Below are positions 1-64,000 of a DNA stretch of 64,000 bases, one piece after another. Made by a program: the position numbers and the translations under genes. Numbering within the stretch: the first letter of the stretch is position 1; every line of letters begins with the position of its first letter. The notes beneath the pieces were generated by a model. The model was not told the DNA's origin. It saw nothing but the letters and a program-made list of their open reading frames with translations, and did no database searches. The DNA is taken from positions 124,001-188,000 of the forward strand of contig CAKZQS010000004.1 of NCBI GenBank assembly GCA_937141935.1, given 5' to 3'. Source of the stretch: an uncultured Ectothiorhodospiraceae bacterium. GTDB lineage: Bacteria; Pseudomonadota; Gammaproteobacteria; Nevskiales; Oceanococcaceae.

Positions 1-1076
1 GCCGACCCATCGCGCGAGCCGTCGTCCAGCGCGACAAAGCCATCGACGTGGGGGGCCACGCTGCGAAAAAAGTCCGGAAGGTGTCGCATCTCGTCGCGAA
101 AGGTCAGCAGAGCAATCACGCGCGGCCGCGCAGCCGAGCAGCCGACCCAAGGGATGGCCGGGGCCGCCGCGGGCCTGTGCGGCTCCACCGCCGGCGCGTT
201 GGCCGGGCCCCGTTGCAGGCCCCGTTGCAGGCCGCGGTGGAAGGCCGCATCCAGCAGCCACAGTACCGGCGCGGCGAGCCTGAGCATCCAGCGCTCGCGC
301 CGCCGGCGCGCGCCGGCCAGGGCCAGTTGCAGCCGCTGGCGTACCCGGCGGCCGCGCGCCAGGTGCGTGCCATAGATGCGCGGGCTGGCGGCCCCCTCGT
401 GAATCAGCCGTGCGGCCCGCGCGCCCCGCGCACCCATTTCGCGCCACAGCGCCCAGGGTTGCCAGGCGTGCGCGTGCTCGCTGATGACGTCCTGCCCGGC
501 CCAGGTCGGCGCGATGCGGTCGCCGATGCGTTGGTGGAACTCGGTGTCCTCGCCGGTGCGCAGGTGGCCCGCAAAGAGGCCGAAACGCCGGAACAACGGC
601 CGGGCGTAGGACACGCCGTAATGAATCCGGTCGGCCGCGGCGGTGCCCGGCATGCGCCGCGGGTACATATAGGCCTGCACGGCCCAGGAGAAGGGGTTCC
701 ATTGGCGCTGGCCGAGCACCGCGCTGGAGACCATCTGCGCGCCGCGGTCATGCGCGGTCAGGCGGCCGCGCACCCAGTTGGGGCGGGCCACGCAGTCCGC
801 GGCCAAAAAGGCCACATAGGGGGCGCGGGTCTGCAGGATGCCGACATTGCGGGCGGCGCCCGGCGCCAGCAACACCGAGCGGTGCTGCACCGGAACCGCA
901 AGCCCCGCGCGGCGCAGGCGCGGCGTCGGGTCGGGGCCGCCACTGCTGACCACGACGATCTCCACTGGCATGTCCTGAGCCTGCAGCGAGCGCACCGCCG
1001 CCTCGACACCGGGCGCGGCGCCATGGGCGATGACCACGCAGCACAGGCGCGGTGGCGCCGTCTCCTGATTTTCCAC
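1..1076 (-). CDS. Two-domain family 2 glycosyltransferase, 3' end cut by window edge
   Basis: About 358 codons are visible from a GTG start at 1076, which follows an AGGGGGA ribosome binding site; the gene runs off the left edge. The N-terminal domain (residues about 5-290) looks like a GT2 glycosyltransferase: a VVIAHGAAPGVEAAVRSLQ Rossmann start, an ARNVGI helix, and a GEDTEFHQRIGD segment that places the usual acidic residues. After an Ala/Pro-rich linker a second GT2-type start appears (RVIALLTFRDEMRHLPDFF, then ALDDGSRDGS, the typical nucleotide-sugar motif), so the protein carries two glycosyltransferase modules in tandem. Family membership is clear; donor and acceptor sugars cannot be told. 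It is divergent from the RIO kinase. The rest of domain 2 lies outside the window. Confidence 0.75.
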   Translation of the reverse strand, partial: MENQETAPPRLCCVVIAHGAAPGVEAAVRSLQAQDMPVEIVVVSSGGPDPTPRLRRAGLAVPVQHRSVLLAPGAARNVGILQTRAPYVAFLAADCVARPNWVRGRLTAHDRGAQMVSSAVLGQRQWNPFSWAVQAYMYPRRMPGTAAADRIHYGVSYARPLFRRFGLFAGHLRTGEDTEFHQRIGDRIAPTWAGQDVISEHAHAWQPWALWREMGARGARAARLIHEGAASPRIYGTHLARGRRVRQRLQLALAGARRRRERWMLRLAAPVLWLLDAAFHRGLQRGLQRGPANAPAVEPHRPAAAPAIPWVGCSAARPRVIALLTFRDEMRHLPDFFRSVAPHVDGFVALDDGSRDGS

Positions 1077-1252
1077 AGCTTCCCCCTGTCGGCGCGGCCG
1101 CGGGCCGCGCACCCCGGTCCCAGCCTACCCCAGGCGCCCGCCCGCCCGAAACTCGCTTGCCGCCTTCCGGGTCGCCTGACGGGCCGCGCCGGGCGTGCGG
1201 TCGGTCGCGGGCCGGCGCGCCAGCGCGGGCCGCAGGCACTACACTGCCGCCC

Positions 1253-2122
1253 ATGAAAATCCCCCCGGCCCTGCGTCCGCTGCTGGACGACGGCATCGTC
1301 GACGCCGTGTTGCGCCAGCTCAAAAGCGGCAAGGAGGCCGCCGTGTACGTCGTGCGTTGCGGCGGCGAGGAGCGCTGCGCCAAGGTCTACAAGGACATCG
1401 GCCAGCGCAGTTTCCAGAACGTGGCGGCCTACCAGGAAGGCCGCAAGTCGCGCGGTAGCCGCGACAGCCGGGCCATGAGCCGGCGCAGCCGCCATGGGCG
1501 CTCGGTGCAGCACGCGCAATGGAAGTCGGCCGAATCCGATGCGCTGTACGCGCTGGCCGCCGCCGGCGTGCGCGTGCCGCACAGCTATGGGCTGTTCGAC
1601 GGCGTGCTGCTGATGGAGATGATCCGCGACGCCGATGGCGACCCGGCCCCGCGGCTGAACCAGGTCGAGTTCGATGCCGAGCAGGCGCGCGAATGGCATG
1701 CCTTCATGGTGCGCCAGGTCGTGCTGATGCTCTGCGCCGGGCTGATCCACGGCGACCTCTCCGAGTACAACGTGCTGGTCGACGAGAGCGGCCCGGTCAT
1801 CATCGACCTGCCGCAGGTCGTCAGCGCCGCCGGCAACAGCAACGCCTTCGCCATGCTTGAGCGCGACCTGGCCAACATGCGCGCCACCTTCGGCGCCCAG
1901 GCGCCGGAACTGCTCGACACCGACTACGCCTACGAGATCTGGACGCGCTACGAAAACGCCAGCCTGCGCCCCGACACCCCGCTCAGCGGCCAGGTGCGCC
2001 GCAGCCAGCAGCGCGCCAATGTGGGCGCGGTACTCGGTGAAATCGAGGACGCCCGCCTGACCGCCGAAGCCCGCGAACGCGGCCGCGTCGAAGCCGAACG
2101 CGAGCGCGGCGAGCGCGACTGA
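1253..2122 (+). CDS. RIO1-type serine/threonine protein kinase
   Basis: 289 aa. A compact atypical kinase of the RIO family. Visible motifs are the SGKEAAVYVV nucleotide-binding strand (residues 25-34), the ATP-anchoring lysine in CAKVYK (about 44), the catalytic loop HGDLSEYNVLV with D168 and N173, and the metal-binding IIDLPQ with D185. The Arg/Ser-rich stretch at residues 64-88 corresponds to the RIO flexible loop. The C-terminal 35 residues are highly charged (ARERGRVEAERERGERD). The ATG at 1253 was preferred because the in-frame extension upstream is Pro/Gly/Arg junk. In archaea and eukaryotes RIO kinases act in ribosome maturation; the role of the proteobacterial forms is not established. 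It stands alone between a divergent glycosyltransferase and an exported peptidase. Confidence 0.9.
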   Translation: MKIPPALRPLLDDGIVDAVLRQLKSGKEAAVYVVRCGGEERCAKVYKDIGQRSFQNVAAYQEGRKSRGSRDSRAMSRRSRHGRSVQHAQWKSAESDALYALAAAGVRVPHSYGLFDGVLLMEMIRDADGDPAPRLNQVEFDAEQAREWHAFMVRQVVLMLCAGLIHGDLSEYNVLVDESGPVIIDLPQVVSAAGNSNAFAMLERDLANMRATFGAQAPELLDTDYAYEIWTRYENASLRPDTPLSGQVRRSQQRANVGAVLGEIEDARLTAEARERGRVEAERERGERD

Positions 2123-2362
2123 GGCCTTGGCGCCGTCCGCGCCCCTGCGCCTATACTCGATGCTGGATCAAGGGCGCCAAGCACGCGCCTCCTCCCTGTA
2201 GCCTGGGACAAACCCACGCGGCGACAGGGGGCGGGGGCAGGCGCACAGCCTGCAAGCGGTTCAGCGCCCGGTCTGGAGAACCCGCATCCGCGCCACGGCC
2301 GCCGAACGGCTGCCCGTGCTGCGAGCGCCATAAAAAAACATCGAAGACCTGGGAGGGAGCGC

Positions 2363-4312
2363 GTGAAAATCGCCCATATCGCCGCCGCATGGCTTTGCGG
2401 CCTGTCGGCCTTGTGCCTGCCGACGCTGTGCCTGGCCGCCGTGCCGCTGGAGCACTTTGCCAAGCTGGCCGCCTACGAACAGATCGCCATCTCGCCCAGC
2501 GGCGAGCACGTGGCCATCAAAACGCCGATGGACGACCGCTCCGGGGTGGCCATCGTGCGCCTGGACGACATGAAAATGACGGGCGCGCTGAAGCTCTCGC
2601 AGGGTTTTCATGTCTACGATCTACATTGGGCCGGGCCCGAGCGGGTGTTGATCGAGCTGGCGCAGACCTTTGGCGCGCTGGACGCGCCGCGGCCCACCGG
2701 GGAGCTCTATACGATCAACGCCGACGGGGGCGACAAGAAGTATCTCTTCGGCTTTCGCGGCGCCAAGGCCACCGGCTCGCACATCAAGAAGGTGACGCAG
2801 GAGTACGCCTCCGCCCATCTGGTCGATCCGCTGCTCGACCAGCCCGACCATGCCCTGGTCGCCATCAACGTCTGGGCCAACGGGCCGAACGGCTATACCT
2901 CGGTCGAGCGCATCGACCTGCGCTCGGGCAAACGCGTGCCCGTGACCACGGCGCCCGCGCCGGGCTATTCGGCCTTCGCGACCGACCGCGACGGGGCCGT
3001 GCGCTATGCCATCGCACCGACGGAGAACCTGACGGGGCTGCAGTCCTTCCGGCTCTCCGCGAAGGGTGATGAGTGGCAGCCGCTGAGCCGCGGCGAGCGC
3101 GCCGGGGCCACGATCGCCCCGCTGGGTGTGTGGTCGAACCGCGCGCTGCTGGCCTCCAATGAAGCGGGCGACCGGCTGTGCCTGGTCGAGCACGACCTCG
3201 CCCGGGACAAGCGCAAGACCGTGGTCTGCGACCCCACCGTCGACCTGACCCGGGTGATCCTGTCTTTCGACCGGCGCGACGCGATTGCGGCGATCTTTGA
3301 CGATGGCCGGCCCAGCTATCGCTTTCTGAATTCGGGGCACCCGAACGAGAAGGAGCTGCGCGACCTGCTGAAGGCTTTTGGTGGCGAGTTCGTGGAGCCG
3401 GTCTCGGCCAGCGCCGATGGGCAGCGGGTGATCCTCAAGGTCAGCAGCGACCGCAACCCCGGCGAGTATTTCCTGTTCGACCGCAAGAGCGGCGCCGTGA
3501 AGTTCCTGATCGCCCAGCGGGCGTGGATCAAGCCCGAGCAGATGGCGGGCCAGCAGCCGCGCACGCTGAAAGCACGGGACGGCACCAAGCTGCACGGCTA
3601 CCTGACCCTGCCCGAGCAGGCATCGCCCAAGGGGCTGGTGGTGCTGCCGCATGGCGGGCCGCGCGGGATCCGCGATACCTGGCGATGGCATGCCGACGTG
3701 CAGATGCTCGCCAGCCGCGGCTATGCCGTGCTGCAGCCCAACTTTCGCGGGTCCGGCGGCTACGGCGCGCGCTTCGAAAACGCCGGACGCTACGCCTGGG
3801 GCACGACGATGATCAATGACATCGTGGACGCCACCCGTGAGGTGCTGGCCGACAAGACGCTGGGGCTCAAGACCGCCTGCATCGTCGGCAGCAGCTACGG
3901 CGGCTACGCCGCGCTGATGGCCGCCGTGCGCGAGCCGGAGCTGTTCGCCTGCGCGGTGGCCGAGGCCGGCATTTACGACCTGGTCGAGTGGCGCAAGACC
4001 TCGGACGTTTCGGGGTCGCGCTTTGGCCGCAATTACATAGCCGATCAGGTCGGCCGCGACGATAAGCACCTGCGGGTGCAGTCGCCGCTGACCCACATCG
4101 ACAATCTGCAGGCCCCGGTGCTGATCATTCACGGCCGGGAGGACGAGCGCGTGCCTTTCTCGCAGGCCGAGCGCCTGCGCAAGGCCTTGAAGAAGCGCCG
4201 GCATCCGCACGAATGGCTGGCGGTGCGCGGCGAAGGCCACGGCTTCTACGAGGTCGAAAACCGCGTCAAGCGTCTGGAGGCGATCGAGGCTTTTCTGCGC
4301 CAGCACCTGTAG
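2363..4312 (+). CDS. Exported S9-family (prolyl oligopeptidase-type) peptidase
   Basis: 649 aa from a GTG start preceded by a strong GGGAGGGAG site. A signal peptide with a long hydrophobic core and a CLAA cut region covers residues 1-26. The middle (about 30-400) fits a beta-propeller, and the C-terminal 250 residues are an alpha/beta-hydrolase with the full triad: S511 in GSSYGGYAALMA, D594 in HGREDERVPF and H626 in GEGHGF. This is the layout of acyl-aminoacyl or dipeptidyl peptidases of family S9, about the usual length. It probably degrades peptides in the periplasm or outside. Its 3' end overlaps the convergent DUF3293 gene by 47 bp. In the 240 bp upstream a TATACT at 2153-2158 is a possible -10 element, without a convincing -35. 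Confidence 0.9.
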   Translation: MKIAHIAAAWLCGLSALCLPTLCLAAVPLEHFAKLAAYEQIAISPSGEHVAIKTPMDDRSGVAIVRLDDMKMTGALKLSQGFHVYDLHWAGPERVLIELAQTFGALDAPRPTGELYTINADGGDKKYLFGFRGAKATGSHIKKVTQEYASAHLVDPLLDQPDHALVAINVWANGPNGYTSVERIDLRSGKRVPVTTAPAPGYSAFATDRDGAVRYAIAPTENLTGLQSFRLSAKGDEWQPLSRGERAGATIAPLGVWSNRALLASNEAGDRLCLVEHDLARDKRKTVVCDPTVDLTRVILSFDRRDAIAAIFDDGRPSYRFLNSGHPNEKELRDLLKAFGGEFVEPVSASADGQRVILKVSSDRNPGEYFLFDRKSGAVKFLIAQRAWIKPEQMAGQQPRTLKARDGTKLHGYLTLPEQASPKGLVVLPHGGPRGIRDTWRWHADVQMLASRGYAVLQPNFRGSGGYGARFENAGRYAWGTTMINDIVDATREVLADKTLGLKTACIVGSSYGGYAALMAAVREPELFACAVAEAGIYDLVEWRKTSDVSGSRFGRNYIADQVGRDDKHLRVQSPLTHIDNLQAPVLIIHGREDERVPFSQAERLRKALKKRRHPHEWLAVRGEGHGFYEVENRVKRLEAIEAFLRQHL

Positions 4313-4781
4313 GCAGGCCGGCCTGCACCGGGCCGGGCTCGACGGGGGCCGGCACCACCCGCAGCTCGCTGCGTTGCCCCACCTGGTGCCAGACGAAACC
4401 CAGCTGCTCGCAATAGCGGGCGATGCCGGTGGCGCGCTCCAGGTCCAGGCCGGGCACGAAGAAGCTGGGCTCGGCCTCCCAGTCGCTGCCCGCCGGCGGC
4501 ACACCCAGGCCCGGCCAGTGGGCGAGGCCCTGTTTGAGCAGCCAGCGCTGCAGCGCCGCGGTGCGCCGCGCGTTGGCGCGCTCGTCCAGGCGCTCGCCGC
4601 GTGGGTTGGCGTTGCTCAGAAAGGCGCCCGCCTGGGCGCCCTGCGCGGCGAGCCAGGCGTCCACGTCGGCGTGGCTGTGGCCGATGCGCAGCGTGTGCAC
4701 CTGCTCGCCGGCGGCGAAACGGTACTCGGTGGCCTCCCAGGCGGCGCGCAGGGCGGGGTCGAGGGGCCGGGCCTCAGTCAC
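4266..4781 (-). CDS. DUF3293 family protein
   Basis: 171 aa from a GTG start at 4781. A longer frame exists, but the GTG overlaps the last codons and TGA of the upstream M28 peptidase gene by 8 bp, an arrangement typical of coupled translation, and residues before it look random. The sequence fits DUF3293: an early AYRATRYR-like segment (AAWEATEYRFAAGEQ), an LRIG strand, the SNANPRGE segment, a central NARRTAALQRWL helix and the late EPSFFVPGLDLERA strand-helix. The function of the family is not known. The last 47 bp overlap the convergent S9 peptidase gene, so the C-terminal tail GAGAEKPRSPPDA may be unimportant. It forms a two-gene unit with the M28 peptidase. Confidence 0.75.
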   Translation of the reverse strand: MTEARPLDPALRAAWEATEYRFAAGEQVHTLRIGHSHADVDAWLAAQGAQAGAFLSNANPRGERLDERANARRTAALQRWLLKQGLAHWPGLGVPPAGSDWEAEPSFFVPGLDLERATGIARYCEQLGFVWHQVGQRSELRVVPAPVEPGPVQAGLPTGAGAEKPRSPPDA

Positions 4782-6450
4782 GCACGAATTGCGCGGCGAA
4801 GAAGTTGCCCGGCACCCACTGCGGCGGCTGCTCGCTGTTGGCGATGCCCCGCGCCAGCCGCGCATTGATGCGGGCGAAGCGTTCGGCCGAGGGCCAGTGC
4901 ACCGGCCGGCTCAGGTCGTCGCTGGGCTTGTGGTAGTGCGTGGCCAGGTGGCCATAGACCTGCGCCTCGCCGTCCACATCGGGGTCGGCGCTGGCGAAGC
5001 CGGGGAAGAAGAACAGCCCGGGCACGCCCTCGCGCACGAAGGAATAGTGGTCGCTGCGGATAAACAGCACCTCGTCCGGCATCGGGTCGGGGGCCAGCGC
5101 GATGTCCTCGGCCGCGGCGGCGGCGCGCACGAATTCGTCGAGGTTGGAATGCTCGGCGCCAAAGCCGATGACCTCGCGCATCGGGAACAGCAGCAGCGGC
5201 ATATCCAGCGTAATGGCCGCAACCATGCGCTCGACTTCGGCCGGCGGGTTGCGCGCCAGATAATGCGAGCCCAGCAGCCCGCGCTCCTCGGCGGTCACCG
5301 CCGCAAACAGCACCGAGCGCCGGGTGCCGCTGGCGGCCAGCGCCCGGGCGGTTTCGATCAGCAGCGCGATGCCCATCGCGTTGTCGTAGGCGCCGTTGTA
5401 AATCGCGTCGCCATCGACCGGCGCGCCGATGCCCAGGTGGTCCAGGTGCGCCACCAGCACCATGTGCTCGCCGGCCAGCGCCGGGTCCTGCCCGGGCAGG
5501 CGGGCCACGACATTGGGTGAGCGCAGCGCGGACAAGGTGGTTTGCGTGCGGATGCTGGCCTCGACCCCCAGGGGGAAGCGGGGCAGCGGCTCGCCGGCGG
5601 CCTCGGCCGCCAGCAGCGTCTCGAGGTCGGTGGGCGCGTCGACAAAGAGTCGCGGCGCCACGTGGTCGGCCAGGGTGGCCGAGGCGCGGATCTGCGGCGT
5701 GTAGTCGGCCGGCTGCCCGGCCGCATCGGTCCAGCGCATCGTCGGCTGGGTGCCGGCATTGCGGGCAGTGTCGGCCCAGGCATAGCGCTTGCGCGCGTAA
5801 TCGCTGCGGATGCTCAGCATGCCCACCGCGCCGCGCGCCGCGGCCTCGCGCGCCTTGCGCCGGCCCGAGCTGTAGAAGGCCCGCTCGTCGGCCGGGAAGC
5901 TCTTGGGCGCCCGCGGGAAGGTCACGACGATCTTGCCGGCAACGTCCAGCCCGGCGTAGTCGTCATGCCCCAGCGAGGGCGCCACGACGCCGTGGCCGGC
6001 AAAGACCAGCGGCGCACGCACCTGGCGCTGCGCGCCGCCGAGGTTGGCATACACCACATAGTCGTCGCGAAAGCGCAGCGTGTCGCCGCCGGGCACGCCG
6101 TGCAGCACCAGTTGCGATGCGGCGATGTCGAGCTGGCCGGCCAGCAGCGGCACGGGGCGCAGGTAGGCGTCCTCGCCTTGCTCGGGGTCGGCGCCGCCGG
6201 CCGGCGTCAGCCCGATCTGGCGGAACTGGCTGGCCACGTAACGGGCCGCGATCTCGTGGCCGGGCTCGCCGCTCATGCGGCCGGCGAGCAGGTCGTCGGC
6301 CAGGAAGCGGTAGTGCGCTTGCAGCGCATGCGCCGGGATGGGCGGCAGGGGCGTGGCTCCCGCGGCGGGTTCTGCGGCGGGCCGGTCGAGCAGCGCGCAG
6401 GCGCTGAGCAGCAGGGCGGCGGCCAGTGGCGCCAGGTCGCGACGAAGCAT
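4774..6450 (-). CDS. M28-family metallopeptidase lipoprotein with PA domain
   Basis: 558 aa. The N-terminus is a lipoprotein signal with lipobox LSAC (C18), so the enzyme should be membrane anchored. Residues about 120-280 form a PA (protease-associated) insertion and residues 310-530 the M28 zinc aminopeptidase fold. Metal ligands are readable: H335 in AHLDH, D356 in AYDNAMG, the E388-E389 pair in TAEERG, D416 in ITLDM and H507 in HYHKPSDD. This predicts a two-zinc aminopeptidase acting on peptides outside the inner membrane. ATG at 6450 follows a GGGAG site; the longer frame upstream is not signal-like. The stop overlaps the start of the DUF3293 gene. It is divergent from the TonB receptor gene. 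Confidence 0.93.
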   Translation of the reverse strand: MLRRDLAPLAAALLLSACALLDRPAAEPAAGATPLPPIPAHALQAHYRFLADDLLAGRMSGEPGHEIAARYVASQFRQIGLTPAGGADPEQGEDAYLRPVPLLAGQLDIAASQLVLHGVPGGDTLRFRDDYVVYANLGGAQRQVRAPLVFAGHGVVAPSLGHDDYAGLDVAGKIVVTFPRAPKSFPADERAFYSSGRRKAREAAARGAVGMLSIRSDYARKRYAWADTARNAGTQPTMRWTDAAGQPADYTPQIRASATLADHVAPRLFVDAPTDLETLLAAEAAGEPLPRFPLGVEASIRTQTTLSALRSPNVVARLPGQDPALAGEHMVLVAHLDHLGIGAPVDGDAIYNGAYDNAMGIALLIETARALAASGTRRSVLFAAVTAEERGLLGSHYLARNPPAEVERMVAAITLDMPLLLFPMREVIGFGAEHSNLDEFVRAAAAAEDIALAPDPMPDEVLFIRSDHYSFVREGVPGLFFFPGFASADPDVDGEAQVYGHLATHYHKPSDDLSRPVHWPSAERFARINARLARGIANSEQPPQWVPGNFFAAQFVRD

Positions 6451-6669
6451 GTGGGGTCTCCCGATGTCCTGTCGCGCATGGTAGCCGGGCGCGGCGGACT
6501 TCCGTTGCCGCGCCGGTAGCGCCCCGGCGTGCGGAGCTGCCGCCCGGCGCCGCTCCCGGCCAAACCTTCCCCGGCCACGCCCAGGCCACACCCAGGCCAC
6601 TCACGGGGTTCCGCGCCCAAGTCCCCGCGCAGGCTAGAGTGCCCGCCATCGCATTCACCAGGCCCGCGC

Positions 6670-8850
6670 ATGTTGCGCAACCCCGCCGCGCTTTCTTCCC
6701 CCACGCCACCATCCCGGCCGGCGCGACTCGCTGCGCTCGCGCTCCTTCTGGGGGCGGCGGCCGGCCCTGCGGCCGCGCAGGCCCCGGCCCAGGAACACGA
6801 CCAGGCCCAGGCCCAGCAACCAGTCCAGGCCCGGGAACAGCAACAAGCCCAGGCGCCGGTGGCCACGCCGGAGCCCCAGCCCGCGACAGCGGCCCCGCCG
6901 CCCGCCGCGACGCGCCTGGATACCTTGCGGGTCGAGGCCGCGCCGCTGGCGCTGCCGCTGGCGCATAGCGAGCGGCTGCAGGCCGAGGTGCTGGCGCCGG
7001 ACCCCCGCGGGCTGGGCGACCTGCTGCGCCCGGTGCCCGGCCTCTATCTGCAGAATGCCGACAACGTGGCCCAGGGGCTGCGGCCCTCAATCCGCGGGTT
7101 TGGTGCGCGCGCCGCCTTTGGCGTGCGCGGAATCCGTGTGCGCCTGGATGGCCTGCCGCTGACGCTGGCCGACGGGCAGACCGAACTGGACCTTGTAGAC
7201 CGCTATCTGCTGGCCGGCGCTGAAGTCGTGCGCGGGCCGGCCGCGAGCCTGTACGGCAATGCGGCGGGCGGCGTCATCGCGCTGCGCACCCGCCCGCTGG
7301 ACGAGAGCGGTGGCCGCTGGCAGGCCGGCCTGCAACGGCACGATGGCTACAGCCTGCGCGGGGAGTGGACCCGGGCGCAGGCCTGGCGGGCCAGCCTGGC
7401 GCGGGCGGCCGGCGACGGCCCCCGTGTGCACAGCCACAGCGCGCGCACGCTGGGACAGCTGCGCGTTGAGCACGGCGCCTGGCGCTGGGATCTCGCCAGC
7501 CTGCAGGTGCAGGCGCAGGACCCCGGCGGCCTGGACGCGCAAACCGCCGCGCAGACGCCACGCGCCGCGCGCGACCGCAATGTGGACTTCGACGCCGGCG
7601 AGGAGATCCGCCAGCAGCGCCTGGGCCTGCATTGGCGACACAGCGCGGGCCTGTGGGACTGGCGATTGCGCGGCCAGGCCCTGCGCCGCGACTTCGCCAA
7701 CCGCTTGCCTTTTGCCGAGTCGGGTCAGGTCGATTTCGAGCGCGATGCCGGGTCGCTGGCGCTGCTGGCCAGCCGCAGCCCCGATGCGCGCTGGCCCGGT
7801 CGCAGCAGCCTGGGGCTGGACCTCCAGCTGCAGCATGACGCGCGGCGCCGCTACGACAACACCTCCCGTGGCGAAGGCGGCGGCCGCGCGGGGCAGCGCG
7901 GGGCGCTACGGCTGGACCAGGACGAACGGGCGCTGGCCGCCGGCCTGTACCTGCGCCACGCGCAGCCGCTGGGGGCGGCGTGGACGCTGACGGCGGGCCT
8001 GCGCCAGGACTGGCTGCGCCTGGAGGCGCGCGACCGCTTTGGCGCCGATGGCGACGATTCCGGCCGTCGGCGCCTGACCGACAGCAGCGCCGATGTGGCG
8101 TTGCGCTGGGCGGGGGATGACCGGCAGGGTTTTGTGCGCTATGCCAGCGCGCACCTCACGCCGACCATCAGCGAGCTGGCCAACCCGGCCGGCGGCGGCT
8201 TCAACCCCGATCTGGCCTCCAGCCGCATCGACGGGCTTGACCTGGGCTATGGGCAGGATTGGCGGGAGGGCCATGTGGGCCTGGTGCTGTTTGCCCAGCG
8301 CAGCCGCGACGAGTTGCTGCCCTTCGAGCGGGAGGATCAGCCCGGCCGCCGCTTTTATCGCAATGCCGGCCGCAGCGAGCGCCGCGGCGTCGAGCTGGAG
8401 GCGCGCTGGCGGCCGCGCCCCGCCTGGACGCTGGATCTGGCCTACACGCTGCTGCGGGCGCGCTTTGTCGACGACGGCGGGGCGCCGGATGCGGGCGCGT
8501 CGCTGGCCGGCCGGCGCCTGCCCGGCCTGCCCGAGCAGTGGCTCGCGGCCCAATTGCAGCACCGGTTGGGCCTGTGGACCTGGGGGCTGGAGCTGGACGC
8601 GCAGGGCGCGCGTTTTGCCGACGATGCCAACACGCTGCGCGTGCCCGGTGTCGCGCTGTGGCACCTGCGGGCGCAGCGCGAGGCCTGGCTGGGCCGGCCC
8701 GGGCTGCGACTCTCGCTGGCGCTGGACAATGCGCTGGACCAGCCCTACACGGACAACCTGCGCATCAACGCCTTTGGCGGCCGGGCCTTCGAGCCCGGTG
8801 GCGGCCGCCGCTGGCGGCTGGCGCTGGAGTACGCCTGGGCCCGCCCCTGA
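6670..8850 (+). CDS. TonB-dependent outer-membrane receptor
   Basis: 726 aa. A signal peptide (residues 1-36, ending AAAQA) is followed by a Gln/Ala-rich linker (about 38-75). The plug domain covers about 85-215, with RPSIRGFGARAAFGVRGIRV, DGQTELDLVD and VVRGPAASLYGNAAGGVI, the standard plug signature. The remaining 500 residues are a 22-strand-type barrel rich in alternating aromatic/polar residues; FVRYASAHLTPTISELANP and LDNALDQPYTDNLR are barrel landmarks. The last strand ends RLALEYAWARP, so the usual terminal aromatic residue is followed by three extra residues. Substrate is unknown: no siderophore, heme or metal genes adjoin it. The ATG at 6670 lacks a clear Shine-Dalgarno sequence; the in-frame upstream extension carries no export signal. 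Confidence 0.93.
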   Translation: MLRNPAALSSPTPPSRPARLAALALLLGAAAGPAAAQAPAQEHDQAQAQQPVQAREQQQAQAPVATPEPQPATAAPPPAATRLDTLRVEAAPLALPLAHSERLQAEVLAPDPRGLGDLLRPVPGLYLQNADNVAQGLRPSIRGFGARAAFGVRGIRVRLDGLPLTLADGQTELDLVDRYLLAGAEVVRGPAASLYGNAAGGVIALRTRPLDESGGRWQAGLQRHDGYSLRGEWTRAQAWRASLARAAGDGPRVHSHSARTLGQLRVEHGAWRWDLASLQVQAQDPGGLDAQTAAQTPRAARDRNVDFDAGEEIRQQRLGLHWRHSAGLWDWRLRGQALRRDFANRLPFAESGQVDFERDAGSLALLASRSPDARWPGRSSLGLDLQLQHDARRRYDNTSRGEGGGRAGQRGALRLDQDERALAAGLYLRHAQPLGAAWTLTAGLRQDWLRLEARDRFGADGDDSGRRRLTDSSADVALRWAGDDRQGFVRYASAHLTPTISELANPAGGGFNPDLASSRIDGLDLGYGQDWREGHVGLVLFAQRSRDELLPFEREDQPGRRFYRNAGRSERRGVELEARWRPRPAWTLDLAYTLLRARFVDDGGAPDAGASLAGRRLPGLPEQWLAAQLQHRLGLWTWGLELDAQGARFADDANTLRVPGVALWHLRAQREAWLGRPGLRLSLALDNALDQPYTDNLRINAFGGRAFEPGGGRRWRLALEYAWARP

Positions 8851-8923
8851 GCGGCGCCGTCCGGGCCAATCACGCCGGGCTCCGCGGCCCTCACAGCCAG
8901 CAGCGGTTTCGCGATCGAGCCCC

Positions 8924-9424
8924 CTAGCGCCGCCGCGCGCGCAGCTCCTTGAGCTCGGCGGCGTGGCGCAGGCGGGCCTCGCGGCGCAGCTGGGCCTCTT
9001 CGAAGCGGTTGCGCTCGGTGGTGCTCTCGGGGATCACCGCCGGCACGGGCCGGGGCCGGTTGTGGCCGTCGAGGGCCACGAAGGTGAAGTAGGCCGAGAC
9101 GATGTGCCGGCGCTCGTCGCCGTCGTGCGGGCGGGCGTCGACCTTGACGCCAATCTCCATCGAGCTGGTCCAGGCGCGGTTGACGGCCGCCGAGAACAGC
9201 AGCACGTCGCCGCGCCGGGCCGGGGCCATGAAGTGCACGGCGTCGACGCTGGCGGTCACGCAGGTGCTCTGCGCATGGCGGTCGGCGACCACCGCGGCAA
9301 AGCGGTCCATCTGCGCCATGATCAGCCCGCCGAACACGGTTTCGTGGGCGTTCAGGTCATTGGGAAAGACCATGTAGACCTGGTCGGCAATGGCCGAGGC
9401 GGCCACCGGGCGGCTGTCAGTCAT
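8924..9424 (-). CDS. Acyl-CoA thioesterase, hotdog fold
   Basis: 166 aa. A single hotdog domain of the YciA/acyl-CoA hydrolase type. The diagnostic stretch is FPNDLNAHETVFGGLIMAQM, in which N-x-x-G-x-x-FGG places the catalytic Asn/Asp and the CoA-binding helix. It is followed by TASVDAVHFMAPARRGDVL and SAYFTFVALD, the later core strands. The predicted reaction is hydrolysis of acyl-CoA thioesters in the cytoplasm. The Arg-rich tail is typical of this group. It lies downstream of the S8 protease gene in the same direction, but a strong hairpin in the 93-bp gap suggests separate transcription. Confidence 0.9.
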   Translation of the reverse strand: MTDSRPVAASAIADQVYMVFPNDLNAHETVFGGLIMAQMDRFAAVVADRHAQSTCVTASVDAVHFMAPARRGDVLLFSAAVNRAWTSSMEIGVKVDARPHDGDERRHIVSAYFTFVALDGHNRPRPVPAVIPESTTERNRFEEAQLRREARLRHAAELKELRARRR

Positions 9425-9475
9425 GGCGGGCGGCTCCTGCTTCGGTGTGGTCCGTCGGCATCATCCAAGCGAGCT

Positions 9476-9510
9476 GCGCGCCGGGCCTGTTTGGGCCGGG
9501 CCCGGCGCGC
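9476..9510 (-). terminator. Strong hairpin after the S8 protease gene
   Basis: A perfect 12-bp stem pairs 9476-9487 with 9499-9510 around an 11-nt loop, beginning 7 bp past the S8 stop codon. There is no T-run, so it may act as an imperfect intrinsic terminator or as an RNA-stabilising 3' end. Confidence 0.5.
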
Positions 9511-9517
9511 GATCCCT

Positions 9518-11146
9518 TTAGCCGCGGCGGCGGCGCGCCGCGAGCAGCGGCAGGGCCAGCAGCGCCAGCAGCAGTGGCGCCAGGGCCCCGCCGGCGGTGC
9601 GGCTGGCGGCGCGGGCGGGTGCCGGCGTGGGCAGCGGGTCCAGCCCCAGCGTGGCAATCGCGTCCACGGCGGCCAGCGCATCGACGCGGCCAAAGCCGAA
9701 CACGTTGTTGGGGATGTCGCTCGGGCCGGTGCCGCCACAGCTCTGGCCGCTCGCAATCGGCACGGCCGTCTGCTGGATCAGCTCGCGGATCGTATCCACC
9801 TGGCCGCGCAGGCGCGGCTCGGCCGAGATCATCAGCGCGACCAGGCCGGCGACATGCGGGCCGGCCATGCTGGTGCCGGACTTGGTCCCGTAGGTGCCGT
9901 TGAGCTCCGCCGAGTTCACGTTGACGCCGGGGGCCACCACGTTGGGCTTGAGCCGCTGCGAGAGGTCGGAGAGCACCGGGCCGCGGCTGGAGAAGCCGGC
10001 CATCGTGTCCTCGAAGGTGCTGGCGCCCACGGTGAAGGTGGTCTCGTAGATGGCCAGCGGGAACACGATGGTCGAGCACAGCAGCTCGCCCTCGCCCTCG
10101 TTGCCGGCGCTGCCCACCTGCACGATGCCGGCGGCCTTGGTGGCCTCGTCGGCGGCCTGCAGGATGCCCGGCGGGCAGGCCTCGGCGCAGCCCCAGGAGT
10201 TGTTGACCACGTCCGGGGCCATCGCCGGGTCGGCGGCCTCGGGGGCGCCGGCCGGGTAGGGGGCGATAAACCACTCCATGCAGTCGATGTAGGTCGGCAG
10301 CGTGCCCAGGCCCACGATGGGGTCGAGCAGCGAGCGGCAGCCCATCCACTGCGCCTGCGGCGCCATGCCGATGCGCAGGTTCATCGCCAGGTCCTCGCCG
10401 ACCATCGTGCCGGTGGTGTGGGTGCCGTGGCTGTTGCTGTCGCAGGGCTCGACTTCGGGGCAGTAGGGGTCGTCGGCGCCAAAGGCATTACGCCAGTGGT
10501 AGGCGTGCTCGGCGCTGTCGCTGGCCGCGTCATAGCCGCGGTACTGGCGCTTGAGCGAGGGGTGGGTCCATTCCACGCCGATGTCGTGGTCGCCCACGAC
10601 AACGCCCTGGCCCTCGACGCCCTGCGCCCAGACCTCCGGTGCGCGCGTCAGCTGCAGCCCCGGCTCCACCAAAAAGCCCGACGCCGGGTCGAGCATGCGT
10701 GCCTCCGCCGTGACGGCCCCGCCGCCGCTGTTGCGCGGCGAGCGGCTGAAGTCCGGCGCGGCCACGCCGTGCACGAAGCTGACGGCGGGCAGGGCGGCCA
10801 GCGCCGCCAGGTCCGCGGCATCGCCGCCGCGCACGTGAATGGCGTTGCTGATCCAGAAGGCGCGCGCGTCCAGCCCGCGCTGCGCCAGCAGGGCCAGCAC
10901 CGGGCCCTGGGTCGCGGCGGCCTGGGCCTTCAGCGTTTGCATCACGAAGGCGCCCTTGAGCGTCTTGTCCGCAATGCGGTCGGCCGGCGAAAGGTCGGCG
11001 CTGTTGGGCAGCTCGACCAGCCATTCCAGCGCCGAGGGCGCCTCCAGCAGCGCGCTGTCGACCTTGGCCTGCCACTGGGCGAGCGCCAGCGGCGTAAACA
11101 GGCACAGCGCGAGCGCACGCAGTCCTTGCGAGGCGAATGAGGGCAT
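9518..11146 (-). CDS. Secreted S8 (subtilisin-type) serine protease with C-terminal sorting tail
   Basis: 542 aa. Signal peptide at residues 1-23 and an inhibitor-like propeptide to about 140. The subtilase domain carries the full catalytic set: D188 in DHDIGVEWTHP, H240 in SHGTHTTGT, the oxyanion N316 in NNSWG and S426 in SGTSMAGPHVAG. Several paired cysteines fit an extracytoplasmic enzyme. The C-terminus ends with a Gly-rich turn, a hydrophobic helix and an Arg cluster (GGALAPLLLALLALPLLA then ARRRRG). This is the layout of GlyGly-CTERM-type tails that are recognised and cleaved by rhombosortase during type II secretion. No rhombosortase gene is in the window. Probable role: extracellular protein breakdown. 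Confidence 0.93.
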   Translation of the reverse strand: MPSFASQGLRALALCLFTPLALAQWQAKVDSALLEAPSALEWLVELPNSADLSPADRIADKTLKGAFVMQTLKAQAAATQGPVLALLAQRGLDARAFWISNAIHVRGGDAADLAALAALPAVSFVHGVAAPDFSRSPRNSGGGAVTAEARMLDPASGFLVEPGLQLTRAPEVWAQGVEGQGVVVGDHDIGVEWTHPSLKRQYRGYDAASDSAEHAYHWRNAFGADDPYCPEVEPCDSNSHGTHTTGTMVGEDLAMNLRIGMAPQAQWMGCRSLLDPIVGLGTLPTYIDCMEWFIAPYPAGAPEAADPAMAPDVVNNSWGCAEACPPGILQAADEATKAAGIVQVGSAGNEGEGELLCSTIVFPLAIYETTFTVGASTFEDTMAGFSSRGPVLSDLSQRLKPNVVAPGVNVNSAELNGTYGTKSGTSMAGPHVAGLVALMISAEPRLRGQVDTIRELIQQTAVPIASGQSCGGTGPSDIPNNVFGFGRVDALAAVDAIATLGLDPLPTPAPARAASRTAGGALAPLLLALLALPLLAARRRRG

Positions 11147-11251
11147 CGGGTTCTCCGGCCTATAGTTGTTTTCGGGCGCCCATCTTAGCGGGCGCCCGCC
11201 CCGGCGGCCGGCTGGCGCGCAGGGCAGACCGGTTACTGGCCGGCCAGGGCG

Positions 11252-11704
11252 CTAGTCGGCGCGGTCCTGCTGGCGCAGCTTGGTCTGGATGAAATCCTGA
11301 TGCGGCAGGTGCAGCAGTTCGGCCAGGCGGCGCACCGTGGCCTCCTCGTAGGTGGCCAGCTCGCCGTCGGCAAAGGCCACCCGCCACAGGGCCTGCAGCA
11401 GCTCGCGCTTGCGCTGCGCGCTCCAGGCCTCGTTGATGGTGCGCAGGAAGCGGTGCAGCGACACCTGTTGCTCCTGCGCGTCGCGGGCCTCATCCAGCAG
11501 GGCGTCGGCCTCGGCGGCGCTCAGGCCCAGCTGTTCGCACAGGGCGTGGCAAATCGCATCGCGCTCGCGGGGGTCTTCCTCCCAGTCGGCGCGCGCCACG
11601 TCGACCAGCAGCACCGCGCAGGCCAGGCGCAGGCGCTGCTGCGCGGCGGCCTCGTCCTCGGGGCCGGAGTCGGGCTGCAGTGCGGAGAGCCATTTGCCGA
11701 TCAT
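11252..11704 (-). CDS. TerB-like family protein
   Basis: 150 aa. All-helical protein matching the TerB-like family: DVARADWEEDPRERDAI near residue 36 and VAFADGELATYEEATVRRL near 110 are the two acidic, metal-binding-type repeats of that fold. The ATG at 11704 is preceded by AAAGGA at good spacing, so the 10-residue in-frame upstream extension was dropped. TerB proteins occur in tellurite-resistance and stress contexts, but isolated copies such as this have no settled function. It is divergent from the EEP hydrolase gene; no other ter genes are present. Confidence 0.8.
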   Translation of the reverse strand: MIGKWLSALQPDSGPEDEAAAQQRLRLACAVLLVDVARADWEEDPRERDAICHALCEQLGLSAAEADALLDEARDAQEQQVSLHRFLRTINEAWSAQRKRELLQALWRVAFADGELATYEEATVRRLAELLHLPHQDFIQTKLRQQDRAD

Positions 11705-11823
11705 TGCGATCCTTTCGGTGTACCCAGCGCGCACCCTAGCCGCCGCGCCCGCCGGCGGCCAGTGCCCCTGACAAGTGGCACGGGGGCTTGCCGGGCGCGC
11801 CCACGGCGGCGAGGCTGTGCCGC

Positions 11824-12579
11824 ATGAAGCTGCTGACCCTGAACATGCACAAGGGCTTCTCGGCGCTCAACCGGCGCTTCATCCTGCACGAGCTGCGCGA
11901 GGCCATTCGCGCCTCCCAGGCCGACGTGGTCTTTTTGCAGGAAGTGCTGGGCGACCACCGTGAGCATTCCACCCGCTATGAGGAATGGCCGGATGGCTCG
12001 CAGTATGAGTTCCTGGCCGACACCATCTGGTCCAGCTTTGCCTATGGCAAGAACGCGGTGTACCCCGAGGGCCATCACGGCAATGCGCTGCTGTCCAAGT
12101 ACCCGATCCTGCGCCACGCCAACCACGATGTGTCGACGCGCAAGGCCGAGCGCCGCGGGCTGCTGCATGCGGTGATCCACCCGCCGGAGGAGCCGCGGCC
12201 GATGCACCTGGTGTGCGTGCACCTGGGCCTGACCGGCGGCCAGCGCCGCGAGCAGATCCGCCTGCTGTGCGAGCTGCTGGCCCGCGAAACCGATCCGGAG
12301 GACCCGGTGATCGTCGCCGGCGACTTCAACGACTGGCGTCAGCAGGCGCACGACCCGCTGGCCGCGGGCGCCGGCTTGCGCGAGGTCTTCATCGAGGCCT
12401 ATGGCCGTGCGGCGCGCACCTTCCCGGTGCGTCGGCCGCTGCTCAAGCTGGATCGGGTCTACCTGCGCAATCTGCAGGTGGAGCAGGCCGAGGTGCTGAG
12501 TGGCCACCCCTGGCGCGACCTTTCCGACCACGCCGCACTGAGCTGGCACGTGCACAGCCACGCGTCGCGGCGCAACTGA
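11824..12579 (+). CDS. Endonuclease/exonuclease/phosphatase (EEP) superfamily protein, YbhP-like
   Basis: 251 aa. The fold is clear from the ordered motifs: LTLNMHKG (metal-site Asn), VVFLQEV (Glu), VCVHLGLTGGQRREQ, VIVAGDFNDW (Asp/Asn) and the terminal SDHAALSWHV (Asp/His). It resembles the YbhP group of EEP proteins, which in enterics sits beside a cardiolipin synthase gene; none is here. The substrate, whether nucleic acid, phosphoester or phospholipid, cannot be decided from sequence. GAGG precedes the ATG at 11824 by about 8 bp; the 12-residue in-frame upstream extension is unlikely to be used. Confidence 0.85.
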   Translation: MKLLTLNMHKGFSALNRRFILHELREAIRASQADVVFLQEVLGDHREHSTRYEEWPDGSQYEFLADTIWSSFAYGKNAVYPEGHHGNALLSKYPILRHANHDVSTRKAERRGLLHAVIHPPEEPRPMHLVCVHLGLTGGQRREQIRLLCELLARETDPEDPVIVAGDFNDWRQQAHDPLAAGAGLREVFIEAYGRAARTFPVRRPLLKLDRVYLRNLQVEQAEVLSGHPWRDLSDHAALSWHVHSHASRRN

Positions 12580-12616
12580 GGCTCGCCCCGCGGCGCTGCC
12601 GCCGGGTGTGAGGCCG

Positions 12617-12648
12617 GCGAGGGGCGCCAGGGCCGCGGCGCCCCTCGC
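12617..12648. terminator. Hairpin between convergent genes
   Basis: A perfect 12-bp stem pairs 12617-12628 with 12637-12648 around an 8-nt loop. It lies between the convergent EEP gene and the M3 peptidase gene and could end both transcripts. No T-run on either side. Confidence 0.55.
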
Positions 12649-12654
12649 GCCCGA

Positions 12655-14781
12655 TCAGTTGAAGCCGCGCCGTTCCAGCAGCGGCTCGATGCGCGCATCG
12701 CGGCCGCGAAAATCGCGGTAGAGCTGCATCGAATCCTTCGAGCCGCCCGGCGCCAGCAGCGTCCTGGCGAAGTGCCGCCCGTTCTCGCGGGTGAAGCCGC
12801 CGTTCTCCTCGAACCACTGCACCGCGTCGGCGTCGAGCACCTCGCTCCAGATGTAGCTGTAGTAACCGGCCGAATAGCCGCCGGCGAAGATGTGCGCGAA
12901 GTAGGGGCTGCGGTAGCGCGGGAAGATCTCGGGGATGCGCGCCTGCGCGGCGTCCAGCGCTTCGCCCTCAAAGCGCAGCACGTCGTCGACCTGCGCGGCC
13001 TGCGCCGCGCTCAGCGTGTGCCAGGCCATGTCCAGCGCCGAGGCGGCCAGGTATTCGGTGCTGGCGTAGCCCTGGTTGAACTTCTCGGCCGCCTGGATCT
13101 TGTCGACCAGGCTTTGCGGCAGCGGCTCGCCGGTTTCGACGTGGCGGGCGTAGTTCTTCAGCACCTCCGGCCAGGTCACCCACATCTCGTGCACCTGCGA
13201 GGGGAACTCGACGAAGTCGCGCGGCACGGTGGTGCCGGAGAAGCGGCGGTAGGTCACATCCGACAGCAGGCCATGCACCGCGTGGCCGTACTCGTGGAAC
13301 AGCGTGTTGACCTCGTCAAAGGTCAGCAGCGCCGGCTCGTCGCCGGCCGGCTTGTTGATGTTCAGGTGGTTGCCGACCACGGGGCGGGCGCCCTCCAGCC
13401 GGTTCTGCGGGATGTGCGCGTTCATCCACGCCCCGCCGCGCTTGCTGGGCCGCGCGTAGGGGTCAAAGATGAACAGGCCCAAGCCTTCGCCGGCCTCGTC
13501 GAACACCTCGTAGACCGTGACGTCGGGGTGGTAGGTCGGCAGGTCGGTGCGGCGCTCGTGGCGCAGGCCGTAGAGCCGCTCGGCCATGAAGAACACGCCG
13601 TCCTCCAGCACCCGGTCCAGGGCGAAATAGGGCTTGAGCTGGGCCTCGTCGAAGGCATAGCGCTGGGTGCGCAGCTTCTCGGCGTAGTAGCTCCAGTCCC
13701 AGGGCGCCAGCTTGAAGCGCTGCCCGTCGGCGTAGACCAGCTCCTGCAGCGCCTCGGCCTCGCGGCGGGCATTGCGCACCGCCGGCGGAATCACCCGGCC
13801 CAGCATCGATTGCACGGCCTCGACCGAGCCGGCGGTCTGCTCGACCAGCTGCACGGCGGCATGCGAGTCATAGCCCAGCAGCTCGGCGCGCTGGGCGCGC
13901 AGGCGCACCATCTCCAGCATGGCCGCGCGGGTGTCGTGGGCATTGCCGTTGCTGCCGCGGGCGATCGAGGCCAGGTAGATCTCGCGGCGCAGGTCGCGGT
14001 CCTCGAGCCGGGCCAGGCTGGGCTGGTTGGTGGGCAGGATCAGGCTGATCCGGTAGGCGCCTTCGTGGCCGGCATCGGTTGCGGCCTTGGCCAAGCTGGC
14101 GATTTCGGTCTCCGACAGCCCGGCCAGGCGCGCGCGGTCGCGCACCAGCACGGCCGAGTCATTGGTGTCGGCGCGCAGCTTTTGCGAGAACTGCGTCGAC
14201 AGCGCGGTGAGCTGCTGGTTGAGCTGCTTGAGCTGGGCCTTGCTGGCGGCGTCCAGCCGCGCGCCGGCGTTGACGAAGTCGCGGTGGGTGCGCTCGAGCA
14301 ACCAGGCGTCCTCCGGCGTCATGGTCATCGCCGCACGCTGCGCGTACACGGCCTGCACGCGCTCGAACAGCGCGGGGTCGAGCAGGATGGCGTCCAGGTG
14401 CGCGGCCAGCTCGGGGCCGATCTCGGCCTCGACGGCCTGCCGGGCGTCGTTGGTGTCGGCGGCGTTCAGCGCGTAGAAGGCGCGGGTGCTGCGGTCCAGC
14501 AGCTGGCCGCTGCGGGCCAGCGCGACGATCGTATTGGCGAAGCTGGGCGCCTCGGCGTTGGCCTTGATCGCCTCGACCTCGGCCATCTGCTGGCGCATGC
14601 CGGCGCGCATGGCGGGCAGGAAGTGGCGATCTTCCAGGCGGGTGAAATCCACCAGGCCGTAATCCAGCGTGCTGGGGCTCAGCAGCGGGTTGTCGGCGCG
14701 CGGCGGGGCCTCGCTGGGCGGGATGGCGGCACAGCCGGCGAGGCCGGCGGCAAGCAGCAGGGTCGGGGCGTAACGAAGCAT
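12655..14781 (-). CDS. M3-family oligopeptidase lipoprotein (Dcp-like)
   Basis: 708 aa. The first 17 residues are a lipoprotein signal with lipobox LAGC, so the enzyme is probably membrane anchored, unlike cytoplasmic Dcp or OpdA. The zinc site HEYGH is at residues 496-500, followed about 25 residues later by FVEFPSQVHEMW, which carries the third ligand. The length and the late motif (ASTEYLAASALDMAWH, then GYSAGYYSYIWSEVLDAD) fit the peptidyl-dipeptidase Dcp/oligopeptidase A group. Likely role: trimming short peptides taken into the periplasm. The ATG at 14781 was taken over an upstream in-frame ATG because it places the lipobox correctly. Confidence 0.92.
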   Translation of the reverse strand: MLRYAPTLLLAAGLAGCAAIPPSEAPPRADNPLLSPSTLDYGLVDFTRLEDRHFLPAMRAGMRQQMAEVEAIKANAEAPSFANTIVALARSGQLLDRSTRAFYALNAADTNDARQAVEAEIGPELAAHLDAILLDPALFERVQAVYAQRAAMTMTPEDAWLLERTHRDFVNAGARLDAASKAQLKQLNQQLTALSTQFSQKLRADTNDSAVLVRDRARLAGLSETEIASLAKAATDAGHEGAYRISLILPTNQPSLARLEDRDLRREIYLASIARGSNGNAHDTRAAMLEMVRLRAQRAELLGYDSHAAVQLVEQTAGSVEAVQSMLGRVIPPAVRNARREAEALQELVYADGQRFKLAPWDWSYYAEKLRTQRYAFDEAQLKPYFALDRVLEDGVFFMAERLYGLRHERRTDLPTYHPDVTVYEVFDEAGEGLGLFIFDPYARPSKRGGAWMNAHIPQNRLEGARPVVGNHLNINKPAGDEPALLTFDEVNTLFHEYGHAVHGLLSDVTYRRFSGTTVPRDFVEFPSQVHEMWVTWPEVLKNYARHVETGEPLPQSLVDKIQAAEKFNQGYASTEYLAASALDMAWHTLSAAQAAQVDDVLRFEGEALDAAQARIPEIFPRYRSPYFAHIFAGGYSAGYYSYIWSEVLDADAVQWFEENGGFTRENGRHFARTLLAPGGSKDSMQLYRDFRGRDARIEPLLERRGFN

Positions 14782-14826
14782 GGCGAAGTTCGGGGCAAAC
14801 GCAGGCCGCAATCTAACAGCCAGCGC

Positions 14827-14852
14827 GGCCGGGCGCCGCTATGGCGCCGGCC
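14827..14852 (-). terminator. Hairpin after the Gly-rich lipoprotein gene
   Basis: GGCC-G-GGCGCC pairs with GGCGCC-GGCC (one bulged G, 5-nt loop), starting 18 bp past the stop codon of the Gly-rich lipoprotein gene. No T-run follows. It may separate that gene from the M3 peptidase gene downstream. Confidence 0.4.
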
Positions 14853-14870
14853 GGCGGCCCCCCCACGCCG

Positions 14871-17129
14871 TCAGGGGCAGGTGGCGAAGGCGCCGCTGTC
14901 GAGCAAATCGCACTCCGAGAAGCAGCTGCCGCCGCCCGGGTCCTGCTGCACCGACAGCTGCAGCGTCGGGTTCGGGCCGCCCGGGAACAGCAGGTCCATG
15001 CTGTGGCCCGGCGAGCCGAAGAAGACGAAGTTGTTGCCATCGCCGCGGAAACGCCAGGCATCGGGGGGATCGCCGGCGCGCAGCGGCTCGTCGAGCAGAT
15101 CCACCTGGTCGTTGCCGGGCAGCCCATCCAGCGTGACCGGGCTGCCGTCGGTCACGAAGAGCCGCTCGCCGCTCTGCACGAAGCAGCCGCTGTCGCATTC
15201 GTAACAGCCCTCGACCGAGGCGCTGCTGACGGGGGTGGGCGTGGGTGTCGGTGTGGGGGTCGGTGTGGGCGTGGGCGTCGGTGTCGACGTGGGGGTGGGC
15301 GTCGGCGCCACAGTTGCAGTCGGTGTGGGCTCGACGCTGGGGCTGGGCGCCACGCCACTGGTCGGCGTCGGGCTGGGCAGCGGCGGGCAGGGGCAGTCGG
15401 CCTGCGCGGCGCCGGTGGTCTCCTGGCCGGGGTTGCCGTCGCCCCGCGTGGCGCTGGCGGCGCCGGGCTGGCCGCCGCTGGCGGCAAAGTCGCCGCAGGC
15501 ACCGCCGTCGCCCGAGCGCGCATCGGCCCCGCCGGGCTGGGTGGCGCCCGGGGCGCCGCCACTGCCGCCACGGGCGCTGGCCGCGCCGCCCAGGCCGCCG
15601 TCGCCACTGGCCGGGATCGGGCAGGCCGTGCGCTCATCACCGCCGTCGCCCCCGCTGCCGCCCTCGGCGGTGGCGTCACCGCCTGCCGCGTCCTGCGGCG
15701 TAGGCACCCGGCCCACGGCCTGGCCCACGGTGCGGATCGAGGCATCGCCGCCGACGCCGCCGTTGGCTGTGGCCGCGCCGCCGGTCGCGCCGGTGGTGCC
15801 GGCGCCATCGCAGTTGCTGTCGCCGGGCCCGCCGCTGGCGACGGCGTTGCCGCCCGCGCCGCCACGGAAGTCCTCGACCTGGATCGCGCCGGGGCGGTCG
15901 ATGCCGACGGCCGTCAGCACGAAGTCGGCCGCACCGCCGGCGCCGCCCGTGGCCTGCGCCGCCGCGCCGGGTCGCGGGTTGCATTGGGTGCGGGCGTTGG
16001 GGTCACCGGTGGCGGTGGCCGCGCCGCCGGCGCCGCCGGTGCCGGGCACCACGGTGATGCTGCCGGCGGGCTCGATGATCAGCCCGCCGTCGGCGGCGAT
16101 TTTCAGCGTGCCGGCCCGGCCGCCGGCCCCGCCCTGGGCGGTGGCATTGCGGCCGGTGGCCTGGGCCTCCTGGCCGGCACCCCCATCCATCAGTTCCAGC
16201 CGCGCCGCGGTGGCCACCCGCACCTGGCCGGCGGAGCGCAGGTTCAGGCTCAGGCCGCGGCGCCCGTCGCTGCCGCTGGCGGTGGCGGGCTGGTTGCCGC
16301 GGTTCACGCGCAAGGCGGGCGGCGCGGCCCAGCGGGGGGCATTGACCGAGAACGGCGTCGCCGCCGTGCCCGGGTCGCTGCCGGGCGCGTCCACGAGGGC
16401 CACGTCGCAGGCCGCCCAGACATGCACCGCGCGGCTGCGGCCGCGGTCCTGGTCGAGCACGCGCGGGTTGGTGAACCAGGCGCCGCCGAGCTGATGTTCG
16501 GTGTCGTTGCTGCGCTTGGGCTGAAAGCGCGCTCCGGCCTTCATGCCGGGCGTGGGCTCGGGCAGGCTGGCCACGGTGGGGGTGCTGCCGTCGTGGCTCA
16601 GCGCGTCGGCCAGCAGCTCCTCGGGCGTGGGCGCCAAGCTGGGGTCGTCGACGATCAGCAACTGGCCGTCCATATCGGCGGCAAAGCCGGACAGCAGGCG
16701 AATCTGCCCATTGGGCACTTCGACGCGCACGAAGGTGTCCTCGCCATCGGTCTTGCGGCTGCTGCCCGCGAGCTGGCGCAGCGCGCAGCGCAGGTCGAGG
16801 TCGCCGCCAACCTTGAGCAGCAGGTCGCGCACCGCGCCGTCGAGCTGGATCAGCCCCGAGCAGCCCAGGTCGCCATCGACGTCGATGCTGACGGCCCCGT
16901 CGCCATCGCCGTCGCGGATTGCGAGCACCTGCCCGGCGTCCACGTCCAGGCTGACAAAGCGGGCGTTGTCGCTGGCCTGGATGACGGTGGGGGTGGCCAC
17001 CGGCGTGGGCGCGGCGGCGGGCGGTGTTCGCCGGGGGATCTCGCTCTCGCTACAGCCGGCCAGCGCCAGCAGGCTGAGGAAACTGATGCCGATGCCGGCC
17101 GCCAGGATCGTCCGCAGCGATGCGTCCAT
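14871..17129 (-). CDS. Gly/Ala-rich surface lipoprotein with Pro-Thr linker
   Basis: 752 aa, not assignable to a known family. Lipobox LAGC puts the acylated cysteine at residue 26. The N-terminal 250 residues contain Asp/Gly-rich strands (IRDGDGDGAVSIDVDGDLG). The middle 300 residues are strongly repetitive, built from GGAGG, AxA and TGGAGGAA-type steps with occasional hydrophobic strands (TLKIAADGGLIIEPAGSITVV), which suggests a stacked-strand or Gly-rich fibrous surface. A Pro-Thr repeat linker (about residues 585-636) leads to a cysteine-rich C-terminal domain of 115 residues (GCYECDSGCF, ending FATCP). AAGGGGG precedes the ATG. Probable role: outer-surface or matrix protein; this is inference from composition only. 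Confidence 0.75.
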   Translation of the reverse strand: MDASLRTILAAGIGISFLSLLALAGCSESEIPRRTPPAAAPTPVATPTVIQASDNARFVSLDVDAGQVLAIRDGDGDGAVSIDVDGDLGCSGLIQLDGAVRDLLLKVGGDLDLRCALRQLAGSSRKTDGEDTFVRVEVPNGQIRLLSGFAADMDGQLLIVDDPSLAPTPEELLADALSHDGSTPTVASLPEPTPGMKAGARFQPKRSNDTEHQLGGAWFTNPRVLDQDRGRSRAVHVWAACDVALVDAPGSDPGTAATPFSVNAPRWAAPPALRVNRGNQPATASGSDGRRGLSLNLRSAGQVRVATAARLELMDGGAGQEAQATGRNATAQGGAGGRAGTLKIAADGGLIIEPAGSITVVPGTGGAGGAATATGDPNARTQCNPRPGAAAQATGGAGGAADFVLTAVGIDRPGAIQVEDFRGGAGGNAVASGGPGDSNCDGAGTTGATGGAATANGGVGGDASIRTVGQAVGRVPTPQDAAGGDATAEGGSGGDGGDERTACPIPASGDGGLGGAASARGGSGGAPGATQPGGADARSGDGGACGDFAASGGQPGAASATRGDGNPGQETTGAAQADCPCPPLPSPTPTSGVAPSPSVEPTPTATVAPTPTPTSTPTPTPTPTPTPTPTPTPVSSASVEGCYECDSGCFVQSGERLFVTDGSPVTLDGLPGNDQVDLLDEPLRAGDPPDAWRFRGDGNNFVFFGSPGHSMDLLFPGGPNPTLQLSVQQDPGGGSCFSECDLLDSGAFATCP
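15233..15311. repeat. Hexanucleotide repeat encoding a Pro-Thr linker
   Basis: Imperfect GGTGTC/GGTGTG/GGCGTG hexamers on the plus strand encode Thr-Pro pairs on the minus strand, inside the Gly-rich lipoprotein gene. The unit is two codons, so length changes keep the frame. Such a tract is prone to slippage and could vary linker length between strains. Confidence 0.85.
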
Positions 17130-17174
17130 GCCGAGCCCCCTTCGTACTCGCGCAGTGGACGATCCTTGTTACGC

Positions 17175-17206
17175 CCGCCGGCGCGGCCTGTCAACCGCGC
17201 CGGCGG
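17175..17206 (-). terminator. Hairpin after the RhlE-type helicase gene
   Basis: A perfect 12-bp GC stem pairs 17175-17186 with 17195-17206 around an 8-nt loop, 9 bp past the helicase stop. Weak or no T-run. It lies between the helicase and the Gly-rich lipoprotein gene, both on the minus strand. Confidence 0.55.
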
Positions 17207-17215
17207 CGTTGCCGA

Positions 17216-18535
17216 CTAGCGTCGGCCTTCGCCCTGGCCGCGGCCGCGACCGCCGCCCCCGCGGCCACCGCGGTTGCGCCGGCGGCGACCCGGTGCCGGG
17301 GCCTGGCCATCGCCACGCGGCGGGCGCGGCTTGCGCGCGCCGGCGGGGCGCTGCGGGGCGGCTTCCGGCGCCACCTCGATCGGCGTGGGCGGGTTGGCAT
17401 AGGCCTCGCGCGCCGCCTCGCTCAGGCTCATGCGCGGCAGCTTGCGGCCGAGCAGGCGCTCGATGTCGCGCAGCAGCTTGCTCTCTTCGGCGTCGACCAG
17501 CGACACCGCCTGGCCACTGGCCTGGGCGCGGCCGGTGCGACCGATGCGGTGCACATAGTCGGCCGGCACGTTCGGCAGCTCGTAGTTGACGACCTGCGGC
17601 AGCTCCTTGATGTCGATGCCACGGGCGGCGATATCGGTGGCCACCAGCACGTCGATGTTGCCGTCCTTGAAGCCCGCCAGGGCCTTTGTGCGGGCCGTCT
17701 GGCTCTTGTTGCCGTGAATCGCGGCGGCGGTGAGGCCGTCGCTCATCAGCTGCTTGGCCAGGCGGTTGGCGCCGTGCTTGGTGCGGGTGAAGACCAGCGT
17801 CTGGCGCCAGCTCTCACCGCGGATCAGGGCCGACAGCATGCGCCGCTTGTCCCCTTTGTCGCAGTCCAGCGCGTGCTGGGTGACGGCCTCGGCCGGCGCG
17901 TTGCGCGGCGCGACGTCGATCGACAGCGGGTCGCGCAGCAGGCCGCGGGCCAGCCGCTCGATGTCCTTGGAGAAGGTGGCCGAGAACAGCAGGTTCTGGC
18001 GTTGCGCCGGCAGCAGCTTGAGCACCCGGCGGATGTCGTGGATGAAGCCCATGTCGAGCATGCGGTCGGCTTCGTCCAGCACCAGCGTTTGCAGTTGCGA
18101 CAGGTCCAGCGCGCCCTGGCCATGCAGGTCGAGCAGGCGGCCGGGGGTGGCCACCAGCATGTCGACGCCGCGGCGCAGCGCCTCGACCTGCGGGTTCTGG
18201 CCGACGCCGCCGAAGATCACGGTGCTGCGGATTTTCAGCGCGGTGCCGTACTTCTGGATCGAGGCGTCGATCTGCGCGGCCAGCTCGCGGGTGGGGCACA
18301 GGATCAGCACGCGCGGGGCGCGGGAGCCGCGGCCCTGGGCGTGCAGCCGCTGCAGCAGCGGCAGCGCGAAGGCGGCCGTCTTGCCGGTGCCGGTCTGCGC
18401 GGCGGCGAGCACATCGCCGCCGTCGAGCAGCGCGGGGATCGCGCGCTGCTGAATCGGGGTCGGGGTGGTGTAACCGGCGCGCTCCAGCGCGCCGCACAGC
18501 TCGGGGATCAGGCCGAGCTCGGCAAATGTCGTCAT
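17216..18535 (-). CDS. rhlE: DEAD-box ATP-dependent RNA helicase, RhlE type
   Basis: 439 aa. All DEAD-box motifs are present in order: the Q motif ([10 protein letters not shown] to TPTPIQQ), Walker A AQTGTGKT at 46-53, [18 protein letters not shown] in [13 protein letters not shown] in LFSATFS, then [10 protein letters not shown] and HRIGRTGRA of the second RecA domain. The C-terminal 70 residues are Pro/Arg-rich and end in an RGG-like tail ([11 protein letters not shown]), typical of RhlE proteins and expected to bind RNA non-specifically. Likely role: RNA remodelling, ribosome assembly or decay. ATG at 18535 is chosen over a 41-residue in-frame extension of low-complexity sequence because the MTTFAELGL start is the family start. 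Confidence 0.93.
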
Positions 18536-18690
18536 GGGGTCATCCAGAGCACAGCGTAGGGGCGCTGCCGCGCGGGGCGGCGGCCCCGGCGCCGGTGCTC
18601 GCGGCGTGGGGCTTGCGCTCTGGGTGGCGGCCTTGGGGCCGCCGAAAACTTGCGGCACCGGCCCGCGCAGGGCCGGCGCCGCGGGGCGCC

Positions 18691-19167
18691 TTAGTGGTCG
18701 GCGCCGTCCTGGTGCACGTGGCCGTGCTCCAGCTCCTGGGCGGTGGCTTCGCGCACGTCGGTGATTTCCACATCGAAGTGCAGCGTCTGGCCGGCCAGCG
18801 GGTGGTTGCCATCGACGGTGACTTCTTCGTCCGCTACGGCGGTCACGGTCACCATGCGCGGGCCAGCCTGGGTTTCCGCGGTGAAGCGCATGCCCGGCTC
18901 GACTTTCTGGTCGCCAAAGGCCGAACGCGGCACCTGCTGCACCAGCTCGTCATGGGTTTCGCCATAGCCCTGCGCCGGGTCCACCACGGCCTGCACCTCG
19001 TCGCCGACGGCCTTGCCGTCCAGCGCCGATTCCAGGCCCGCGATGATGTTGTTGTGCCCGTGCAGGTAGGACAGCGGCTCACGGCCATCGGAGCTGTCCA
19101 GCGTTTCGCCCTCGGGGCTACGCAGGGTGTAATGGAAGCTGGCGACGCAGTCCTTGCTGATATTCAT
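18691..19167 (-). CDS. slyD: FKBP-type peptidyl-prolyl isomerase, SlyD-like
   Basis: 158 aa. The FKBP core is split by the insert-in-flap domain as in SlyD: the N-terminal [16 protein letters not shown], then [22 protein letters not shown], the insert ([27 protein letters not shown] begins it), and the closing [16 protein letters not shown] strand. The C-terminal tail is short but His-rich ([12 protein letters not shown]), a reduced form of the metal-binding tail of E. coli SlyD. It should fold prolines and act as a chaperone in the cytoplasm, possibly with nickel binding. GAGGATCCCC precedes the ATG at 19167. Confidence 0.93.
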
Positions 19168-19279
19168 GGGGATCCTCGTTGGGGTGTTGCAGCCAACCTG
19201 ACCCACGACCAAGGCGTGCCGGCGACATATACAACAAAGCCCGCACGAGGGCGGGCGTTGTTGGCGGGTGGGAAGCCGC

Positions 19280-19450
19280 TTACTTGATCTTGGCTTCCTT
19301 GAACTCGACGTGCTTGCGCACGACGGGGTCGTATTTCTTGAACACGAACTTGTCGGGGGTGTTCCGCTTGTTCTTGTCCGTGGTGTAGTAGTAGCCAGTC
19401 CCGGCGCTGGAGACGAGCTTGATCTTGTCGCGGGCGTTGCTCTTGGCCAT
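19280..19450 (-). CDS. rpmG: 50S ribosomal protein L33
   Basis: 56 aa, a small gene. The translation begins [15 protein letters not shown] and contains the L33 signatures [13 protein letters not shown] and [19 protein letters not shown]. No cysteines occur, so this is the zinc-free form. It starts 3 bp after the rpmB stop and shares its promoter. It is a component of the large ribosomal subunit near the E site. Confidence 0.97.
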
Positions 19451-19453
19451 GGT

Positions 19454-19690
19454 TTAGACCTTCTCTCCGTTGGCACGCAGCTCGGCAATCACGGTCTCGA
19501 TGCCGCGCTTGTCGATGATGCGCATGCCGTGGGTGGACACGCGCAGCGACACATAACGCTTCTCGCTTTCCAGCCAGAAACGCTTGTTGTGCAGGTTCGG
19601 CAGAAAGCGACGACGCGTCTTGCGGTTGGAGTGCGACACGTTGTTGCCGGTTTGCGGGCCCTTGCCCGTCACCTGACACACTCGGGACAT
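19454..19690 (-). CDS. rpmB: 50S ribosomal protein L28
   Basis: 78 aa with the canonical start [20 protein letters not shown] and the basic [17 protein letters not shown] stretch. It lacks the four-cysteine zinc site of C+ forms. AAGGA lies about 9 bp before the ATG. It is first in the rpmB-rpmG operon, the usual order, with radC upstream on the same strand. Confidence 0.97.
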
Positions 19691-19759
19691 GACGAATAAT
19701 CCTTGGATTGACTGGAAGGCCAGCGCCCAGACAGGGCTGCCGGCAGCAGCGAGCCGCCT

Positions 19760-19788
19760 TTTATAGCACGGCGCGGGGGCGCTTACAA
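19760..19788 (-). promoter_or_regulatory. Sigma70-type promoter of rpmB-rpmG
   Basis: On the minus strand TTGTAA (19788-19783) and TATAAA (19765-19760) are separated by exactly 17 bp. The pair sits 70 bp before the rpmB start, and the -35 hexamer overlaps the radC stop codon. It matches the consensus well for such a GC-rich genome. Confidence 0.75.
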
Positions 19789-20457
19789 CCACCCGCGCTC
19801 GGCAAAACTCACGTGCCGGGTGTCGCCGATGACGATGTGATCGAGCACGCGCACCTCGATCAGCCGCAGCGCCTCGCGCAGCCGGCTGGTGATGTCGCGG
19901 TCGGCCGCCGAGGGCTCGGCCACGCCCGAGGGGTGGTTGTGCGCGAGGATGACGGCGGCGGCATTGAGCTGCAGCGCGCGCCGCACCACCTCGCGCGGGT
20001 AAACGCTGGCCCCGCTGATGGTGCCCTGAAACATCTCGTCCAGGCGGATCAGGCGGTGGCGGTTGTCCAGCCACAGGCAACAGAACACCTCGGCCTGGCG
20101 CTCGCGCAAATGGCAGGCCAGCAGGTCCACCGCGGCGCGCGAGTCGGTCAGCGGGCCGGCCCGCTGCAGGCCCTGCGCCTGAAAGCGGCGGTTGATCTCC
20201 AGCATCGCCTGCACGGCAATGAACTTGGCCGGGCCCAGGCCGCGCTGGGCGCAAAAGGCTTCGCGCTCGGCGGTCATCAGGCCGCGCAGGCCATCGAAGT
20301 GACGCAGCAGGTCGCGCGACAGCGTCAGCACGTCGCGCCCGGCGCTGCCCACGCCCAGAAAGATCGCCAGCAGCTCGGCGTCGCTGAGCGCGCCGGCGCC
20401 GTAGCGCAGCAGGCGCTCCCGCGGCCGCTGGTCCAGTGGCCAGTCTCGCATCGCCAT
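19783..20457 (-). CDS. radC: RadC-family JAB/MPN-domain protein (UPF0758)
   Basis: 224 aa. An N-terminal helix-hairpin-helix-like region ([41 protein letters not shown]) precedes the JAB domain, whose metal-binding motif is [19 protein letters not shown] with an upstream Glu ([10 protein letters not shown]). Despite its name the family is not established as a repair protein; it is a predicted metal-dependent hydrolase. Position between coaBC and rpmB is the usual one in gammaproteobacteria. A second in-frame ATG two codons in is an equally possible start. Confidence 0.92.
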
Positions 20458-20529
20458 CGCAATCGTCGCTCGTGAATAGTCGCTCGGGGCTGTGCGCTAC
20501 CATTTCGGGCTTTGGTTTCGGGGGCGGAC

Positions 20530-21743
20530 ATGGCCCGCAAGGTGCTACTTGGCGTCAGCGGCGGCATCGCGGCCTACAAGGCCTGCGAGCTGACGCGCCG
20601 CCTGCGCGAACGCGACTGCGAGGTGCAGGTCGTCATGACGGCCGGCGCGCAGCAGTTTGTCAGCGCGTTGAGCTTCCAGGCGCTCTCCGGCCGCAGCGTG
20701 CGCAGCGCGCTGTTCGACCCGGCCGCCGAGGCCGCCATGGGCCACATCGAGCTGGCCCGCTGGGCCGATGTGGTGCTGGTGGCCCCGGCCAGCGCGGACC
20801 TGATGGCGCGGGCGGCGGCGGGCATGGCCGACGATTTGCTGACAACGCTGCTGCTGGCCAGCCCCGCCCCGGTGGCGATGGCCCCGGCGATGAACCAGCA
20901 GATGTGGGCCCACCCGGCGGTGCAGCGCAATTGCGCCACCCTGCGCGGTGACGGTGTGCGCCTGCTGGGCCCGGGCGTGGGCGACCAGGCCTGTGGCGAC
21001 GTGGGCGCCGGGCGCATGCTGGAGCCGGCCGAAATCCTGGACGGCATTGCCGACTGGCTCGACGGCAGTGTCGGGCCAAGCCGCGCCGCTGCAGCGGGGC
21101 CGCTGGCCGGCCGCCAGGTGCTGCTGACCGCCGGCCCCACCCGCGAGGCCATCGACCCCGTGCGCTTCATTTCCAACCGCTCCTCGGGGCGCATGGGCTT
21201 TGCGCTGGCCGAGGCCTTCGCCCGCGCCGGCGCGCAGGTCACGCTGGTGCACGGCCCCGGCGCGCTGGCCGTGCCCGCCGCCGTCCAGGGCGTGGCGGTG
21301 GAGAGTGCGGCGCAGATGCACGCCGCGGTGCTGGAGCGGGTGGCGACGGCGGACATCTTCATCGGCTGCGCCGCCGTGGCCGACTACCGGCCGGCCGAGG
21401 TCGCCGCGCAGAAACAAAAGAAGGCCGCGCAGGCCCAGACGCTGCAGCTGGAGCGCACACCGGACATCCTGGCCGACGTCACGGCGCGCCGGCCGGAGCT
21501 CTTTGCCGTGGGCTTTGCGGCCGAGACCGAGCAGGTCGAGCACTACGCCCGCGGCAAGCTGGAAAAGAAGCGCCTGGCGCTGATCTGCGCCAACCTGGTC
21601 GGCGCGGGGCAGGGCTTCGACGTCGCCGACAACACGCTGCAGGTGCTTTGGTCCGGCGGCCAGACGCAGCTGGGCCCCGCGCCCAAGACCGAGGTTGCCA
21701 CGCAGCTGGTCGACCTGATCACCACGCATTACAACGAACGCGC

Positions 21744-21747
<4 letters not shown>
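20530..21747 (+). CDS. coaBC: Bifunctional phosphopantothenoylcysteine decarboxylase/phosphopantothenate-cysteine ligase
   Basis: 405 aa. The CoaC half (1-190) is a flavoprotein decarboxylase: [14 protein letters not shown], the substrate motif PAMNQQMW and the flexible-loop cysteine in [11 protein letters not shown]. The CoaB half starts at about 195 with [19 protein letters not shown] and has SSGRMG and the [10 protein letters not shown] lysine stretch. It makes 4'-phosphopantetheine in coenzyme A synthesis. GGGGGCGG precedes the ATG at 20530. The stop overlaps the dut start (ATGA), giving a coaBC-dut-argB operon. Confidence 0.96.
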
Positions 21748-23155
<1,408 letters not shown>

Positions 23156-23161
23156 CGCCCA

Positions 23162-23181
23162 CCGGCGCGGATTCGCGCCGG
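23162..23181. terminator. Hairpin between argB and the convergent DUF4124 gene
   Basis: A perfect 8-bp stem CCGGCGCG/CGCGCCGG around GATT, directly after the tandem repeat. It could end transcripts from both sides; no clear T-run. Confidence 0.5.
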
Positions 23182-23214
23182 CTGCATCGCGCCCGGAATG
23201 ACGCGCGCCGGTGA

Positions 23215-23868
23215 TTACTCGCGGTAGGCGCTGCGGCTATCCAGCAGCTCGGCCAGCCGGGCGCGGTCGCGCGCGAAGTCGGCGGCCACGTTCTCGCGCT
23301 CGCGCTCGACCGACACGATGCGGCGGCGGGCCTCGGCGTGGGTGTCCTCGAAGGCGGCGATCTGCGACTGCAGCTTTTCCGGCACCGGGCGGCCGTTGGA
23401 TTCGATACGCGCGGCGCGTTGCTGCAGCACCTCCAGCGCATTCAGCGCCTCTTGCTGCGACTTGCGCGCGTTGACGATCTGGCCGTCCATGATCGCCAGG
23501 CGGTCGTCGCGCGCGCGTTCCAGCGCGCCGACGGTGGGGTAGGTGCTGAGCAAGAAGGAGTCGTAGCGGGCCTGCTCGGCCTCCTGCTGGCGCTGCTGCT
23601 CGCGGGCGATGCGGGCGCGCTCCTCGGCGGCGCGCTCGTCGGCGGTCTTCTCGCGCGAGCGCACGTCCACCGTCTGCCCCTGCTGGTTCAGCTTGGAGCG
23701 CTCGTTCTTGGCGTATTTGGCCGGGATCTTGTCGCCGTAGTGCACGCGGCCTTCGTCGTCGACCCAGCGGTAGATCTGGGCGGCGGCCGGCGCGGCCAGC
23801 AGGCAGGCAAGCAGTGCCGCGAGGATGCGTGCGGCGCGCGGGGAGGAGGGTGCAAACATGGTCTTCAT
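23215..23868 (-). CDS. Exported DUF4124-domain protein with coiled coil
   Basis: 217 aa. After an export signal (residues about 8-32, ending APAAAQ) comes the DUF4124 motif IYRWVDDEGRVHYGDKIP. The rest is a long, charged, mostly helical segment rich in Glu, Arg and Ala (residues about 60-215) predicted as a coiled coil. Function is not known. A gene of this type lies between argB and pyrE in Pseudomonas as well. Start is uncertain between ATG 23868 and an in-frame ATG at 23859; both leave the signal intact. Confidence 0.85.
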   Translation of the reverse strand: MKTMFAPSSPRAARILAALLACLLAAPAAAQIYRWVDDEGRVHYGDKIPAKYAKNERSKLNQQGQTVDVRSREKTADERAAEERARIAREQQRQQEAEQARYDSFLLSTYPTVGALERARDDRLAIMDGQIVNARKSQQEALNALEVLQQRAARIESNGRPVPEKLQSQIAAFEDTHAEARRRIVSVERERENVAADFARDRARLAELLDSRSAYRE

Positions 23869-23943
23869 CGTGGCGCGGTCTCCGCTTCTCACTATACGCC
23901 CCTGCAAGGGCGGCCCCGGGGCGGCGGCCCCGGGACGGATGCC

Positions 23944-24600
23944 TCAGTCGGCGGCGACGCCCCATTGGGCGCGGTAATCGCGCACCGCCGCGGCGTGCTC
24001 GCTGTCGGACAGCCAGGATTCCAGGTCGTTCAGGCCGGCAATCGAAAACACCTTCAGGCCCTGCTCCTGGGCCAGCTCCTGGGCCGTCGAGCGCGGGCCC
24101 TGGCCGCGCTCCTGGCGGTCAAAGGCCAGCAGGGCCGCGACCGGCTCGGCGCCGGCGGCGCGCAGCTGGCTGATCGCCTGGCGCAGCGCGGTGCCGGCGG
24201 TCAGCACGTCGTCCAGGATTACCACCCGGCCGGCCGGTTCGCCGACCAGCAGCCCGCCTTCGCCGTGGTCCTTGGCCTCCTTGCGGTTATAGGCGAAGGG
24301 CACATCGCGGCCGCGGCGGGCCAGTTCGGTGGCCACGGCGGCCGCCAGCGGGATGCCCTTGTAGGCCGGGCCGAACAGGCCATCGAAGTCGAGCCCCGAG
24401 GCCAGCAGCGTATCGGCGTAGCAGGCGGCCAGCTCGGCCAGCGCGGCGCCACTGCTGATGCGGCCCAGGTTGAAGAAATAGGGGCTGCTGCGGCCCGACT
24501 TGAGCGCAAACTCGCCGAACTGCAGCACCTGGGTGCGCGCGGCCAGGGCCAGGAAACGCTCGGTGGGGGCGGCGGGGTCGTTGGTGGCGGCGCCGGTCAT
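23944..24600 (-). CDS. pyrE: Orotate phosphoribosyltransferase
   Basis: 218 aa. Converts orotate and PRPP to OMP in pyrimidine synthesis. The PRPP loop is VVILDDVLTAGTALRQA; other family segments are FALKSGRSSPYFFNLG, GPAYKGIPLAAAVA and YNRKEAKDHGEGG, the catalytic flexible loop. Length is normal. It is divergent from the exonuclease III gene with 65 bp between the starts, the arrangement seen for pyrE and crc in Pseudomonas. Confidence 0.97.
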   Translation of the reverse strand: MTGAATNDPAAPTERFLALAARTQVLQFGEFALKSGRSSPYFFNLGRISSGAALAELAACYADTLLASGLDFDGLFGPAYKGIPLAAAVATELARRGRDVPFAYNRKEAKDHGEGGLLVGEPAGRVVILDDVLTAGTALRQAISQLRAAGAEPVAALLAFDRQERGQGPRSTAQELAQEQGLKVFSIAGLNDLESWLSDSEHAAAVRDYRAQWGVAAD

Positions 24601-24665
24601 GGCAGCAGGGGGTGCGGGACGGCCCGTATGATAACGGCCGACTCACGCCGCGGGGCCGGCACCTG

Positions 24666-25436
24666 ATGCGGATCATCACCGCCAACGTCAACGGGCTGCG
24701 CAGCGCCGCCCGCAAGGGATTTTTCGACTGGTTGGAGGGCTGCGGCGCCGACGTCGTCTGCCTGCAGGAGGTCCGCGCCAGCGCGGCCCAGGTCGAGGAG
24801 GTGGGCGGCAAGCCGCCCGGCTGGCATGTCTACCAGCGCGAGGCGGAAAAGCCGGGCTACAGCGGCGTGGCCATCTACAGCCGCGAGCCGGCGCGCGAGG
24901 TGGTCGACCACTTCAACTGCGCCGAATTCGATGCCGAGGGGCGCTACGTCGAGGCGCGCTTCGACGGCCTGCGCGTGGTGTCCGCCTACCTGCCCTCGGG
25001 CAGTTCCGGGCCGGAGCGGCAGGCCGCCAAGTACCGTTTTCTGGACGAGTTCGCGCTGCACCTGGACAAGCTGGCCCGCGGCCGCGACGAGGTGGTGCTG
25101 TGCGGCGACTGGAACATCGCCCACACCCCCATCGACATCTGCAACGACAAGGGCAACCGGCGCAATTCGGGCTTTCTGCCGGCCGAGCGCGGCTGGCTGA
25201 CCGAGGTGCTGGGCCGTGGCTGGGTCGATGCCTTCCGCCAGCTCTACCCGGCGGAGGAACCGGGCGGCTACACCTGGTGGTCCAACCGCGGCCAGGCCTT
25301 CGCCAAGAACGTGGGCTGGCGTATCGACTACCAGCTGGTCACCACCGGCCTGGCCGCGCGCCTGACGCGCGCCGAGGTCTACAAGGCGCAGCGTTTTTCC
25401 GACCACGCGCCCTTGATCGTCGATTACGCCGACTGA
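24666..25436 (+). CDS. xth: Exodeoxyribonuclease III family enzyme
   Basis: 256 aa. EEP-fold AP endonuclease/exonuclease. Catalytic residues are all present: N7 in TANVNGLRSA, E in CLQEVRA, Y in AYLPSGSS, D and N in CGDWNIAH, D in WRIDYQL, and D-H in RFSDHAPL. This matters because its position beside pyrE is that of Pseudomonas Crc, a nuclease-dead relative; here the active site is intact, so DNA repair is the better call. It heads a plus-strand run into the ampG-like gene, 16 bp downstream. Confidence 0.92.
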   Translation: MRIITANVNGLRSAARKGFFDWLEGCGADVVCLQEVRASAAQVEEVGGKPPGWHVYQREAEKPGYSGVAIYSREPAREVVDHFNCAEFDAEGRYVEARFDGLRVVSAYLPSGSSGPERQAAKYRFLDEFALHLDKLARGRDEVVLCGDWNIAHTPIDICNDKGNRRNSGFLPAERGWLTEVLGRGWVDAFRQLYPAEEPGGYTWWSNRGQAFAKNVGWRIDYQLVTTGLAARLTRAEVYKAQRFSDHAPLIVDYAD

Positions 25437-25452
25437 GCCGGAGCCCGACCCG

Positions 25453-26775
25453 ATGAGCACGCCCGCGCCGCCCCCACCTCCCCCGCAGCAGGGCTGGCGC
25501 GCCGCGCTGGCCGCCTACCGCGAGCCCGCAGTGGCGGCGATGCTGTTCCTGGGCTTCTCCGCCGGGCTGCCCTTTTTGCTGGTGTTCTCCACCTTGTCGG
25601 CCTGGCTGGCCCAGCTCGACGTGGCCAAGAGCACCATCGGCGCCTTCGCCTGGGTGGGCCTGACCTATTCGATCAAGGTCTTCTGGGCGCCGGTGATCGA
25701 CCGCCTGCCGCTGCCTCTGCTGGGCCGGCGCCGCGGCTGGATGCTGCTGGCGCAGCTGGGCATCATCGCGGGCCTGCTGGGCATCGCCGGCACCGACCCG
25801 GCGCAGGACCTGGGCCTGCTGGCCGCCTGGGCGCTGGTGGTGGCCTTTTCCTCGGCCACGCAGGACATCGTCGTCGACGCCTGGCGGATCGAGGCCGCAC
25901 CGGCCGAGAAGCAGGGTGCGCTGGCCGCCAGTTACCAGCTTGGCTACCGCATCGCGCTGATCGTGGCCGGCGCCGGCGCCCTGCTGGTGGCCTCGCAGGC
26001 CGGCTGGCCGGCGGCCTACCGCACGATGGCCGCCTGCGGCCTGGTCGGCGTCGTCACTACGCTGTGCATCCGTGACCACGCCGGGGCGCTGGTCAAGGGC
26101 GAGGGTCGCGACGTGCTGGGCTGGTTTCGCAAGGCGATCATCGGCCCCTTCGCCGACTTCTTCGCCCGCAACGGCCTGGCCACCGGCGCGCTGATCCTGG
26201 CCTTCGTCGGCAGCTTCCGGCTGACCGACATCACGATGGGCGTGATGGCCAACCCCTTCTACCTGGACATGGGCTACACGCTGGCCGAGATCGCCTTCGT
26301 GGCCAAGGGCTACGGCGTGTTCATGACCATTGCCGGGGCCATGCTCGGCGGCGTGCTGGTGGCCCGCTTCGGCGCGCCGCGTTCGCTGATCATCGGCGGG
26401 CTGCTGGTCATCGCCACCAACCTGACCTTCGCCGCGCTGGCGCTGTATGGCGAGCCGGCGCTGGCGGGGCTGGTGGTGGTCATCAGCGCCGACAACCTGG
26501 CCAGCGGCCTGGCCGGCACGGCCTTCATCGCCTACCTCTCGGGGCTGACCAGCGTCGCCTACACGGCCACGCAGTACGCCCTGTTTTCCTCGCTGTTCAC
26601 GCTGCCGGGCAAGCTGCTGGCCGGCGGATCGGGACTTGTGGTGGAAGGACTCGGCTATGTCGGCTTTTTCCTGTATACGTCGCTGCTCGGGCTGCCGGCG
26701 CTGCTGATGATCTGGCTGTTGCTGCGCCGCCTGCCCAAGCCGGCCCCCGCGCCCGCCGCGGCGGCCACCGACTGA
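25453..26775 (+). CDS. ampG: AmpG-like muropeptide permease (MFS)
   Basis: 440 aa, about 12 membrane segments with a Pro-rich cytoplasmic N-terminus. AmpG-type features: FLGFSAGLPFLLVFSTLSAWL in helix 1, then VGLTYSIKVFWAPVIDRLP and GRRRGWMLLAQ, and FSSATQDIVVDAWRIE. AmpG imports anhydromuropeptides from the periplasm for cell-wall recycling. It lies 16 bp after the exonuclease gene and 34 bp before the amidoligase gene, and may be cotranscribed with both. Assignment to AmpG rather than another MFS branch rests on these motifs. Confidence 0.88.
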   Translation: MSTPAPPPPPPQQGWRAALAAYREPAVAAMLFLGFSAGLPFLLVFSTLSAWLAQLDVAKSTIGAFAWVGLTYSIKVFWAPVIDRLPLPLLGRRRGWMLLAQLGIIAGLLGIAGTDPAQDLGLLAAWALVVAFSSATQDIVVDAWRIEAAPAEKQGALAASYQLGYRIALIVAGAGALLVASQAGWPAAYRTMAACGLVGVVTTLCIRDHAGALVKGEGRDVLGWFRKAIIGPFADFFARNGLATGALILAFVGSFRLTDITMGVMANPFYLDMGYTLAEIAFVAKGYGVFMTIAGAMLGGVLVARFGAPRSLIIGGLLVIATNLTFAALALYGEPALAGLVVVISADNLASGLAGTAFIAYLSGLTSVAYTATQYALFSSLFTLPGKLLAGGSGLVVEGLGYVGFFLYTSLLGLPALLMIWLLLRRLPKPAPAPAAAATD

Positions 26776-26809
26776 GCCCGCCATCCCCCACTTGCCCGAG
26801 GACACGCCG

Positions 26810-27835
26810 ATGCCCCGCCCCGACCGCGCGCAATACCGTCGCCAGGCCTGGCCGCGGCCGTTGCTGGACCGCAATCCGCAGGGCGACCCGCGGCGCCTGG
26901 GCGCCGAGCTGGAGTTCATCGGCGTGACGCCGCAGGACGCCGCCGAGGAAGTGCGGCGGCTGTTCGGCGGCGAGCTGGACCCGATCTCCGACTACGAGAT
27001 CGCCGTGCGCGACACCCGCCACGGCGACTACAACGTCGAGCTGGACATGACCTACCTCAAGGAGCGTGGCCGCAAGCGCGACGCGGAGGGCGGCTCGCTG
27101 GAGGACGTGGCCGAGGAGGTGGCCGAGGGCGTCATCGCCCTGGTGGCCAAGCAGCTGGTGCCGGTGGAGATCGTGACCCCGCCGATCCCGATGAACGATC
27201 TGTGGGAGCTGGAGGACCTGGTGCGCGCGGTGCGCAAGCTCGGCGGCAAGGGCACCACGCACTCGCCGCAATACGCCTTCGGCCTGCATTTCAACCCCGA
27301 ACTGCCGGCGCTGGATGGCGAAACGCTGCGCCGCTACCTGCAGGCCTTTTTGTGCCTGTACCCCTGGCTGCTGCGGCGTTCCGACGTGGACCTGAGCCGG
27401 CGCATCACCCCCTACATCGACCCCTTCCCGCGCAGCTACCTGAAGCTGGTGCTGCAGCCGGATTACGTGCCCGACCGCGCCACGCTGATCGATGACTACC
27501 TGGAGCACAACGCCACGCGCAACCGCGCGCTGGACATGCTGCCGGTGTTCAAGCACGTCGACGAGGAGCGGGTGCTGGCGGTGGTCGACGACCGCCGGGT
27601 CAAGTCGCGGCCCACGCTGCATTACCGCCTGCCCAACTGCCAGCTCGACGAGCCCGAATGGCAGCTGGTGCACCCCTGGCGGGATTTGCTGCAGCTCGAT
27701 GCGCTGGCCGCGCAGCCCAAGGTGCTGGCGGAGGCCTGCGCCTATTGCTACGAGCGCGCCGACAGCCTGCGCGAGTGGCTGTTTGGCAACTGGGCGGAGA
27801 CCGCCTACGACTGGGTGCTGCCGGAGCTGCTGTGA
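26810..27835 (+). CDS. Amidoligase-family enzyme (ATP-dependent carboxylate-amine ligase)
   Basis: 341 aa. Matches the Amidoligase_2 (COOH-NH2 ligase) family: the metal-binding strand RLGAELEFIGV, then YNVELDMTYL, VEIVTPPIPMNDL, and GTTHSPQYAFGLHFNPEL with the late His/Asn. The family is related to glutamine synthetase and glutamate-cysteine ligase and is predicted to form amide bonds on small peptides. The substrate is unknown. GAGGA precedes the ATG at 26810; a TTG 18 bp upstream is less likely. Its TGA overlaps the GTG of the next gene (GTGA). Such genes are known to pair with class-I amidotransferase-like genes, as here. Confidence 0.87.
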   Translation: MPRPDRAQYRRQAWPRPLLDRNPQGDPRRLGAELEFIGVTPQDAAEEVRRLFGGELDPISDYEIAVRDTRHGDYNVELDMTYLKERGRKRDAEGGSLEDVAEEVAEGVIALVAKQLVPVEIVTPPIPMNDLWELEDLVRAVRKLGGKGTTHSPQYAFGLHFNPELPALDGETLRRYLQAFLCLYPWLLRRSDVDLSRRITPYIDPFPRSYLKLVLQPDYVPDRATLIDDYLEHNATRNRALDMLPVFKHVDEERVLAVVDDRRVKSRPTLHYRLPNCQLDEPEWQLVHPWRDLLQLDALAAQPKVLAEACAYCYERADSLREWLFGNWAETAYDWVLPELL

Positions 27836-28500
27836 GTCGACCGCTGGTGGCCGTGACCGGCCCGGATACCTGGTTGCCGCTGGCCTGGTGGTTCATCGCC
27901 TGGGCCCTGCGCCGCGCCGGCGCCGAGCCCGTGCGGCTGACGCCCGAGCGGCCGCAGCCGCCGCGCCCGCCGGATGCGGTGGTCATCAGCGGCGGCGATG
28001 ACATCGACCCCGGGCTGTACCTGCCCGACGCGCCGGACGTGGCCCCGATGGACCCGGCGCGGGATCGCTTCGAGATCGGCATGATCGAACAGAGCCTGGG
28101 CCGCGGCGTGCCCCTGCTGGGCATCTGTCGCGGCGCACAGCTGATCAACATCGTGCGCGGCGGCCGGCTGCACACCGACCTGCGGCGCATCCGCCGGCAC
28201 ACCTCGAACCGGCGCACGCCCTTCCCGGCGAAGACGCTCAAGGTCGTCGGCGGCTCGGCGCTGGCCGGCATCCTCGAGCGCGAGCAGGCGCGCATCAACA
28301 GCCTGCATCACCAGGCCGTCAGCGACCTGGGCGAGGGGCTGCGCGTCGTCGGCCGCGACCTGGACGAGATCGTGCAGGCCGTGGAGGACCCGGAGCACCG
28401 CTTCCTGCTGGGGGTGCAGTGGCACCCGGAGTACCTGCCGCAGCACGCCTGGCAGCGGCGGATCTTCGCCACGCTGGTCGACCGCACCCAGCCGGCGTGA
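27832..28500 (+). CDS. Gamma-glutamyl hydrolase-like class-I glutamine amidotransferase (peptidase C26)
   Basis: 222 aa from a GTG start inside the amidoligase stop (GTGA). Nucleophile Cys in LLGICRGAQLINI and the His-Glu pair in GVQWHPEYLP complete the class-I triad; VVISGGDDIDPGLY is the family's oxyanion region, as in PuuD-type gamma-glutamyl-GABA hydrolases. It should cleave gamma-glutamyl amide bonds, or pass ammonia to a partner. Tight coupling to the amidoligase suggests both act on one product, one making and one breaking or donating to the amide. Confidence 0.9.
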   Translation: MSRPLVAVTGPDTWLPLAWWFIAWALRRAGAEPVRLTPERPQPPRPPDAVVISGGDDIDPGLYLPDAPDVAPMDPARDRFEIGMIEQSLGRGVPLLGICRGAQLINIVRGGRLHTDLRRIRRHTSNRRTPFPAKTLKVVGGSALAGILEREQARINSLHHQAVSDLGEGLRVVGRDLDEIVQAVEDPEHRFLLGVQWHPEYLPQHAWQRRIFATLVDRTQPA

Positions 28501-28919
28501 ACGCCTACCTGATCGTCTTCGCCAGCGCCTTTGGCGCGGCGACGATTCTGCCCTTTTATTCCGAGGTGGTCGTGCTGGCCTATCAGCAGCAGGGCTACCC
28601 GGCCGGGCCGCTGTGGCTGGCGGCCACCAGCGGCAACACGCTCGGTGCCGTGCTGAACTGGTGGATCGGCCGCGAGCTGACCCGCTTCCAGGGCCGGCGC
28701 TGGTTCCCGGTCAGCGCGGCCGCGCTGCAACGCGCCCAGGAGCGCTTTGCCCGCTGGGGCCAGTGGTCGCTGCTGATGGCCTGGCTGCCGGTAGGCGGCG
28801 ACGCGCTGACCTTCATCGGCGGGCTGATGCGGGTGCGCCTGCTGCCCTTCGTGCTGCTGGTCGGCGCCGGCAAGGGCGCGCGCTACGCGGTGCTGCTCGG
28901 CGGCGGCAGCCAGTTTTAG
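28497..28919 (+). CDS. YqaA-like small membrane protein (DedA-related)
   Basis: 140 aa from a GTG start overlapping the previous stop (GTGA). Hydrophobic helices surround a DedA/SNARE-associated-type core: AATILPFYSEVVVLAYQ, TSGNTLGAVLNWWIGREL and WLPVGGDALTFIGGLMRV, the last resembling the conserved G-D-x-x-x-x-xG motif. YqaA proteins are about this size. DedA relatives are thought to move lipids across the membrane; YqaA function itself is not settled. It is the last gene of the amidoligase cassette. Confidence 0.85.
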   Translation: MNAYLIVFASAFGAATILPFYSEVVVLAYQQQGYPAGPLWLAATSGNTLGAVLNWWIGRELTRFQGRRWFPVSAAALQRAQERFARWGQWSLLMAWLPVGGDALTFIGGLMRVRLLPFVLLVGAGKGARYAVLLGGGSQF

Positions 28920-28947
28920 CGGCCGTTCCCCTCGCTGATTTCGGCGC

Positions 28948-29451
28948 TCAGGCCGGGGCTGGCAGCAGGCCCGCCCGTTCCAGCCATTCCTGCGCATCCT
29001 GCGCGTCGCGCTCGAACCAGGCCCGGGCGCTGCCCAGGCGGAAGCTGTAGCCCCAGGCATCCATGTCCGCCAGCATCCGCGCGCGGCCCATCTCCGGCAG
29101 CGCGTCGGCCAGCAGGATCTGCAGGTAACACACGGCGCATTCCTCGGCGTCGTCGCCGCCGGCGTCGGTGTGCAGCGCGTCGCGCCGCTGCGCGCCCATG
29201 CAGATCGCATGGCAGGCCTCGTGCAGGATCGAATGCAGTGGCGTGTCGGGCCGGGCGTAGACGCTGCTGCCGATCAGCCCGGCCTCCTCGTCACCCCAGT
29301 AGCTGCCGGGAATCGCCGCGTCGGCAGCCACGGCCTCGAGCCTCAGGCCATGGCGGGCCAGCAGCGTGGTCAGGCTGTGCGGCGGCGCCGGCAGGTCGGC
29401 AAGGCGCAGTACGGCGGGCGGGGCGTCGGGCACGGTGTCAGAATGGCGCAT
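28948..29451 (-). CDS. Putative zincin with HExxH motif, family not recognised
   Basis: 167 aa. I do not recognise a named family. Visible features are an HExxH zinc motif in SILHEACHAICMG and, 20-25 residues on, GGDDAEECAVCYLQILLAD, where an Asp/Glu could be the third ligand in the manner of ImmA/IrrE-type or minimal gluzincins. The C-terminal part (MDAWGYSFRLGSARAWFERD) is Trp-rich. Three Cys lie near the putative site. The proposed ATG at 29451 overlaps the dapF ATG on the other strand by two bases, so one of the two starts is probably wrong; a GTG at 29433 is an alternative. Confidence 0.65.
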   Translation of the reverse strand: MRHSDTVPDAPPAVLRLADLPAPPHSLTTLLARHGLRLEAVAADAAIPGSYWGDEEAGLIGSSVYARPDTPLHSILHEACHAICMGAQRRDALHTDAGGDDAEECAVCYLQILLADALPEMGRARMLADMDAWGYSFRLGSARAWFERDAQDAQEWLERAGLLPAPA

Positions 29452-30301
29452 GGTCACAACCGCCACGCATGATGCCAGCCTGCTCTTCGTCAAGATGCAG
29501 GGGCTGGGCAACGACTTCGTCGTGCTCGACGGCCACGCGCCCCTGCCCGAGCTGACGCCGGCGCTGCTGCGCCGCATCGCCGACCGCCGCGCCGGCATCG
29601 GCTGCGACCAGATCCTGATCGTGGACCCGCCGCCCGAGCCGGGCGTGGACTTTGGCTACCGCATCTACAACGCCGATGGCGGCCGCGTGGGCCAGTGCGG
29701 CAACGGCGCGCGCTGCCTGGCGCTGTACATCGCCCGCAGCGGGCTCAGCGCCGCGCGCGAGTGGACGGTGCAGACGGCCACGGCGCGCATGCGCCTGGCG
29801 CTGGAGGGTGCCGGCGTGCGGGTCGAGATGCCGGTGCCCGACTTTGCCCCCGCCTCGCTGCCGCTGACGCGTGCGCCGGCCGCGAGCTACGAATTCGATG
29901 CGGCCCCGGGCTGGCACTTCGCCGCGCTGTCGCTGGGCAACCCGCACCTGGTCACCGAGGTGGACGATGTCGCCCAGGCGCCGGTCGCCGAGCTGGGGCC
30001 GCGTCTTGCGACCCACGCCGATCTGCCCGAGGGCGCCAACGTCGGCTTTGCCCAGCGCCTGGATGCGCGGCGCATCCGCCTGCGGGTCTACGAGCGCGGC
30101 GCCGGTGAGACCCCGGCCTGCGGCAGCGGCGCCTGCGCGGCCGTGGCGGCGCTGGTGCGCAGCGGCCGCCTCGAGGCCGACGCGCCGGTTCAGGTCCTGC
30201 TGCCCGGTGGTAGTCTGGAGATCCGCTGGGCGGGAGGGGACGTCCCGCTGTGGATGACCGGCCCGGCGGATTGGGTCTTTGAAGGTCGAATGCCGCTATG
30301 A
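29450..30301 (+). CDS. dapF: Diaminopimelate epimerase
   Basis: 283 aa. Interconverts LL- and meso-diaminopimelate for lysine and peptidoglycan. Both catalytic cysteines are in place: ADGGRVGQCGNGARC and GAGETPACGSGACA. KMQGLGNDFVVLDG and LSLGNPHLV are family landmarks. The true start must be upstream of KMQGLGND; ATG 29450 is used, a GTG at 29435 is possible. Its TGA overlaps the DUF484 ATG. Order dapF-DUF484-xerC is conserved in gammaproteobacteria. Confidence 0.96.
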   Translation: MVTTATHDASLLFVKMQGLGNDFVVLDGHAPLPELTPALLRRIADRRAGIGCDQILIVDPPPEPGVDFGYRIYNADGGRVGQCGNGARCLALYIARSGLSAAREWTVQTATARMRLALEGAGVRVEMPVPDFAPASLPLTRAPAASYEFDAAPGWHFAALSLGNPHLVTEVDDVAQAPVAELGPRLATHADLPEGANVGFAQRLDARRIRLRVYERGAGETPACGSGACAAVAALVRSGRLEADAPVQVLLPGGSLEIRWAGGDVPLWMTGPADWVFEGRMPL

Positions 30302-30999
30302 CACAACCTGCTCGCGCCGCCGCGGCGATCGACGAGGCCCGCGAGGCCGCGTTTCTGGATTACCTGCGCGACCACCCGGACTTTTTTGCCCGGCACGAGG
30401 ATGCGCTGTCGCGCATCGCCTTCACCCACGGCAGCGGCACCGCCGCCTCGCTGCTCGAGCGCTCGACCGCGCGCCTGCGCGAACAGGTCGGGCGGCTGGA
30501 GGCGCAGCTGGCGGACCTGGTGGAAATGGCGCGGCTCAACGAGGTGCACGCCCGCAACCTGCACAAGCTGGCGCAGGCGCTGCTGCAGGCGGCCGACGGC
30601 GACCACGCGATCCAGATCCTGCAGGAGGCGATGGCGCGCGATTTCGACATCGAGGCCACCCGCGTCGTAATGCTGTCGGGCGATGAGCACGCGCCACAGC
30701 AATGCCTGGAGTTCTCCGGCGCGCTGCCCAGCGAGCTGGCCGACGTGATGCGCACCGGCATGACCCGCTGCGGGCCGATCACCGACGCGCTGCGCGAGGA
30801 CGTCTTTCCCGACCAGCGCGAGCTGCAAAGCTGCGCGATCGTGCCGCTGGACCGGCAGGCCCGCAATGCGGTGCTGATCCTGGCCAGCGGGGCCTCGACG
30901 CAATTCGTCGAGGGCATGGGCACTTTTTTTCTGGACCTGACCGCCGGCCTGCTGGCGGCGGCGATGGCCCGTGGGCATGGACGACTGGGCGCGGGTTGA
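30298..30999 (+). CDS. DUF484 family protein
   Basis: 233 aa. The N-terminal FLDYLRDHPDFFARHEDAL is the DUF484 hallmark; it is followed by a short coiled coil (ERSTARLREQVGRLEAQLADL) and a GAF-like domain (SCAIVPLDRQARNAVLILASG, then FVEGMGTFFLDLTAGLLAAA). Function unknown, possibly a small-molecule sensor. It overlaps dapF by 4 bp and xerC by about 23 bp. Confidence 0.93.
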   Translation: MTQPARAAAAIDEAREAAFLDYLRDHPDFFARHEDALSRIAFTHGSGTAASLLERSTARLREQVGRLEAQLADLVEMARLNEVHARNLHKLAQALLQAADGDHAIQILQEAMARDFDIEATRVVMLSGDEHAPQQCLEFSGALPSELADVMRTGMTRCGPITDALREDVFPDQRELQSCAIVPLDRQARNAVLILASGASTQFVEGMGTFFLDLTAGLLAAAMARGHGRLGAG

Positions 31000-31885
31000 A
31001 CACTGGCTGCGCCGGGTGGCGGACGAGGGCCGGCTGGCGGCGCTGACCCAGCAGACCTATGCGCGCGAGCTGCGTGCCTTTGCCGACTGGGGGCGGGCGC
31101 AGGGCCTGCCCTCGCCGCTGACGCTGGGCGCGCGCGAAATCCGTGCCTATGCCGCCCGCCGCCGCGGCCAGGGCCTGGGCGCGCGCAGCCTGCAAAAGTC
31201 GCTGTCGGCGCTGCGCAGCTATTACCGCGACGAGCAGGCGGCCGGCCACATCAGCGCCTGCCCGGTGCCGGCGCGGCTGGTGCGGCGGCGCGCCGAGCAC
31301 CTGCCCAAGGCGCTGGACCTGGAGCCGCTGAACGCGCTGCTGGATGCGATGCCGCGCGCGGCGCCCATGGACGCGCGCGACCACGCGATGCTGGAGCTGT
31401 TTTATTCCTGCGGCCTGCGCCTGGCCGAGCTGGCCGCGTTGAACCAGGCCGATGTGGCCGCGTTGCCGGAGCGCTGGATCGTGCGCGGCAAGGGCGGGCG
31501 CGAGCGCATGGTGTTTCTGGGCGGTCGCGCCCGCGCGGCGCTGTCGGGCTGGCTGCGCCAGCGCAATGCCCTGGCCACGCCGGGCGAGCCGGCCTTGTTC
31601 GTCAGCCGCCGCGGCGGCCGGCTGTCGCACCGGGCCATACAGCTGCGCCTGGCGCACTGGGCGCAGGCGCTGGGCCTGGGCGCGCACCTGCACCCGCACA
31701 TGCTTCGGCACAGCTTCGCCTCGCACCTGCTGCAGTCCTCCGGCGATTTGCGCGGCGTGCAGGAGCTGCTGGGGCACAAGAACCTGACGACCACCCAGGT
31801 CTATACCCGCCTGGACTGGCAGCACCTGGCCCAGGCCTACGACGCCGCCCACCCGCGGGCGCGCCGCGAGGGTGGCGATGACTGA
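30977..31885 (+). CDS. xerC: Tyrosine recombinase XerC
   Basis: 302 aa. The N-terminal SAM-like core-binding domain (TQQTYARELRAFADWG, SLQKSLSALRSYYRDE) leads to the catalytic domain with R in CGLRLAELAAL, K in GKGGRERMV, H-x-x-R in HMLRHSFASHLL, H in LLGHKNLTTTQ and nucleophile Y in VYTRLDW. With XerD it resolves chromosome dimers at dif. The ATG at 30977 was used; a GTG two codons upstream is equally possible. The start lies inside the DUF484 gene. Confidence 0.94.
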   Translation: MDDWARVEHWLRRVADEGRLAALTQQTYARELRAFADWGRAQGLPSPLTLGAREIRAYAARRRGQGLGARSLQKSLSALRSYYRDEQAAGHISACPVPARLVRRRAEHLPKALDLEPLNALLDAMPRAAPMDARDHAMLELFYSCGLRLAELAALNQADVAALPERWIVRGKGGRERMVFLGGRARAALSGWLRQRNALATPGEPALFVSRRGGRLSHRAIQLRLAHWAQALGLGAHLHPHMLRHSFASHLLQSSGDLRGVQELLGHKNLTTTQVYTRLDWQHLAQAYDAAHPRARREGGDD

Positions 31886-32738
31886 GTCGGCCGCGGCGCA
31901 CTATGTGCTGACGCTGCGCAGCGAGGACCACCCCGGCATCCTGGCCGCGCTGACGCAGGCGCTGCTGCCGCTGGGCGGCGACATCCGCGACGCCGTGCAA
32001 TACGGCGACCCGGACACCGGCCTGTTCTTCGTGCGCCTGCACTTCACCGTGCCGCCGGCCCAGGCCATGGCGCTGGGCCCGGCGCTGCAGGCCGTGGCCA
32101 CGCGCGAGGGCTTTGACTGCCGCCTGCACGAGCTGGCGCGGCCGCTGCGCAGCGTGATCGCCGTCTCCCGCGATGGGCACTGCCTGAACGACCTGCTGCA
32201 CCGCTGGCAGGCCGGGCAGCTGCCGACCGAGATCGTGGCGATCGTTTCCAACCACGAGGATCTGCGCCCCTTGGCCGAATGGCATGGGCTGCGTTTCGTG
32301 CACCTGCCAACGAGCCCCGAGCGGCGCGCCGAGCAGGAGGCGGCGCTGCTGGCGCTGCTGGAGCAGGAGGCCGTCGACCTGCTGGTGCTCGCGCGCTACA
32401 TGCAGATCCTCAGCGACGACCTCTGCCGCCAGCTGGCCGGGCGTTGCATCAACATCCACCACTCCTTCCTGCCCAGCTTCAAGGGCGCGCGGCCCTACCA
32501 CCGCGCCCATGCCCGCGGGGTCAAGCTGATCGGCGCCACCGCGCACTACGTCACCGCCGACCTCGACGAGGGCCCGATCATCGAGCAGGACGTGATTCGC
32601 GTGAACCACGCCACCTCGGCCGCCGAGATGGTGGCGCAGGGCCGCGAGGTCGAGGCCCGCGTGCTGGCCCGGGCCGTGCGCTGGCACCTGGAGCACCGGG
32701 TGATGCTCGACGGCCACAAGACGGTGGTGTTCAGCTAG
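31878..32738 (+). CDS. purU: Formyltetrahydrofolate deformylase
   Basis: 286 aa. An N-terminal ACT domain (YVLTLRSEDHPGILAALTQAL) is followed by a formyltransferase-type hydrolase domain: SNHEDLRPLAEWHGL, INIHHSFLPSFKGARPYHRA with the active His, and GATAHYVTADLDEGPII with the catalytic Asp. Releases formate from 10-formyl-THF, balancing one-carbon units. The ACT domain in E. coli PurU senses glycine and methionine. Its ATG overlaps the xerC end by 8 bp, so it is probably coupled to the dapF operon. Confidence 0.95.
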   Translation: MTESAAAHYVLTLRSEDHPGILAALTQALLPLGGDIRDAVQYGDPDTGLFFVRLHFTVPPAQAMALGPALQAVATREGFDCRLHELARPLRSVIAVSRDGHCLNDLLHRWQAGQLPTEIVAIVSNHEDLRPLAEWHGLRFVHLPTSPERRAEQEAALLALLEQEAVDLLVLARYMQILSDDLCRQLAGRCINIHHSFLPSFKGARPYHRAHARGVKLIGATAHYVTADLDEGPIIEQDVIRVNHATSAAEMVAQGREVEARVLARAVRWHLEHRVMLDGHKTVVFS

Positions 32739-32753
32739 GTCGCAGGCAACGGA

Positions 32754-33602
32754 TCAGGGCGGCGGCGCGGCTTGGCTTTGCGCCGGCGGTGCCCCCAGGC
32801 GCCGCAGCAGCGCCTCGGTTTGCGCGTCCGCGGGGAAAAAGCTTTCGACCCGCAGCTCGTCGGTGGTCACATCCAGCGGCGTGCCGAAGGTGGTCAGCAT
32901 CGAATACAGGCTCAGCTGCAGCGGGCCGGCCTGGATGCGCGCCGGCAGCACCGGCAGGCGCGCGGCGTCGAGGTCGATGCGGCGCAGCTTGCGCGGCAGG
33001 CCGGGGTAGCGCAGCACGGTGTCCAGCACCGCCTGCGTGGGCGGGTGCGACAGGGCCTCGTGCGCCGTGCGCGCCAGCAGCGGCGGGGCGAACTCCTCCA
33101 GGTTGGCCCAATAGGGGCGCAGGCCGTGCTCGTGCAGCGTCATCATCAGCACGTTGCGCGGCCCGTCGCCGCAGACGCGCTGCCACATCGTGTCCCAGTC
33201 GCCCAGCGCGCCGAAGATGCGCGGCACTGCGGCGTTGGCCAGCAGCTGGTTCCAGGCGCGGTCGACGACGATGGCCGGGAAGGGCTCGTGGTGGGCGATC
33301 AGCATGCGCAGCGCCTCGGTGGCCGGCGCCATGTCGCGCTCCTCCAGCCGGCGCTCGGGGTAGATGCCGGCGAAGCCGGCGCCCAGCAGCAGGCGGTTGC
33401 GCTCGCGCAGCGGCAGGTCCAGCGCCGTGGCCAGCTGCAGCACCATCTCGCGGCTGGGCCGCGCCCGGCCGGATTCGAGAAAACTCAGATGCCGCTGCGA
33501 GACCTCGGCCTGGCCCGCCAGGTCGAGCTGCGAGAGCTTGCGCGCGCGGCGGCTGTCGCGCAGCAGCGTGCCAAAGCGTTCCGGGGGCAGGGCGGTGTCC
33601 AT
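32754..33602 (-). CDS. XRE-family regulator with MmyB-like ligand domain
   Basis: 282 aa. HTH domain at residues about 9-65 (LLRDSRRARKLSQLDLAGQAE, VSQRHLSFLESGRARPSREM), then a PAS-like MmyB ligand-binding domain (PAIVVDRAWNQLLANAAVPRIFG, VLMMTLHEHGLRPYWANLEE). It is expected to repress or activate nearby genes in response to a small, perhaps fatty-acyl, ligand; this is a family-level inference. It is divergent from the DUF2834 gene 110 bp away, its most obvious candidate target. ATG at 33602; an upstream in-frame extension was rejected. Confidence 0.88.
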   Translation of the reverse strand: MDTALPPERFGTLLRDSRRARKLSQLDLAGQAEVSQRHLSFLESGRARPSREMVLQLATALDLPLRERNRLLLGAGFAGIYPERRLEERDMAPATEALRMLIAHHEPFPAIVVDRAWNQLLANAAVPRIFGALGDWDTMWQRVCGDGPRNVLMMTLHEHGLRPYWANLEEFAPPLLARTAHEALSHPPTQAVLDTVLRYPGLPRKLRRIDLDAARLPVLPARIQAGPLQLSLYSMLTTFGTPLDVTTDELRVESFFPADAQTEALLRRLGAPPAQSQAAPPP

Positions 33603-33712
33603 GGGGCGATAGTGGCACGCGTCGCCGCGGGCCACGATTACCCGGCGCGTAATTGCGGCCACGCCCGGGCCGGGGACAATCCAGGCTGGCAAACCCGCAA
33701 GGAAGACCTTCG

Positions 33713-34036
33713 ATGCGTACCCAACACCTGGCCCTGTGGGTCATCACGCTCGCCTTTGGCGCCTACAGCGGCTATGTGCTGCTGCACTACGGCTACCTGG
33801 GCCTGTTCCAGGCCGCGATGGCCAACGCCGCCACCTGGCAGGTGCTGCTGGACCTGGTCATCGTCTGCGCGCTGGCCATCTCCTGGATGCTGCGCGACGC
33901 GCGTGAGCATGGCCGCCGCGCCTGGCCCTATGTGCTGCTGACGCTGGCCGCCGGCTCCTTTGGCCCGCTGCTTTATCTGCTGATCGAGCGGCGCCCCGCG
34001 CCCGCCGGCGACAAGGCGCAGACGACCTACGCGTAG
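33713..34036 (+). CDS. DUF2834-like inner-membrane protein
   Basis: 107 aa with three membrane segments (LALWVITLAFGAYSGYVLL; TWQVLLDLVIVCALAISWML; WPYVLLTLAAGSFGPLLYLL). The pattern WMLRDAREHGRRAWPYVLLTLAAGSFGPLLYL fits DUF2834, here read as two adjoining pieces. Function unknown. AAGGA lies just before the ATG at 33713. Divergent from the MmyB-like regulator, which may control it. Confidence 0.75.
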   Translation: MRTQHLALWVITLAFGAYSGYVLLHYGYLGLFQAAMANAATWQVLLDLVIVCALAISWMLRDAREHGRRAWPYVLLTLAAGSFGPLLYLLIERRPAPAGDKAQTTYA

Positions 34037-34042
34037 TTAGCC

Positions 34043-34287
34043 GCTGAATCCATCCGTCCCGGATGGCTCAGCGCACGGCGCGTGCGGCGCATGTCCGCAC
34101 GCGCCTCCGCCGGGTCGATGGCTGCCGCCATCGCCCCGCGCCGGGCCGTCCGTGGGCCGGGTTTGGCGCTGAATCCATCCCTCCTGGATGGCTCAGCGCA
34201 CGGCGCGCGCGGCACATGTCCGCACGCGCCTTCGCCGGTTCGATAGCTTTCGCCATCGCCCCGCGCCGGGCCGTCCGTGGCCCGGGG
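34043..34287. repeat. Two tandem copies of a structured ~120-bp intergenic unit
   Basis: Unit 1 starts at 34043 and unit 2 at 34168 (period 125 bp), both opening GCTGAATCCATCC and ending near GGGCCGTCCGTGG. Within each unit three short palindromes follow each other: CCATCC/GGATGG; GCGCGTGCGG/CCGCACGCGC (perfect in unit 1, one mismatch in unit 2); and CGATGGC/GCCATCG. No gene is credible in the whole 34037-34436 gap. The rest of it, 34288-34436, holds only the hslV promoter region. It resembles a REP-type interspersed element. Confidence 0.8.
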
Positions 34288-34371
34288 GCAACCCCGACAC
34301 CGTTGCCGTGATCCCAGGCACGCGTGGCGGCCGCGCGGGGCGCCCGGTTGCGGTGACCATGGTCGCCAGGC

Positions 34372-34399
34372 CTTGAATCCGCGCCGGTCGGCCTGATCT
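34372..34399 (+). promoter_or_regulatory. Candidate sigma32 heat-shock promoter of hslVU
   Basis: CTTGAA at 34372-34377 and CCTGATCT at 34392-34399 are 14 bp apart, close to the sigma32 pattern CTTGAA-N13-15-CCCCATNT. It lies 38 bp before the hslV start, as expected for a heat-shock protease operon. Confidence 0.55.
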
Positions 34400-34436
34400 A
34401 TTGCTGCTCACGCTCGTACCTTGAAGGAAGGGTCGG

Positions 34437-34988
34437 ATGGAGCAGTTCCACGGAACGACGATCTGTGCCGTGCGCAAGAACGGCGAGGTCGCCGTTGGTG
34501 GCGATGGCCAGGTTTCGCTGGGCAACACCCGCATCAAGGGCAACGCCCGCAAGGTCCGCCGCCTGTACGAGGGCCGCGTCATCGCCGGTTTTGCCGGCGC
34601 CACCGCCGATGCCTTCACGCTCTTCGAACGTTTCGAGGGCCAGCTGGAAAAGCACGGCGGCAACCTGACCCGCGCCGCGGTGGAGATGGCCAAGGACTGG
34701 CGCACCGACCGCGCCCTGCGCCGCCTGGAGGCCATGCTGATCGTGGCCGACGCCACCGCCACGCTGATGATCTCCGGCACCGGCGACGTGATGGAGCCCG
34801 AGCACGAGGTCATGGCGATTGGCAGCGGCGGCAGTTTTGCGCTGTCGGCGGCGCGGGCGCTGGTCGCGCATTCGGACCTGTCCGCCGCCGACACCGTGCG
34901 CGAGGCGCTGCTGATCGCGGCCGACGTGTGCATCTACACCAATGACAACCTGACCATCGAATCGCTCGCGGAGTCGAACGCCTCATGA
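34437..34988 (+). CDS. hslV: ATP-dependent protease subunit HslV
   Basis: 183 aa. Proteasome beta-type peptidase, N-terminal Thr nucleophile. The start is [16 protein letters not shown], so TTI lies after a six-residue leader; activity needs removal of that leader, not just Met, as in other proteins of this form. [42 protein letters not shown] and AIGSGG are conserved HslV segments. Works with HslU on misfolded proteins. AAGGAAGG precedes the ATG. Overlaps hslU by 4 bp. Confidence 0.97.
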
Positions 34989-36352
34989 CCGAAGCTGCCC
35001 CTGCCCCCATGCCCGCACCGGCCGACCGGCCCGAGCGCTCGATGATGACGCCGCGCGAAATCGTGCAGGAGCTGGACAAGCACATCATCGGCCAGGCCGA
35101 GGCCAAGCGTGCCGTGGCCATCGCGCTGCGCAACCGCTGGCGCCGGCAGCAGCTGGAGCCGGCGATGGCCAATGAGGTCACGCCCAAGAACATCCTGATG
35201 ATCGGCCCCACCGGCGTGGGCAAGACCGAGATCGCGCGGCGGCTGGCCAAGCTGGCGCAGGCGCCCTTCATCAAGGTCGAGGCCACCAAGTTCACCGAGG
35301 TGGGCTACGTGGGCCGCGAGGTCGATTCGATCATCAAGGACCTGGCCGATGTGGCGGTGAAGCAGGTGCGCGAGCGCGAGATCGCCAAGGCCCGTCCGCG
35401 CGCAGAGCTGGACGCCGAGGAGCGCATCCTCGACGCCCTGCTGCCGCGCGCCGAAGGCAACGAGGCCGGCGGCAACGACGCCACCCGCCAGGTGCTGCGC
35501 AAGAAGCTGCGCGAGGGCCAGCTGGATGACCGCGAGGTGCAGGTCGAGATCGCCGGCCGCGGCGGCGGCGTCGAAATCATGGGCCCCCCCGGCATGGAAG
35601 AGATGACCTCGCAGCTGCAGGGGCTGTTTCGCAACATGCAGCAGCAGCGCAGCAAGCCGCGCAAGCTGCGCGTGGCGGATGCGCTGAAGCTGATGATCGA
35701 CGAGGAGGCCGCCAAGCACGTCGACGAGGAAAAGCTGCGCGCCGCCGCGGTGCTCGAGGTCGAGCACAACGGCATCGTGTTCCTCGACGAGATCGACAAG
35801 GTCTGCAAGCGCGAGAACACCGTCGGCGCCGATGTCTCCCGCGAGGGCGTGCAGCGCGACTTGCTGCCGCTGGTCGAGGGCAGCACCGTCAACACCAAGT
35901 ACGGCATGGTCAAGACCGACCACATCCTGTTCATCGCCTCGGGCGCCTTCCACCTGGCCAAGCCGGCTGACCTGATCCCGGAACTGCAGGGCCGGCTGCC
36001 GATCCGCGTCGAGCTGGCCGCGCTGACGGCCGAGGACTTCGAGCGCATCCTGACCGAGCCCGACTTCTCGCTGACCGCGCAATACGCGGCGCTGATGGGC
36101 ACCGAGGGCGTGCGGCTGGAATTCGCCCGCGACGGCGTGCGCCGCCTGGCCGAGCTGGCCACGCAGGTCAACGCCGAGACCGAGAACATCGGCGCGCGCC
36201 GCCTGCACACGCTGCTCGAGCGGCTGCTGGAAGACATCTCCTACCAGGCGCCGGATCGCGACGGCGAGGCGATCAGCGTGGACGAGGCCCTGGTCGACGA
36301 GCGGCTCAGCAGCCTGGTGCAGAACCAGGATCTGTCCCGCTACATCCTCTAG
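34985..36352 (+). CDS. hslU: HslU ATPase subunit of HslVU protease
   Basis: 455 aa. AAA+ unfoldase. Early motif [21 protein letters not shown], Walker [10 protein letters not shown], the pore-loop region GYVGREVDS, the I domain (about 110-240), Walker [11 protein letters not shown] and sensor 2 with [15 protein letters not shown]. The C-terminal SRYIL tail is the element that docks into HslV. Normal length. Translationally coupled to hslV (ATGA overlap). Confidence 0.98.
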
Positions 36353-36353
36353 C

Positions 36354-36767
36354 GTGGCCGCGACCCCCAACGCCGCCGCCGTGCCGCAGCAGCTGCGGCT
36401 GGCGCCGGACAAGCAGGCGCTGACCGTGGTCTGGGCCGACGGCGAGCGCCGCTTTGCCGCCGAATACCTGCGCGTGTGCAGCCCCTCGGCCGAGGTGCGT
36501 GGGCACGGCGGCGAGTGGCAGATCGTGGGCGGCAAGCGCGATGTGCGCATCGAGCGCATCGAGCCCGTCGGCCGCTACGCGGTGCGGCTGGTGTTCTCGG
36601 ACGGCCACGACAGCGGGCTGTACAGCTGGGAGGGCCTGCGCGAGCTGGATGCGCAGCATGACGCCTGGTGGGCGCGCTACCTGGAGCGGCTGGCCGCCCA
36701 CGGCATGAGCCGCGAGGCCGCCGCCAACGTGATGCCGCTGAACGCGCTCAAGCCGCGCAAAACCTAG
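36354..36767 (+). CDS. DUF971-domain protein
   Basis: 137 aa from a GTG start 2 bp after the hslU stop. The DUF971 (gamma-butyrobetaine hydroxylase N-terminal-like) fold is shown by LTVVWADGERRFAAEYLRVCSP, VGRYAVRLVFSDGHDSGLYSW and LRELD. Function unknown; a role in metal or Fe-S handling has been suggested for the family. Position after hslVU is conserved in many proteobacteria, where ubiE may follow; ubiE is not here. Confidence 0.9.
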   Translation: MAATPNAAAVPQQLRLAPDKQALTVVWADGERRFAAEYLRVCSPSAEVRGHGGEWQIVGGKRDVRIERIEPVGRYAVRLVFSDGHDSGLYSWEGLRELDAQHDAWWARYLERLAAHGMSREAAANVMPLNALKPRKT

Positions 36768-36803
36768 GCCAGCGCTGAATACGGCAGCGTTGCCCCGGCG
36801 CTC

Positions 36804-39185
36804 CTAAAACGCCCAGCCGCCGCGCACGAAGATCTGCGTGTAGGCCCACTGCAGCACCGCGCCGCCCAGCGCCAGCAGCAGCACCGCACCGAGCGCCAGC
36901 CCGGCCAGCCGCGGCCGGCCGCGGGCCTGGGCCCAGGCCCGCAGCGCCAGTAGCGGCGCCGGCAGCAGCGGCCAGATCGGGAAGTCATAGCGCACGGTGC
37001 TGCGCCAGAAGGACTGGTTGTGCGACAGCGCCAGCAGCGCGAACAGCAGGCCCAGCAGCAGCCAGTCGCGGCGCCAGGCCAGCCAGGCCAGCAGCGGCAG
37101 CGCCAGCGCCAGCAGCGCAATCGGCGCGAGGTGGCGCTGGCTCCAGTCCACCCAGTCGGCCGGCGGCGGCAGGTGGGCCAGCCCGCCCCAGGCGCCGCGC
37201 AGCCCGTCGAGCAGGTGGCCCTCGGCCATCAAGAACTCCGACTGCACGGCCAGAAAGGCCAGCGGCGTGCCGGCCACCGCGTAATTGATCTGCAGCCACA
37301 GCGCGATGCCGGCGCCGGTGGCCAGCGCCTGCCAGCGCCCGGCCAGCAGCAGCAGCAAAAAGATCACGCCGCTGATGCGCAGCAAGGGGGCGGCGAACAG
37401 CAGGCCGAGCAGCAGCAACTGCTCGCCGCGCCCCAATGGCGCCGGCCGGCTCAGCAGCGCGATGACCTGCAGCGTCAGCCACAAGAACAGCGTGTCGGAA
37501 TAGGGCGCCAGCACGAAGTACAGCGCCGGAAAGCACAGCAAAAAGGGCCGCACCGGCGCCGGGTCCAGCCCGAAGCGGTCGCGATAGATGCCCTCCAGCG
37601 CGCGCATCGCGCCCAGCAGCGCGACCAGGTTCAGCAGCATCGCCACCCGCGCAAAGTCCAGCCCGCTCAGGCTGGACAAGGTGCCGACGAGCAGTGAATA
37701 CAGCGGCGGGAAGGCGATGGTGTGCGGCTGGGCGGCGTAGCCGGCCTCCCAGATCGAGCGATACCACAGCCCGTCCCAGCGATCCCAGTCGGCGAACCAG
37801 CCCGGCTCCGGCCCCAATCCCCAGCTCAGGCCAATGATGGCCGCGAGCCACAGGCCCATCAGCCACAACCGCCGCAGCGCCGGCTCCGCGAGGCCCCCGG
37901 GGGGTGTGGCCGCTGTCGCGGATGTTGCGGGTGTCGCCGGTGTTGCCGCCGGGGCCGGAATGGCTGTCGCGGACGCGGCGGGATCGGGCTGCGGCGCGCC
38001 CAGCAAGCGATGCCGGCCGCGGGCCAGCGCCAGCGCCCACAGCGGGTAGAACCAGATCAGGTGGTTGGCATGCACCTCGGTAAACAGCGCCGCAAAGGCC
38101 GTCAGCACCAGCAGGCCCTGCCAGAGCAGGGTGTGCGGCGTGGGCATGGTCGCGGGCGCGCGCAGCCACAGCACCGCCAGCAGCAGCAGCGGCAGCGCGC
38201 GCAGCGGCGCGTGCAGCGGTTCGGGCAGCAGCGGGTACAGGCTGGTCGAATCCGGGCCGATGCCGGCCCGCAGCAGGAACACGTTTTCGACCAGCGCGCG
38301 TGCGTCCCACAGCGCGAAGGCGAGGTAGGGGCTGGCGCCCAGCGCCAGGCCGACCAGTAGCCGCGGGGGGCAGCGCAGCCGCAGCAGCAGCGCGATAAAG
38401 ACAAAGGCCGGGGCAAACTTGGCGGCGAAGGCGGCGCCCAGCAGCAGGCCGCAGGCCAGCCAGTGCTGGCGCTGGTGCGCGACCAGTCCGGCCAGCAGCA
38501 GGGCCACCGGCAGGATGTCGCTGGCGCCTTGGTGCAGCAGCTCGAACCAGAAGCGCTCGGCGCCCAGCGCGATCAGCGCGGCGAAGGCGCAGGCCACGCC
38601 CCAATCCAGCCGCCCCTGTGGGCCGAGCGGGCCCGCGACCGGGCGCAGCAGCGCGGCCAGGGCCCACAGCGCCAGCCCCAGGGCCGCCAGGCTGGTCAGC
38701 TTGAAACCCAGTTCCGGCAGCCAGGCGCTGGCCGCGTAGGCCAGAAACATCAGCGGCCCGTAATGAAAGCCGCGGTGCTCGGGCGGCAGTTCGGCGCGCG
38801 GGTTGATCTGCGTCGATTGATAGGGGTTGCCGCCTTCCAGGAAGAACAGGCGGGCGGCGTTCTGCGTGGTGTAGCCCACGTCGACCCAGGGGCCGTGAAA
38901 GGCGTGCTCGGCGTAGGCCGCCAGCAGCGGCCGCAGCGTGGCTGCCAGCAGCGCCGCCAGCAGCAGCGCTTCCATCGCCAGCGCGGTCTGTGGCCGGGTG
39001 GGCAGCGGCCGCGCCTGGGCCCGCTGCAGCCAGGCCACCAGGCCGAGCAGGGTGGCGAAGGCCGCCGTCTTGACCAGCGGCTGGCCCCAGTCATAGCTGT
39101 GCAGCAGGCCATAGACCCACAGCACCAGGCCGGCGACGAGCAGGGGGGAGGCGAGCTGCGCCGCCGTGCCCGCCAGGCTGCGCAT
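36804..39185 (-). CDS. Fused double GT-C glycosyltransferase (GT87-like plus PIG-V-like)
   Basis: 793 aa, about twice the length of a single GT-C enzyme, with some 20 membrane segments. Residues 1-395 resemble DUF2029/GT87 polyprenyl-phosphate-dependent transferases: an early loop with GGNPYQSTQINP and HYGPLMFLAY, and KFAPAFVF in a later helix. A low-complexity Ala/Pro/Thr linker (396-432) joins a second module whose first loop is WDRWDGLWYRSIWEAGY (467-483), the PIG-V-type mannosyltransferase motif, followed by AFPPLYSLLV. Both predicted active loops keep Asp/Glu residues. It overlaps the uvrD stop by ATGA. Donor and acceptor are unknown; a lipid-linked sugar donor is likely. Confidence 0.82.
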   Translation of the reverse strand: MRSLAGTAAQLASPLLVAGLVLWVYGLLHSYDWGQPLVKTAAFATLLGLVAWLQRAQARPLPTRPQTALAMEALLLAALLAATLRPLLAAYAEHAFHGPWVDVGYTTQNAARLFFLEGGNPYQSTQINPRAELPPEHRGFHYGPLMFLAYAASAWLPELGFKLTSLAALGLALWALAALLRPVAGPLGPQGRLDWGVACAFAALIALGAERFWFELLHQGASDILPVALLLAGLVAHQRQHWLACGLLLGAAFAAKFAPAFVFIALLLRLRCPPRLLVGLALGASPYLAFALWDARALVENVFLLRAGIGPDSTSLYPLLPEPLHAPLRALPLLLLAVLWLRAPATMPTPHTLLWQGLLVLTAFAALFTEVHANHLIWFYPLWALALARGRHRLLGAPQPDPAASATAIPAPAATPATPATSATAATPPGGLAEPALRRLWLMGLWLAAIIGLSWGLGPEPGWFADWDRWDGLWYRSIWEAGYAAQPHTIAFPPLYSLLVGTLSSLSGLDFARVAMLLNLVALLGAMRALEGIYRDRFGLDPAPVRPFLLCFPALYFVLAPYSDTLFLWLTLQVIALLSRPAPLGRGEQLLLLGLLFAAPLLRISGVIFLLLLLAGRWQALATGAGIALWLQINYAVAGTPLAFLAVQSEFLMAEGHLLDGLRGAWGGLAHLPPPADWVDWSQRHLAPIALLALALPLLAWLAWRRDWLLLGLLFALLALSHNQSFWRSTVRYDFPIWPLLPAPLLALRAWAQARGRPRLAGLALGAVLLLALGGAVLQWAYTQIFVRGGWAF

Positions 39186-41407
39186 CAGCCCAGCGGGTCG
39201 AGCTTGGCCAGCGCGATCAGCAGCCACTTGGCGCCGGCATCGCGAAACTGCACATGCACGCGCGAGCGCGGCCCGTCACCGTCCAGCTCCAGCACCACGC
39301 CCTCGCCAAAGCGCGCGTGGCGCACGGCCATGCCCACCCGCAAACCGCCGCGGTCCTCGGCCAGCCGGCCGCCGCCCAGGCCGGGCCCGGAGTAGTCGCC
39401 GCCGCCGCGCGGTGCCGCGGGTGGCATGCGCGGCTGGCTGGGGCGCACCTCGCTCAGGTGCTCGCGCGGCAGTTCGCCCAGAAAGCGCGAGGGGTAGGCG
39501 CGCATCACGCTGCCGTGCAGCAGCCGCGATTCGGCATGGCACAGGTGCAGCTCCTGGCGGGCGCGGGTCATGCCCACATAGGCCAGGCGGCGCTCCTCCT
39601 CCAGCCCTTCCGGGTTCTCCGAGGCGCGCTGGTGCGGGAACAGGCCATCCTCCAGCCCCACCAGAAAGACCAGCGGAAACTCGAGCCCCTTGGCCGCATG
39701 CAGCGTCATCAGTTGCACGCAGTCCTCCCAGGCCTCGCCCTGGGCCTCGCCGGCTTCCAGCGCCGCGTGGGTCAAGAAGGCCGTCAGCGGCGGCAGCTCG
39801 GCCTCCTCGCCGGCGCGGTCGGCGATCTCGAAGCCGCGGGCCGCGTTGGAGAGTTCCTCCAGGTTCTCGCGCTTGGCCTCGCCGCGGTCGTTGCCGACGC
39901 GGCCGTGGTGGTCGATCAGGCCCGAGGCCTCGACCACATGCGCCACCGCCTCGTGCAGCGGCAGGTCGGCGATGGCCTGGCCCAGCTGCTCGATCAGCTG
40001 CAAGAAGCCCATCACCGCGCGGCCGGACTTGGCCGGCAGGCCATGCGCGGCCATGTGCCCGGCCGCTTCCCACAGGCTGACGCGGCGCTCGCGCGCGGCG
40101 GCGCGGATCTTGTCCAGCGTGCTGGCGCCAATGCCGCGGGTGGGCAGGTTGACGATGCGCTCGAAGGCGGTGTCGTCGGCGCGCAAGTCGATCAGGCGCA
40201 AATAGGCCAGCGCGTCCTTGATCTCGGCGCGCTCGAAGAAGCGCAGGCCGCCATACACCCGGTAGGGGATGCGCTCGCGCACCAGCCGCTCCTCGAACAG
40301 CCGCGACTGCGCGTTGGAGCGATACAGGATCGCGCAGTCAGCACGGCGCCCGCCCTCAGCCACATGCTGGGTGATGCGGCCGATGACGTACTCGACCTCC
40401 TCGTGGTCGTTATAGGCGGCAAAGAGCTGCACCGGCGTGCCTTCGCCGGCCTGGGTCCACAGCTCCTTGCCCAGCCGCGAGGCATTGCCGCGGATCAGGC
40501 CGTTGGCCGCGCCCAGGATGTTGCCGGTGGAGCGGTAGTTCTGCTCCAGGCGGATCAGCTCGGCGCCGGGGAAGTCGCGCTCGAAGCTGAGCATGTTGCC
40601 GACCTGGGCGCCACGAAAGCTGTAGATCGACTGGTCGTCGTCGCCCACCGCGAAGAGCTTGCCGCTGTCGCCGGCCAGCACCCGCAGCCAGGCGTACTGC
40701 AGCTTGTTGGTGTCCTGGAACTCGTCGACCAGCACATGGCCGAAGCGGCGGCGGTACTGGGCCTGAATCTCGGGGTCGTCGCGGCACAGCTCGTGCGCGC
40801 GCAGCAGCAGCTCGGCGAAGTCGACCACGCCGGCGCGCAGCCGCGCCTCCTCGTATTCGGCATAGATCGCGCGCAGCTCGCCGGCGGCGAAGTCGCCCTC
40901 GTCGTCCACATGCGCGGGGCGCAGGCCCTCTTCCTTGTTGCGGTTGATGTAGCCCACCACCGAACGCGGCGCGAAGGCGCCCTCGTCGCGGTTGGTGGCC
41001 TTGAGCAGGCGCTTGACGAAGCGCAGCTGGTCGTCGGCGTCGAGGATCTGGAAGGCCTGGGGCAGTCCGGCGGCCTCCCAGTGGCGGCGCAGCAGGCGGT
41101 GGGCGATGCCGTGGAAGGTGCCCACCCACATGCGCTCGGCCGCGCTGCCGATCAGCTGCGCCAGCCGCGCGCGCATCTCGGCCGCCGCCTTGTTGGTAAA
41201 GGTGACGGCCAGGATGCCCCAGGGCGAGACCTGCTCGACCTGCAGCAGCCAGGCGATGCGGTGCGTCAGCACGCGGGTCTTGCCGCTGCCGGCGCCGGCC
41301 AGCACCATGCGGTGCGCCAACGGCGCCGTGACCGCCTGCTCCTGCGCCTCGTTCAGGCCATCGAGTATCGGTGACAGGTCATCGCTGCCCAGTGCGGCGC
41401 GGCTCAT
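39185..41407 (-). CDS. uvrD: DNA helicase II (UvrD/PcrA family)
   Basis: 740 aa. Superfamily 1A helicase: Walker A AGAGSGKT at 37-44, TFTNKAAAEMR, DEFQDTN (Walker B), GDDDQSIYSFRGA, EQNYRST, LMTLHAAKGLEF and YVGMTRAR. The C-terminal KH-like module (VGMAVRHARFGEGVVLELDG) is the RNA-polymerase-binding Tudor-type fold of UvrD. Acts in nucleotide-excision and mismatch repair. Its ATG overlaps the TRAP-binding-protein stop and its stop overlaps the GT-C gene start, so it sits in the middle of an odd three-gene operon. Confidence 0.96.
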   Translation of the reverse strand: MSRAALGSDDLSPILDGLNEAQEQAVTAPLAHRMVLAGAGSGKTRVLTHRIAWLLQVEQVSPWGILAVTFTNKAAAEMRARLAQLIGSAAERMWVGTFHGIAHRLLRRHWEAAGLPQAFQILDADDQLRFVKRLLKATNRDEGAFAPRSVVGYINRNKEEGLRPAHVDDEGDFAAGELRAIYAEYEEARLRAGVVDFAELLLRAHELCRDDPEIQAQYRRRFGHVLVDEFQDTNKLQYAWLRVLAGDSGKLFAVGDDDQSIYSFRGAQVGNMLSFERDFPGAELIRLEQNYRSTGNILGAANGLIRGNASRLGKELWTQAGEGTPVQLFAAYNDHEEVEYVIGRITQHVAEGGRRADCAILYRSNAQSRLFEERLVRERIPYRVYGGLRFFERAEIKDALAYLRLIDLRADDTAFERIVNLPTRGIGASTLDKIRAAARERRVSLWEAAGHMAAHGLPAKSGRAVMGFLQLIEQLGQAIADLPLHEAVAHVVEASGLIDHHGRVGNDRGEAKRENLEELSNAARGFEIADRAGEEAELPPLTAFLTHAALEAGEAQGEAWEDCVQLMTLHAAKGLEFPLVFLVGLEDGLFPHQRASENPEGLEEERRLAYVGMTRARQELHLCHAESRLLHGSVMRAYPSRFLGELPREHLSEVRPSQPRMPPAAPRGGGDYSGPGLGGGRLAEDRGGLRVGMAVRHARFGEGVVLELDGDGPRSRVHVQFRDAGAKWLLIALAKLDPLG

Positions 41408-42531
41408 GCGCCCCCATCGGGTTGGCGGGTGCGCAGGAAATGCTCCTCCGCGAGGCGGGAATAGGGCAGCACCTGGTCGCGGAAGGCCTTGTAGGAGGCA
41501 TAAACCTTGGCCGCGAAGGTGTCGGCGGCGGCGAAGTCGGCCACCACCGTGGCCGCGGTGTCGCGCAGCGCCGTCAGCACGGCCTCCGGCCAGGCGTGCA
41601 GCGTCACGCCATGCTCGTTGACCAGCGTCTCCAGCGCCTGCTGGTTGCGGGCCACGTATTCGCTCTGCATGCGCAGGTTGGTCTGCGCGCAGGCGGCCTC
41701 GACGATGGCCTGCAGGTCGTCGGGCAGCGCGTCGAAGGCCTCCTTGTTGACGATGGCCTCCAGCGTCGGGCCGGGCTCGTGCCAGCCCGAGTAGTAATAG
41801 TGCTTGGCCGCCTTGTGCAGGCCGAAGGCGAGGTCGTTATAGGGGCCCACCCACTCGGTGGCGTCGATGGTGCCGGTGGACAGCGCGGTGAAGATCTCGC
41901 CGCCGGGAATATTGACGGTGGCCGCGCCCAGGCGCGCCAGCACCTCGCCGCCGAGGCCCGGCATGCGGATCTTCAGGCCCTTGAGGTCGTCCAGGCTGCG
42001 GATGGGCTGGCGGAACCAGCCGCCCATCTGCGTGCCGGTGTTGCCGGCCGCAAAAGGCACCAGGTTGAACTGGGCGTACAGCTCGCGCCACAGCGCGTTG
42101 CCGCCGCCAAATTCCAGCCAGGCGTTCTGCTCGGCGGCGGTGAAGCCGAAGGGCACACAGGTAAAGAAGGGGGCGGCCGGGGCCTTGCCCTTCCAGTAAT
42201 AGGCGGCGCCATGGCCCATCTGCGCGCTGCCGCGGGCCACCGCGTCGAAGACCTCCAGCGCCGGCACTCGTTCGCCGGCGCCGTAGAGCTTGACCGTCAG
42301 CCGGCCGGCGCTGAGTCGGCCAATCGACTCGGCCAGGTGCGCCGCGCCGCTGCCCAGGCCCGGAAAGTTGCGTGGCCAGGTGGTGTACATCGTCCACTGG
42401 ATGGGCTTGTCGGCCTTGGCCGGAGCGGGCTGGCCCGCGCTGCCGGCGGCGGCCGCGGGGGCGGCCTTTTCGCCGCAGGCGGCCAGCCCCAGGGTGCCGG
42501 CCGCAAGGCCGAGCATGTCGCGTCGTTTCAT
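41404..42531 (-). CDS. TRAP-type substrate-binding lipoprotein
   Basis: 375 aa. The signal has twin arginines (MKRRDMLGLAAGTLG) and a lipobox LAAC with C19, so it is probably a Tat-exported lipoprotein. The mature part fits the DctP/TRAP solute-receptor family: WTMYTTWPRNFPGLGSGA, FDAVARGSAQMGHGAAYYW, then GLKIRMPGLGGEVLARLGA and GEIFTALSTGTIDATEWVGPYND, typical of the branch that binds keto or carboxylic acids. No membrane subunits (DctQ, DctM) are nearby, so it is an orphan receptor. It leads the overlapping operon with uvrD and the GT-C gene. Confidence 0.9.
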   Translation of the reverse strand: MKRRDMLGLAAGTLGLAACGEKAAPAAAAGSAGQPAPAKADKPIQWTMYTTWPRNFPGLGSGAAHLAESIGRLSAGRLTVKLYGAGERVPALEVFDAVARGSAQMGHGAAYYWKGKAPAAPFFTCVPFGFTAAEQNAWLEFGGGNALWRELYAQFNLVPFAAGNTGTQMGGWFRQPIRSLDDLKGLKIRMPGLGGEVLARLGAATVNIPGGEIFTALSTGTIDATEWVGPYNDLAFGLHKAAKHYYYSGWHEPGPTLEAIVNKEAFDALPDDLQAIVEAACAQTNLRMQSEYVARNQQALETLVNEHGVTLHAWPEAVLTALRDTAATVVADFAAADTFAAKVYASYKAFRDQVLPYSRLAEEHFLRTRQPDGGA

Positions 42532-42578
42532 CGTGTGAGTTCGAGCCCGGATCAACGAGCGCCAAGCATACCCGGAGC

Positions 42579-42606
42579 AAAAAAAAACCCGGCGGGATGC
42601 GCCGGG
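42579..42606 (-). terminator. Intrinsic terminator, minus strand (candidate sRNA A)
   Basis: A 7-bp stem CCCGGCG/CGCCGGG (42588-42594 with 42600-42606), followed on the minus strand by nine T residues. No coding gene on that strand lies upstream within the gap, so it must end an RNA that starts here. Confidence 0.88.
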
Positions 42607-42780
42607 TTAATGCCATGCTAGGCTGGAGAACCTTGGGTGCCACACGACGGATCGTCCAGATCCCCTTCGTGCGGCGGAGCGTCCGAAGACGCCGCGAGTC
42701 GCCTCGCTATCGATACATTCCATGCTCGATGCAGACATCATGCCACGGGCAATCGTTCCGGCAATCCGCCTATGCCGACA
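42579..42780 (-). ncRNA. Candidate small RNA A (5' end approximate)
   Basis: A gene-free minus-strand stretch that ends in the terminator at 42579-42606. Just before the terminator is a block CCCAAGGTTCTCCAGCCT (about 42616-42640), shared almost exactly with candidate B; TTCTCC could pair with a Shine-Dalgarno sequence. Upstream are small perfect hairpins: GCGTC/GACGC with a TTCG loop (42679-42692) and GCGAG/CTCGC (42694-42707). A weak TTGCCG-N16-CATGAT promoter is possible further upstream. The 5' end is a guess. No known RNA family was recognised. Confidence 0.5.
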
Positions 42781-42829
42781 GTCACTGTAGGAATAGTCCT
42801 ACAAGGGCGTGCCGGCCCACGTTGCGGCC

Positions 42830-42853
42830 AAAAAAAACCCGGCTTGCGCCGGG
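42830..42853 (-). terminator. Intrinsic terminator, minus strand (candidate sRNA B)
   Basis: Stem CCCGGC/GCCGGG (42838-42843 with 42848-42853) around TTGC, followed on the minus strand by eight T residues. Near copy of the terminator 250 bp downstream of it. Confidence 0.88.
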
Positions 42854-42990
42854 TTTAAGTGCCTGAGAGGCTGGAGAACTTGGGTCCTGAAGGCCGGTGA
42901 AGGCGATCAGGTGAGAACCGTGTTGCCACAGGTGAACGGGGACATTCACCGTGGGGATATCCTCGCTCCGCCGCAGGGTGCGATCTGTCG
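42830..42990 (-). ncRNA. Candidate small RNA B (5' end approximate)
   Basis: A second gene-free minus-strand stretch ending in a terminator. It shares the block CCCAAGTTCTCCAGCCT (about 42873-42893) with candidate A, at the same distance from the terminator. Further upstream a strong hairpin pairs GGTGAA with TTCACC, extended by CCAC/GTGG, around a C-rich loop (TGTCCCCG), near 42925-42955. C-rich loops and a shared unpaired anti-Shine-Dalgarno-like block are typical of trans-acting sRNAs. It is divergent from dtd. 5' end uncertain. Confidence 0.5.
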
Positions 42991-43043
42991 CCTGCTGCCC
43001 ACAGCCCTTGTAGGAGATTGCCGATGACCGGGGTGAGACCGGC

Positions 43044-43481
43044 ATGAAGGTCGTGTTGCAACGCGTTGCCCAGGCCCGTGTGGACGTGGCCGGCGAGCTG
43101 GTGGGCCGCATCGGGCCTGGTTTGCTGCTGCTGGCGGGCTTTGCCCCCGGCGACGAGCCGGCCCAGGTGCGCGCCGCGGCGCAGCGGCTGCTGGCCTACC
43201 GCATCTTTCCCGACGAGCAGGGGCGCATGAACCGCGACGTGCGCCAGGCGGGCGGTGGCGTGCTGGCGGTGCCCAATTTCACGCTGGAGGCCGACACGCG
43301 GCGGGGCTTGCGGCCTAGTTTTGCCAGTGCGGCGCCCCCGGCGCAGGCACAGCCGCTATTTGAGGAGTTCTTGGCGGCGCTGCGCGCCTCGGGCCTGGAC
43401 GTGGCCAGCGGCCGCTTTGGCGCCGATATGCAGGTGCAGCTGGTTAACGATGGGCCGGTAACGCTGAGCTTTGCATTCTGA
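43044..43481 (+). CDS. dtd: D-aminoacyl-tRNA deacylase with altered active-site motif
   Basis: 145 aa. Family features are clear: [64 protein letters not shown] with the NxGPxT Gly-cisPro motif. The usual SQxTL catalytic motif reads PNFTL here (residues 77-81): Thr80 remains, while Ser77 is Pro and Gln78 is Asn. DTD removes D-amino acids and glycine from tRNA. The changed motif recalls the PQ form known in the animal relative ATD, so substrate choice could differ. It overlaps the convergent next gene by 38 bp. Confidence 0.92.
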   Translation: MKVVLQRVAQARVDVAGELVGRIGPGLLLLAGFAPGDEPAQVRAAAQRLLAYRIFPDEQGRMNRDVRQAGGGVLAVPNFTLEADTRRGLRPSFASAAPPAQAQPLFEEFLAALRASGLDVASGRFGADMQVQLVNDGPVTLSFAF

Positions 43482-44043
43482 AGCGGTGTACGCCGTGCCA
43501 GCGGGCCTCGCCGGCATCCAGCGAGCTGGCCGGCGCCCACATCGCGCGGTGGCCCTCGGGGGTCAGGATCACGCGGCACTCGCGCGTGCGCGCGGCCCAG
43601 CGGCGGCGCAGCAGCAGGGCGATCACGGCCTGGCCGTTCTCGCCCGGGAAATCCTGCGGCCGCAGCAGCGCGCCGGAACGCATGCGACGGGCGCGCATCG
43701 CGGCCAGCACGGCCTGCAGGTCCACCTCGCCGTCCTGGCGCGCCGGGCTGGCGGCCAAGCGGCACACCGGGCCCTGATCGCAGCGCGCGAAGCGGCCGGG
43801 GGCGTCGGGCACGGGGCGCACCGCGCCGGCGCGGTGCAGGCTTTGCAGCGTGCGCTGGGCATCCGCGCCCAGGCCCGCACGCACGTGCGCGGCGCGCAGG
43901 CTGGACAAGCTGGCCTCGGGGGCCTCGCCAAACAGGCGCTGCAACAGGGCGCGGGTGGGCGCGGGCAGGGCCGGGCTGGGGGGCGGATTGGGGGCCGCTG
44001 TGCGGGGCAGGCTGGACATGCGCCCGATCCTCGGTGCGGCCAT
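43444..44043 (-). CDS. Hypothetical protein, possible winged-helix
   Basis: Up to 199 aa; family not recognised. After a Pro/Ala-rich N-terminus, residues about 28-90 ([40 protein letters not shown]) look like a small helix-turn-helix or winged-helix fold, and a second helical region ([20 protein letters not shown]) may repeat it. It is the only credible gene in the interval 43482-44173, and the opposite strand is compositionally poor. The C-terminal 13 codons overlap dtd. A second in-frame ATG at 44019 may be the real start. Confidence 0.5.
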
Positions 44044-44173
44044 GTCAGCAAAGCGTCAAGGCGGCATGGGGCTGCCGCCGCAGAGCCGGTTCTCGATGAC
44101 GATTGCGGGTCAGCGATGTGACGGGCGCTGCGCGCAGCGGTATCCTTGGCGCCGGATTTCATCTCCCAGGCCC

Positions 44174-44767
44174 ATGTCGGCGCGCGAGGCGGCCGTTTCC
44201 CGCCACACCTCCGAAACGCAAATCGATGTTCGTGTCGGCCTCGACGGCCGTGGCGAACGCCGCATCGAAAGCGGCATTCCCTTTCTTGACCACATGCTGG
44301 ACCAGGTGGCCCGTCACGGGCTGATCGACCTGGACATCACGGCGCGTGGCGATCTGGAAATCGACGACCACCACACGGTTGAAGACCTGGGCATCACGCT
44401 CGGGCAAGCCTGTGCCAAGGCCTGGGGCGACAAGCGCGGGCTGACCCGCTATGGCGAGTCCACCGTGCCGCTCGACGAGGCGCTGAGCCGCGTCGTTATC
44501 GACCTGTCGGGTCGCCCGGGGCTGTTCTACCGCATCGACTGGCCGCGGGCGCGCATCGGCCGCTTTGACGTGGACCTGCTGCGCGAGTTCTTCCAGGGCT
44601 TCGTGAACCACGCCGCCGTCACGCTGCACATCGACATGCTGCAGGGGGCCAACGCCCACCACGTGGCCGAAACCGTGTTCAAGGCCTTTGGCCGCGCCCT
44701 GCGCCAGGCGATGACGCCGGATGCGCGCCAGGCCGACATCATCCCCTCCACCAAGGGTTCGCTCTAG
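44174..44767 (+). CDS. hisB: Imidazoleglycerol-phosphate dehydratase
   Basis: 197 aa, monofunctional (no N-terminal HisN phosphatase domain as in enterics and Xanthomonas). Motifs: the two metal-site repeats [13 protein letters not shown] with [11 protein letters not shown], and [17 protein letters not shown], plus the N-terminal [14 protein letters not shown]. Sixth step of histidine synthesis. It heads hisB-hisH-hisA-hisF-hisIE. ATG at 44174; the long in-frame upstream frame is not protein-like. Confidence 0.97.
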
Positions 44768-44796
44768 CCGCCCCAACCCATTGCAGTAGCGCAGAC

Positions 44797-45447
44797 ATGG
44801 CCACCATCGGAGTGATCGACTACGGCATGGGCAACCTGCACTCGCTGACGCGGGCGCTGGAGCGCGTGGCCCCCAGCCATCGCGTGGAGTTGTCCTACGA
44901 CCCCGACCGGCTGATCAAGGCGGACCGCCTGGTGCTGCCCGGCGTCGGCGGCGTGCGCCACTGCATGGCCGAGCTCGAGCGGCTGGAGCTGACCGATTTC
45001 GTGCGCGAGCAGCTGGGCGCGGTGCCGTTGATGGGCATCTGCCTGGGCATGCAGGTGCTGCTGGAGTACAGCGAGGAAAACAACGGCGTCGATGCGCTGG
45101 GCGTGTTCCCCGGGCGGGTCTGCCGCTTTCCCGACCCACCGCCGCTGTCGCCGGCGCAGGACTTCCGCCGCAAGGTTCCGCACATGGGCTGGAACCGCGT
45201 CGAGTTCACCCAGGACCACCCGCTGACCCGCAACATCGCGCAGGACAGCTGGTTCTACTTCGTGCACAGCTATTACGCCCGGCCGCAGTTCGAGGACCAC
45301 GTGCTGGGCACCACCGAATACGGCGAGCACTTTTGCAGCATGTTGCTGCGCGACAAGGTGTTCGCCACGCAGTTTCACCCGGAAAAAAGCGGCCGTAACG
45401 GGCTGCAAATGCTGGTCAATTTCGTGAACTGGGACGGAGACGTGTGA
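44797..45447 (+). CDS. hisH: Imidazole glycerol-phosphate synthase, glutaminase subunit
   Basis: 216 aa. Class-I glutaminase: nucleophile Cys in [12 protein letters not shown], His-Glu in [10 protein letters not shown], and the [10 protein letters not shown] region. Feeds ammonia to HisF. Its stop shares bases with the hisA start. Confidence 0.97.
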
Positions 45448-46184
45448 TGCTTCTGATACCGGCCATCGACATCAAGGGCGGCGAGTGCGTGCGCTTGCGC
45501 CAGGGCCGCATGGACGACGTGACCGTGTTCGGCGCCGACCCGGCCGAAATGGCCCAGCGCTGGATCGACGCCGGTGCCGAGCGCCTGCACGTGGTCGACC
45601 TGGACGGCGCCACCAAGGGCGAGCCGGTCAACCTGGAGGCGATCAGCCGCATCTGCGAGGTGGCCGGCGAGATCCCGGTGCAGGTGGGCGGCGGCATCCG
45701 CGAGGAAGACGACGTCGAGGCGCTGCTGGATGCCGGCGCCGGCTATGTCATCGTCGGCACCCGCGCCGTGACCGCGCCGCATTTCGTCGGCGATCTGTGC
45801 TGCGAGTTTCCCGGCCACGTCATCGTGGGCCTGGATGCCAAGGACGGCAAGGTCGCCACCGATGGCTGGTCCAAGCTCAGCCAGCACGACGCCATCGACC
45901 TGGCCCAGCACTTCGAGGCCGACGGCGTCGAAGCCATCGTGTTCACCGATATCTCCAAGGACGGCATGATGCAGGGCGTCTCCGTCGAGGCCACCCGCGC
46001 GCTGGCGCAAAGCGTTGCCATCCCGGTGATCCTCTCCGGCGGTGTCAGCCGGCTGGAGGACATCGACGCGCTGCTGGGCCTGGAAGAGGACGGCGTGCAG
46101 GGCGCCATCATCGGCCGTGCGCTCTACGAGGGCGCGCTGGATCTGTCGGCCTGCCGCGACCGCCTGTTGCAGGGGCGCTCATGA
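45447..46184 (+). CDS. hisA: Phosphoribosylformimino-AICAR-P isomerase
   Basis: 245 aa. TIM barrel with the internal half-barrel repeat: [19 protein letters not shown], catalytic Asp in PAIDIKGG, and [18 protein letters not shown]; the second half contains [12 protein letters not shown] and [15 protein letters not shown] 45447 is preferred to a GTG one codon upstream. Amadori rearrangement in histidine synthesis. Confidence 0.97.
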
Positions 46185-46221
46185 GCGCAGGCGCCCCCCG
46201 GGCCAACGGAGCCGCGGGCCG

Positions 46222-46995
46222 ATGAGTCTGGCCCGCCGCATCATCCCCTGCCTGGACATCAACAAGGGCCGGGTGGTCAAGGGCGTGCGCTTCGAGGACA
46301 TCCGCGATGCCGGTGACCCGGTCGAGATCGCCCGCCGCTACGACGCCGAGGGCGCCGACGAGTTGGTGTTTCTGGACATCACCGCCAGCCACGAGCGCCG
46401 CGACACGCTGTACCCGGTGGTCGAGCAGGTCGCCAGCGAGATCAGCATCCCGCTGACGGTGGGCGGCGGCGTGCGCAGCCCCAACGACGTGCGCCGGCTG
46501 CTGCGCAGCGGGGCCGACAAGGTCTCGATCAACACCTCGGCGGTGGAAAACCCCGAAGTGGTGCGCGAGGCCTCGGACCTCTATGGCAAGCAGTGCATCG
46601 TGGTGGCCATCGACGCCAAGCGCGTGAACCGCCGCAAGGAAGAGCCGCGCTGGAACGTGTTCACCCACGGCGGGCGCAAGGATTCCGGCCTGGATGCGGT
46701 GGAGTGGGCGCAGCGCATGGTCGCCGAGGGCGCCGGCGAGCTGCTGCTGACCAGCATGGACCGCGACGGCACCCGCTCCGGTTTTGACCTGGAGCTGACC
46801 CGCGCGATCAGCGACACGGTCAGCGTGCCGATCATCGCCAGCGGCGGCGTGGGCCGGCTCGAAGACCTGGAAGACGGCCTGGCCGTGGGCAAGGCCGATG
46901 CCGTGCTGGCCGCCTCGATCTTCCACTTTCGCGAATACACCGTCGGCGAGGCCAAGGACTTCCTGGCCGAGCGCGGCCTGCCGATGCGGCGATGA
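46222..46995 (+). CDS. hisF: Imidazole glycerol-phosphate synthase, cyclase subunit
   Basis: 257 aa. TIM barrel: [21 protein letters not shown] with the catalytic Asp, [39 protein letters not shown] with the second Asp, and [12 protein letters not shown]. Makes IGP and AICAR with HisH. It overlaps hisIE by 4 bp; a 37-bp gap separates it from hisA. Confidence 0.98.
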
Positions 46996-47663
46996 GCGCC
47001 TTGCTCGACGCCGTGCGCTTCAACGCCGACGGCCTGGTCTGCGCCATCGCCCAGGACGCCCGCACCGGCGCCGTGCTGATGCAGGCCTGGATGAATGCCG
47101 AGGCGCTGGAGCGCACGCGGTGCAGCGGGCTGGCCACCTTCTGGTCGCGCTCGCGCCAGTCGCTGTGGGTCAAGGGCGAAACCTCCGGCAACCGCCTGCA
47201 CGTCGAGGCGCTGCGGCTGGATTGCGACGGCGACTGCCTGCTGCTGCAGGTGCGCCCCGAGGGCCCGGCCTGCCACACCGGCGCCCGCGATTGCTTCTTT
47301 CAGAGCCCGGCCGAATCCGGCTGGCAGGACGCCGCGCCGCTGGCGCCCGAGGCACTGGCCCGGCTGCGGCAGACGGTGGCCGAGCGCCGCCAGGCCGACC
47401 CCGGCGAAAGCTATGTGGCCAAGCTGCTGGCCCGCGGCAACGAGAAGGTGCTGCAAAAGCTGGGCGAAGAGGCGGTGGAAACCGTGCTGGCCGGCGCCGC
47501 CGGTGATCGCGAGCGGATCATCAGCGAATCGGCCGATTTGCTGTTTCACCTGTTTGTCGCATGGGAAGCGCACAATGTCGGATTGGACGATGTGCAGGGC
47601 GAGCTCGCCCGGCGCGCCGGCATGTCTGGCCTGGCCGAAAAGGCGGCGCGCGGGCGCGACTGA
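46992..47663 (+). CDS. hisIE: Bifunctional phosphoribosyl-AMP cyclohydrolase/phosphoribosyl-ATP pyrophosphatase
   Basis: 223 aa. HisI domain at 1-105: [43 protein letters not shown] and [13 protein letters not shown], which hold the zinc ligands. HisE domain at 110-223: [30 protein letters not shown] with its acidic metal site. Steps two and three of histidine synthesis. The fusion is as in enterics; Pseudomonas has separate genes. tatA follows after 19 bp. Confidence 0.96.
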
Positions 47664-47682
47664 CCCCTAAGGAGTAAGGACG

Positions 47683-47973
47683 ATGGGTCTTGGTGGAATT
47701 AGTGTCTGGCAGCTGCTGATCATTCTGGCGATCGTGGTGCTGCTGTTCGGGACCAAAAAACTGCGCACGCTCGGCGGCGACCTCGGCTCGGCGGTGCGCA
47801 GCTTCAAGGGCGCGTTGAAGGACGGCGAAGAGGGCAAGAGCAGCGAAGAGTTCGAGGCCGATCAGGCCACGGACGACGACCGCATCTCGCCAGAATCCAT
47901 CGCCACCGACCCCCGCAAGGACGCCAAAACGGCCGCCGAGAAGATGGCCGAGCAGGAGCACAAGCGCAGCTAG
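47683..47973 (+). CDS. tatA: Twin-arginine translocase subunit TatA
   Basis: 96 aa. N-terminal membrane helix ([18 protein letters not shown]), the [24 protein letters not shown] hinge-amphipathic helix typical of TatA/E, and an acidic tail. AAGGAG precedes the ATG. First gene of tatABC; forms the pore for folded proteins. Confidence 0.97.
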
Positions 47974-47982
47974 GCGCCGGCC

Positions 47983-48279
47983 ATGTTCGACATCGGCTTT
48001 GCTGAACTGCTGATCATCGGTCTGGTGGCCCTGCTGGTGCTCGGCCCCGAGCGCCTGCCCAAGGCCGCCCGCACGGTTGGTTACTGGGGCGGCCGCGCCC
48101 GTGGCTACATGCGGCAGATGACGATGGAGCTGGAGCGCGAGGTGCAGCAGGCGGAGATTCGCGAGCAGATCGAGAAAACCCGCAAGTCGCTGAACCAAAA
48201 GATTTCCCTCGACGGCGACAGCCCCTCACCGCCCTCATCCGCACCCAGCCAACGTGGCGAGCAAGACCCCAAAGACTGA
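47983..48279 (+). CDS. tatB: Twin-arginine translocase subunit TatB
   Basis: 98 aa. MFDIGFAELLIIGLVALLVLGPERLPKAARTVG (given here as one run of short pieces: MFDIGFAELL, GPERLPKAAR) is the TatB start with the Glu in the membrane helix, followed by a long amphipathic helix and a Ser/Pro-rich tail. Receptor partner of TatC. Its end overlaps the tatC start by 26 bp. Confidence 0.96.
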   Translation: MFDIGFAELLIIGLVALLVLGPERLPKAARTVGYWGGRARGYMRQMTMELEREVQQAEIREQIEKTRKSLNQKISLDGDSPSPPSSAPSQRGEQDPKD

Positions 48280-49045
48280 AGGCACGACGGGCGGCGAACA
48301 GCCGCTGATCGAACACCTGCTCGAACTGCGCTCGCGCCTGCTGCGCATCGTGCTGGGCGTGCTGCTGTGCCTGATTCCGCTGCTGCCCTTTGCGCAGCAG
48401 ATCTTCGCCACGCTCGCCGCGCCGCTGCTGAGCGTGATGCCCGAGGGCACCAGCCTGATCGCCACAGAGGTGGCCTCGCCCTTCCTGACGCCCTTCAAGC
48501 TCTGCCTGCTGCTGGCCATCGTGCTGTCGATGCCGTGGACGCTGTGGCAGATCTGGGCCTTCGTGGCGCCGGGCCTGTATGCGCACGAGCGGCGCTTCGC
48601 GCTGCCGCTGCTGGCTTCCAGCACGCTGCTCTTCTACACGGGCATGGCCTTCGCCTACTTCGTGGTCTTCCCGCTGGTCTTCGGCTTCTTCGTCGCCGTG
48701 GCGCCGGAGGGCGTGGCGGTGATGACCGACATCGGCCGTTACCTGGATTTCGTCATCACGCTGTTCCTGGCCTTCGGCGCCGCCTTCGAGGTGCCCGTGG
48801 CCCTGGTGCTGATGGTGCGCACCGGCATCACCACGCCCGGCGCGCTGCGCGAAAAGCGCCCCTACGTCATCGTCGGCGCCTTCACCGTGGGCATGCTGCT
48901 GACCCCGCCGGACATCCTGTCGCAAACGCTGCTGGCGCTGCCGGTGTACCTGCTCTACGAAATCGGCATCATCGCCGCCCGCATCATGGTCCCCGGCTCG
49001 GTCGAGGTCGACGCCCAGCGCGAGCAGCAGAAAGCCGGACGCTAG
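48254..49045 (+). CDS. tatC: Twin-arginine translocase subunit TatC
   Basis: 263 aa from a GTG start inside tatB. Six membrane helices. LIEHLLELRSRLLRIVLG is the signal-binding N-terminus; FLTPFKLCLL, YAHERRFALPLLASSTLLFYTGMAFAY (read in parts) and LTPPDILSQTLLALPVYLLYE are conserved. Binds twin-arginine signals, such as that of the TRAP-type lipoprotein at 41.4-42.5 kb. Confidence 0.97.
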   Translation: MASKTPKTEGTTGGEQPLIEHLLELRSRLLRIVLGVLLCLIPLLPFAQQIFATLAAPLLSVMPEGTSLIATEVASPFLTPFKLCLLLAIVLSMPWTLWQIWAFVAPGLYAHERRFALPLLASSTLLFYTGMAFAYFVVFPLVFGFFVAVAPEGVAVMTDIGRYLDFVITLFLAFGAAFEVPVALVLMVRTGITTPGALREKRPYVIVGAFTVGMLLTPPDILSQTLLALPVYLLYEIGIIAARIMVPGSVEVDAQREQQKAGR

Positions 49046-49112
49046 ATTCAGCGGCCCCGGAGCCCCGGCCCCTTAGCCGTCAGCGGTTGGCGCGGGGCCG
49101 CCCGCGGCCACC

Positions 49113-49648
49113 TCCGCGGACTACGCTCCGGCTGATCCGTGCTCCGGAGGGGCTGGCCGAAGGGGCATCCATGCCCCTACGGCCAGGGCGCGCGTCCTGC
49201 GCGCCCCCTGCGGGCTGCTCCCTCCTCCACACGGGCCTGCGCTCATGTCCGCTGCGGTGGCCCCGGCCGGCCCTTTCAGGTCGGGCGGGCAGCCGCGGCG
49301 AATCGGCTCACCGACCCAGTCATCGCGCCGTGCGCCCGGTGAGTACGGGCGCTAGTCCATTCCTGGTTCGCGCCACCTGTCGGCGGGTGATTGGCTTCAG
49401 CCCCCTGGGAACGACTGCACGCTTTGGAGTCCTGAGTCGTCCGGCGCAGAGGGTCCTGCTGCCCAAGCGTGGCGGCATCGGCAAGACGGGGCGCCGGGGT
49501 GCCTGGAGCGGACATGAGCGGAGGCCCGCCCGACGGCGGGATAGCCCCGAAGGGGGGCGCGCAGGACGCGCGTCCCGGCCGCAGGGGCATGGATGCCCCT
49601 TCGGCCGGCCCCGCCGGCGGGTGGATCAGCCGCAGCGTAGTCCGCGGA
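49113..49648. repeat. Imperfect ~142-bp inverted repeat with a 253-bp centre
   Basis: The arm 49113-49253 (opening TCCGCGGACTACGCT) is repeated in reverse complement at 49507-49648. Each arm contains two nested palindromes: GGCCGAAGGGGCAT facing ATGCCCCTNCGGCC, and GGGCGCGC facing GCGCGCCC. The two arms differ at scattered positions, so they are old or recombined. The whole gap 49046-49702 has no credible gene; frames within the arms repeat the same pseudo-peptide on opposite strands. It may be a non-autonomous mobile element or an interspersed family member. The centre 49254-49506 shows no gene either. Confidence 0.85.
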
Positions 49649-49702
49649 AGGCACACCGGCGCCCTGCGCCAACGTTGGCCAGCCCGGGCAACCCGCTCAG
49701 GC

Positions 49703-51534
<1,832 letters not shown>

Positions 51535-51737
51535 CTAGCGGGCCGATGGCGCGCCTGGCCGGGGAGGGCGGCCGTGGCCGCACGGGGTCGGCGCCCGGCC
51601 GCGCCCGGTCGAGCCCGTCCGCGCCCGGCGGCGCGGGGCCGCGCTGCAATCAGGCAGCCCGCTGCGGCGTCTGCCACTCTATGACGCTTGGCCCGTCGCT
51701 GCTCGCAACCTGGCGGCGCGGCCCCAGAGGAGATCCG

Positions 51738-52700
51738 ATGCGCCCGACCCTGCCCCACCTGCAACCCAGCGACTTCCCGGCGCTGCGCCGCCGCCCGCTG
51801 ACGATCCTGCAGGCCAACCTGGGCTATCTGTGCAACCAGGCCTGCCTGCATTGCCACGTGAACGCCGGCCCCACCCGCAAGGAGCTGATGGACCGGCCCA
51901 CGATGGACCTGCTGCTGGCCATGCTGGATGCCCACCCCATCGAAACGCTGGATGTGACCGGCGGCGCGCCGGAGATGAACCCCGACTTTCGCTACCTGAT
52001 GCGCGCGGCCCGCGAGCGCGGCGTGCATTGCATCGACCGCTGCAACCTCACCATTGCCGAGCAGCCCGGTTATGAGTGGGTGGTGGATTTTCTGGCCGAG
52101 AACCAGATCGAGGTGGTGGCCTCGCTGCCCTGTTACCTGGAAGACAACGTCGATGCCCAGCGCGGCAGCGGCGTGTTTCGCGCCTCGCTGAAGGCCCTGA
52201 AGCGCCTGAATGCCGCCGGCTACGGCCAGGCGGGCAGCGGCCTGCGCCTGTCGCTGGTGTACAACCCGCAGGGCCCCAGCCTGCCGCCCGAGCAGACCGG
52301 GTTGGAAAGCGCCTACAAGGAGCACCTGCAGGACCAGTTTGGCATCGTGTTCAACCAGCTCTTTTCGCTGGCCAACATGCCCATCCAGCGCTTTGGCTCC
52401 ACGCTGCTGTCGCGCGGCCAGTTTGCCGACTACATGCAACTGCTCAAGGGCTCCTACCGGCGCGAGAACCTGGGCGGCGTGATGTGCCGCGACCTGGTTA
52501 GCGTCGACTACCAGGGCTATGTCTACGACTGCGACTTCAACCAGATGCTGGGCCTGGAGCTGGGCGCCGGCAATGGCCGCCGCACCCACCTGCGCGACTT
52601 GCTGCAGCGGCCGCTGGAGGATGCGCCGATTACCGTGGCCGACCACTGCTATGGCTGCACCGCCGGCCAGGGCTCCAGCTGCGGCGGTGCGCTGAGCTAG
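51738..52700 (+). CDS. arsS: Arsenosugar-biosynthesis-type radical SAM protein ArsS
   Basis: 320 aa. The radical SAM cluster is CNQACLHC (C32, C36, C39), a CX3CX2C motif in NLGYLCNQACLHCHVNAGP. VTGGAPEMNP is the SAM-binding GGE-like motif. The C-terminus has the extra cysteines CDFNQML and HCYGCTAGQGSSCGGAL typical of ArsS. ArsS with ArsM turns dimethylarsenate into arsenosugar precursors. A strong AGAGGAG site precedes the ATG. First gene of a plus-strand set with the MBL gene and an arsM-like gene; divergent from hemB. Confidence 0.9.
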   Translation: MRPTLPHLQPSDFPALRRRPLTILQANLGYLCNQACLHCHVNAGPTRKELMDRPTMDLLLAMLDAHPIETLDVTGGAPEMNPDFRYLMRAARERGVHCIDRCNLTIAEQPGYEWVVDFLAENQIEVVASLPCYLEDNVDAQRGSGVFRASLKALKRLNAAGYGQAGSGLRLSLVYNPQGPSLPPEQTGLESAYKEHLQDQFGIVFNQLFSLANMPIQRFGSTLLSRGQFADYMQLLKGSYRRENLGGVMCRDLVSVDYQGYVYDCDFNQMLGLELGAGNGRRTHLRDLLQRPLEDAPITVADHCYGCTAGQGSSCGGALS

Positions 52701-52727
52701 GCGCGGCCGGGTCGGGGACGCAAGGCC

Positions 52728-53762
52728 ATGGGGCGCGTCGCGCGCTGGTCGCGCCGCTTGTTGCTGGCGCTGGCCCTGCTGGTGCTGCTGCTCGCCGTGT
52801 GGTGGCAATGGCCGCGCGATGCCGGGCCCTATGCCGAGCTGGCCTTGCCCGCCGCGCCGCAAGCCCGCACCGCCGAGCCCGCGCCGCCGCCGGGCGGCAG
52901 GCTGCGCCTGTCCTGGTGGGGCGTGTCGGCGGTGCTGGTCGAGGATGGCCGCAACGCCATCTTCATCGACCCCTTCTTTACCCGCCCCGAGGGCCTGCTG
53001 CCGCTGCTCAGCTACCGCCCCATCGCGCCCAACCGGGCGCGGGTGCAGGCGGGGCTGGCCGCGGCCGGCGTTGACGCGCTGGACCTGGTGCTGGTCTCGC
53101 ATGCGCATTACGACCATTCGATGGATGCCGGGCTGGTAGCCCAGCTCAGCGGCGCCACGCTGGCCGGCGACCGCTCGACGCTCAATGTCGGCCGCGGCGC
53201 CGGGCTGCCCGCCGCGCAGCTGCGCCTGATCGAGCCCGGCGATGTGCTGCAGATGGGCGACTTCCGGCTGACTTTCGTGGCCAGCGCCCATGCCGGCGCC
53301 ACCGGCGGGCGGCCGCTGGGCAGCATCGACAGCCCGCTGCAGCCGCCGGCGCGCTACAGCGCCTACAAGCGTGGCCAGGTGTGGTCGGTGCTGATTGAGC
53401 ACCCCGAAGGCCGCCTGCTGCACCACGGCTCGGCGGGCTATGTGCCCGGCGCGCTGGCGCCCCACCGCGCCGATGTGGCCTTGCTGGGCGCCGCGTTGGT
53501 CGAGGACTGGCCGCGCTACCTGGCGCAAACCGCGCAGGCCGTCGGCGCCCACACGGTGCTGCCGCTGCACTGGGATGACTTCCTGCGGCCGCTGGACGAG
53601 CCGTTGCGGCCCATGCCGCTGGCCGTCGACCTGGCGGCCATGTACGCGCACTTTCGCAGCAGCCCGGCGGCCCCGGCGCTGCACACGCTGCCGCTGGGGC
53701 GCAAGGTCGCCCTGCCGGCGGCGCCCCCCGACGCCACACCCACAACGAGACCCCCGCCATGA
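52728..53762 (+). CDS. Membrane-anchored MBL-fold metallohydrolase
   Basis: 344 aa. An N-terminal basic-hydrophobic anchor (WSRRLLLALALLVLLLAVWW) precedes a metallo-beta-lactamase fold: ILIDP-like IFIDPFFTRP, VLVSHAHYDHSMD with H125, H127, D129 and H130, GSAHAG-like VASAHAGATGG, LLHHGSAGYVPG and LPLHWDDFLRPL. Resembles UlaG/NAPE-PLD-like hydrolases. Its substrate is unknown. It lies between arsS and arsM and overlaps arsM by 4 bp, so a role in arsenic metabolism is suggested by place only. Confidence 0.87.
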   Translation: MGRVARWSRRLLLALALLVLLLAVWWQWPRDAGPYAELALPAAPQARTAEPAPPPGGRLRLSWWGVSAVLVEDGRNAIFIDPFFTRPEGLLPLLSYRPIAPNRARVQAGLAAAGVDALDLVLVSHAHYDHSMDAGLVAQLSGATLAGDRSTLNVGRGAGLPAAQLRLIEPGDVLQMGDFRLTFVASAHAGATGGRPLGSIDSPLQPPARYSAYKRGQVWSVLIEHPEGRLLHHGSAGYVPGALAPHRADVALLGAALVEDWPRYLAQTAQAVGAHTVLPLHWDDFLRPLDEPLRPMPLAVDLAAMYAHFRSSPAAPALHTLPLGRKVALPAAPPDATPTTRPPP

Positions 53763-54874
53763 GCATCGACAGTGTTTTGGACCGTTATTCCGCCGGCGCC
53801 AAGGCGCGCGAAGAGGCGCTGTGCTGCCCGGTCGATTACGACCCCAAGCTGCTGCAGATGCTGCCCGACGAGGTGCTGCAGCGCGACTACGGCTGCGGCG
53901 ACCCCTCGCGCTATGTGCGCCCCGGCGACACCGTGCTGGACCTGGGCTCGGGCGGCGGCAAGATCTGCTTCATGGCCGCGCAGCTGGTGGGCGAGGGCGG
54001 CCACATCATCGGCGTGGACATGAACGACGACATGCTGGCGCTGGCCCGCGAACACGGCCCCGCCATGGCCGAGCGCACCGGCGCCCCCATCGACTTCCAC
54101 AAGGGCCGCATCGAAGACCTGGCGCTGTCGCTGGATAGCGCCGAGCGCTGGCTGGCCGAACAGCCCGTGGCCGACAGCGCCGCGCTGCTGCGCTTCGAGG
54201 CCTGGGCGCGTGAGGAGCGGCTGCGTACGCCGATGGTGGCCGACGCCAGCGTGGACCTGGTCGTGTCCAACTGCGTGCTGAACCTGGTCGACAAGACCCG
54301 CCGCCAGCAGATGATTGCCGAGATCTTTCGCGTGCTGAAGCCGGGCGGCCGCGTGGCCATCTCCGACATTGTCAGCGACGAGCATGTGCCCGAATCACTG
54401 CAGCGCGACCCCGAGCTGTGGAGCGGCTGCATCTCTGGCGCCTTCCAGGAGCAGGAGTTCCTGGCCGCCTTCGTCGAGGCCGGCTTTGCCGCCGTGGCCT
54501 ATGACAAATGGGACGCCACCCCCTGGCAGGTGGTGGAGGGCATCGAGTTCCGCTCGGTCACGCTCACCGCCAGCAAGCCCCACGGCAGCGAATGCCTGGA
54601 TCGCGGCCACGCCGTGATTTACCGCGGCCCCTTCGCCAGTGTCTGGGACGAGGAAGGCCACGAATTCCCCCGGGGCGAGCGCATCGCCGTGTGCGAGCGC
54701 ACCCACGCCTGGCTCACCGCCGGCCCGCTGGCCGAGCACTTCATCGGCATCACTCCGGCCACCCTCGGCAAGCCCGTGCCCATGTGCGCCCCCAGCGGCA
54801 CCCGCCGCCCCGCGGCCGAAACCAAGGGTGGGGCGCATAGCAATGGGGATGGGGGGAGTGGGGGTTGTTGTTAA
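53759..54874 (+). CDS. arsM: ArsM-like arsenite S-adenosylmethionine methyltransferase
   Basis: 371 aa. Class-I methyltransferase: VLDLGSGGGKICFMAAQLV binds SAM. Arsenic-binding cysteines of ArsM are matched by C46 in DYGCGDP, C172 in VSNCVLNL and C224 in WSGCISGAFQ. VLKPGGRVAISDIVSDE is also typical. An additional C-terminal domain (about 270-350) and a Cys-Cys end (GGSGGCC) are present, as in ArsM forms paired with ArsS. Expected to methylate As(III). Last gene of the operon. Confidence 0.9.
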   Translation: MSIDSVLDRYSAGAKAREEALCCPVDYDPKLLQMLPDEVLQRDYGCGDPSRYVRPGDTVLDLGSGGGKICFMAAQLVGEGGHIIGVDMNDDMLALAREHGPAMAERTGAPIDFHKGRIEDLALSLDSAERWLAEQPVADSAALLRFEAWAREERLRTPMVADASVDLVVSNCVLNLVDKTRRQQMIAEIFRVLKPGGRVAISDIVSDEHVPESLQRDPELWSGCISGAFQEQEFLAAFVEAGFAAVAYDKWDATPWQVVEGIEFRSVTLTASKPHGSECLDRGHAVIYRGPFASVWDEEGHEFPRGERIAVCERTHAWLTAGPLAEHFIGITPATLGKPVPMCAPSGTRRPAAETKGGAHSNGDGGSGGCC

Positions 54875-54889
54875 GCAACCAGTGTCGGC

Positions 54890-56000
54890 GACGATCCGAG
54901 TAAATCAGCAGTCGCCGTTCAACGGTCGTTACCGTGCACATCGCCGCCTGCCTTGTTCGTTACCGCCTCTAGGCGGCGCTTCAGTTGCCCTTTTAGGTCA
55001 GTAACATTTTTGTATTCAGGGCAGTTGTAGGCCGCGAGATCGAAATGAATCCTAGTTCCAGAGCGGCGATACATAATTACTCGGCGCCCACGCGAGTGCG
55101 CGTACCCGACTTCGTAATAAACGCTTGGGCGCTCCCCGGTTAGATCCGCGATTAGAAACTCCGACGTCTTAATTTCGTTAAGAATCTTCGCCGTTATGAC
55201 TTCTTCGTGTTCTATCTCATCTGCCCTTACGGCGTTTAGGTTATAGAGTCGGCAGGTCGATTTTATCGCGTCGTAAACGTCCTCCAGTTCCGGTCTGGAT
55301 GGGTCGATCCACATCATCACGAAGACTGTGTTCTCGCGATACTTGGTGACGCCCGCCGCTGATAAAGGCGCTTCTATATTTCGTAGGTCGGGTGATGAAG
55401 AGACGAGCTCCCAAAGGCGCAGCAACTCCTCAATGATTCGGTGCGTCGTTCTGATCCCATCTCTGGGCAGCATCCACTCATCTTCCGATTGGCGAGCTGG
55501 GCTCACCCCCAGCACAACACCTTCGTCGTGGATTGCCTCAGCGTCCCACGCAGAATATCTCCGAAGACGAAGTGCAGCTCGGAGCTCTTTAGCCGCACGG
55601 CTGACATCGCGCTCATCTGCCTCAGACGCTAGCGATGAGTGCTTGACGTACGCTCCAAAGTCACCGAGTACTGACGCAGCTGTTGCTTGCAGTGCGCGTG
55701 AGGTCTGTTGAAGATGAGGGGGCAGAGTGGACCACAGCTCATCGCAGTTGCTAACGGAATCAAGTGACGCACAGTGGTAATGAGCGGCCTCAAGATACCT
55801 TTCGGCATCTCTTGTGAGTTCGGCTAGATCAGCTCCAATTTGCTCAACGCTTCTCATGGCCACGTCTCAGGGTGAAATAAAGCTCGGCCTAGGGTTTGCC
55901 GCTCAGGGTTGCTACTTCATCTTTTGTAATGAGGCGCAGTTCCAGATTCTGCGCAGTCCTCTAGCAAGGTTGAGGCGCAGAATGGAGTGCATTGAGCCCT
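54890..56000. other. Low-GC island
   Basis: About 1.1 kb with roughly 50% GC and AT-rich third codon positions, against about 70% on either side. It starts just after the arsM stop and ends near the stop of the DUF547 gene. It holds one gene and a 9-bp perfect inverted repeat (55946-55954 with 55975-55983, 20-nt loop) upstream of it. No transposase, integrase or tRNA is seen at the edges. The composition indicates recent acquisition. Confidence 0.8.
54919..55857 (-). CDS. Nucleoside deoxyribosyltransferase/TIR-like domain protein, possible defence effector
   Basis: 312 aa. Residues 1-165 are helical and not recognised. Residues 175-300 form a Rossmann-like domain of the nucleoside 2-deoxyribosyltransferase/TIR-like type: NTVFVMMWIDPSRPELEDVY, RADEIEHEEVITAKILNEI, FLIADLTGERPSVYYEVGYA with the likely catalytic E249, and VIMYRRSGTRIHFDL. 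Such domains are found as NAD- or nucleotide-degrading effectors of antiphage systems, and in nucleoside salvage. No CD-NTase, sirtuin or other partner is next to it. AT-rich codons mark it as foreign. ATG 55857 is preceded by a GAGA site. Confidence 0.7.
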   Translation of the reverse strand: MRSVEQIGADLAELTRDAERYLEAAHYHCASLDSVSNCDELWSTLPPHLQQTSRALQATAASVLGDFGAYVKHSSLASEADERDVSRAAKELRAALRLRRYSAWDAEAIHDEGVVLGVSPARQSEDEWMLPRDGIRTTHRIIEELLRLWELVSSSPDLRNIEAPLSAAGVTKYRENTVFVMMWIDPSRPELEDVYDAIKSTCRLYNLNAVRADEIEHEEVITAKILNEIKTSEFLIADLTGERPSVYYEVGYAHSRGRRVIMYRRSGTRIHFDLAAYNCPEYKNVTDLKGQLKRRLEAVTNKAGGDVHGNDR

Positions 56001-56859
56001 ACGGCGCATTAATACTCCAGTCGTACTCATAGTCATCAATGTCCTTCACCGCCTGCAGCCGCTCGGCCAGGCTTTCAGGGGCGTGCTTGCGCAGGTGGGC
56101 GATGACGCCGGCCTCGTTGCCGCCGAAGTCGGCCACGAACCAGTCGTAGATCTTGGAGGCGATCAGTTCGCCATCCTCCAGGCGCGCGCCGCGGGCGCTG
56201 GCCACGTAGCGCTGGGCGCCGGCATTGAGCATGGCTTCGAGCCGGGCGCCGGTGTAGGGCTTGGCGGCCAGGCTGGGGCAGCCGATGGAGGCGCAGTTCA
56301 CGGCGTAGTGAATGCGCGGGTCCTGCCAGATGGGGCGCAGGATGCGGTGCTCGATGTCGTTCAGCGTCAGCGCCTCGCCGTCGACTTCCAGCAGGTCCAT
56401 ATCCCAGGGCCCGCCGGAGAAGAAGGAGGGCTTGATGTCGCGAATGCTGTCCACCGGCCACTCGCGCAGGATCAGCGCGACGGTGGCGGCGTTGTACAGG
56501 TTGACCCAGTAGGCCATTTGCTCGTCGCGGTTGTAGTCGGCGATGGCCACGGCCTGCAGCGCGTCCAGGTAGTCCTCCAGCGCCTGGCGGTCGGCATCGC
56601 TGACCTGGTCGTAGCGCAGCAGCGCGGGCTCGGTGCCGGGCACCAGGTAGCGCTCCAGAAAACGGCCCCAGGCGGCGTGGTCGATGGTGGCCTCGCTGTC
56701 GGCCTGGTGGGCCTGCCAGCGCGGCCACAGGTCGGCCTTGGGCGCGGCGTGCAGCGCCAGGCTGGGCAGCAGCAGGGCCAGTAGCAGGCCCAGTGGCAGC
56801 CAGGCGCGCGGGGCAGGGCGGCCGCGTGCCGATGTCGGGGCCAGGGTGTGGGCGCGCAT
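55999..56859 (-). CDS. Exported DUF547 protein
   Basis: 286 aa. A signal peptide (residues about 17-38, ending ALHAA) and the DUF547 domain: [61 protein letters not shown]. The Asn-Cys-Ala-Ser...Cys-Pro pattern and HAV-like context suggest a papain-like or transglutaminase-like enzyme; the function is not established. GGAG precedes the ATG. The final 14 residues lie at the border of the low-GC island, so the C-terminus may have been replaced. Confidence 0.88.
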
Positions 56860-57072
56860 GGGGTCTCCAGGGTCGGGGGATGGGCCCGCCCATCATGCCG
56901 CCGCACTGCGGGCGGGGCCACCCTTGTTCGGGCCTTTGCCGGCGCCGGGGCCGGCTCTGGGTCCGGGCTCCGGTCAGGCCAGCGGCGCGCGGCGCGGCGT
57001 GCGGGCCCAAGCGGCCGCTCTGGCATCATGTCGGCCGGCAAGACCGCCCGCAGCGTTCCCCGGGGGAGAGAG

Positions 57073-58557
57073 ATGTCGAATCTGCTGGCCATCGACCAGG
57101 GCACCACCAGCACCCGCGCCATCGTTTTTGACCGCGCCGGCCGCCGCCTCGGCCTGGCGCAGAAGGAATTCGAGCAGATCTACCCGCAGCCGGCCTGGGT
57201 GGAGCACGACGCCAGCACCATCTGGCGCGACACGCTGGAGGTCTGCCGCGGCGCCATTGCCGATGCGGGCCTTGCGGCCGGCGACATCATCAGTTGCGGC
57301 ATTACCAACCAGCGCGAGACGGTGGTGCTGTGGGATCGCGCCACCGGCGAGCCGCTGCACAACGCCATTGTCTGGCAGGACCGGCGCACCGCCGCCCGCT
57401 GCCAGGAGCTGGCCCGCGAGGTCGATGCCGACTGGCTGGCCGAGCGCACCGGCCTGCTGCTGGACCCCTATTTCTCCGCCACCAAGCTGGCCTGGCTGCT
57501 CGACGAGCTGCCCGATGCGCGCGCGCGGGCCGAGCGCGGCGAGCTGGCGTTCGGCACCATCGACAGCTGGCTGATCTGGCAGCTCAGCGGCGGCGCGGTG
57601 CATGCCACCGATGCCACCAATGCCTCGCGCACGCTGCTGTACAACATTCGCGAGCAGCGCTGGGACCCGGAGCTGCTCCAGCTCTTCAACATCCCCGCCG
57701 CGCTGTTGCCCGAGGTGCGCGATTCCTCCGGCGATTTCGGCCAGATCGCGGCCGAGCATCTGGGCGCGGCGGTGCCGATCCAGGGCGTGCTGGGCGACCA
57801 GCAGGCCGCCACGGTGGGCCAGGCCTGCTTTGCGCCGGGCATGGTCAAAAGCACCTACGGCACCGGCTGCTTTGTGGTGCTGAACGTGGGCAAGGAGTTC
57901 TGCCTGTCGCAGAACCGGCTGCTGACCACCATCGCCTACCGCCTGAACGGCCAGGTGACCTACGCGCTGGAGGGCAGCATCTTTGTGGCCGGCGCGGCGG
58001 TGCAGTGGCTGCGCGACAGCCTGAAGCTGATCGGCCACGCGGCCGACACCGAAAAGCTGGCGCGCAGCGTGGAATCCACCGACGGCGTGTACCTGGTGCC
58101 GGCCTTCACCGGCCTGGGCGCGCCCTATTGGGACCCGGATGCGCGCGGTGCGCTGGTGGGGCTGACCCGCGCCAGTGGCTTTGCCGAGATCGCCCGCGCC
58201 GCGCTGGAGTCGGTTTGCTACCAAACGCGCGACCTGATCGACGCCATGGCCGCCGACGCGCGCCCGCCGCAAACGCTGCGCGTGGACGGCGGCATGGTGG
58301 CCAACGACTGGCTGGTGCAGTACCTGGCCGACACGCTGCGCACGCCGATCGAGCGCCCCGCGGTGCTGGAAACCACGGCCCTGGGCGCGGCCTATTTCGC
58401 CGGCCTGGCCGCCGGGGTCTACGACTCGCTGGAGGACATCGCCGCGCAGTGGCAGGTCAGCGCGCGCTTCGAGCCCAGCCGGGAGGAGGCCAAGATGAAC
58501 GCGCGCTATGCTGGCTGGCAGGCCGCGGTGCGCCGTGTGCTCAGCCACTCCGAATAG
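57073..58557 (+). CDS. glpK: Glycerol kinase
   Basis: 494 aa. FGGY-family kinase. [17 protein letters not shown] binds phosphate, [16 protein letters not shown] and WQDRRTA are glycerol-contact regions, [13 protein letters not shown] and [24 protein letters not shown] and [17 protein letters not shown] complete the set. Makes glycerol-3-phosphate. No glpF or glpD is near. A GGGGGAGAGAG stretch precedes the ATG. Confidence 0.97.
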
Positions 58558-58572
58558 GGCGATTCGAGCGTC

Positions 58573-60738
58573 GTGAATCTGATTCCCGGGTTGCCGGTTG
58601 CGGCAGCCCTGCTCCTGTTATTGCTGGCGGCCAGCGCGCCGCTGCTGCTGGACGAATCGCGCCAGCGCAGCCTGCTGGCGGCCACCGCCTTCTGGGCCGG
58701 CCTGTGGGCGCTGACCGGGGCGCTGTTCTGGCAGGGCGTGCCGCTGCTGGCGCCGGTTTTTGCCGGCCTGTCGCTGTGGCTGCTGTGGTGCCAGTGGCGT
58801 TTGTTCGTGGTGGTCGGCCATTCCGAGCTGCGCCGGCGCACGCTGCTGTGGCTGTGCCGGCTGACCCTGCTGGTGTTGTTGCTGGCCGCGCTGGTGCACC
58901 GGGGCGAGCCCTGGCTGGTCGAGGGCCAGTGGCGCAACCTGGCCTTGCTGCGCCTGGCCGCGCTGGTGGCCGTGGTGCTGGCCCTGCTGGCGCTGCTGGA
59001 ATGGCTGCTGGCCCTGGTGCTGCCGCGCGAGCGCAGCCGCGTGGCGCCCTGGCTCGGGGTGTGGGCCCTGCTGACCGGCGCCGTCGCCTGGGATGTCGCC
59101 GCGGCGCTGCCGGGCCTGGCCGGGCGCCTGCCGCCGGTCGGCAGCGGGCTGCTGGCGCTGGCCTTGCTGCTGGCCCTGGGCCTTAGCCTGCGCCGCAGCG
59201 GGCCCTTCCCGCTGCAGGGGGGCGTGCCCCCGGCCGCCTTTGGCCATGTGCGCGACGCCGTGCTGCTGGTCGATGGCGCCCAGCGCATCCAGGCCGCCAC
59301 GCCCGCCGCCGCCGACCTGCTCGAACACAGCAGCCGCAGCCTGCTGGGCCGGCGGCTGCAATCGGTGCTGCCCGGCGCCGCCGCGGCCGGCGATGCCTGG
59401 GAGCCGCCCACCTGGCTGGCCCGCGAGGATCGGCTGGATGGCGGCCTGTGGCTGCACTGGGGCGATCTGCATGCCCAGCAGGGCGGCCAGATCGCGCGCC
59501 TGTTGCACCTGCGCGGCGGCAATGCGATGCCGCCGGAGTCGGTGGCCGTGCGTGCCCACGCCGCGGCGCGGCGCACCTGGAGCCAGGGCCCGGTGGTGCA
59601 GCAGACGCTGGAGGCCACGCTGCGCCGCTATGGCGCCGGGCGCCAGGCGCTGGCCGCCAGCGTGCATGTCGATTACGACTGGGTGCGGGTGCAGCAGGAG
59701 CACGGCGATGCGGTGCTCGACGGCCTGGTCGAGCGGGTGGCCCAACGCCTGCTCGATGTCTGCGACTGGACGGTGGAATGCCTGCGCCTGGGTCGCGGCC
59801 AGTTCGTGCTGCTGCTGACCGACGTGACCGGCCCCGAGGAGGTTAACGCGCTGGCCGAGCGCGCGCAGTCGCTGCTGGCCCAGCCCTACCTGATGGCCCG
59901 CAAGCGCTGGGAGTTCGCGCTGCAGATCGCGGTGGTGCCCGATTTGCGCCTGTACCGCCGGGTCAGCGACTGGCTGCAGGATGCCGACGCCGCGCTGCGC
60001 CAGTCGCGCGGCCAGAGCGTAACCACCACCCCGCCGGCCGAGCGCCGCGCCCGGCTGTCGCTGGCGCTGGAGCAATCGCTGCTGCACGACGGCATCGACT
60101 GGGATGCCGAGCCGGTGCTGAACCTGACCACGCAGCAGTTCGCGGCCTGGCGGCTGCACCCGCGCTGGTCGCCCGAGGCCGACGTGCTGTGGGAGGACGA
60201 GCGCCTGATCGACGCGGTGGCCGGCCTGCACATGCAGCGTGCCTTCTACACGCTGGCCGCCAGCCAGGCCGGCGCCTGGCCGGGCCCCGCCTGGCTGCCG
60301 CTGCGGCTGGAGGACTTGGCCAGCGCGCTGCAGGGCCTGGGCCGCGCCGGCGCCGAACTGCTGCTGGAGCTGGACCGGCTGGATACCGAGGTGCTGCACG
60401 CGCAGAACCTGCGTGCCGTGCGGGGCGAGGCGCAATACATCGCGCCGATGCAGGGCGGGCGGGCCTTTGGCTATGGGCTGCAACCCGCCGTGATTCGCCT
60501 GGAGCCCGAGCTGGTGCTGCCGGGGCTGGCCGATGACCTGCCGCGGCAGGCCCTGATTCGGGGCGCCCGCGCCGCGGCCCGCGGCCGCGACCAGCGGCTG
60601 TATGCGGCCGGCGTGGCCAGTGCGCTGGAGCTGAAAACGCTGCGCGAGCTGGGGGTGGACTACGCCACGGGGCCGGCAGTCGGCGCCCGCGTCAGCCCGC
60701 GGCAGGCCCCGGGGCTGCGCCGGCGCCCGCGGCTCTAA
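58573..60738 (+). CDS. Seven-helix membrane protein with PAS and degenerate GGDEF-EAL domains
   Basis: 721 aa from a GTG start 15 bp after glpK. Residues 1-210 contain about seven membrane helices; 225-280 resemble a PAS domain (VRDAVLLVDGAQRIQAATPAA). The next part has the diguanylate cyclase fold, but its signature reads GRGQF at 407-411 (LRLGRGQFVLLLTDV) in place of GGDEF. The C-terminal 220 residues follow the EAL fold (VLNLTTQQFAAWRLHPRW to LRELGVDYATGPAVG) without the EAL motif or its acidic metal sites. It should be a c-di-GMP or other ligand sensor or a scaffold, not an enzyme. Its last codons begin a 19-bp tandem repeat. Confidence 0.82.
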   Translation: MNLIPGLPVAAALLLLLLAASAPLLLDESRQRSLLAATAFWAGLWALTGALFWQGVPLLAPVFAGLSLWLLWCQWRLFVVVGHSELRRRTLLWLCRLTLLVLLLAALVHRGEPWLVEGQWRNLALLRLAALVAVVLALLALLEWLLALVLPRERSRVAPWLGVWALLTGAVAWDVAAALPGLAGRLPPVGSGLLALALLLALGLSLRRSGPFPLQGGVPPAAFGHVRDAVLLVDGAQRIQAATPAAADLLEHSSRSLLGRRLQSVLPGAAAAGDAWEPPTWLAREDRLDGGLWLHWGDLHAQQGGQIARLLHLRGGNAMPPESVAVRAHAAARRTWSQGPVVQQTLEATLRRYGAGRQALAASVHVDYDWVRVQQEHGDAVLDGLVERVAQRLLDVCDWTVECLRLGRGQFVLLLTDVTGPEEVNALAERAQSLLAQPYLMARKRWEFALQIAVVPDLRLYRRVSDWLQDADAALRQSRGQSVTTTPPAERRARLSLALEQSLLHDGIDWDAEPVLNLTTQQFAAWRLHPRWSPEADVLWEDERLIDAVAGLHMQRAFYTLAASQAGAWPGPAWLPLRLEDLASALQGLGRAGAELLLELDRLDTEVLHAQNLRAVRGEAQYIAPMQGGRAFGYGLQPAVIRLEPELVLPGLADDLPRQALIRGARAAARGRDQRLYAAGVASALELKTLRELGVDYATGPAVGARVSPRQAPGLRRRPRL

Positions 60739-60776
60739 GCAGCGCCCGCGGCTCTAACCGACGCCCGCGGCTTTAA
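60723..60776. repeat. Three tandem copies of a 19-bp unit spanning a stop codon
   Basis: Copies start at 60723, 60742 and 60761. Each reads approximately GCGCCCGCGGCTCTAA plus a 3-bp spacer; the third has ACG at its start and TTTAA at its end. The first carries the end and TAA stop of the GGDEF-EAL gene; the others repeat that stop in other frames. The period is not a multiple of three. Same kind of event as at the end of argB. Confidence 0.85.
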
Positions 60777-60841
60777 CCCGCGCGCGCAGCCGGAGTCGAG
60801 GCCCAGCCGGCACCGGCGACGGCGCCGGCGCACAACCGGAT

Positions 60842-61795
60842 CTAGGCGGCGGGCTGGCCCTCGGCGCCGCGGCCGGTGGCCTCCACGCACATGCGCCACA
60901 GCCGGGCCGCGTCGCCGGGCCGGGGCCGGGTGCGGGCGATGCGCACGGTGGGCCGCACGCGGCGGTCGCACCAGAAGGCGCCGCTGCGCGCCACCTCCGG
61001 CGCCACCGCCAGCCACACGGCGGTGTCGATGCCTTCCTCCGGCGGCCGCAGCAGCGGCCCCATGACCCGGCTGAAGCCCGGCAACGAACGGGCCACGCCC
61101 GGCGTGGCGGCCCAGCCCGGGTGCATGGCATTGACCTTGCGCCGCGGCCACAGCTCGGCCCAGCGCCGCGTCAGCACCAGCTGCGCGCGCTTGTGCTCGG
61201 CATAGGCGCGCACCCCGTCCCAGCGGCGCTGGCGAAACTCGGGGTCGCGCAGGTTCAGCGCGGCGCCGTACATGCCGCCGGAGGACACGGTGACGATGCG
61301 ACCGTCCTCGCGCAGCCGCGGCGACAGCGCCCAGGTCAGCGCAAAGGTGCCCAGCACGTTGATGGCAAAGCTCTGCTCGCGGCCGCGCTCGTCCAGCTCG
61401 CGCTGGCGGTTGAGCACGCCGGCGTTGTTGATCAGCGCATCCAGCGGCGGCGCATCGGCCAGCGCGGCGGCCGCCGCATCGATGCTGGCCATATCGGCCA
61501 GGTCACAGGCCACGACCTCCAGTTGTGCCTGCGGGTGCTGCGCGGCCAGCTCGCGCACCAGCGCCTGCGCGGCGTCGGTGCTGCGGCACAGCAGGCTGAT
61601 GCGCGCGCCGCGCGCCGCCAGCATCTGCGTGGCGGCGGCGCCCAGGCCGGAGTTGGCGCCGGTAATGGCAATGTGCCGGCCGGCCAGCGATTCGGGCAGT
61701 GGCGCAAAGTGCGGCCGGCGCAGCTGGTAGCCCAGGCGGGTAAAGCCGCCGACGATGCTGGCATCCAGCCAGCGGTCCCAGTATTTGGGCTGCAT
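60842..61795 (-). CDS. Short-chain dehydrogenase/reductase
   Basis: 317 aa. NAD(P)-binding TGANSGLGAAATQML, NNAGVLNRQRELDE, the active Ser in VTVSSGGMYG and Y-x-x-x-K in VRAYAEHKRAQLVL complete an SDR site. The 30-residue N-terminal extension (YWDRWLDASIVGGFTRLGYQL) and overall pattern resemble DHRS12-like SDRs with lipid or retinoid substrates. It begins 4 bp after the nudC stop, so the two are cotranscribed. Substrate unknown. Confidence 0.9.
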   Translation of the reverse strand: MQPKYWDRWLDASIVGGFTRLGYQLRRPHFAPLPESLAGRHIAITGANSGLGAAATQMLAARGARISLLCRSTDAAQALVRELAAQHPQAQLEVVACDLADMASIDAAAAALADAPPLDALINNAGVLNRQRELDERGREQSFAINVLGTFALTWALSPRLREDGRIVTVSSGGMYGAALNLRDPEFRQRRWDGVRAYAEHKRAQLVLTRRWAELWPRRKVNAMHPGWAATPGVARSLPGFSRVMGPLLRPPEEGIDTAVWLAVAPEVARSGAFWCDRRVRPTVRIARTRPRPGDAARLWRMCVEATGRGAEGQPAA

Positions 61796-61799
61796 GGGC

Positions 61800-62735
61800 C
61801 TAGCGCCCCGGGCCGGGCAGCAGGCTCAGCAGCGGCGCCGGCGCGGCCTCGTCGTACCAGCGGGCCAGCAGCAAAAACGACAGCGTGAAGGGTGGCGGCA
61901 CGTGCAGCCGGCGCGCCGACAGGCCCTCGGCCAGCTCCTCGCGGCTGAACCAGCGCGCATCGGCCAGCTCGTCCTGCTCGACCTGCGGCGTGTCGGCCTG
62001 CGCCTGGGCATGAAAGCCCAGCAGCACCGAGGCGGGGAAGGGCCAGGGCTGCGAGGCCACATAGCGGGTGCCGTGGATGCGCACACGCGCCTCCTCCCAG
62101 ATTTCGCGGGCCACGCAGTCCTCGATGGTTTCGCCGGGCTCGGCAAAGCCGGCCAGCACCGAATACAGGCTCTCCGGCCACTGCGGCTGGCGGCCCAGCA
62201 GCGCGCGGTCCTGCGGGTCGCGGGCCAGGCACAGCATCGAGGGGTCGCTGCGCGGGTAGTGCTCGACCTCGCAGGCCGGGCAGTGCAGCACGTGGCCGGC
62301 CTGGCGCGGCTGCGTGGCGCCGCCGCAGCGGCCGCAGTGGCGGTGCTGGCGCTGCCAGTAAACCATCGCCCGCGCGTAAGCCAGCAGCGCCGCGTCGGCG
62401 GTTTCCAGGACCGGCACGGCGCCGCGCAGGTCGGCAAAGCGCAGCCGCTCGCCCAGGTCGTTGTCGTGGCTGGCGTCAAAGCAGAACACCGCGCGGCCGT
62501 CGTCCGGGCGCAGCCCCAGAAAAATCGCCCGCTCGGGTTCGGCCGCCAGCTCCGCCCAGCGCAGTCGTTGCGGCTGGCCCTCATCGATGGCGCAGCGATA
62601 GCGCCAGATCGGCAGCCAGTCGGCCTGCGGCCGCAGCCCGGCGACCCAGTCGGCGTCGCCGCGGCGTTCGCTGGCGCGATCCAGGTCGGCGCCGCGCAGG
62701 CCGGGTGCGTCGGTGGACGGGTAGGGGCTGAACAC
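61800..62735 (-). CDS. nudC: NAD(+)/NADH diphosphatase
   Basis: 311 aa from a GTG start at 62735 with an AAAGG site. A four-Cys zinc ribbon (HCGRCGGATQPRQAG, HCPAC) divides the N-terminal domain from the Nudix domain. Nudix box: GFAEPGETIEDCVAREIWEEA. SQPWPFPASVLLGF is the NudC motif for NAD. Cleaves NAD(H) to NMN and AMP and can remove the NAD cap from RNA. A longer in-frame extension upstream is not protein-like. Confidence 0.95.
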   Translation of the reverse strand: MFSPYPSTDAPGLRGADLDRASERRGDADWVAGLRPQADWLPIWRYRCAIDEGQPQRLRWAELAAEPERAIFLGLRPDDGRAVFCFDASHDNDLGERLRFADLRGAVPVLETADAALLAYARAMVYWQRQHRHCGRCGGATQPRQAGHVLHCPACEVEHYPRSDPSMLCLARDPQDRALLGRQPQWPESLYSVLAGFAEPGETIEDCVAREIWEEARVRIHGTRYVASQPWPFPASVLLGFHAQAQADTPQVEQDELADARWFSREELAEGLSARRLHVPPPFTLSFLLLARWYDEAAPAPLLSLLPGPGR

Positions 62736-62988
62736 GGCGGGCAACCTTTGCGGCGGCTGGGGGCGGCTGGGCAGCATCGCAGAAGCCCGCGCGGCCGCGC
62801 AAACCGCTGTGCGAGGCGGCGCGGCCGGCCCTGGGCCGGTAGCTGGCCGGCGTCTGCCCGGCCTGTGCCCGGCCTCGCGCGGCCCCGGGCGGCGCCGCCA
62901 TGGCGCCTGCCAGCAGAGGGTCCAAGGCCCCTTGCGGCGCGATTTGGGCGCGTATCGGTCGGCCGTGGCGAGGCGGTAGACTGCAAGG

Positions 62989-64000
62989 ATGAACAAGCCT
63001 TCGACCCTGCTTGGCGCCTTGGCGCTGCTGGCCGCCCTGGCGGCCCCGCCGCTGAGCCATGCCGCCGCGGCCACCAGCGAACTCTGGGTGGCCCCGCCGC
63101 CGGCCGCCGAGGCCCTGGCGGCCGCACGCGCGCAGACCCGGCCCTGGCGGTTTGCCGTGGCCGTGCCGGTCGGCCTGGACCCGGCGCGCGCTGGCCACTG
63201 GAGCGAGGAGGGCGCCGAGCGTGTCTGGCGCATGCGCCTGCACAGCCCCGGCGCCGATTCGCTGTCGCTGCATTTCGACCGCTGGGCGGTCGCCCCGGGC
63301 ACGGCGCTGTGGCTCCACGACCCGGTGAGCGGGCAGCGGCAGGGGCCCTATGGGGCGGGCCACAACGCCCGCGGGCAGCTGTGGACGGCCCTGCTGCATG
63401 GCGACACGGTGGACGTCGAACTGCGCCTGCCGCGGCAGGCCCCGGCGCCGCAGATTCGCCTGGCCAGCCTGCAGCACGGCTTTCGCACCGCCGATGCGCA
63501 GCAGGGCTTTGCATCCAAGGCCGCCGGCGACTGCAATATCGATGTGGCATGCCCGGAGGCCGCCGATTACGACGAGCAGGTCCGCGCGACCGTTCTGATC
63601 CAGTTTGATGGCGGCAGCACCTGCTCCGGCCTGCTGGTGAATAACACCGCGCAGGATTTTGACCCGCTGCTGCTGACCGCGGCGCATTGTCAGATCGACC
63701 CCAGCAATGCCGATTCGGTCATCGCCTACTTCAACTATCAGCGCAGCCAGTGCGAACGTGGCGGCAACCGCACGGAATTTCCGCCCGACCCGCAGCAAAG
63801 CGTGTCGGGCGCGCAGTGGCTGGCCAGCCTGGCGGAGTCCGATTTCACGCTGCTGCGCCTGGGCAGCAGCGCCTCGCCGGCCATCATCCCGCCCGAGTGG
63901 CGCGCCTACTGGGCCGGCTGGACGCGGCGGGAGGCGGCGCCGGCGCAGGGGTCGGGTATCCACCACCCGCGGGGCGACGCCAAATCCATCGCGCTCTACT
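62989..64000 (+). CDS. Secreted trypsin-fold protease, lysyl-endopeptidase-like, cut by window end
   Basis: About 337 codons visible. A signal peptide (residues 1-26) is followed by a propeptide-like region to about 180 and then a chymotrypsin-fold domain: STCSGLLVNNT, DPLLLTAAHCQIDP with the catalytic His, SDFTLLRLGSS with Asp, and GIHHPRGDAKSIALY, which in lysyl endopeptidases lies before the catalytic Ser. The Ser itself is beyond the window. Fits an extracellular protease, in keeping with the other peptidases near the left end. A GGAT-type site precedes the ATG. Confidence 0.85.
   Translation, partial: MNKPSTLLGALALLAALAAPPLSHAAAATSELWVAPPPAAEALAAARAQTRPWRFAVAVPVGLDPARAGHWSEEGAERVWRMRLHSPGADSLSLHFDRWAVAPGTALWLHDPVSGQRQGPYGAGHNARGQLWTALLHGDTVDVELRLPRQAPAPQIRLASLQHGFRTADAQQGFASKAAGDCNIDVACPEAADYDEQVRATVLIQFDGGSTCSGLLVNNTAQDFDPLLLTAAHCQIDPSNADSVIAYFNYQRSQCERGGNRTEFPPDPQQSVSGAQWLASLAESDFTLLRLGSSASPAIIPPEWRAYWAGWTRREAAPAQGSGIHHPRGDAKSIALY

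Follow-up and report, generated by a model that had tools for sequence, protein, structure and literature searches.

Tandem small RNA genes beside dtd in an uncultured gammaproteobacterium: probably a new family of Gac-controlled, Csr-type RNAs with a candidate antisense seed

Closest Described Systems

The described RNAs that come closest to the two genes discussed here are the small RNAs (sRNAs) of the Csr/Rsm pathway, namely CsrB/CsrC and RsmX/RsmY/RsmZ. The likeness lies in an 18-bp GacA/UvrY-type box, in GGA motifs of which many are open, in an intrinsic terminator, and in the presence of CsrA and GacA relatives in the genome. The present family differs in its frequent position near dtd and, within the window's own taxonomic family, in being poor in GGA. 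Furthermore, it carries a conserved, unpaired 3′ seed followed by a hairpin, which we know of in no Csr/Rsm sponge. McaS of Escherichia coli, a base-pairing sRNA that also binds CsrA, offers (compared by description only) a parallel for the double action of CsrA titration and base pairing proposed below; to our knowledge, it is not driven through a GacA/UvrY box, and the csrA mRNA is not among its known targets.

The box itself is known from a study in which, according to its accessible portion, an 18-nt TGTAAG-N6-CTTACA upstream of csrB/csrC is bound by UvrY (PMC4682653). In Marinomonas, the 18-nt repeat is called the "GacA box" in the excerpts available of PMC8523701, where a TGTAGG variant (TGTAGGGGAATTCTTACA) stands before csrA1. 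Csr sponge RNAs are described as having little sequence conservation and as difficult to detect in bacteria other than the models (PMC8523701 and PMC11882849, both available in part). As far as the accessible sections of PMC11882849 go, imperfect pairing of the Pseudoalteromonas fuliginea Csr sponges Pf1-Pf3 with a few mRNAs was predicted in silico, and a separate antisense RNA, sRNA0654, was predicted to regulate the csrA mRNA; by this description alone, sponge and csrA antisense are different RNAs there, whereas here one RNA would be both. Duplication of Csr sRNA genes within one genome has a precedent in the csrB siblings of Vibrio tasmaniensis (PMC6262261, partial text), although the copies described here are arranged in tandem, with a common 3′ seed and diverged 5′ parts. 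Two putative CsrA-related sRNAs of Alcanivorax, CsrR1 and CsrR2, are known to us by description from part of PMC9788540. Finally, Betaproteobacteria_toxic_sRNA (RF02278) and anti-hemB (RF02837) also have a pyrimidine-rich stretch before a similar GC-rich terminator, but members of the present family reach only ~18-25 bits against cut-offs near 50, mostly from the terminator.

The literature covered here, with subscription papers mostly outside its coverage, held no Gac-driven sponge with a csrA-pairing seed (the nearest being PMC11882849, in its accessible part), nothing that links csrB with D-tyrosyl-tRNA deacylase and, for the exact core strings, a single unrelated gene-editing paper. A family of tandem, Gac-controlled, Csr-type sRNAs of this kind has probably not been described before. 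We consider it fairly likely that the two genes are GacA/UvrY-activated sRNAs of the Csr/Rsm pathway to which an antisense seed has been added.

Two Tandem RNA Genes Between dtd and dctP

The window (the whole stretch of 64,000 nucleotides that was analyzed) belongs to a 3.57-Mb assembly, G000. An earlier note, made from the letters alone, had pointed to a 512-bp region without a gene and to two related, tandem sRNA genes in it, and both the size and the layout are borne out. The gap runs from the dtd start codon at 43044 to the dctP ATG, read at 42531 (the open reading frame list begins this frame at a TTG at 42555). It holds the following features, listed with their immediate neighbors:

43044–43481, plus strand: dtd, D-aminoacyl-tRNA deacylase, divergent neighbor (TIGR00256, E 1e-48)
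42830–42960, minus strand: sRNA copy 1, predicted transcript of ~130 nt with a putative start
42910–42922, minus strand: second seed-like motif of copy 1 (CACGGTTCTCACC), by direct reading
42869–42881, minus strand: core and seed of copy 1 (AAGTTCTCCAGCC), the seed being unpaired with a probability of 0.82
42830–42856, minus strand: intrinsic terminator of copy 1, from a terminator scan
42579–42735, minus strand: sRNA copy 2, predicted transcript of ~155 nt with a putative start
42621–42634, minus strand: core and seed of copy 2 (AAGGTTCTCCAGCC), the seed being unpaired with a probability of 0.51
42612–42623, minus strand: small 3-bp hairpin GCC-loop-GGC after the seed of copy 2, kept in 8 of 8 aligned members
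42579–42608, minus strand: intrinsic terminator of copy 2, from a terminator scan
41404–42531, minus strand: gene for a TRAP-type DctP solute-binding protein, downstream neighbor (NF037995, E 1.1e-21, searched minus the first six residues)

The two minus-strand terminators that had been proposed were located at 42856-42835 and 42608-42586. Over the 1.6 kb scanned, three terminator-like sites were found against 1.2±1.0 in shuffles, the third lying on the plus strand inside dtd. Each of the two minus-strand terminators is preceded by a core, CCCAAG(G)TTCTCCAGCCT, and a small GCC...GGC hairpin; letter for letter, the core reads CCCAAGTTCTCCAGCCT in the upstream copy and CCCAAGGTTCTCCAGCCT in the downstream one. 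The 5′ parts do differ, as had been noted. The accompanying statement that some 50 bases are nearly the same holds for a shared 12-nt core and the terminator stem and is otherwise overstated, identity being 81% over ~60 nt. With up to three mismatches, AAGTTCTCCAGCCT occurs at 10 places in the window (2.6 expected), and with fewer than two mismatches only at the two cores. The longer AAGNTTCTCCAGCCT has a single occurrence in the whole assembly, in copy 2; within this stretch, copy 1 is one base shorter.

Both predicted RNAs fold better than their dinucleotide shuffles (z -3.5 for copy 2 and -5.8 for copy 1), as do relatives in G001 (G001b, z -3.8) and G002 (z -4.1), with G001a no better than shuffles (z -1.7). 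Since the element is also kept in related genomes, it is more than a chance arrangement. Full-length copy 2 matches the covariance model R1 with E 2.9e-18 and copy 1 matches it with E 1.6e-11, values to be read in the knowledge that R1 was built partly from these same two copies.

The earlier note knew of no family with this sequence, and the elements examined give no above-cut-off match to Rfam. None was found at the gathering cut-off anywhere in the window, nor at the elements in a permissive scan of 18 loci (three of them nonmembers); a tRNA above the cut-off lies in the flank of the nonmember L036. Among the CsrB/CsrC/RsmX/RsmY/RsmZ families, the best score was that of rsmX in L003, at 19.5 bits against 56, and no csrB/rsm family appeared at E values up to 3 for L070-L075 and L077. 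Identity with RF02278 was rejected as the window copies score 22.2 and 22.0 bits against a gathering cut-off of 50. Other subthreshold candidates (anti-hemB, Betaproteobacteria_toxic_sRNA, suhB, FsrA, rsmX, and rnk_pseudo) were likewise set aside, being far below cut-off with inspected alignments that rest on the terminator.

Distribution and Gene Neighborhood

A covariance search of other genomes, which the earlier note had proposed, shows that the family recurs in 15 genomes from 10 families. In all four genomes examined of the window's own family, the gene order is dtd, element(s), dctP, uvrD; the copy number is two in G000, three in tandem in G001 (same genus), and one each in G002 and G003, which are near twins. 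Within the order, R1 gave matches in 14 of 85 genomes, of which five were accepted (G000-G004) and the other nine rejected on reading the loci. G004 belongs to another family than the window's, and its element again lies beside dtd. Across the class, R1 matched in 48 of 369 genomes, a minority of which were inspected at the locus, and a second model, R2, at E 5e-5 matched in 15 of 369, of which 12 were accepted and three (G205, G297, G336) rejected by inspection. Together, the class-wide searches added G263, G123, G352, G085, G242, G268, G221, G372, G150, and G428.

The most constant synteny partner found is dtd. With the window's Dtd as query and flanks of ~1.5 kb, it was detected within ~1.3 kb of the element in 10 of the 15 genomes, though the match is weak in G085 (E 1.6e-5) and another gene intervenes in G123; for the other five genomes, flanks of this length are possibly too short to tell. 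A DctP gene also adjoins the element in G001, G002, G003, and G263.

The terminator stem covaries across the family, with eight cells changed on both sides, a count equaled in 0 of 500 shuffles. The 3-bp hairpin, on the other hand, is invariant and thus uninformative by covariation.

Other sRNA-like elements came up along the way. L036:1501-1560, L042:1501-1557 (minus strand), and L079:1501-1568, from three families, share a different conserved element, CTCC-ATCCTCCTTTGGTGG followed by a terminator, which stays below the RF02278 cut-off (35.7, 22.4, and 32.9 of 50 bits, respectively). L039 of G207 holds a possible tandem, terminator-linked pair ~300 bp apart (1501-1549 and 1809-1857), the first beginning GTATTCTCCATAGCTGATT.

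The GacA/UvrY-Type Box

Three further features lie on the promoter side:

43009–43016, minus strand: half-box CTCCTACA upstream of copy 1, by direct reading, 132 nt before the seed
42786–42803, minus strand: GacA/UvrY-type 18-bp box of copy 2 (TGTAGGACTATTCCTACA), palindrome TGTAGG-N6-CCTACA
42734–42744, minus strand: putative -10 region of copy 2 (GGCATGATGTC), picked by eye, with the predicted start a few nucleotides further on

The box of copy 2 agrees with the TGTARG form at 12 of 12 fixed letters and ends 157 nt before the CTCC seed. It is the sole match to TGTARG-N6-CYTACA in the 3.57 Mb of G000, where the reversed-pattern control gave none. G001 likewise has a single site, placed before the first of its three copies, with one in the reversed-pattern control. 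Among 15 genomes (eight members and seven others), 10 have a match somewhere; the members G263 and G352 have none genome-wide, and several matches in other genomes are not adjacent to a family RNA. Upstream of copy 1, no 18-mer scores above 9 of 12, which is not better than shuffles (P 0.14). A scan with the sigma-70 consensus found nothing; several members share a GGCA-(N)-AT-like stretch that follows the box at ~40-50 nt.

Of 18 elements, 12 have a best TGTARGN6CYTACA match with 11-12 of the 12 fixed letters, three score 10, and three score 9; the boxes of G000_1, G001b, and G263 are no better than shuffles. The distance from box to seed is 155-181 nt in 13 of the 15 elements that score at least 10, and the box lies farther away where the RNA is longer (270 nt before the seed in G428 and 341 nt in G221). 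The box also holds on data that had not been used to define it. Searching named genomes for CAATCACCTCCAGCC-N3-9-GGC gave at least 119 places. Among the matches listed, 11 have a T-run, and seven of these are members with a terminator by reading; six of these come from uncultured organisms, with two MAGs assigned to Natronospirales and four to gammaproteobacteria. All six listed members with upstream DNA score 10-12, at a distance of 154-179 nt in five and of 281 nt in CSSed165, whose RNA is long and rich in GGA. The other four T-run places among the matches listed score 7-8, and of the listed places without a T-run only one in 108 reaches 10. Two of the six members, L117 (G123) and L153 (G352), were already known, so four are new.

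A candidate regulator is at hand. G000 encodes a protein 52% identical to E. coli UvrY, with uvrC alongside, which scores 279.2 bits with NF007018 against a curated cut-off of 280. UvrY relatives at 47-59% identity occur in 13 of the 15 members (a fragment in G263), and the best matches in G352 and G242, both fragmented assemblies, are at 33-34%. In three nonmember genomes of the order, the best matches are at 39% (G079), 34% (G016), and 52% (G005), G005 having its 52% relative yet no R1 match.

In L054 and L062 (G002/G003), a TGTAAGATKATTCCTACA box stands before a gene that, judged by eye, is TonB-receptor-like, possibly a GacA target that is not an sRNA.

GGA Motifs and CsrA

In 21 of 22 elements (G003, the near twin of G002, was left out), the stretch that begins 55 nt past the box and ends at the seed holds 128 GGA in total against 32 TCC, its antisense. 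Dinucleotide shuffles give 72.0±5.9, with a maximum of 91 in 1000. A smaller count over a fixed 125 nt in 10 elements points the same way (44 against 27.4±3.7 in shuffles). The long relatives have 16 (G221), 12 (G428), and 14 (CSSed165) motifs, and in the ensemble of 22 elements 73 of 130 GGA are open.

Signs of a sponge are weak in the window's own family. Copy 1 has one GGA (0.96 expected) and copy 2 has four (3.0 in shuffles), of which none and two are open, respectively; G001a-c have 2, 3, and 3, and G002 has 2. The six elements together hold 15 GGA against ~9.7 in shuffles. One motif of copy 2 sits in the loop of a hairpin that is a candidate CsrA site, weak on its own:

42649–42663, minus strand: hairpin GGAUC-UGGAC-GAUCC of copy 2 with GGA in the loop, from the minimum free energy fold

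CsrA is encoded in all 15 member genomes, that of G000 scoring above the profile cut-off. As CsrA is common in gammaproteobacteria, its presence discriminates little.

The GacA/UvrY-type box, the family GGA excess, the three sister copies in G001, and the dtd synteny, none of which featured in the earlier note, together point to the Csr/Rsm pathway as the setting of these genes and away from the generic Hfq-type class of antisense RNAs. Of the interpretation offered there, the tandem sRNAs, the unmatched family, and the seed stand, and the generic antisense class gives way to the Csr/Rsm placement.

Copy 1 may be degenerate. It has a half-box only, at the shorter distance of 132 nt, a single GGA, and one seed base fewer, so that a decaying, functionless duplicate beside an active copy 2 is a real possibility, if not the one we would favor, and one compatible with the main reading. 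Against decay speak the very stable predicted fold (z -5.8), the intact terminator and core hairpin, and the fact that the boxes of G001b and G001c are likewise degenerate (scores 9 and 10).

The Seed and the csrA Leader

The CTCCAGCC seed is found in 15 of 18 elements and is invariant in the eight aligned members; G268, G242, and G372 have the one-letter variants CTCAAGCC or CTCTAGCC. In G000_2, G001a-c, G002, and G003, AAGGTTCTCCAGCC is identical despite the diverged 5′ parts. The unpaired stretch before the hairpin ranks among the best conserved parts of the element, and over the ensemble the mean unpaired probability is 0.62 for the seed against 0.40 for the 5′ part. The elements thereby have what is looked for in an Hfq-dependent sRNA, i.e., a conserved, single-stranded seed and a terminator with a U tail. 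The earlier note had suggested that TTCTCC can pair with GGAGAA, and the seed is indeed conserved, largely unpaired, and complementary to GGAGAA-type ribosome-binding sites. In most of the group whose seed is of UCACC type, the seed contains AUCACCUCC, a sequence that 16S rRNA likewise carries as its anti-Shine-Dalgarno end. Copy 1 and G001a-c (L003) have a second seed-like motif (CGGTTCTC / ACGGTTCTCC / ACGTTCTCC) in their 5′ parts.

The 15 member genomes supply 16 csrA leaders, G428 having two csrA genes, and in these the seed type is associated with the leader type. All seven genomes with a UCACC seed (G150, G242, G085, G123, G263, G372, G352) have GTGATTG at -27 to -33 of csrA, and none of the eight whose seeds are of another type (G268, G428, G003, G002, G000, G001, G004, G221) has it; these are not 15 independent events, as relatives inherit both seed and leader. 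The leaders with this motif (L377-L379, L388-L391) show scant other conservation across families beyond the Shine-Dalgarno (SD) sequence. The csrA leader of E. coli, taken as an outside control, has no GTGATTG, and its longest match to any seed is 7 nt. Of the five genomes with a UUCUCC seed, four have GGAGAAC in the csrA leader (G000 twice, G002, G003, and G004); it is found neither in G001, which has GCTGGAG, nor in leaders of the other seed types. In G000, GGAGAAC doubles as an ordinary SD.

The longest perfect match between a seed and its csrA leader is 12 nt in G123, 10 in G263 and G004, 9 in G242 and G085, 8 in G000, G002, G003, G372, and G352, 7 in G001, and 6 in G150; the leaders of G268, G221, and G428 have no seed match (4-5 nt only). 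In 8 of the 16 leaders, the longest match beats shuffled leaders at P ≤0.05 (~0.03 for G000, 0.11 for G001, 0.58 for G150), and duplex energies do so in just 4 of 16. In the random-window control, windows overlapping parts of the sRNA or csrA remained, which probably makes upper bounds of the fractions obtained for G123 and G263. With one chosen genome for each of the 10 families, own seed–leader pairs exceed permuted pairs (P 0.016). Seeds match leaders of the same class about as well as their own, so the link lies between classes. A second CsrA paralogue was rejected as a target, the longest match being 5 nt (a start was found in two of six regions).

These matches suggest the csrA mRNA as the best-supported candidate target. 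Pairing at around -30, just upstream of the SD, would be expected to repress csrA. If the link between seed and csrA is true, GGTGATTGAG is predicted in the csrA leaders of L147, L156, L162, and L181.

It could also be argued that the RNAs are pure Csr/Rsm sponges that only titrate CsrA, with a 3′ stretch that pairs with nothing and serves for structure, for stability, or for contact with Hfq. That class would account for the box and the GGA content, the antisense targets are predicted only, and 3 of 10 families lack a match in the csrA leader, that of G150 being weak. We nevertheless hold this to be unlikely: few parts of the element are as well conserved as the unpaired stretch that precedes the hairpin, its 5′ half and the csrA leader vary together from lineage to lineage, and the seed stretch is retained in the window's family despite its few GGA sites.

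A Proposed Double Action

Building on the computed conservation of the elements, the position and rarity of the box, the family GGA excess, the conserved and accessible seed, the encoded CsrA and GacA orthologues, and the association between seed and csrA leader types, we propose a Csr/Rsm-pathway sRNA with an added antisense seed that would work as follows; transcription, GacA and CsrA binding, pairing, and the direction of regulation are all predictions from sequence. Phosphorylated GacA would bind the 18-bp box and switch on transcription ~50-60 nt downstream, giving an RNA of ~130-160 nt here and up to ~350 nt in relatives. GGA motifs in its 5′ part would titrate CsrA. Its 3′ part would present the largely unpaired seed (here AAGGUUCUCC), just before the small hairpin and the terminator, for pairing with mRNA leaders and ribosome-binding sites. 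With the csrA mRNA as a target, the RNA would act against CsrA at two levels, the protein and its mRNA. The few GGA motifs, the strict seed, and the duplication or, within one genus, triplication suggest that the antisense role may dominate in the window's family. Put more boldly, and only tentatively, the GacA-switched RNAs may disarm CsrA twice, seed and csrA leader may have changed together, and the window's lineage may largely have given up the sponge and multiplied the antisense.

The family can be traced by its 3′ seed, its dtd neighborhood, and its box, and so makes the Gac/Csr switch accessible in lineages without a model organism. If the seed works as proposed, protein titration and antisense, the two principal ways in which bacterial sRNAs act, would be joined in one RNA aimed at one regulator, and the family would illustrate a route by which an antisense RNA could arise from a sponge.

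Other Predicted Targets

A second candidate target set consists of genes for exported proteins. Before an ATG, GGAGAACC occurs at 24 places in G000, 32 in G001, and 6 in G002, compared with 40 in G000 and 42 in G001 for three control octamers together; it is over-represented as a ribosome-binding site in G000 and G001. The proteins that follow were sorted by a heuristic export call (spacing ≤6, open reading frames of ≥90 aa) in 23 of the 24 G000 stretches (one site at a contig end was dropped), 32 of 32 in G001, and all six sites of G002 in five stretches, with 29 of 40 (G000) and 26 of 42 (G001) control stretches at spacing ≤6. Exported-looking products follow GGAGAACC in 24 of 38 cases in G000 and G001 together, against 10 of 27 for the controls (one-sided P 0.034). 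In G000 alone, the figures are 14 of 21 against 5 of 17 (P 0.024); in G001 alone there is no difference (10 of 17 against 5 of 10). The set is ranked below csrA because G002 lacks the GGAGAACC excess; the preference for exported proteins is not clear there either.

This over-representation in G000 and G001, with the exported bias in G000, would also suit an ordinary Hfq-type pair of base-pairing antisense sRNAs outside the Csr pathway, in which GGA is incidental, as would the barely enriched GGA of the window's family (15 against ~9.7 in six elements). We find this improbable in view of the GacA-type box at a fixed distance, the strong GGA excess in relatives that share the dtd synteny, and G002, which has the same seed and only six GGAGAACC-ATG places. 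A cis-acting leader or attenuator of dctP in place of trans-acting RNAs is very improbable, for although the element precedes dctP on the same strand in G000-G003 and G263, it is found near dtd with no DctP match within ~1.5 kb flanks in G004, G123, G221, and G428, and each of the three G001 copies ends in a terminator.

At the G000 and G001 loci (L255-L309), GGAGAACC stands, in G000, mainly before signal-peptide and lipoprotein genes. Some of the sites form orthologous pairs, namely L263/L288 and L265/L279 between G000 and G001 and L266/L313 between G000 and G002.
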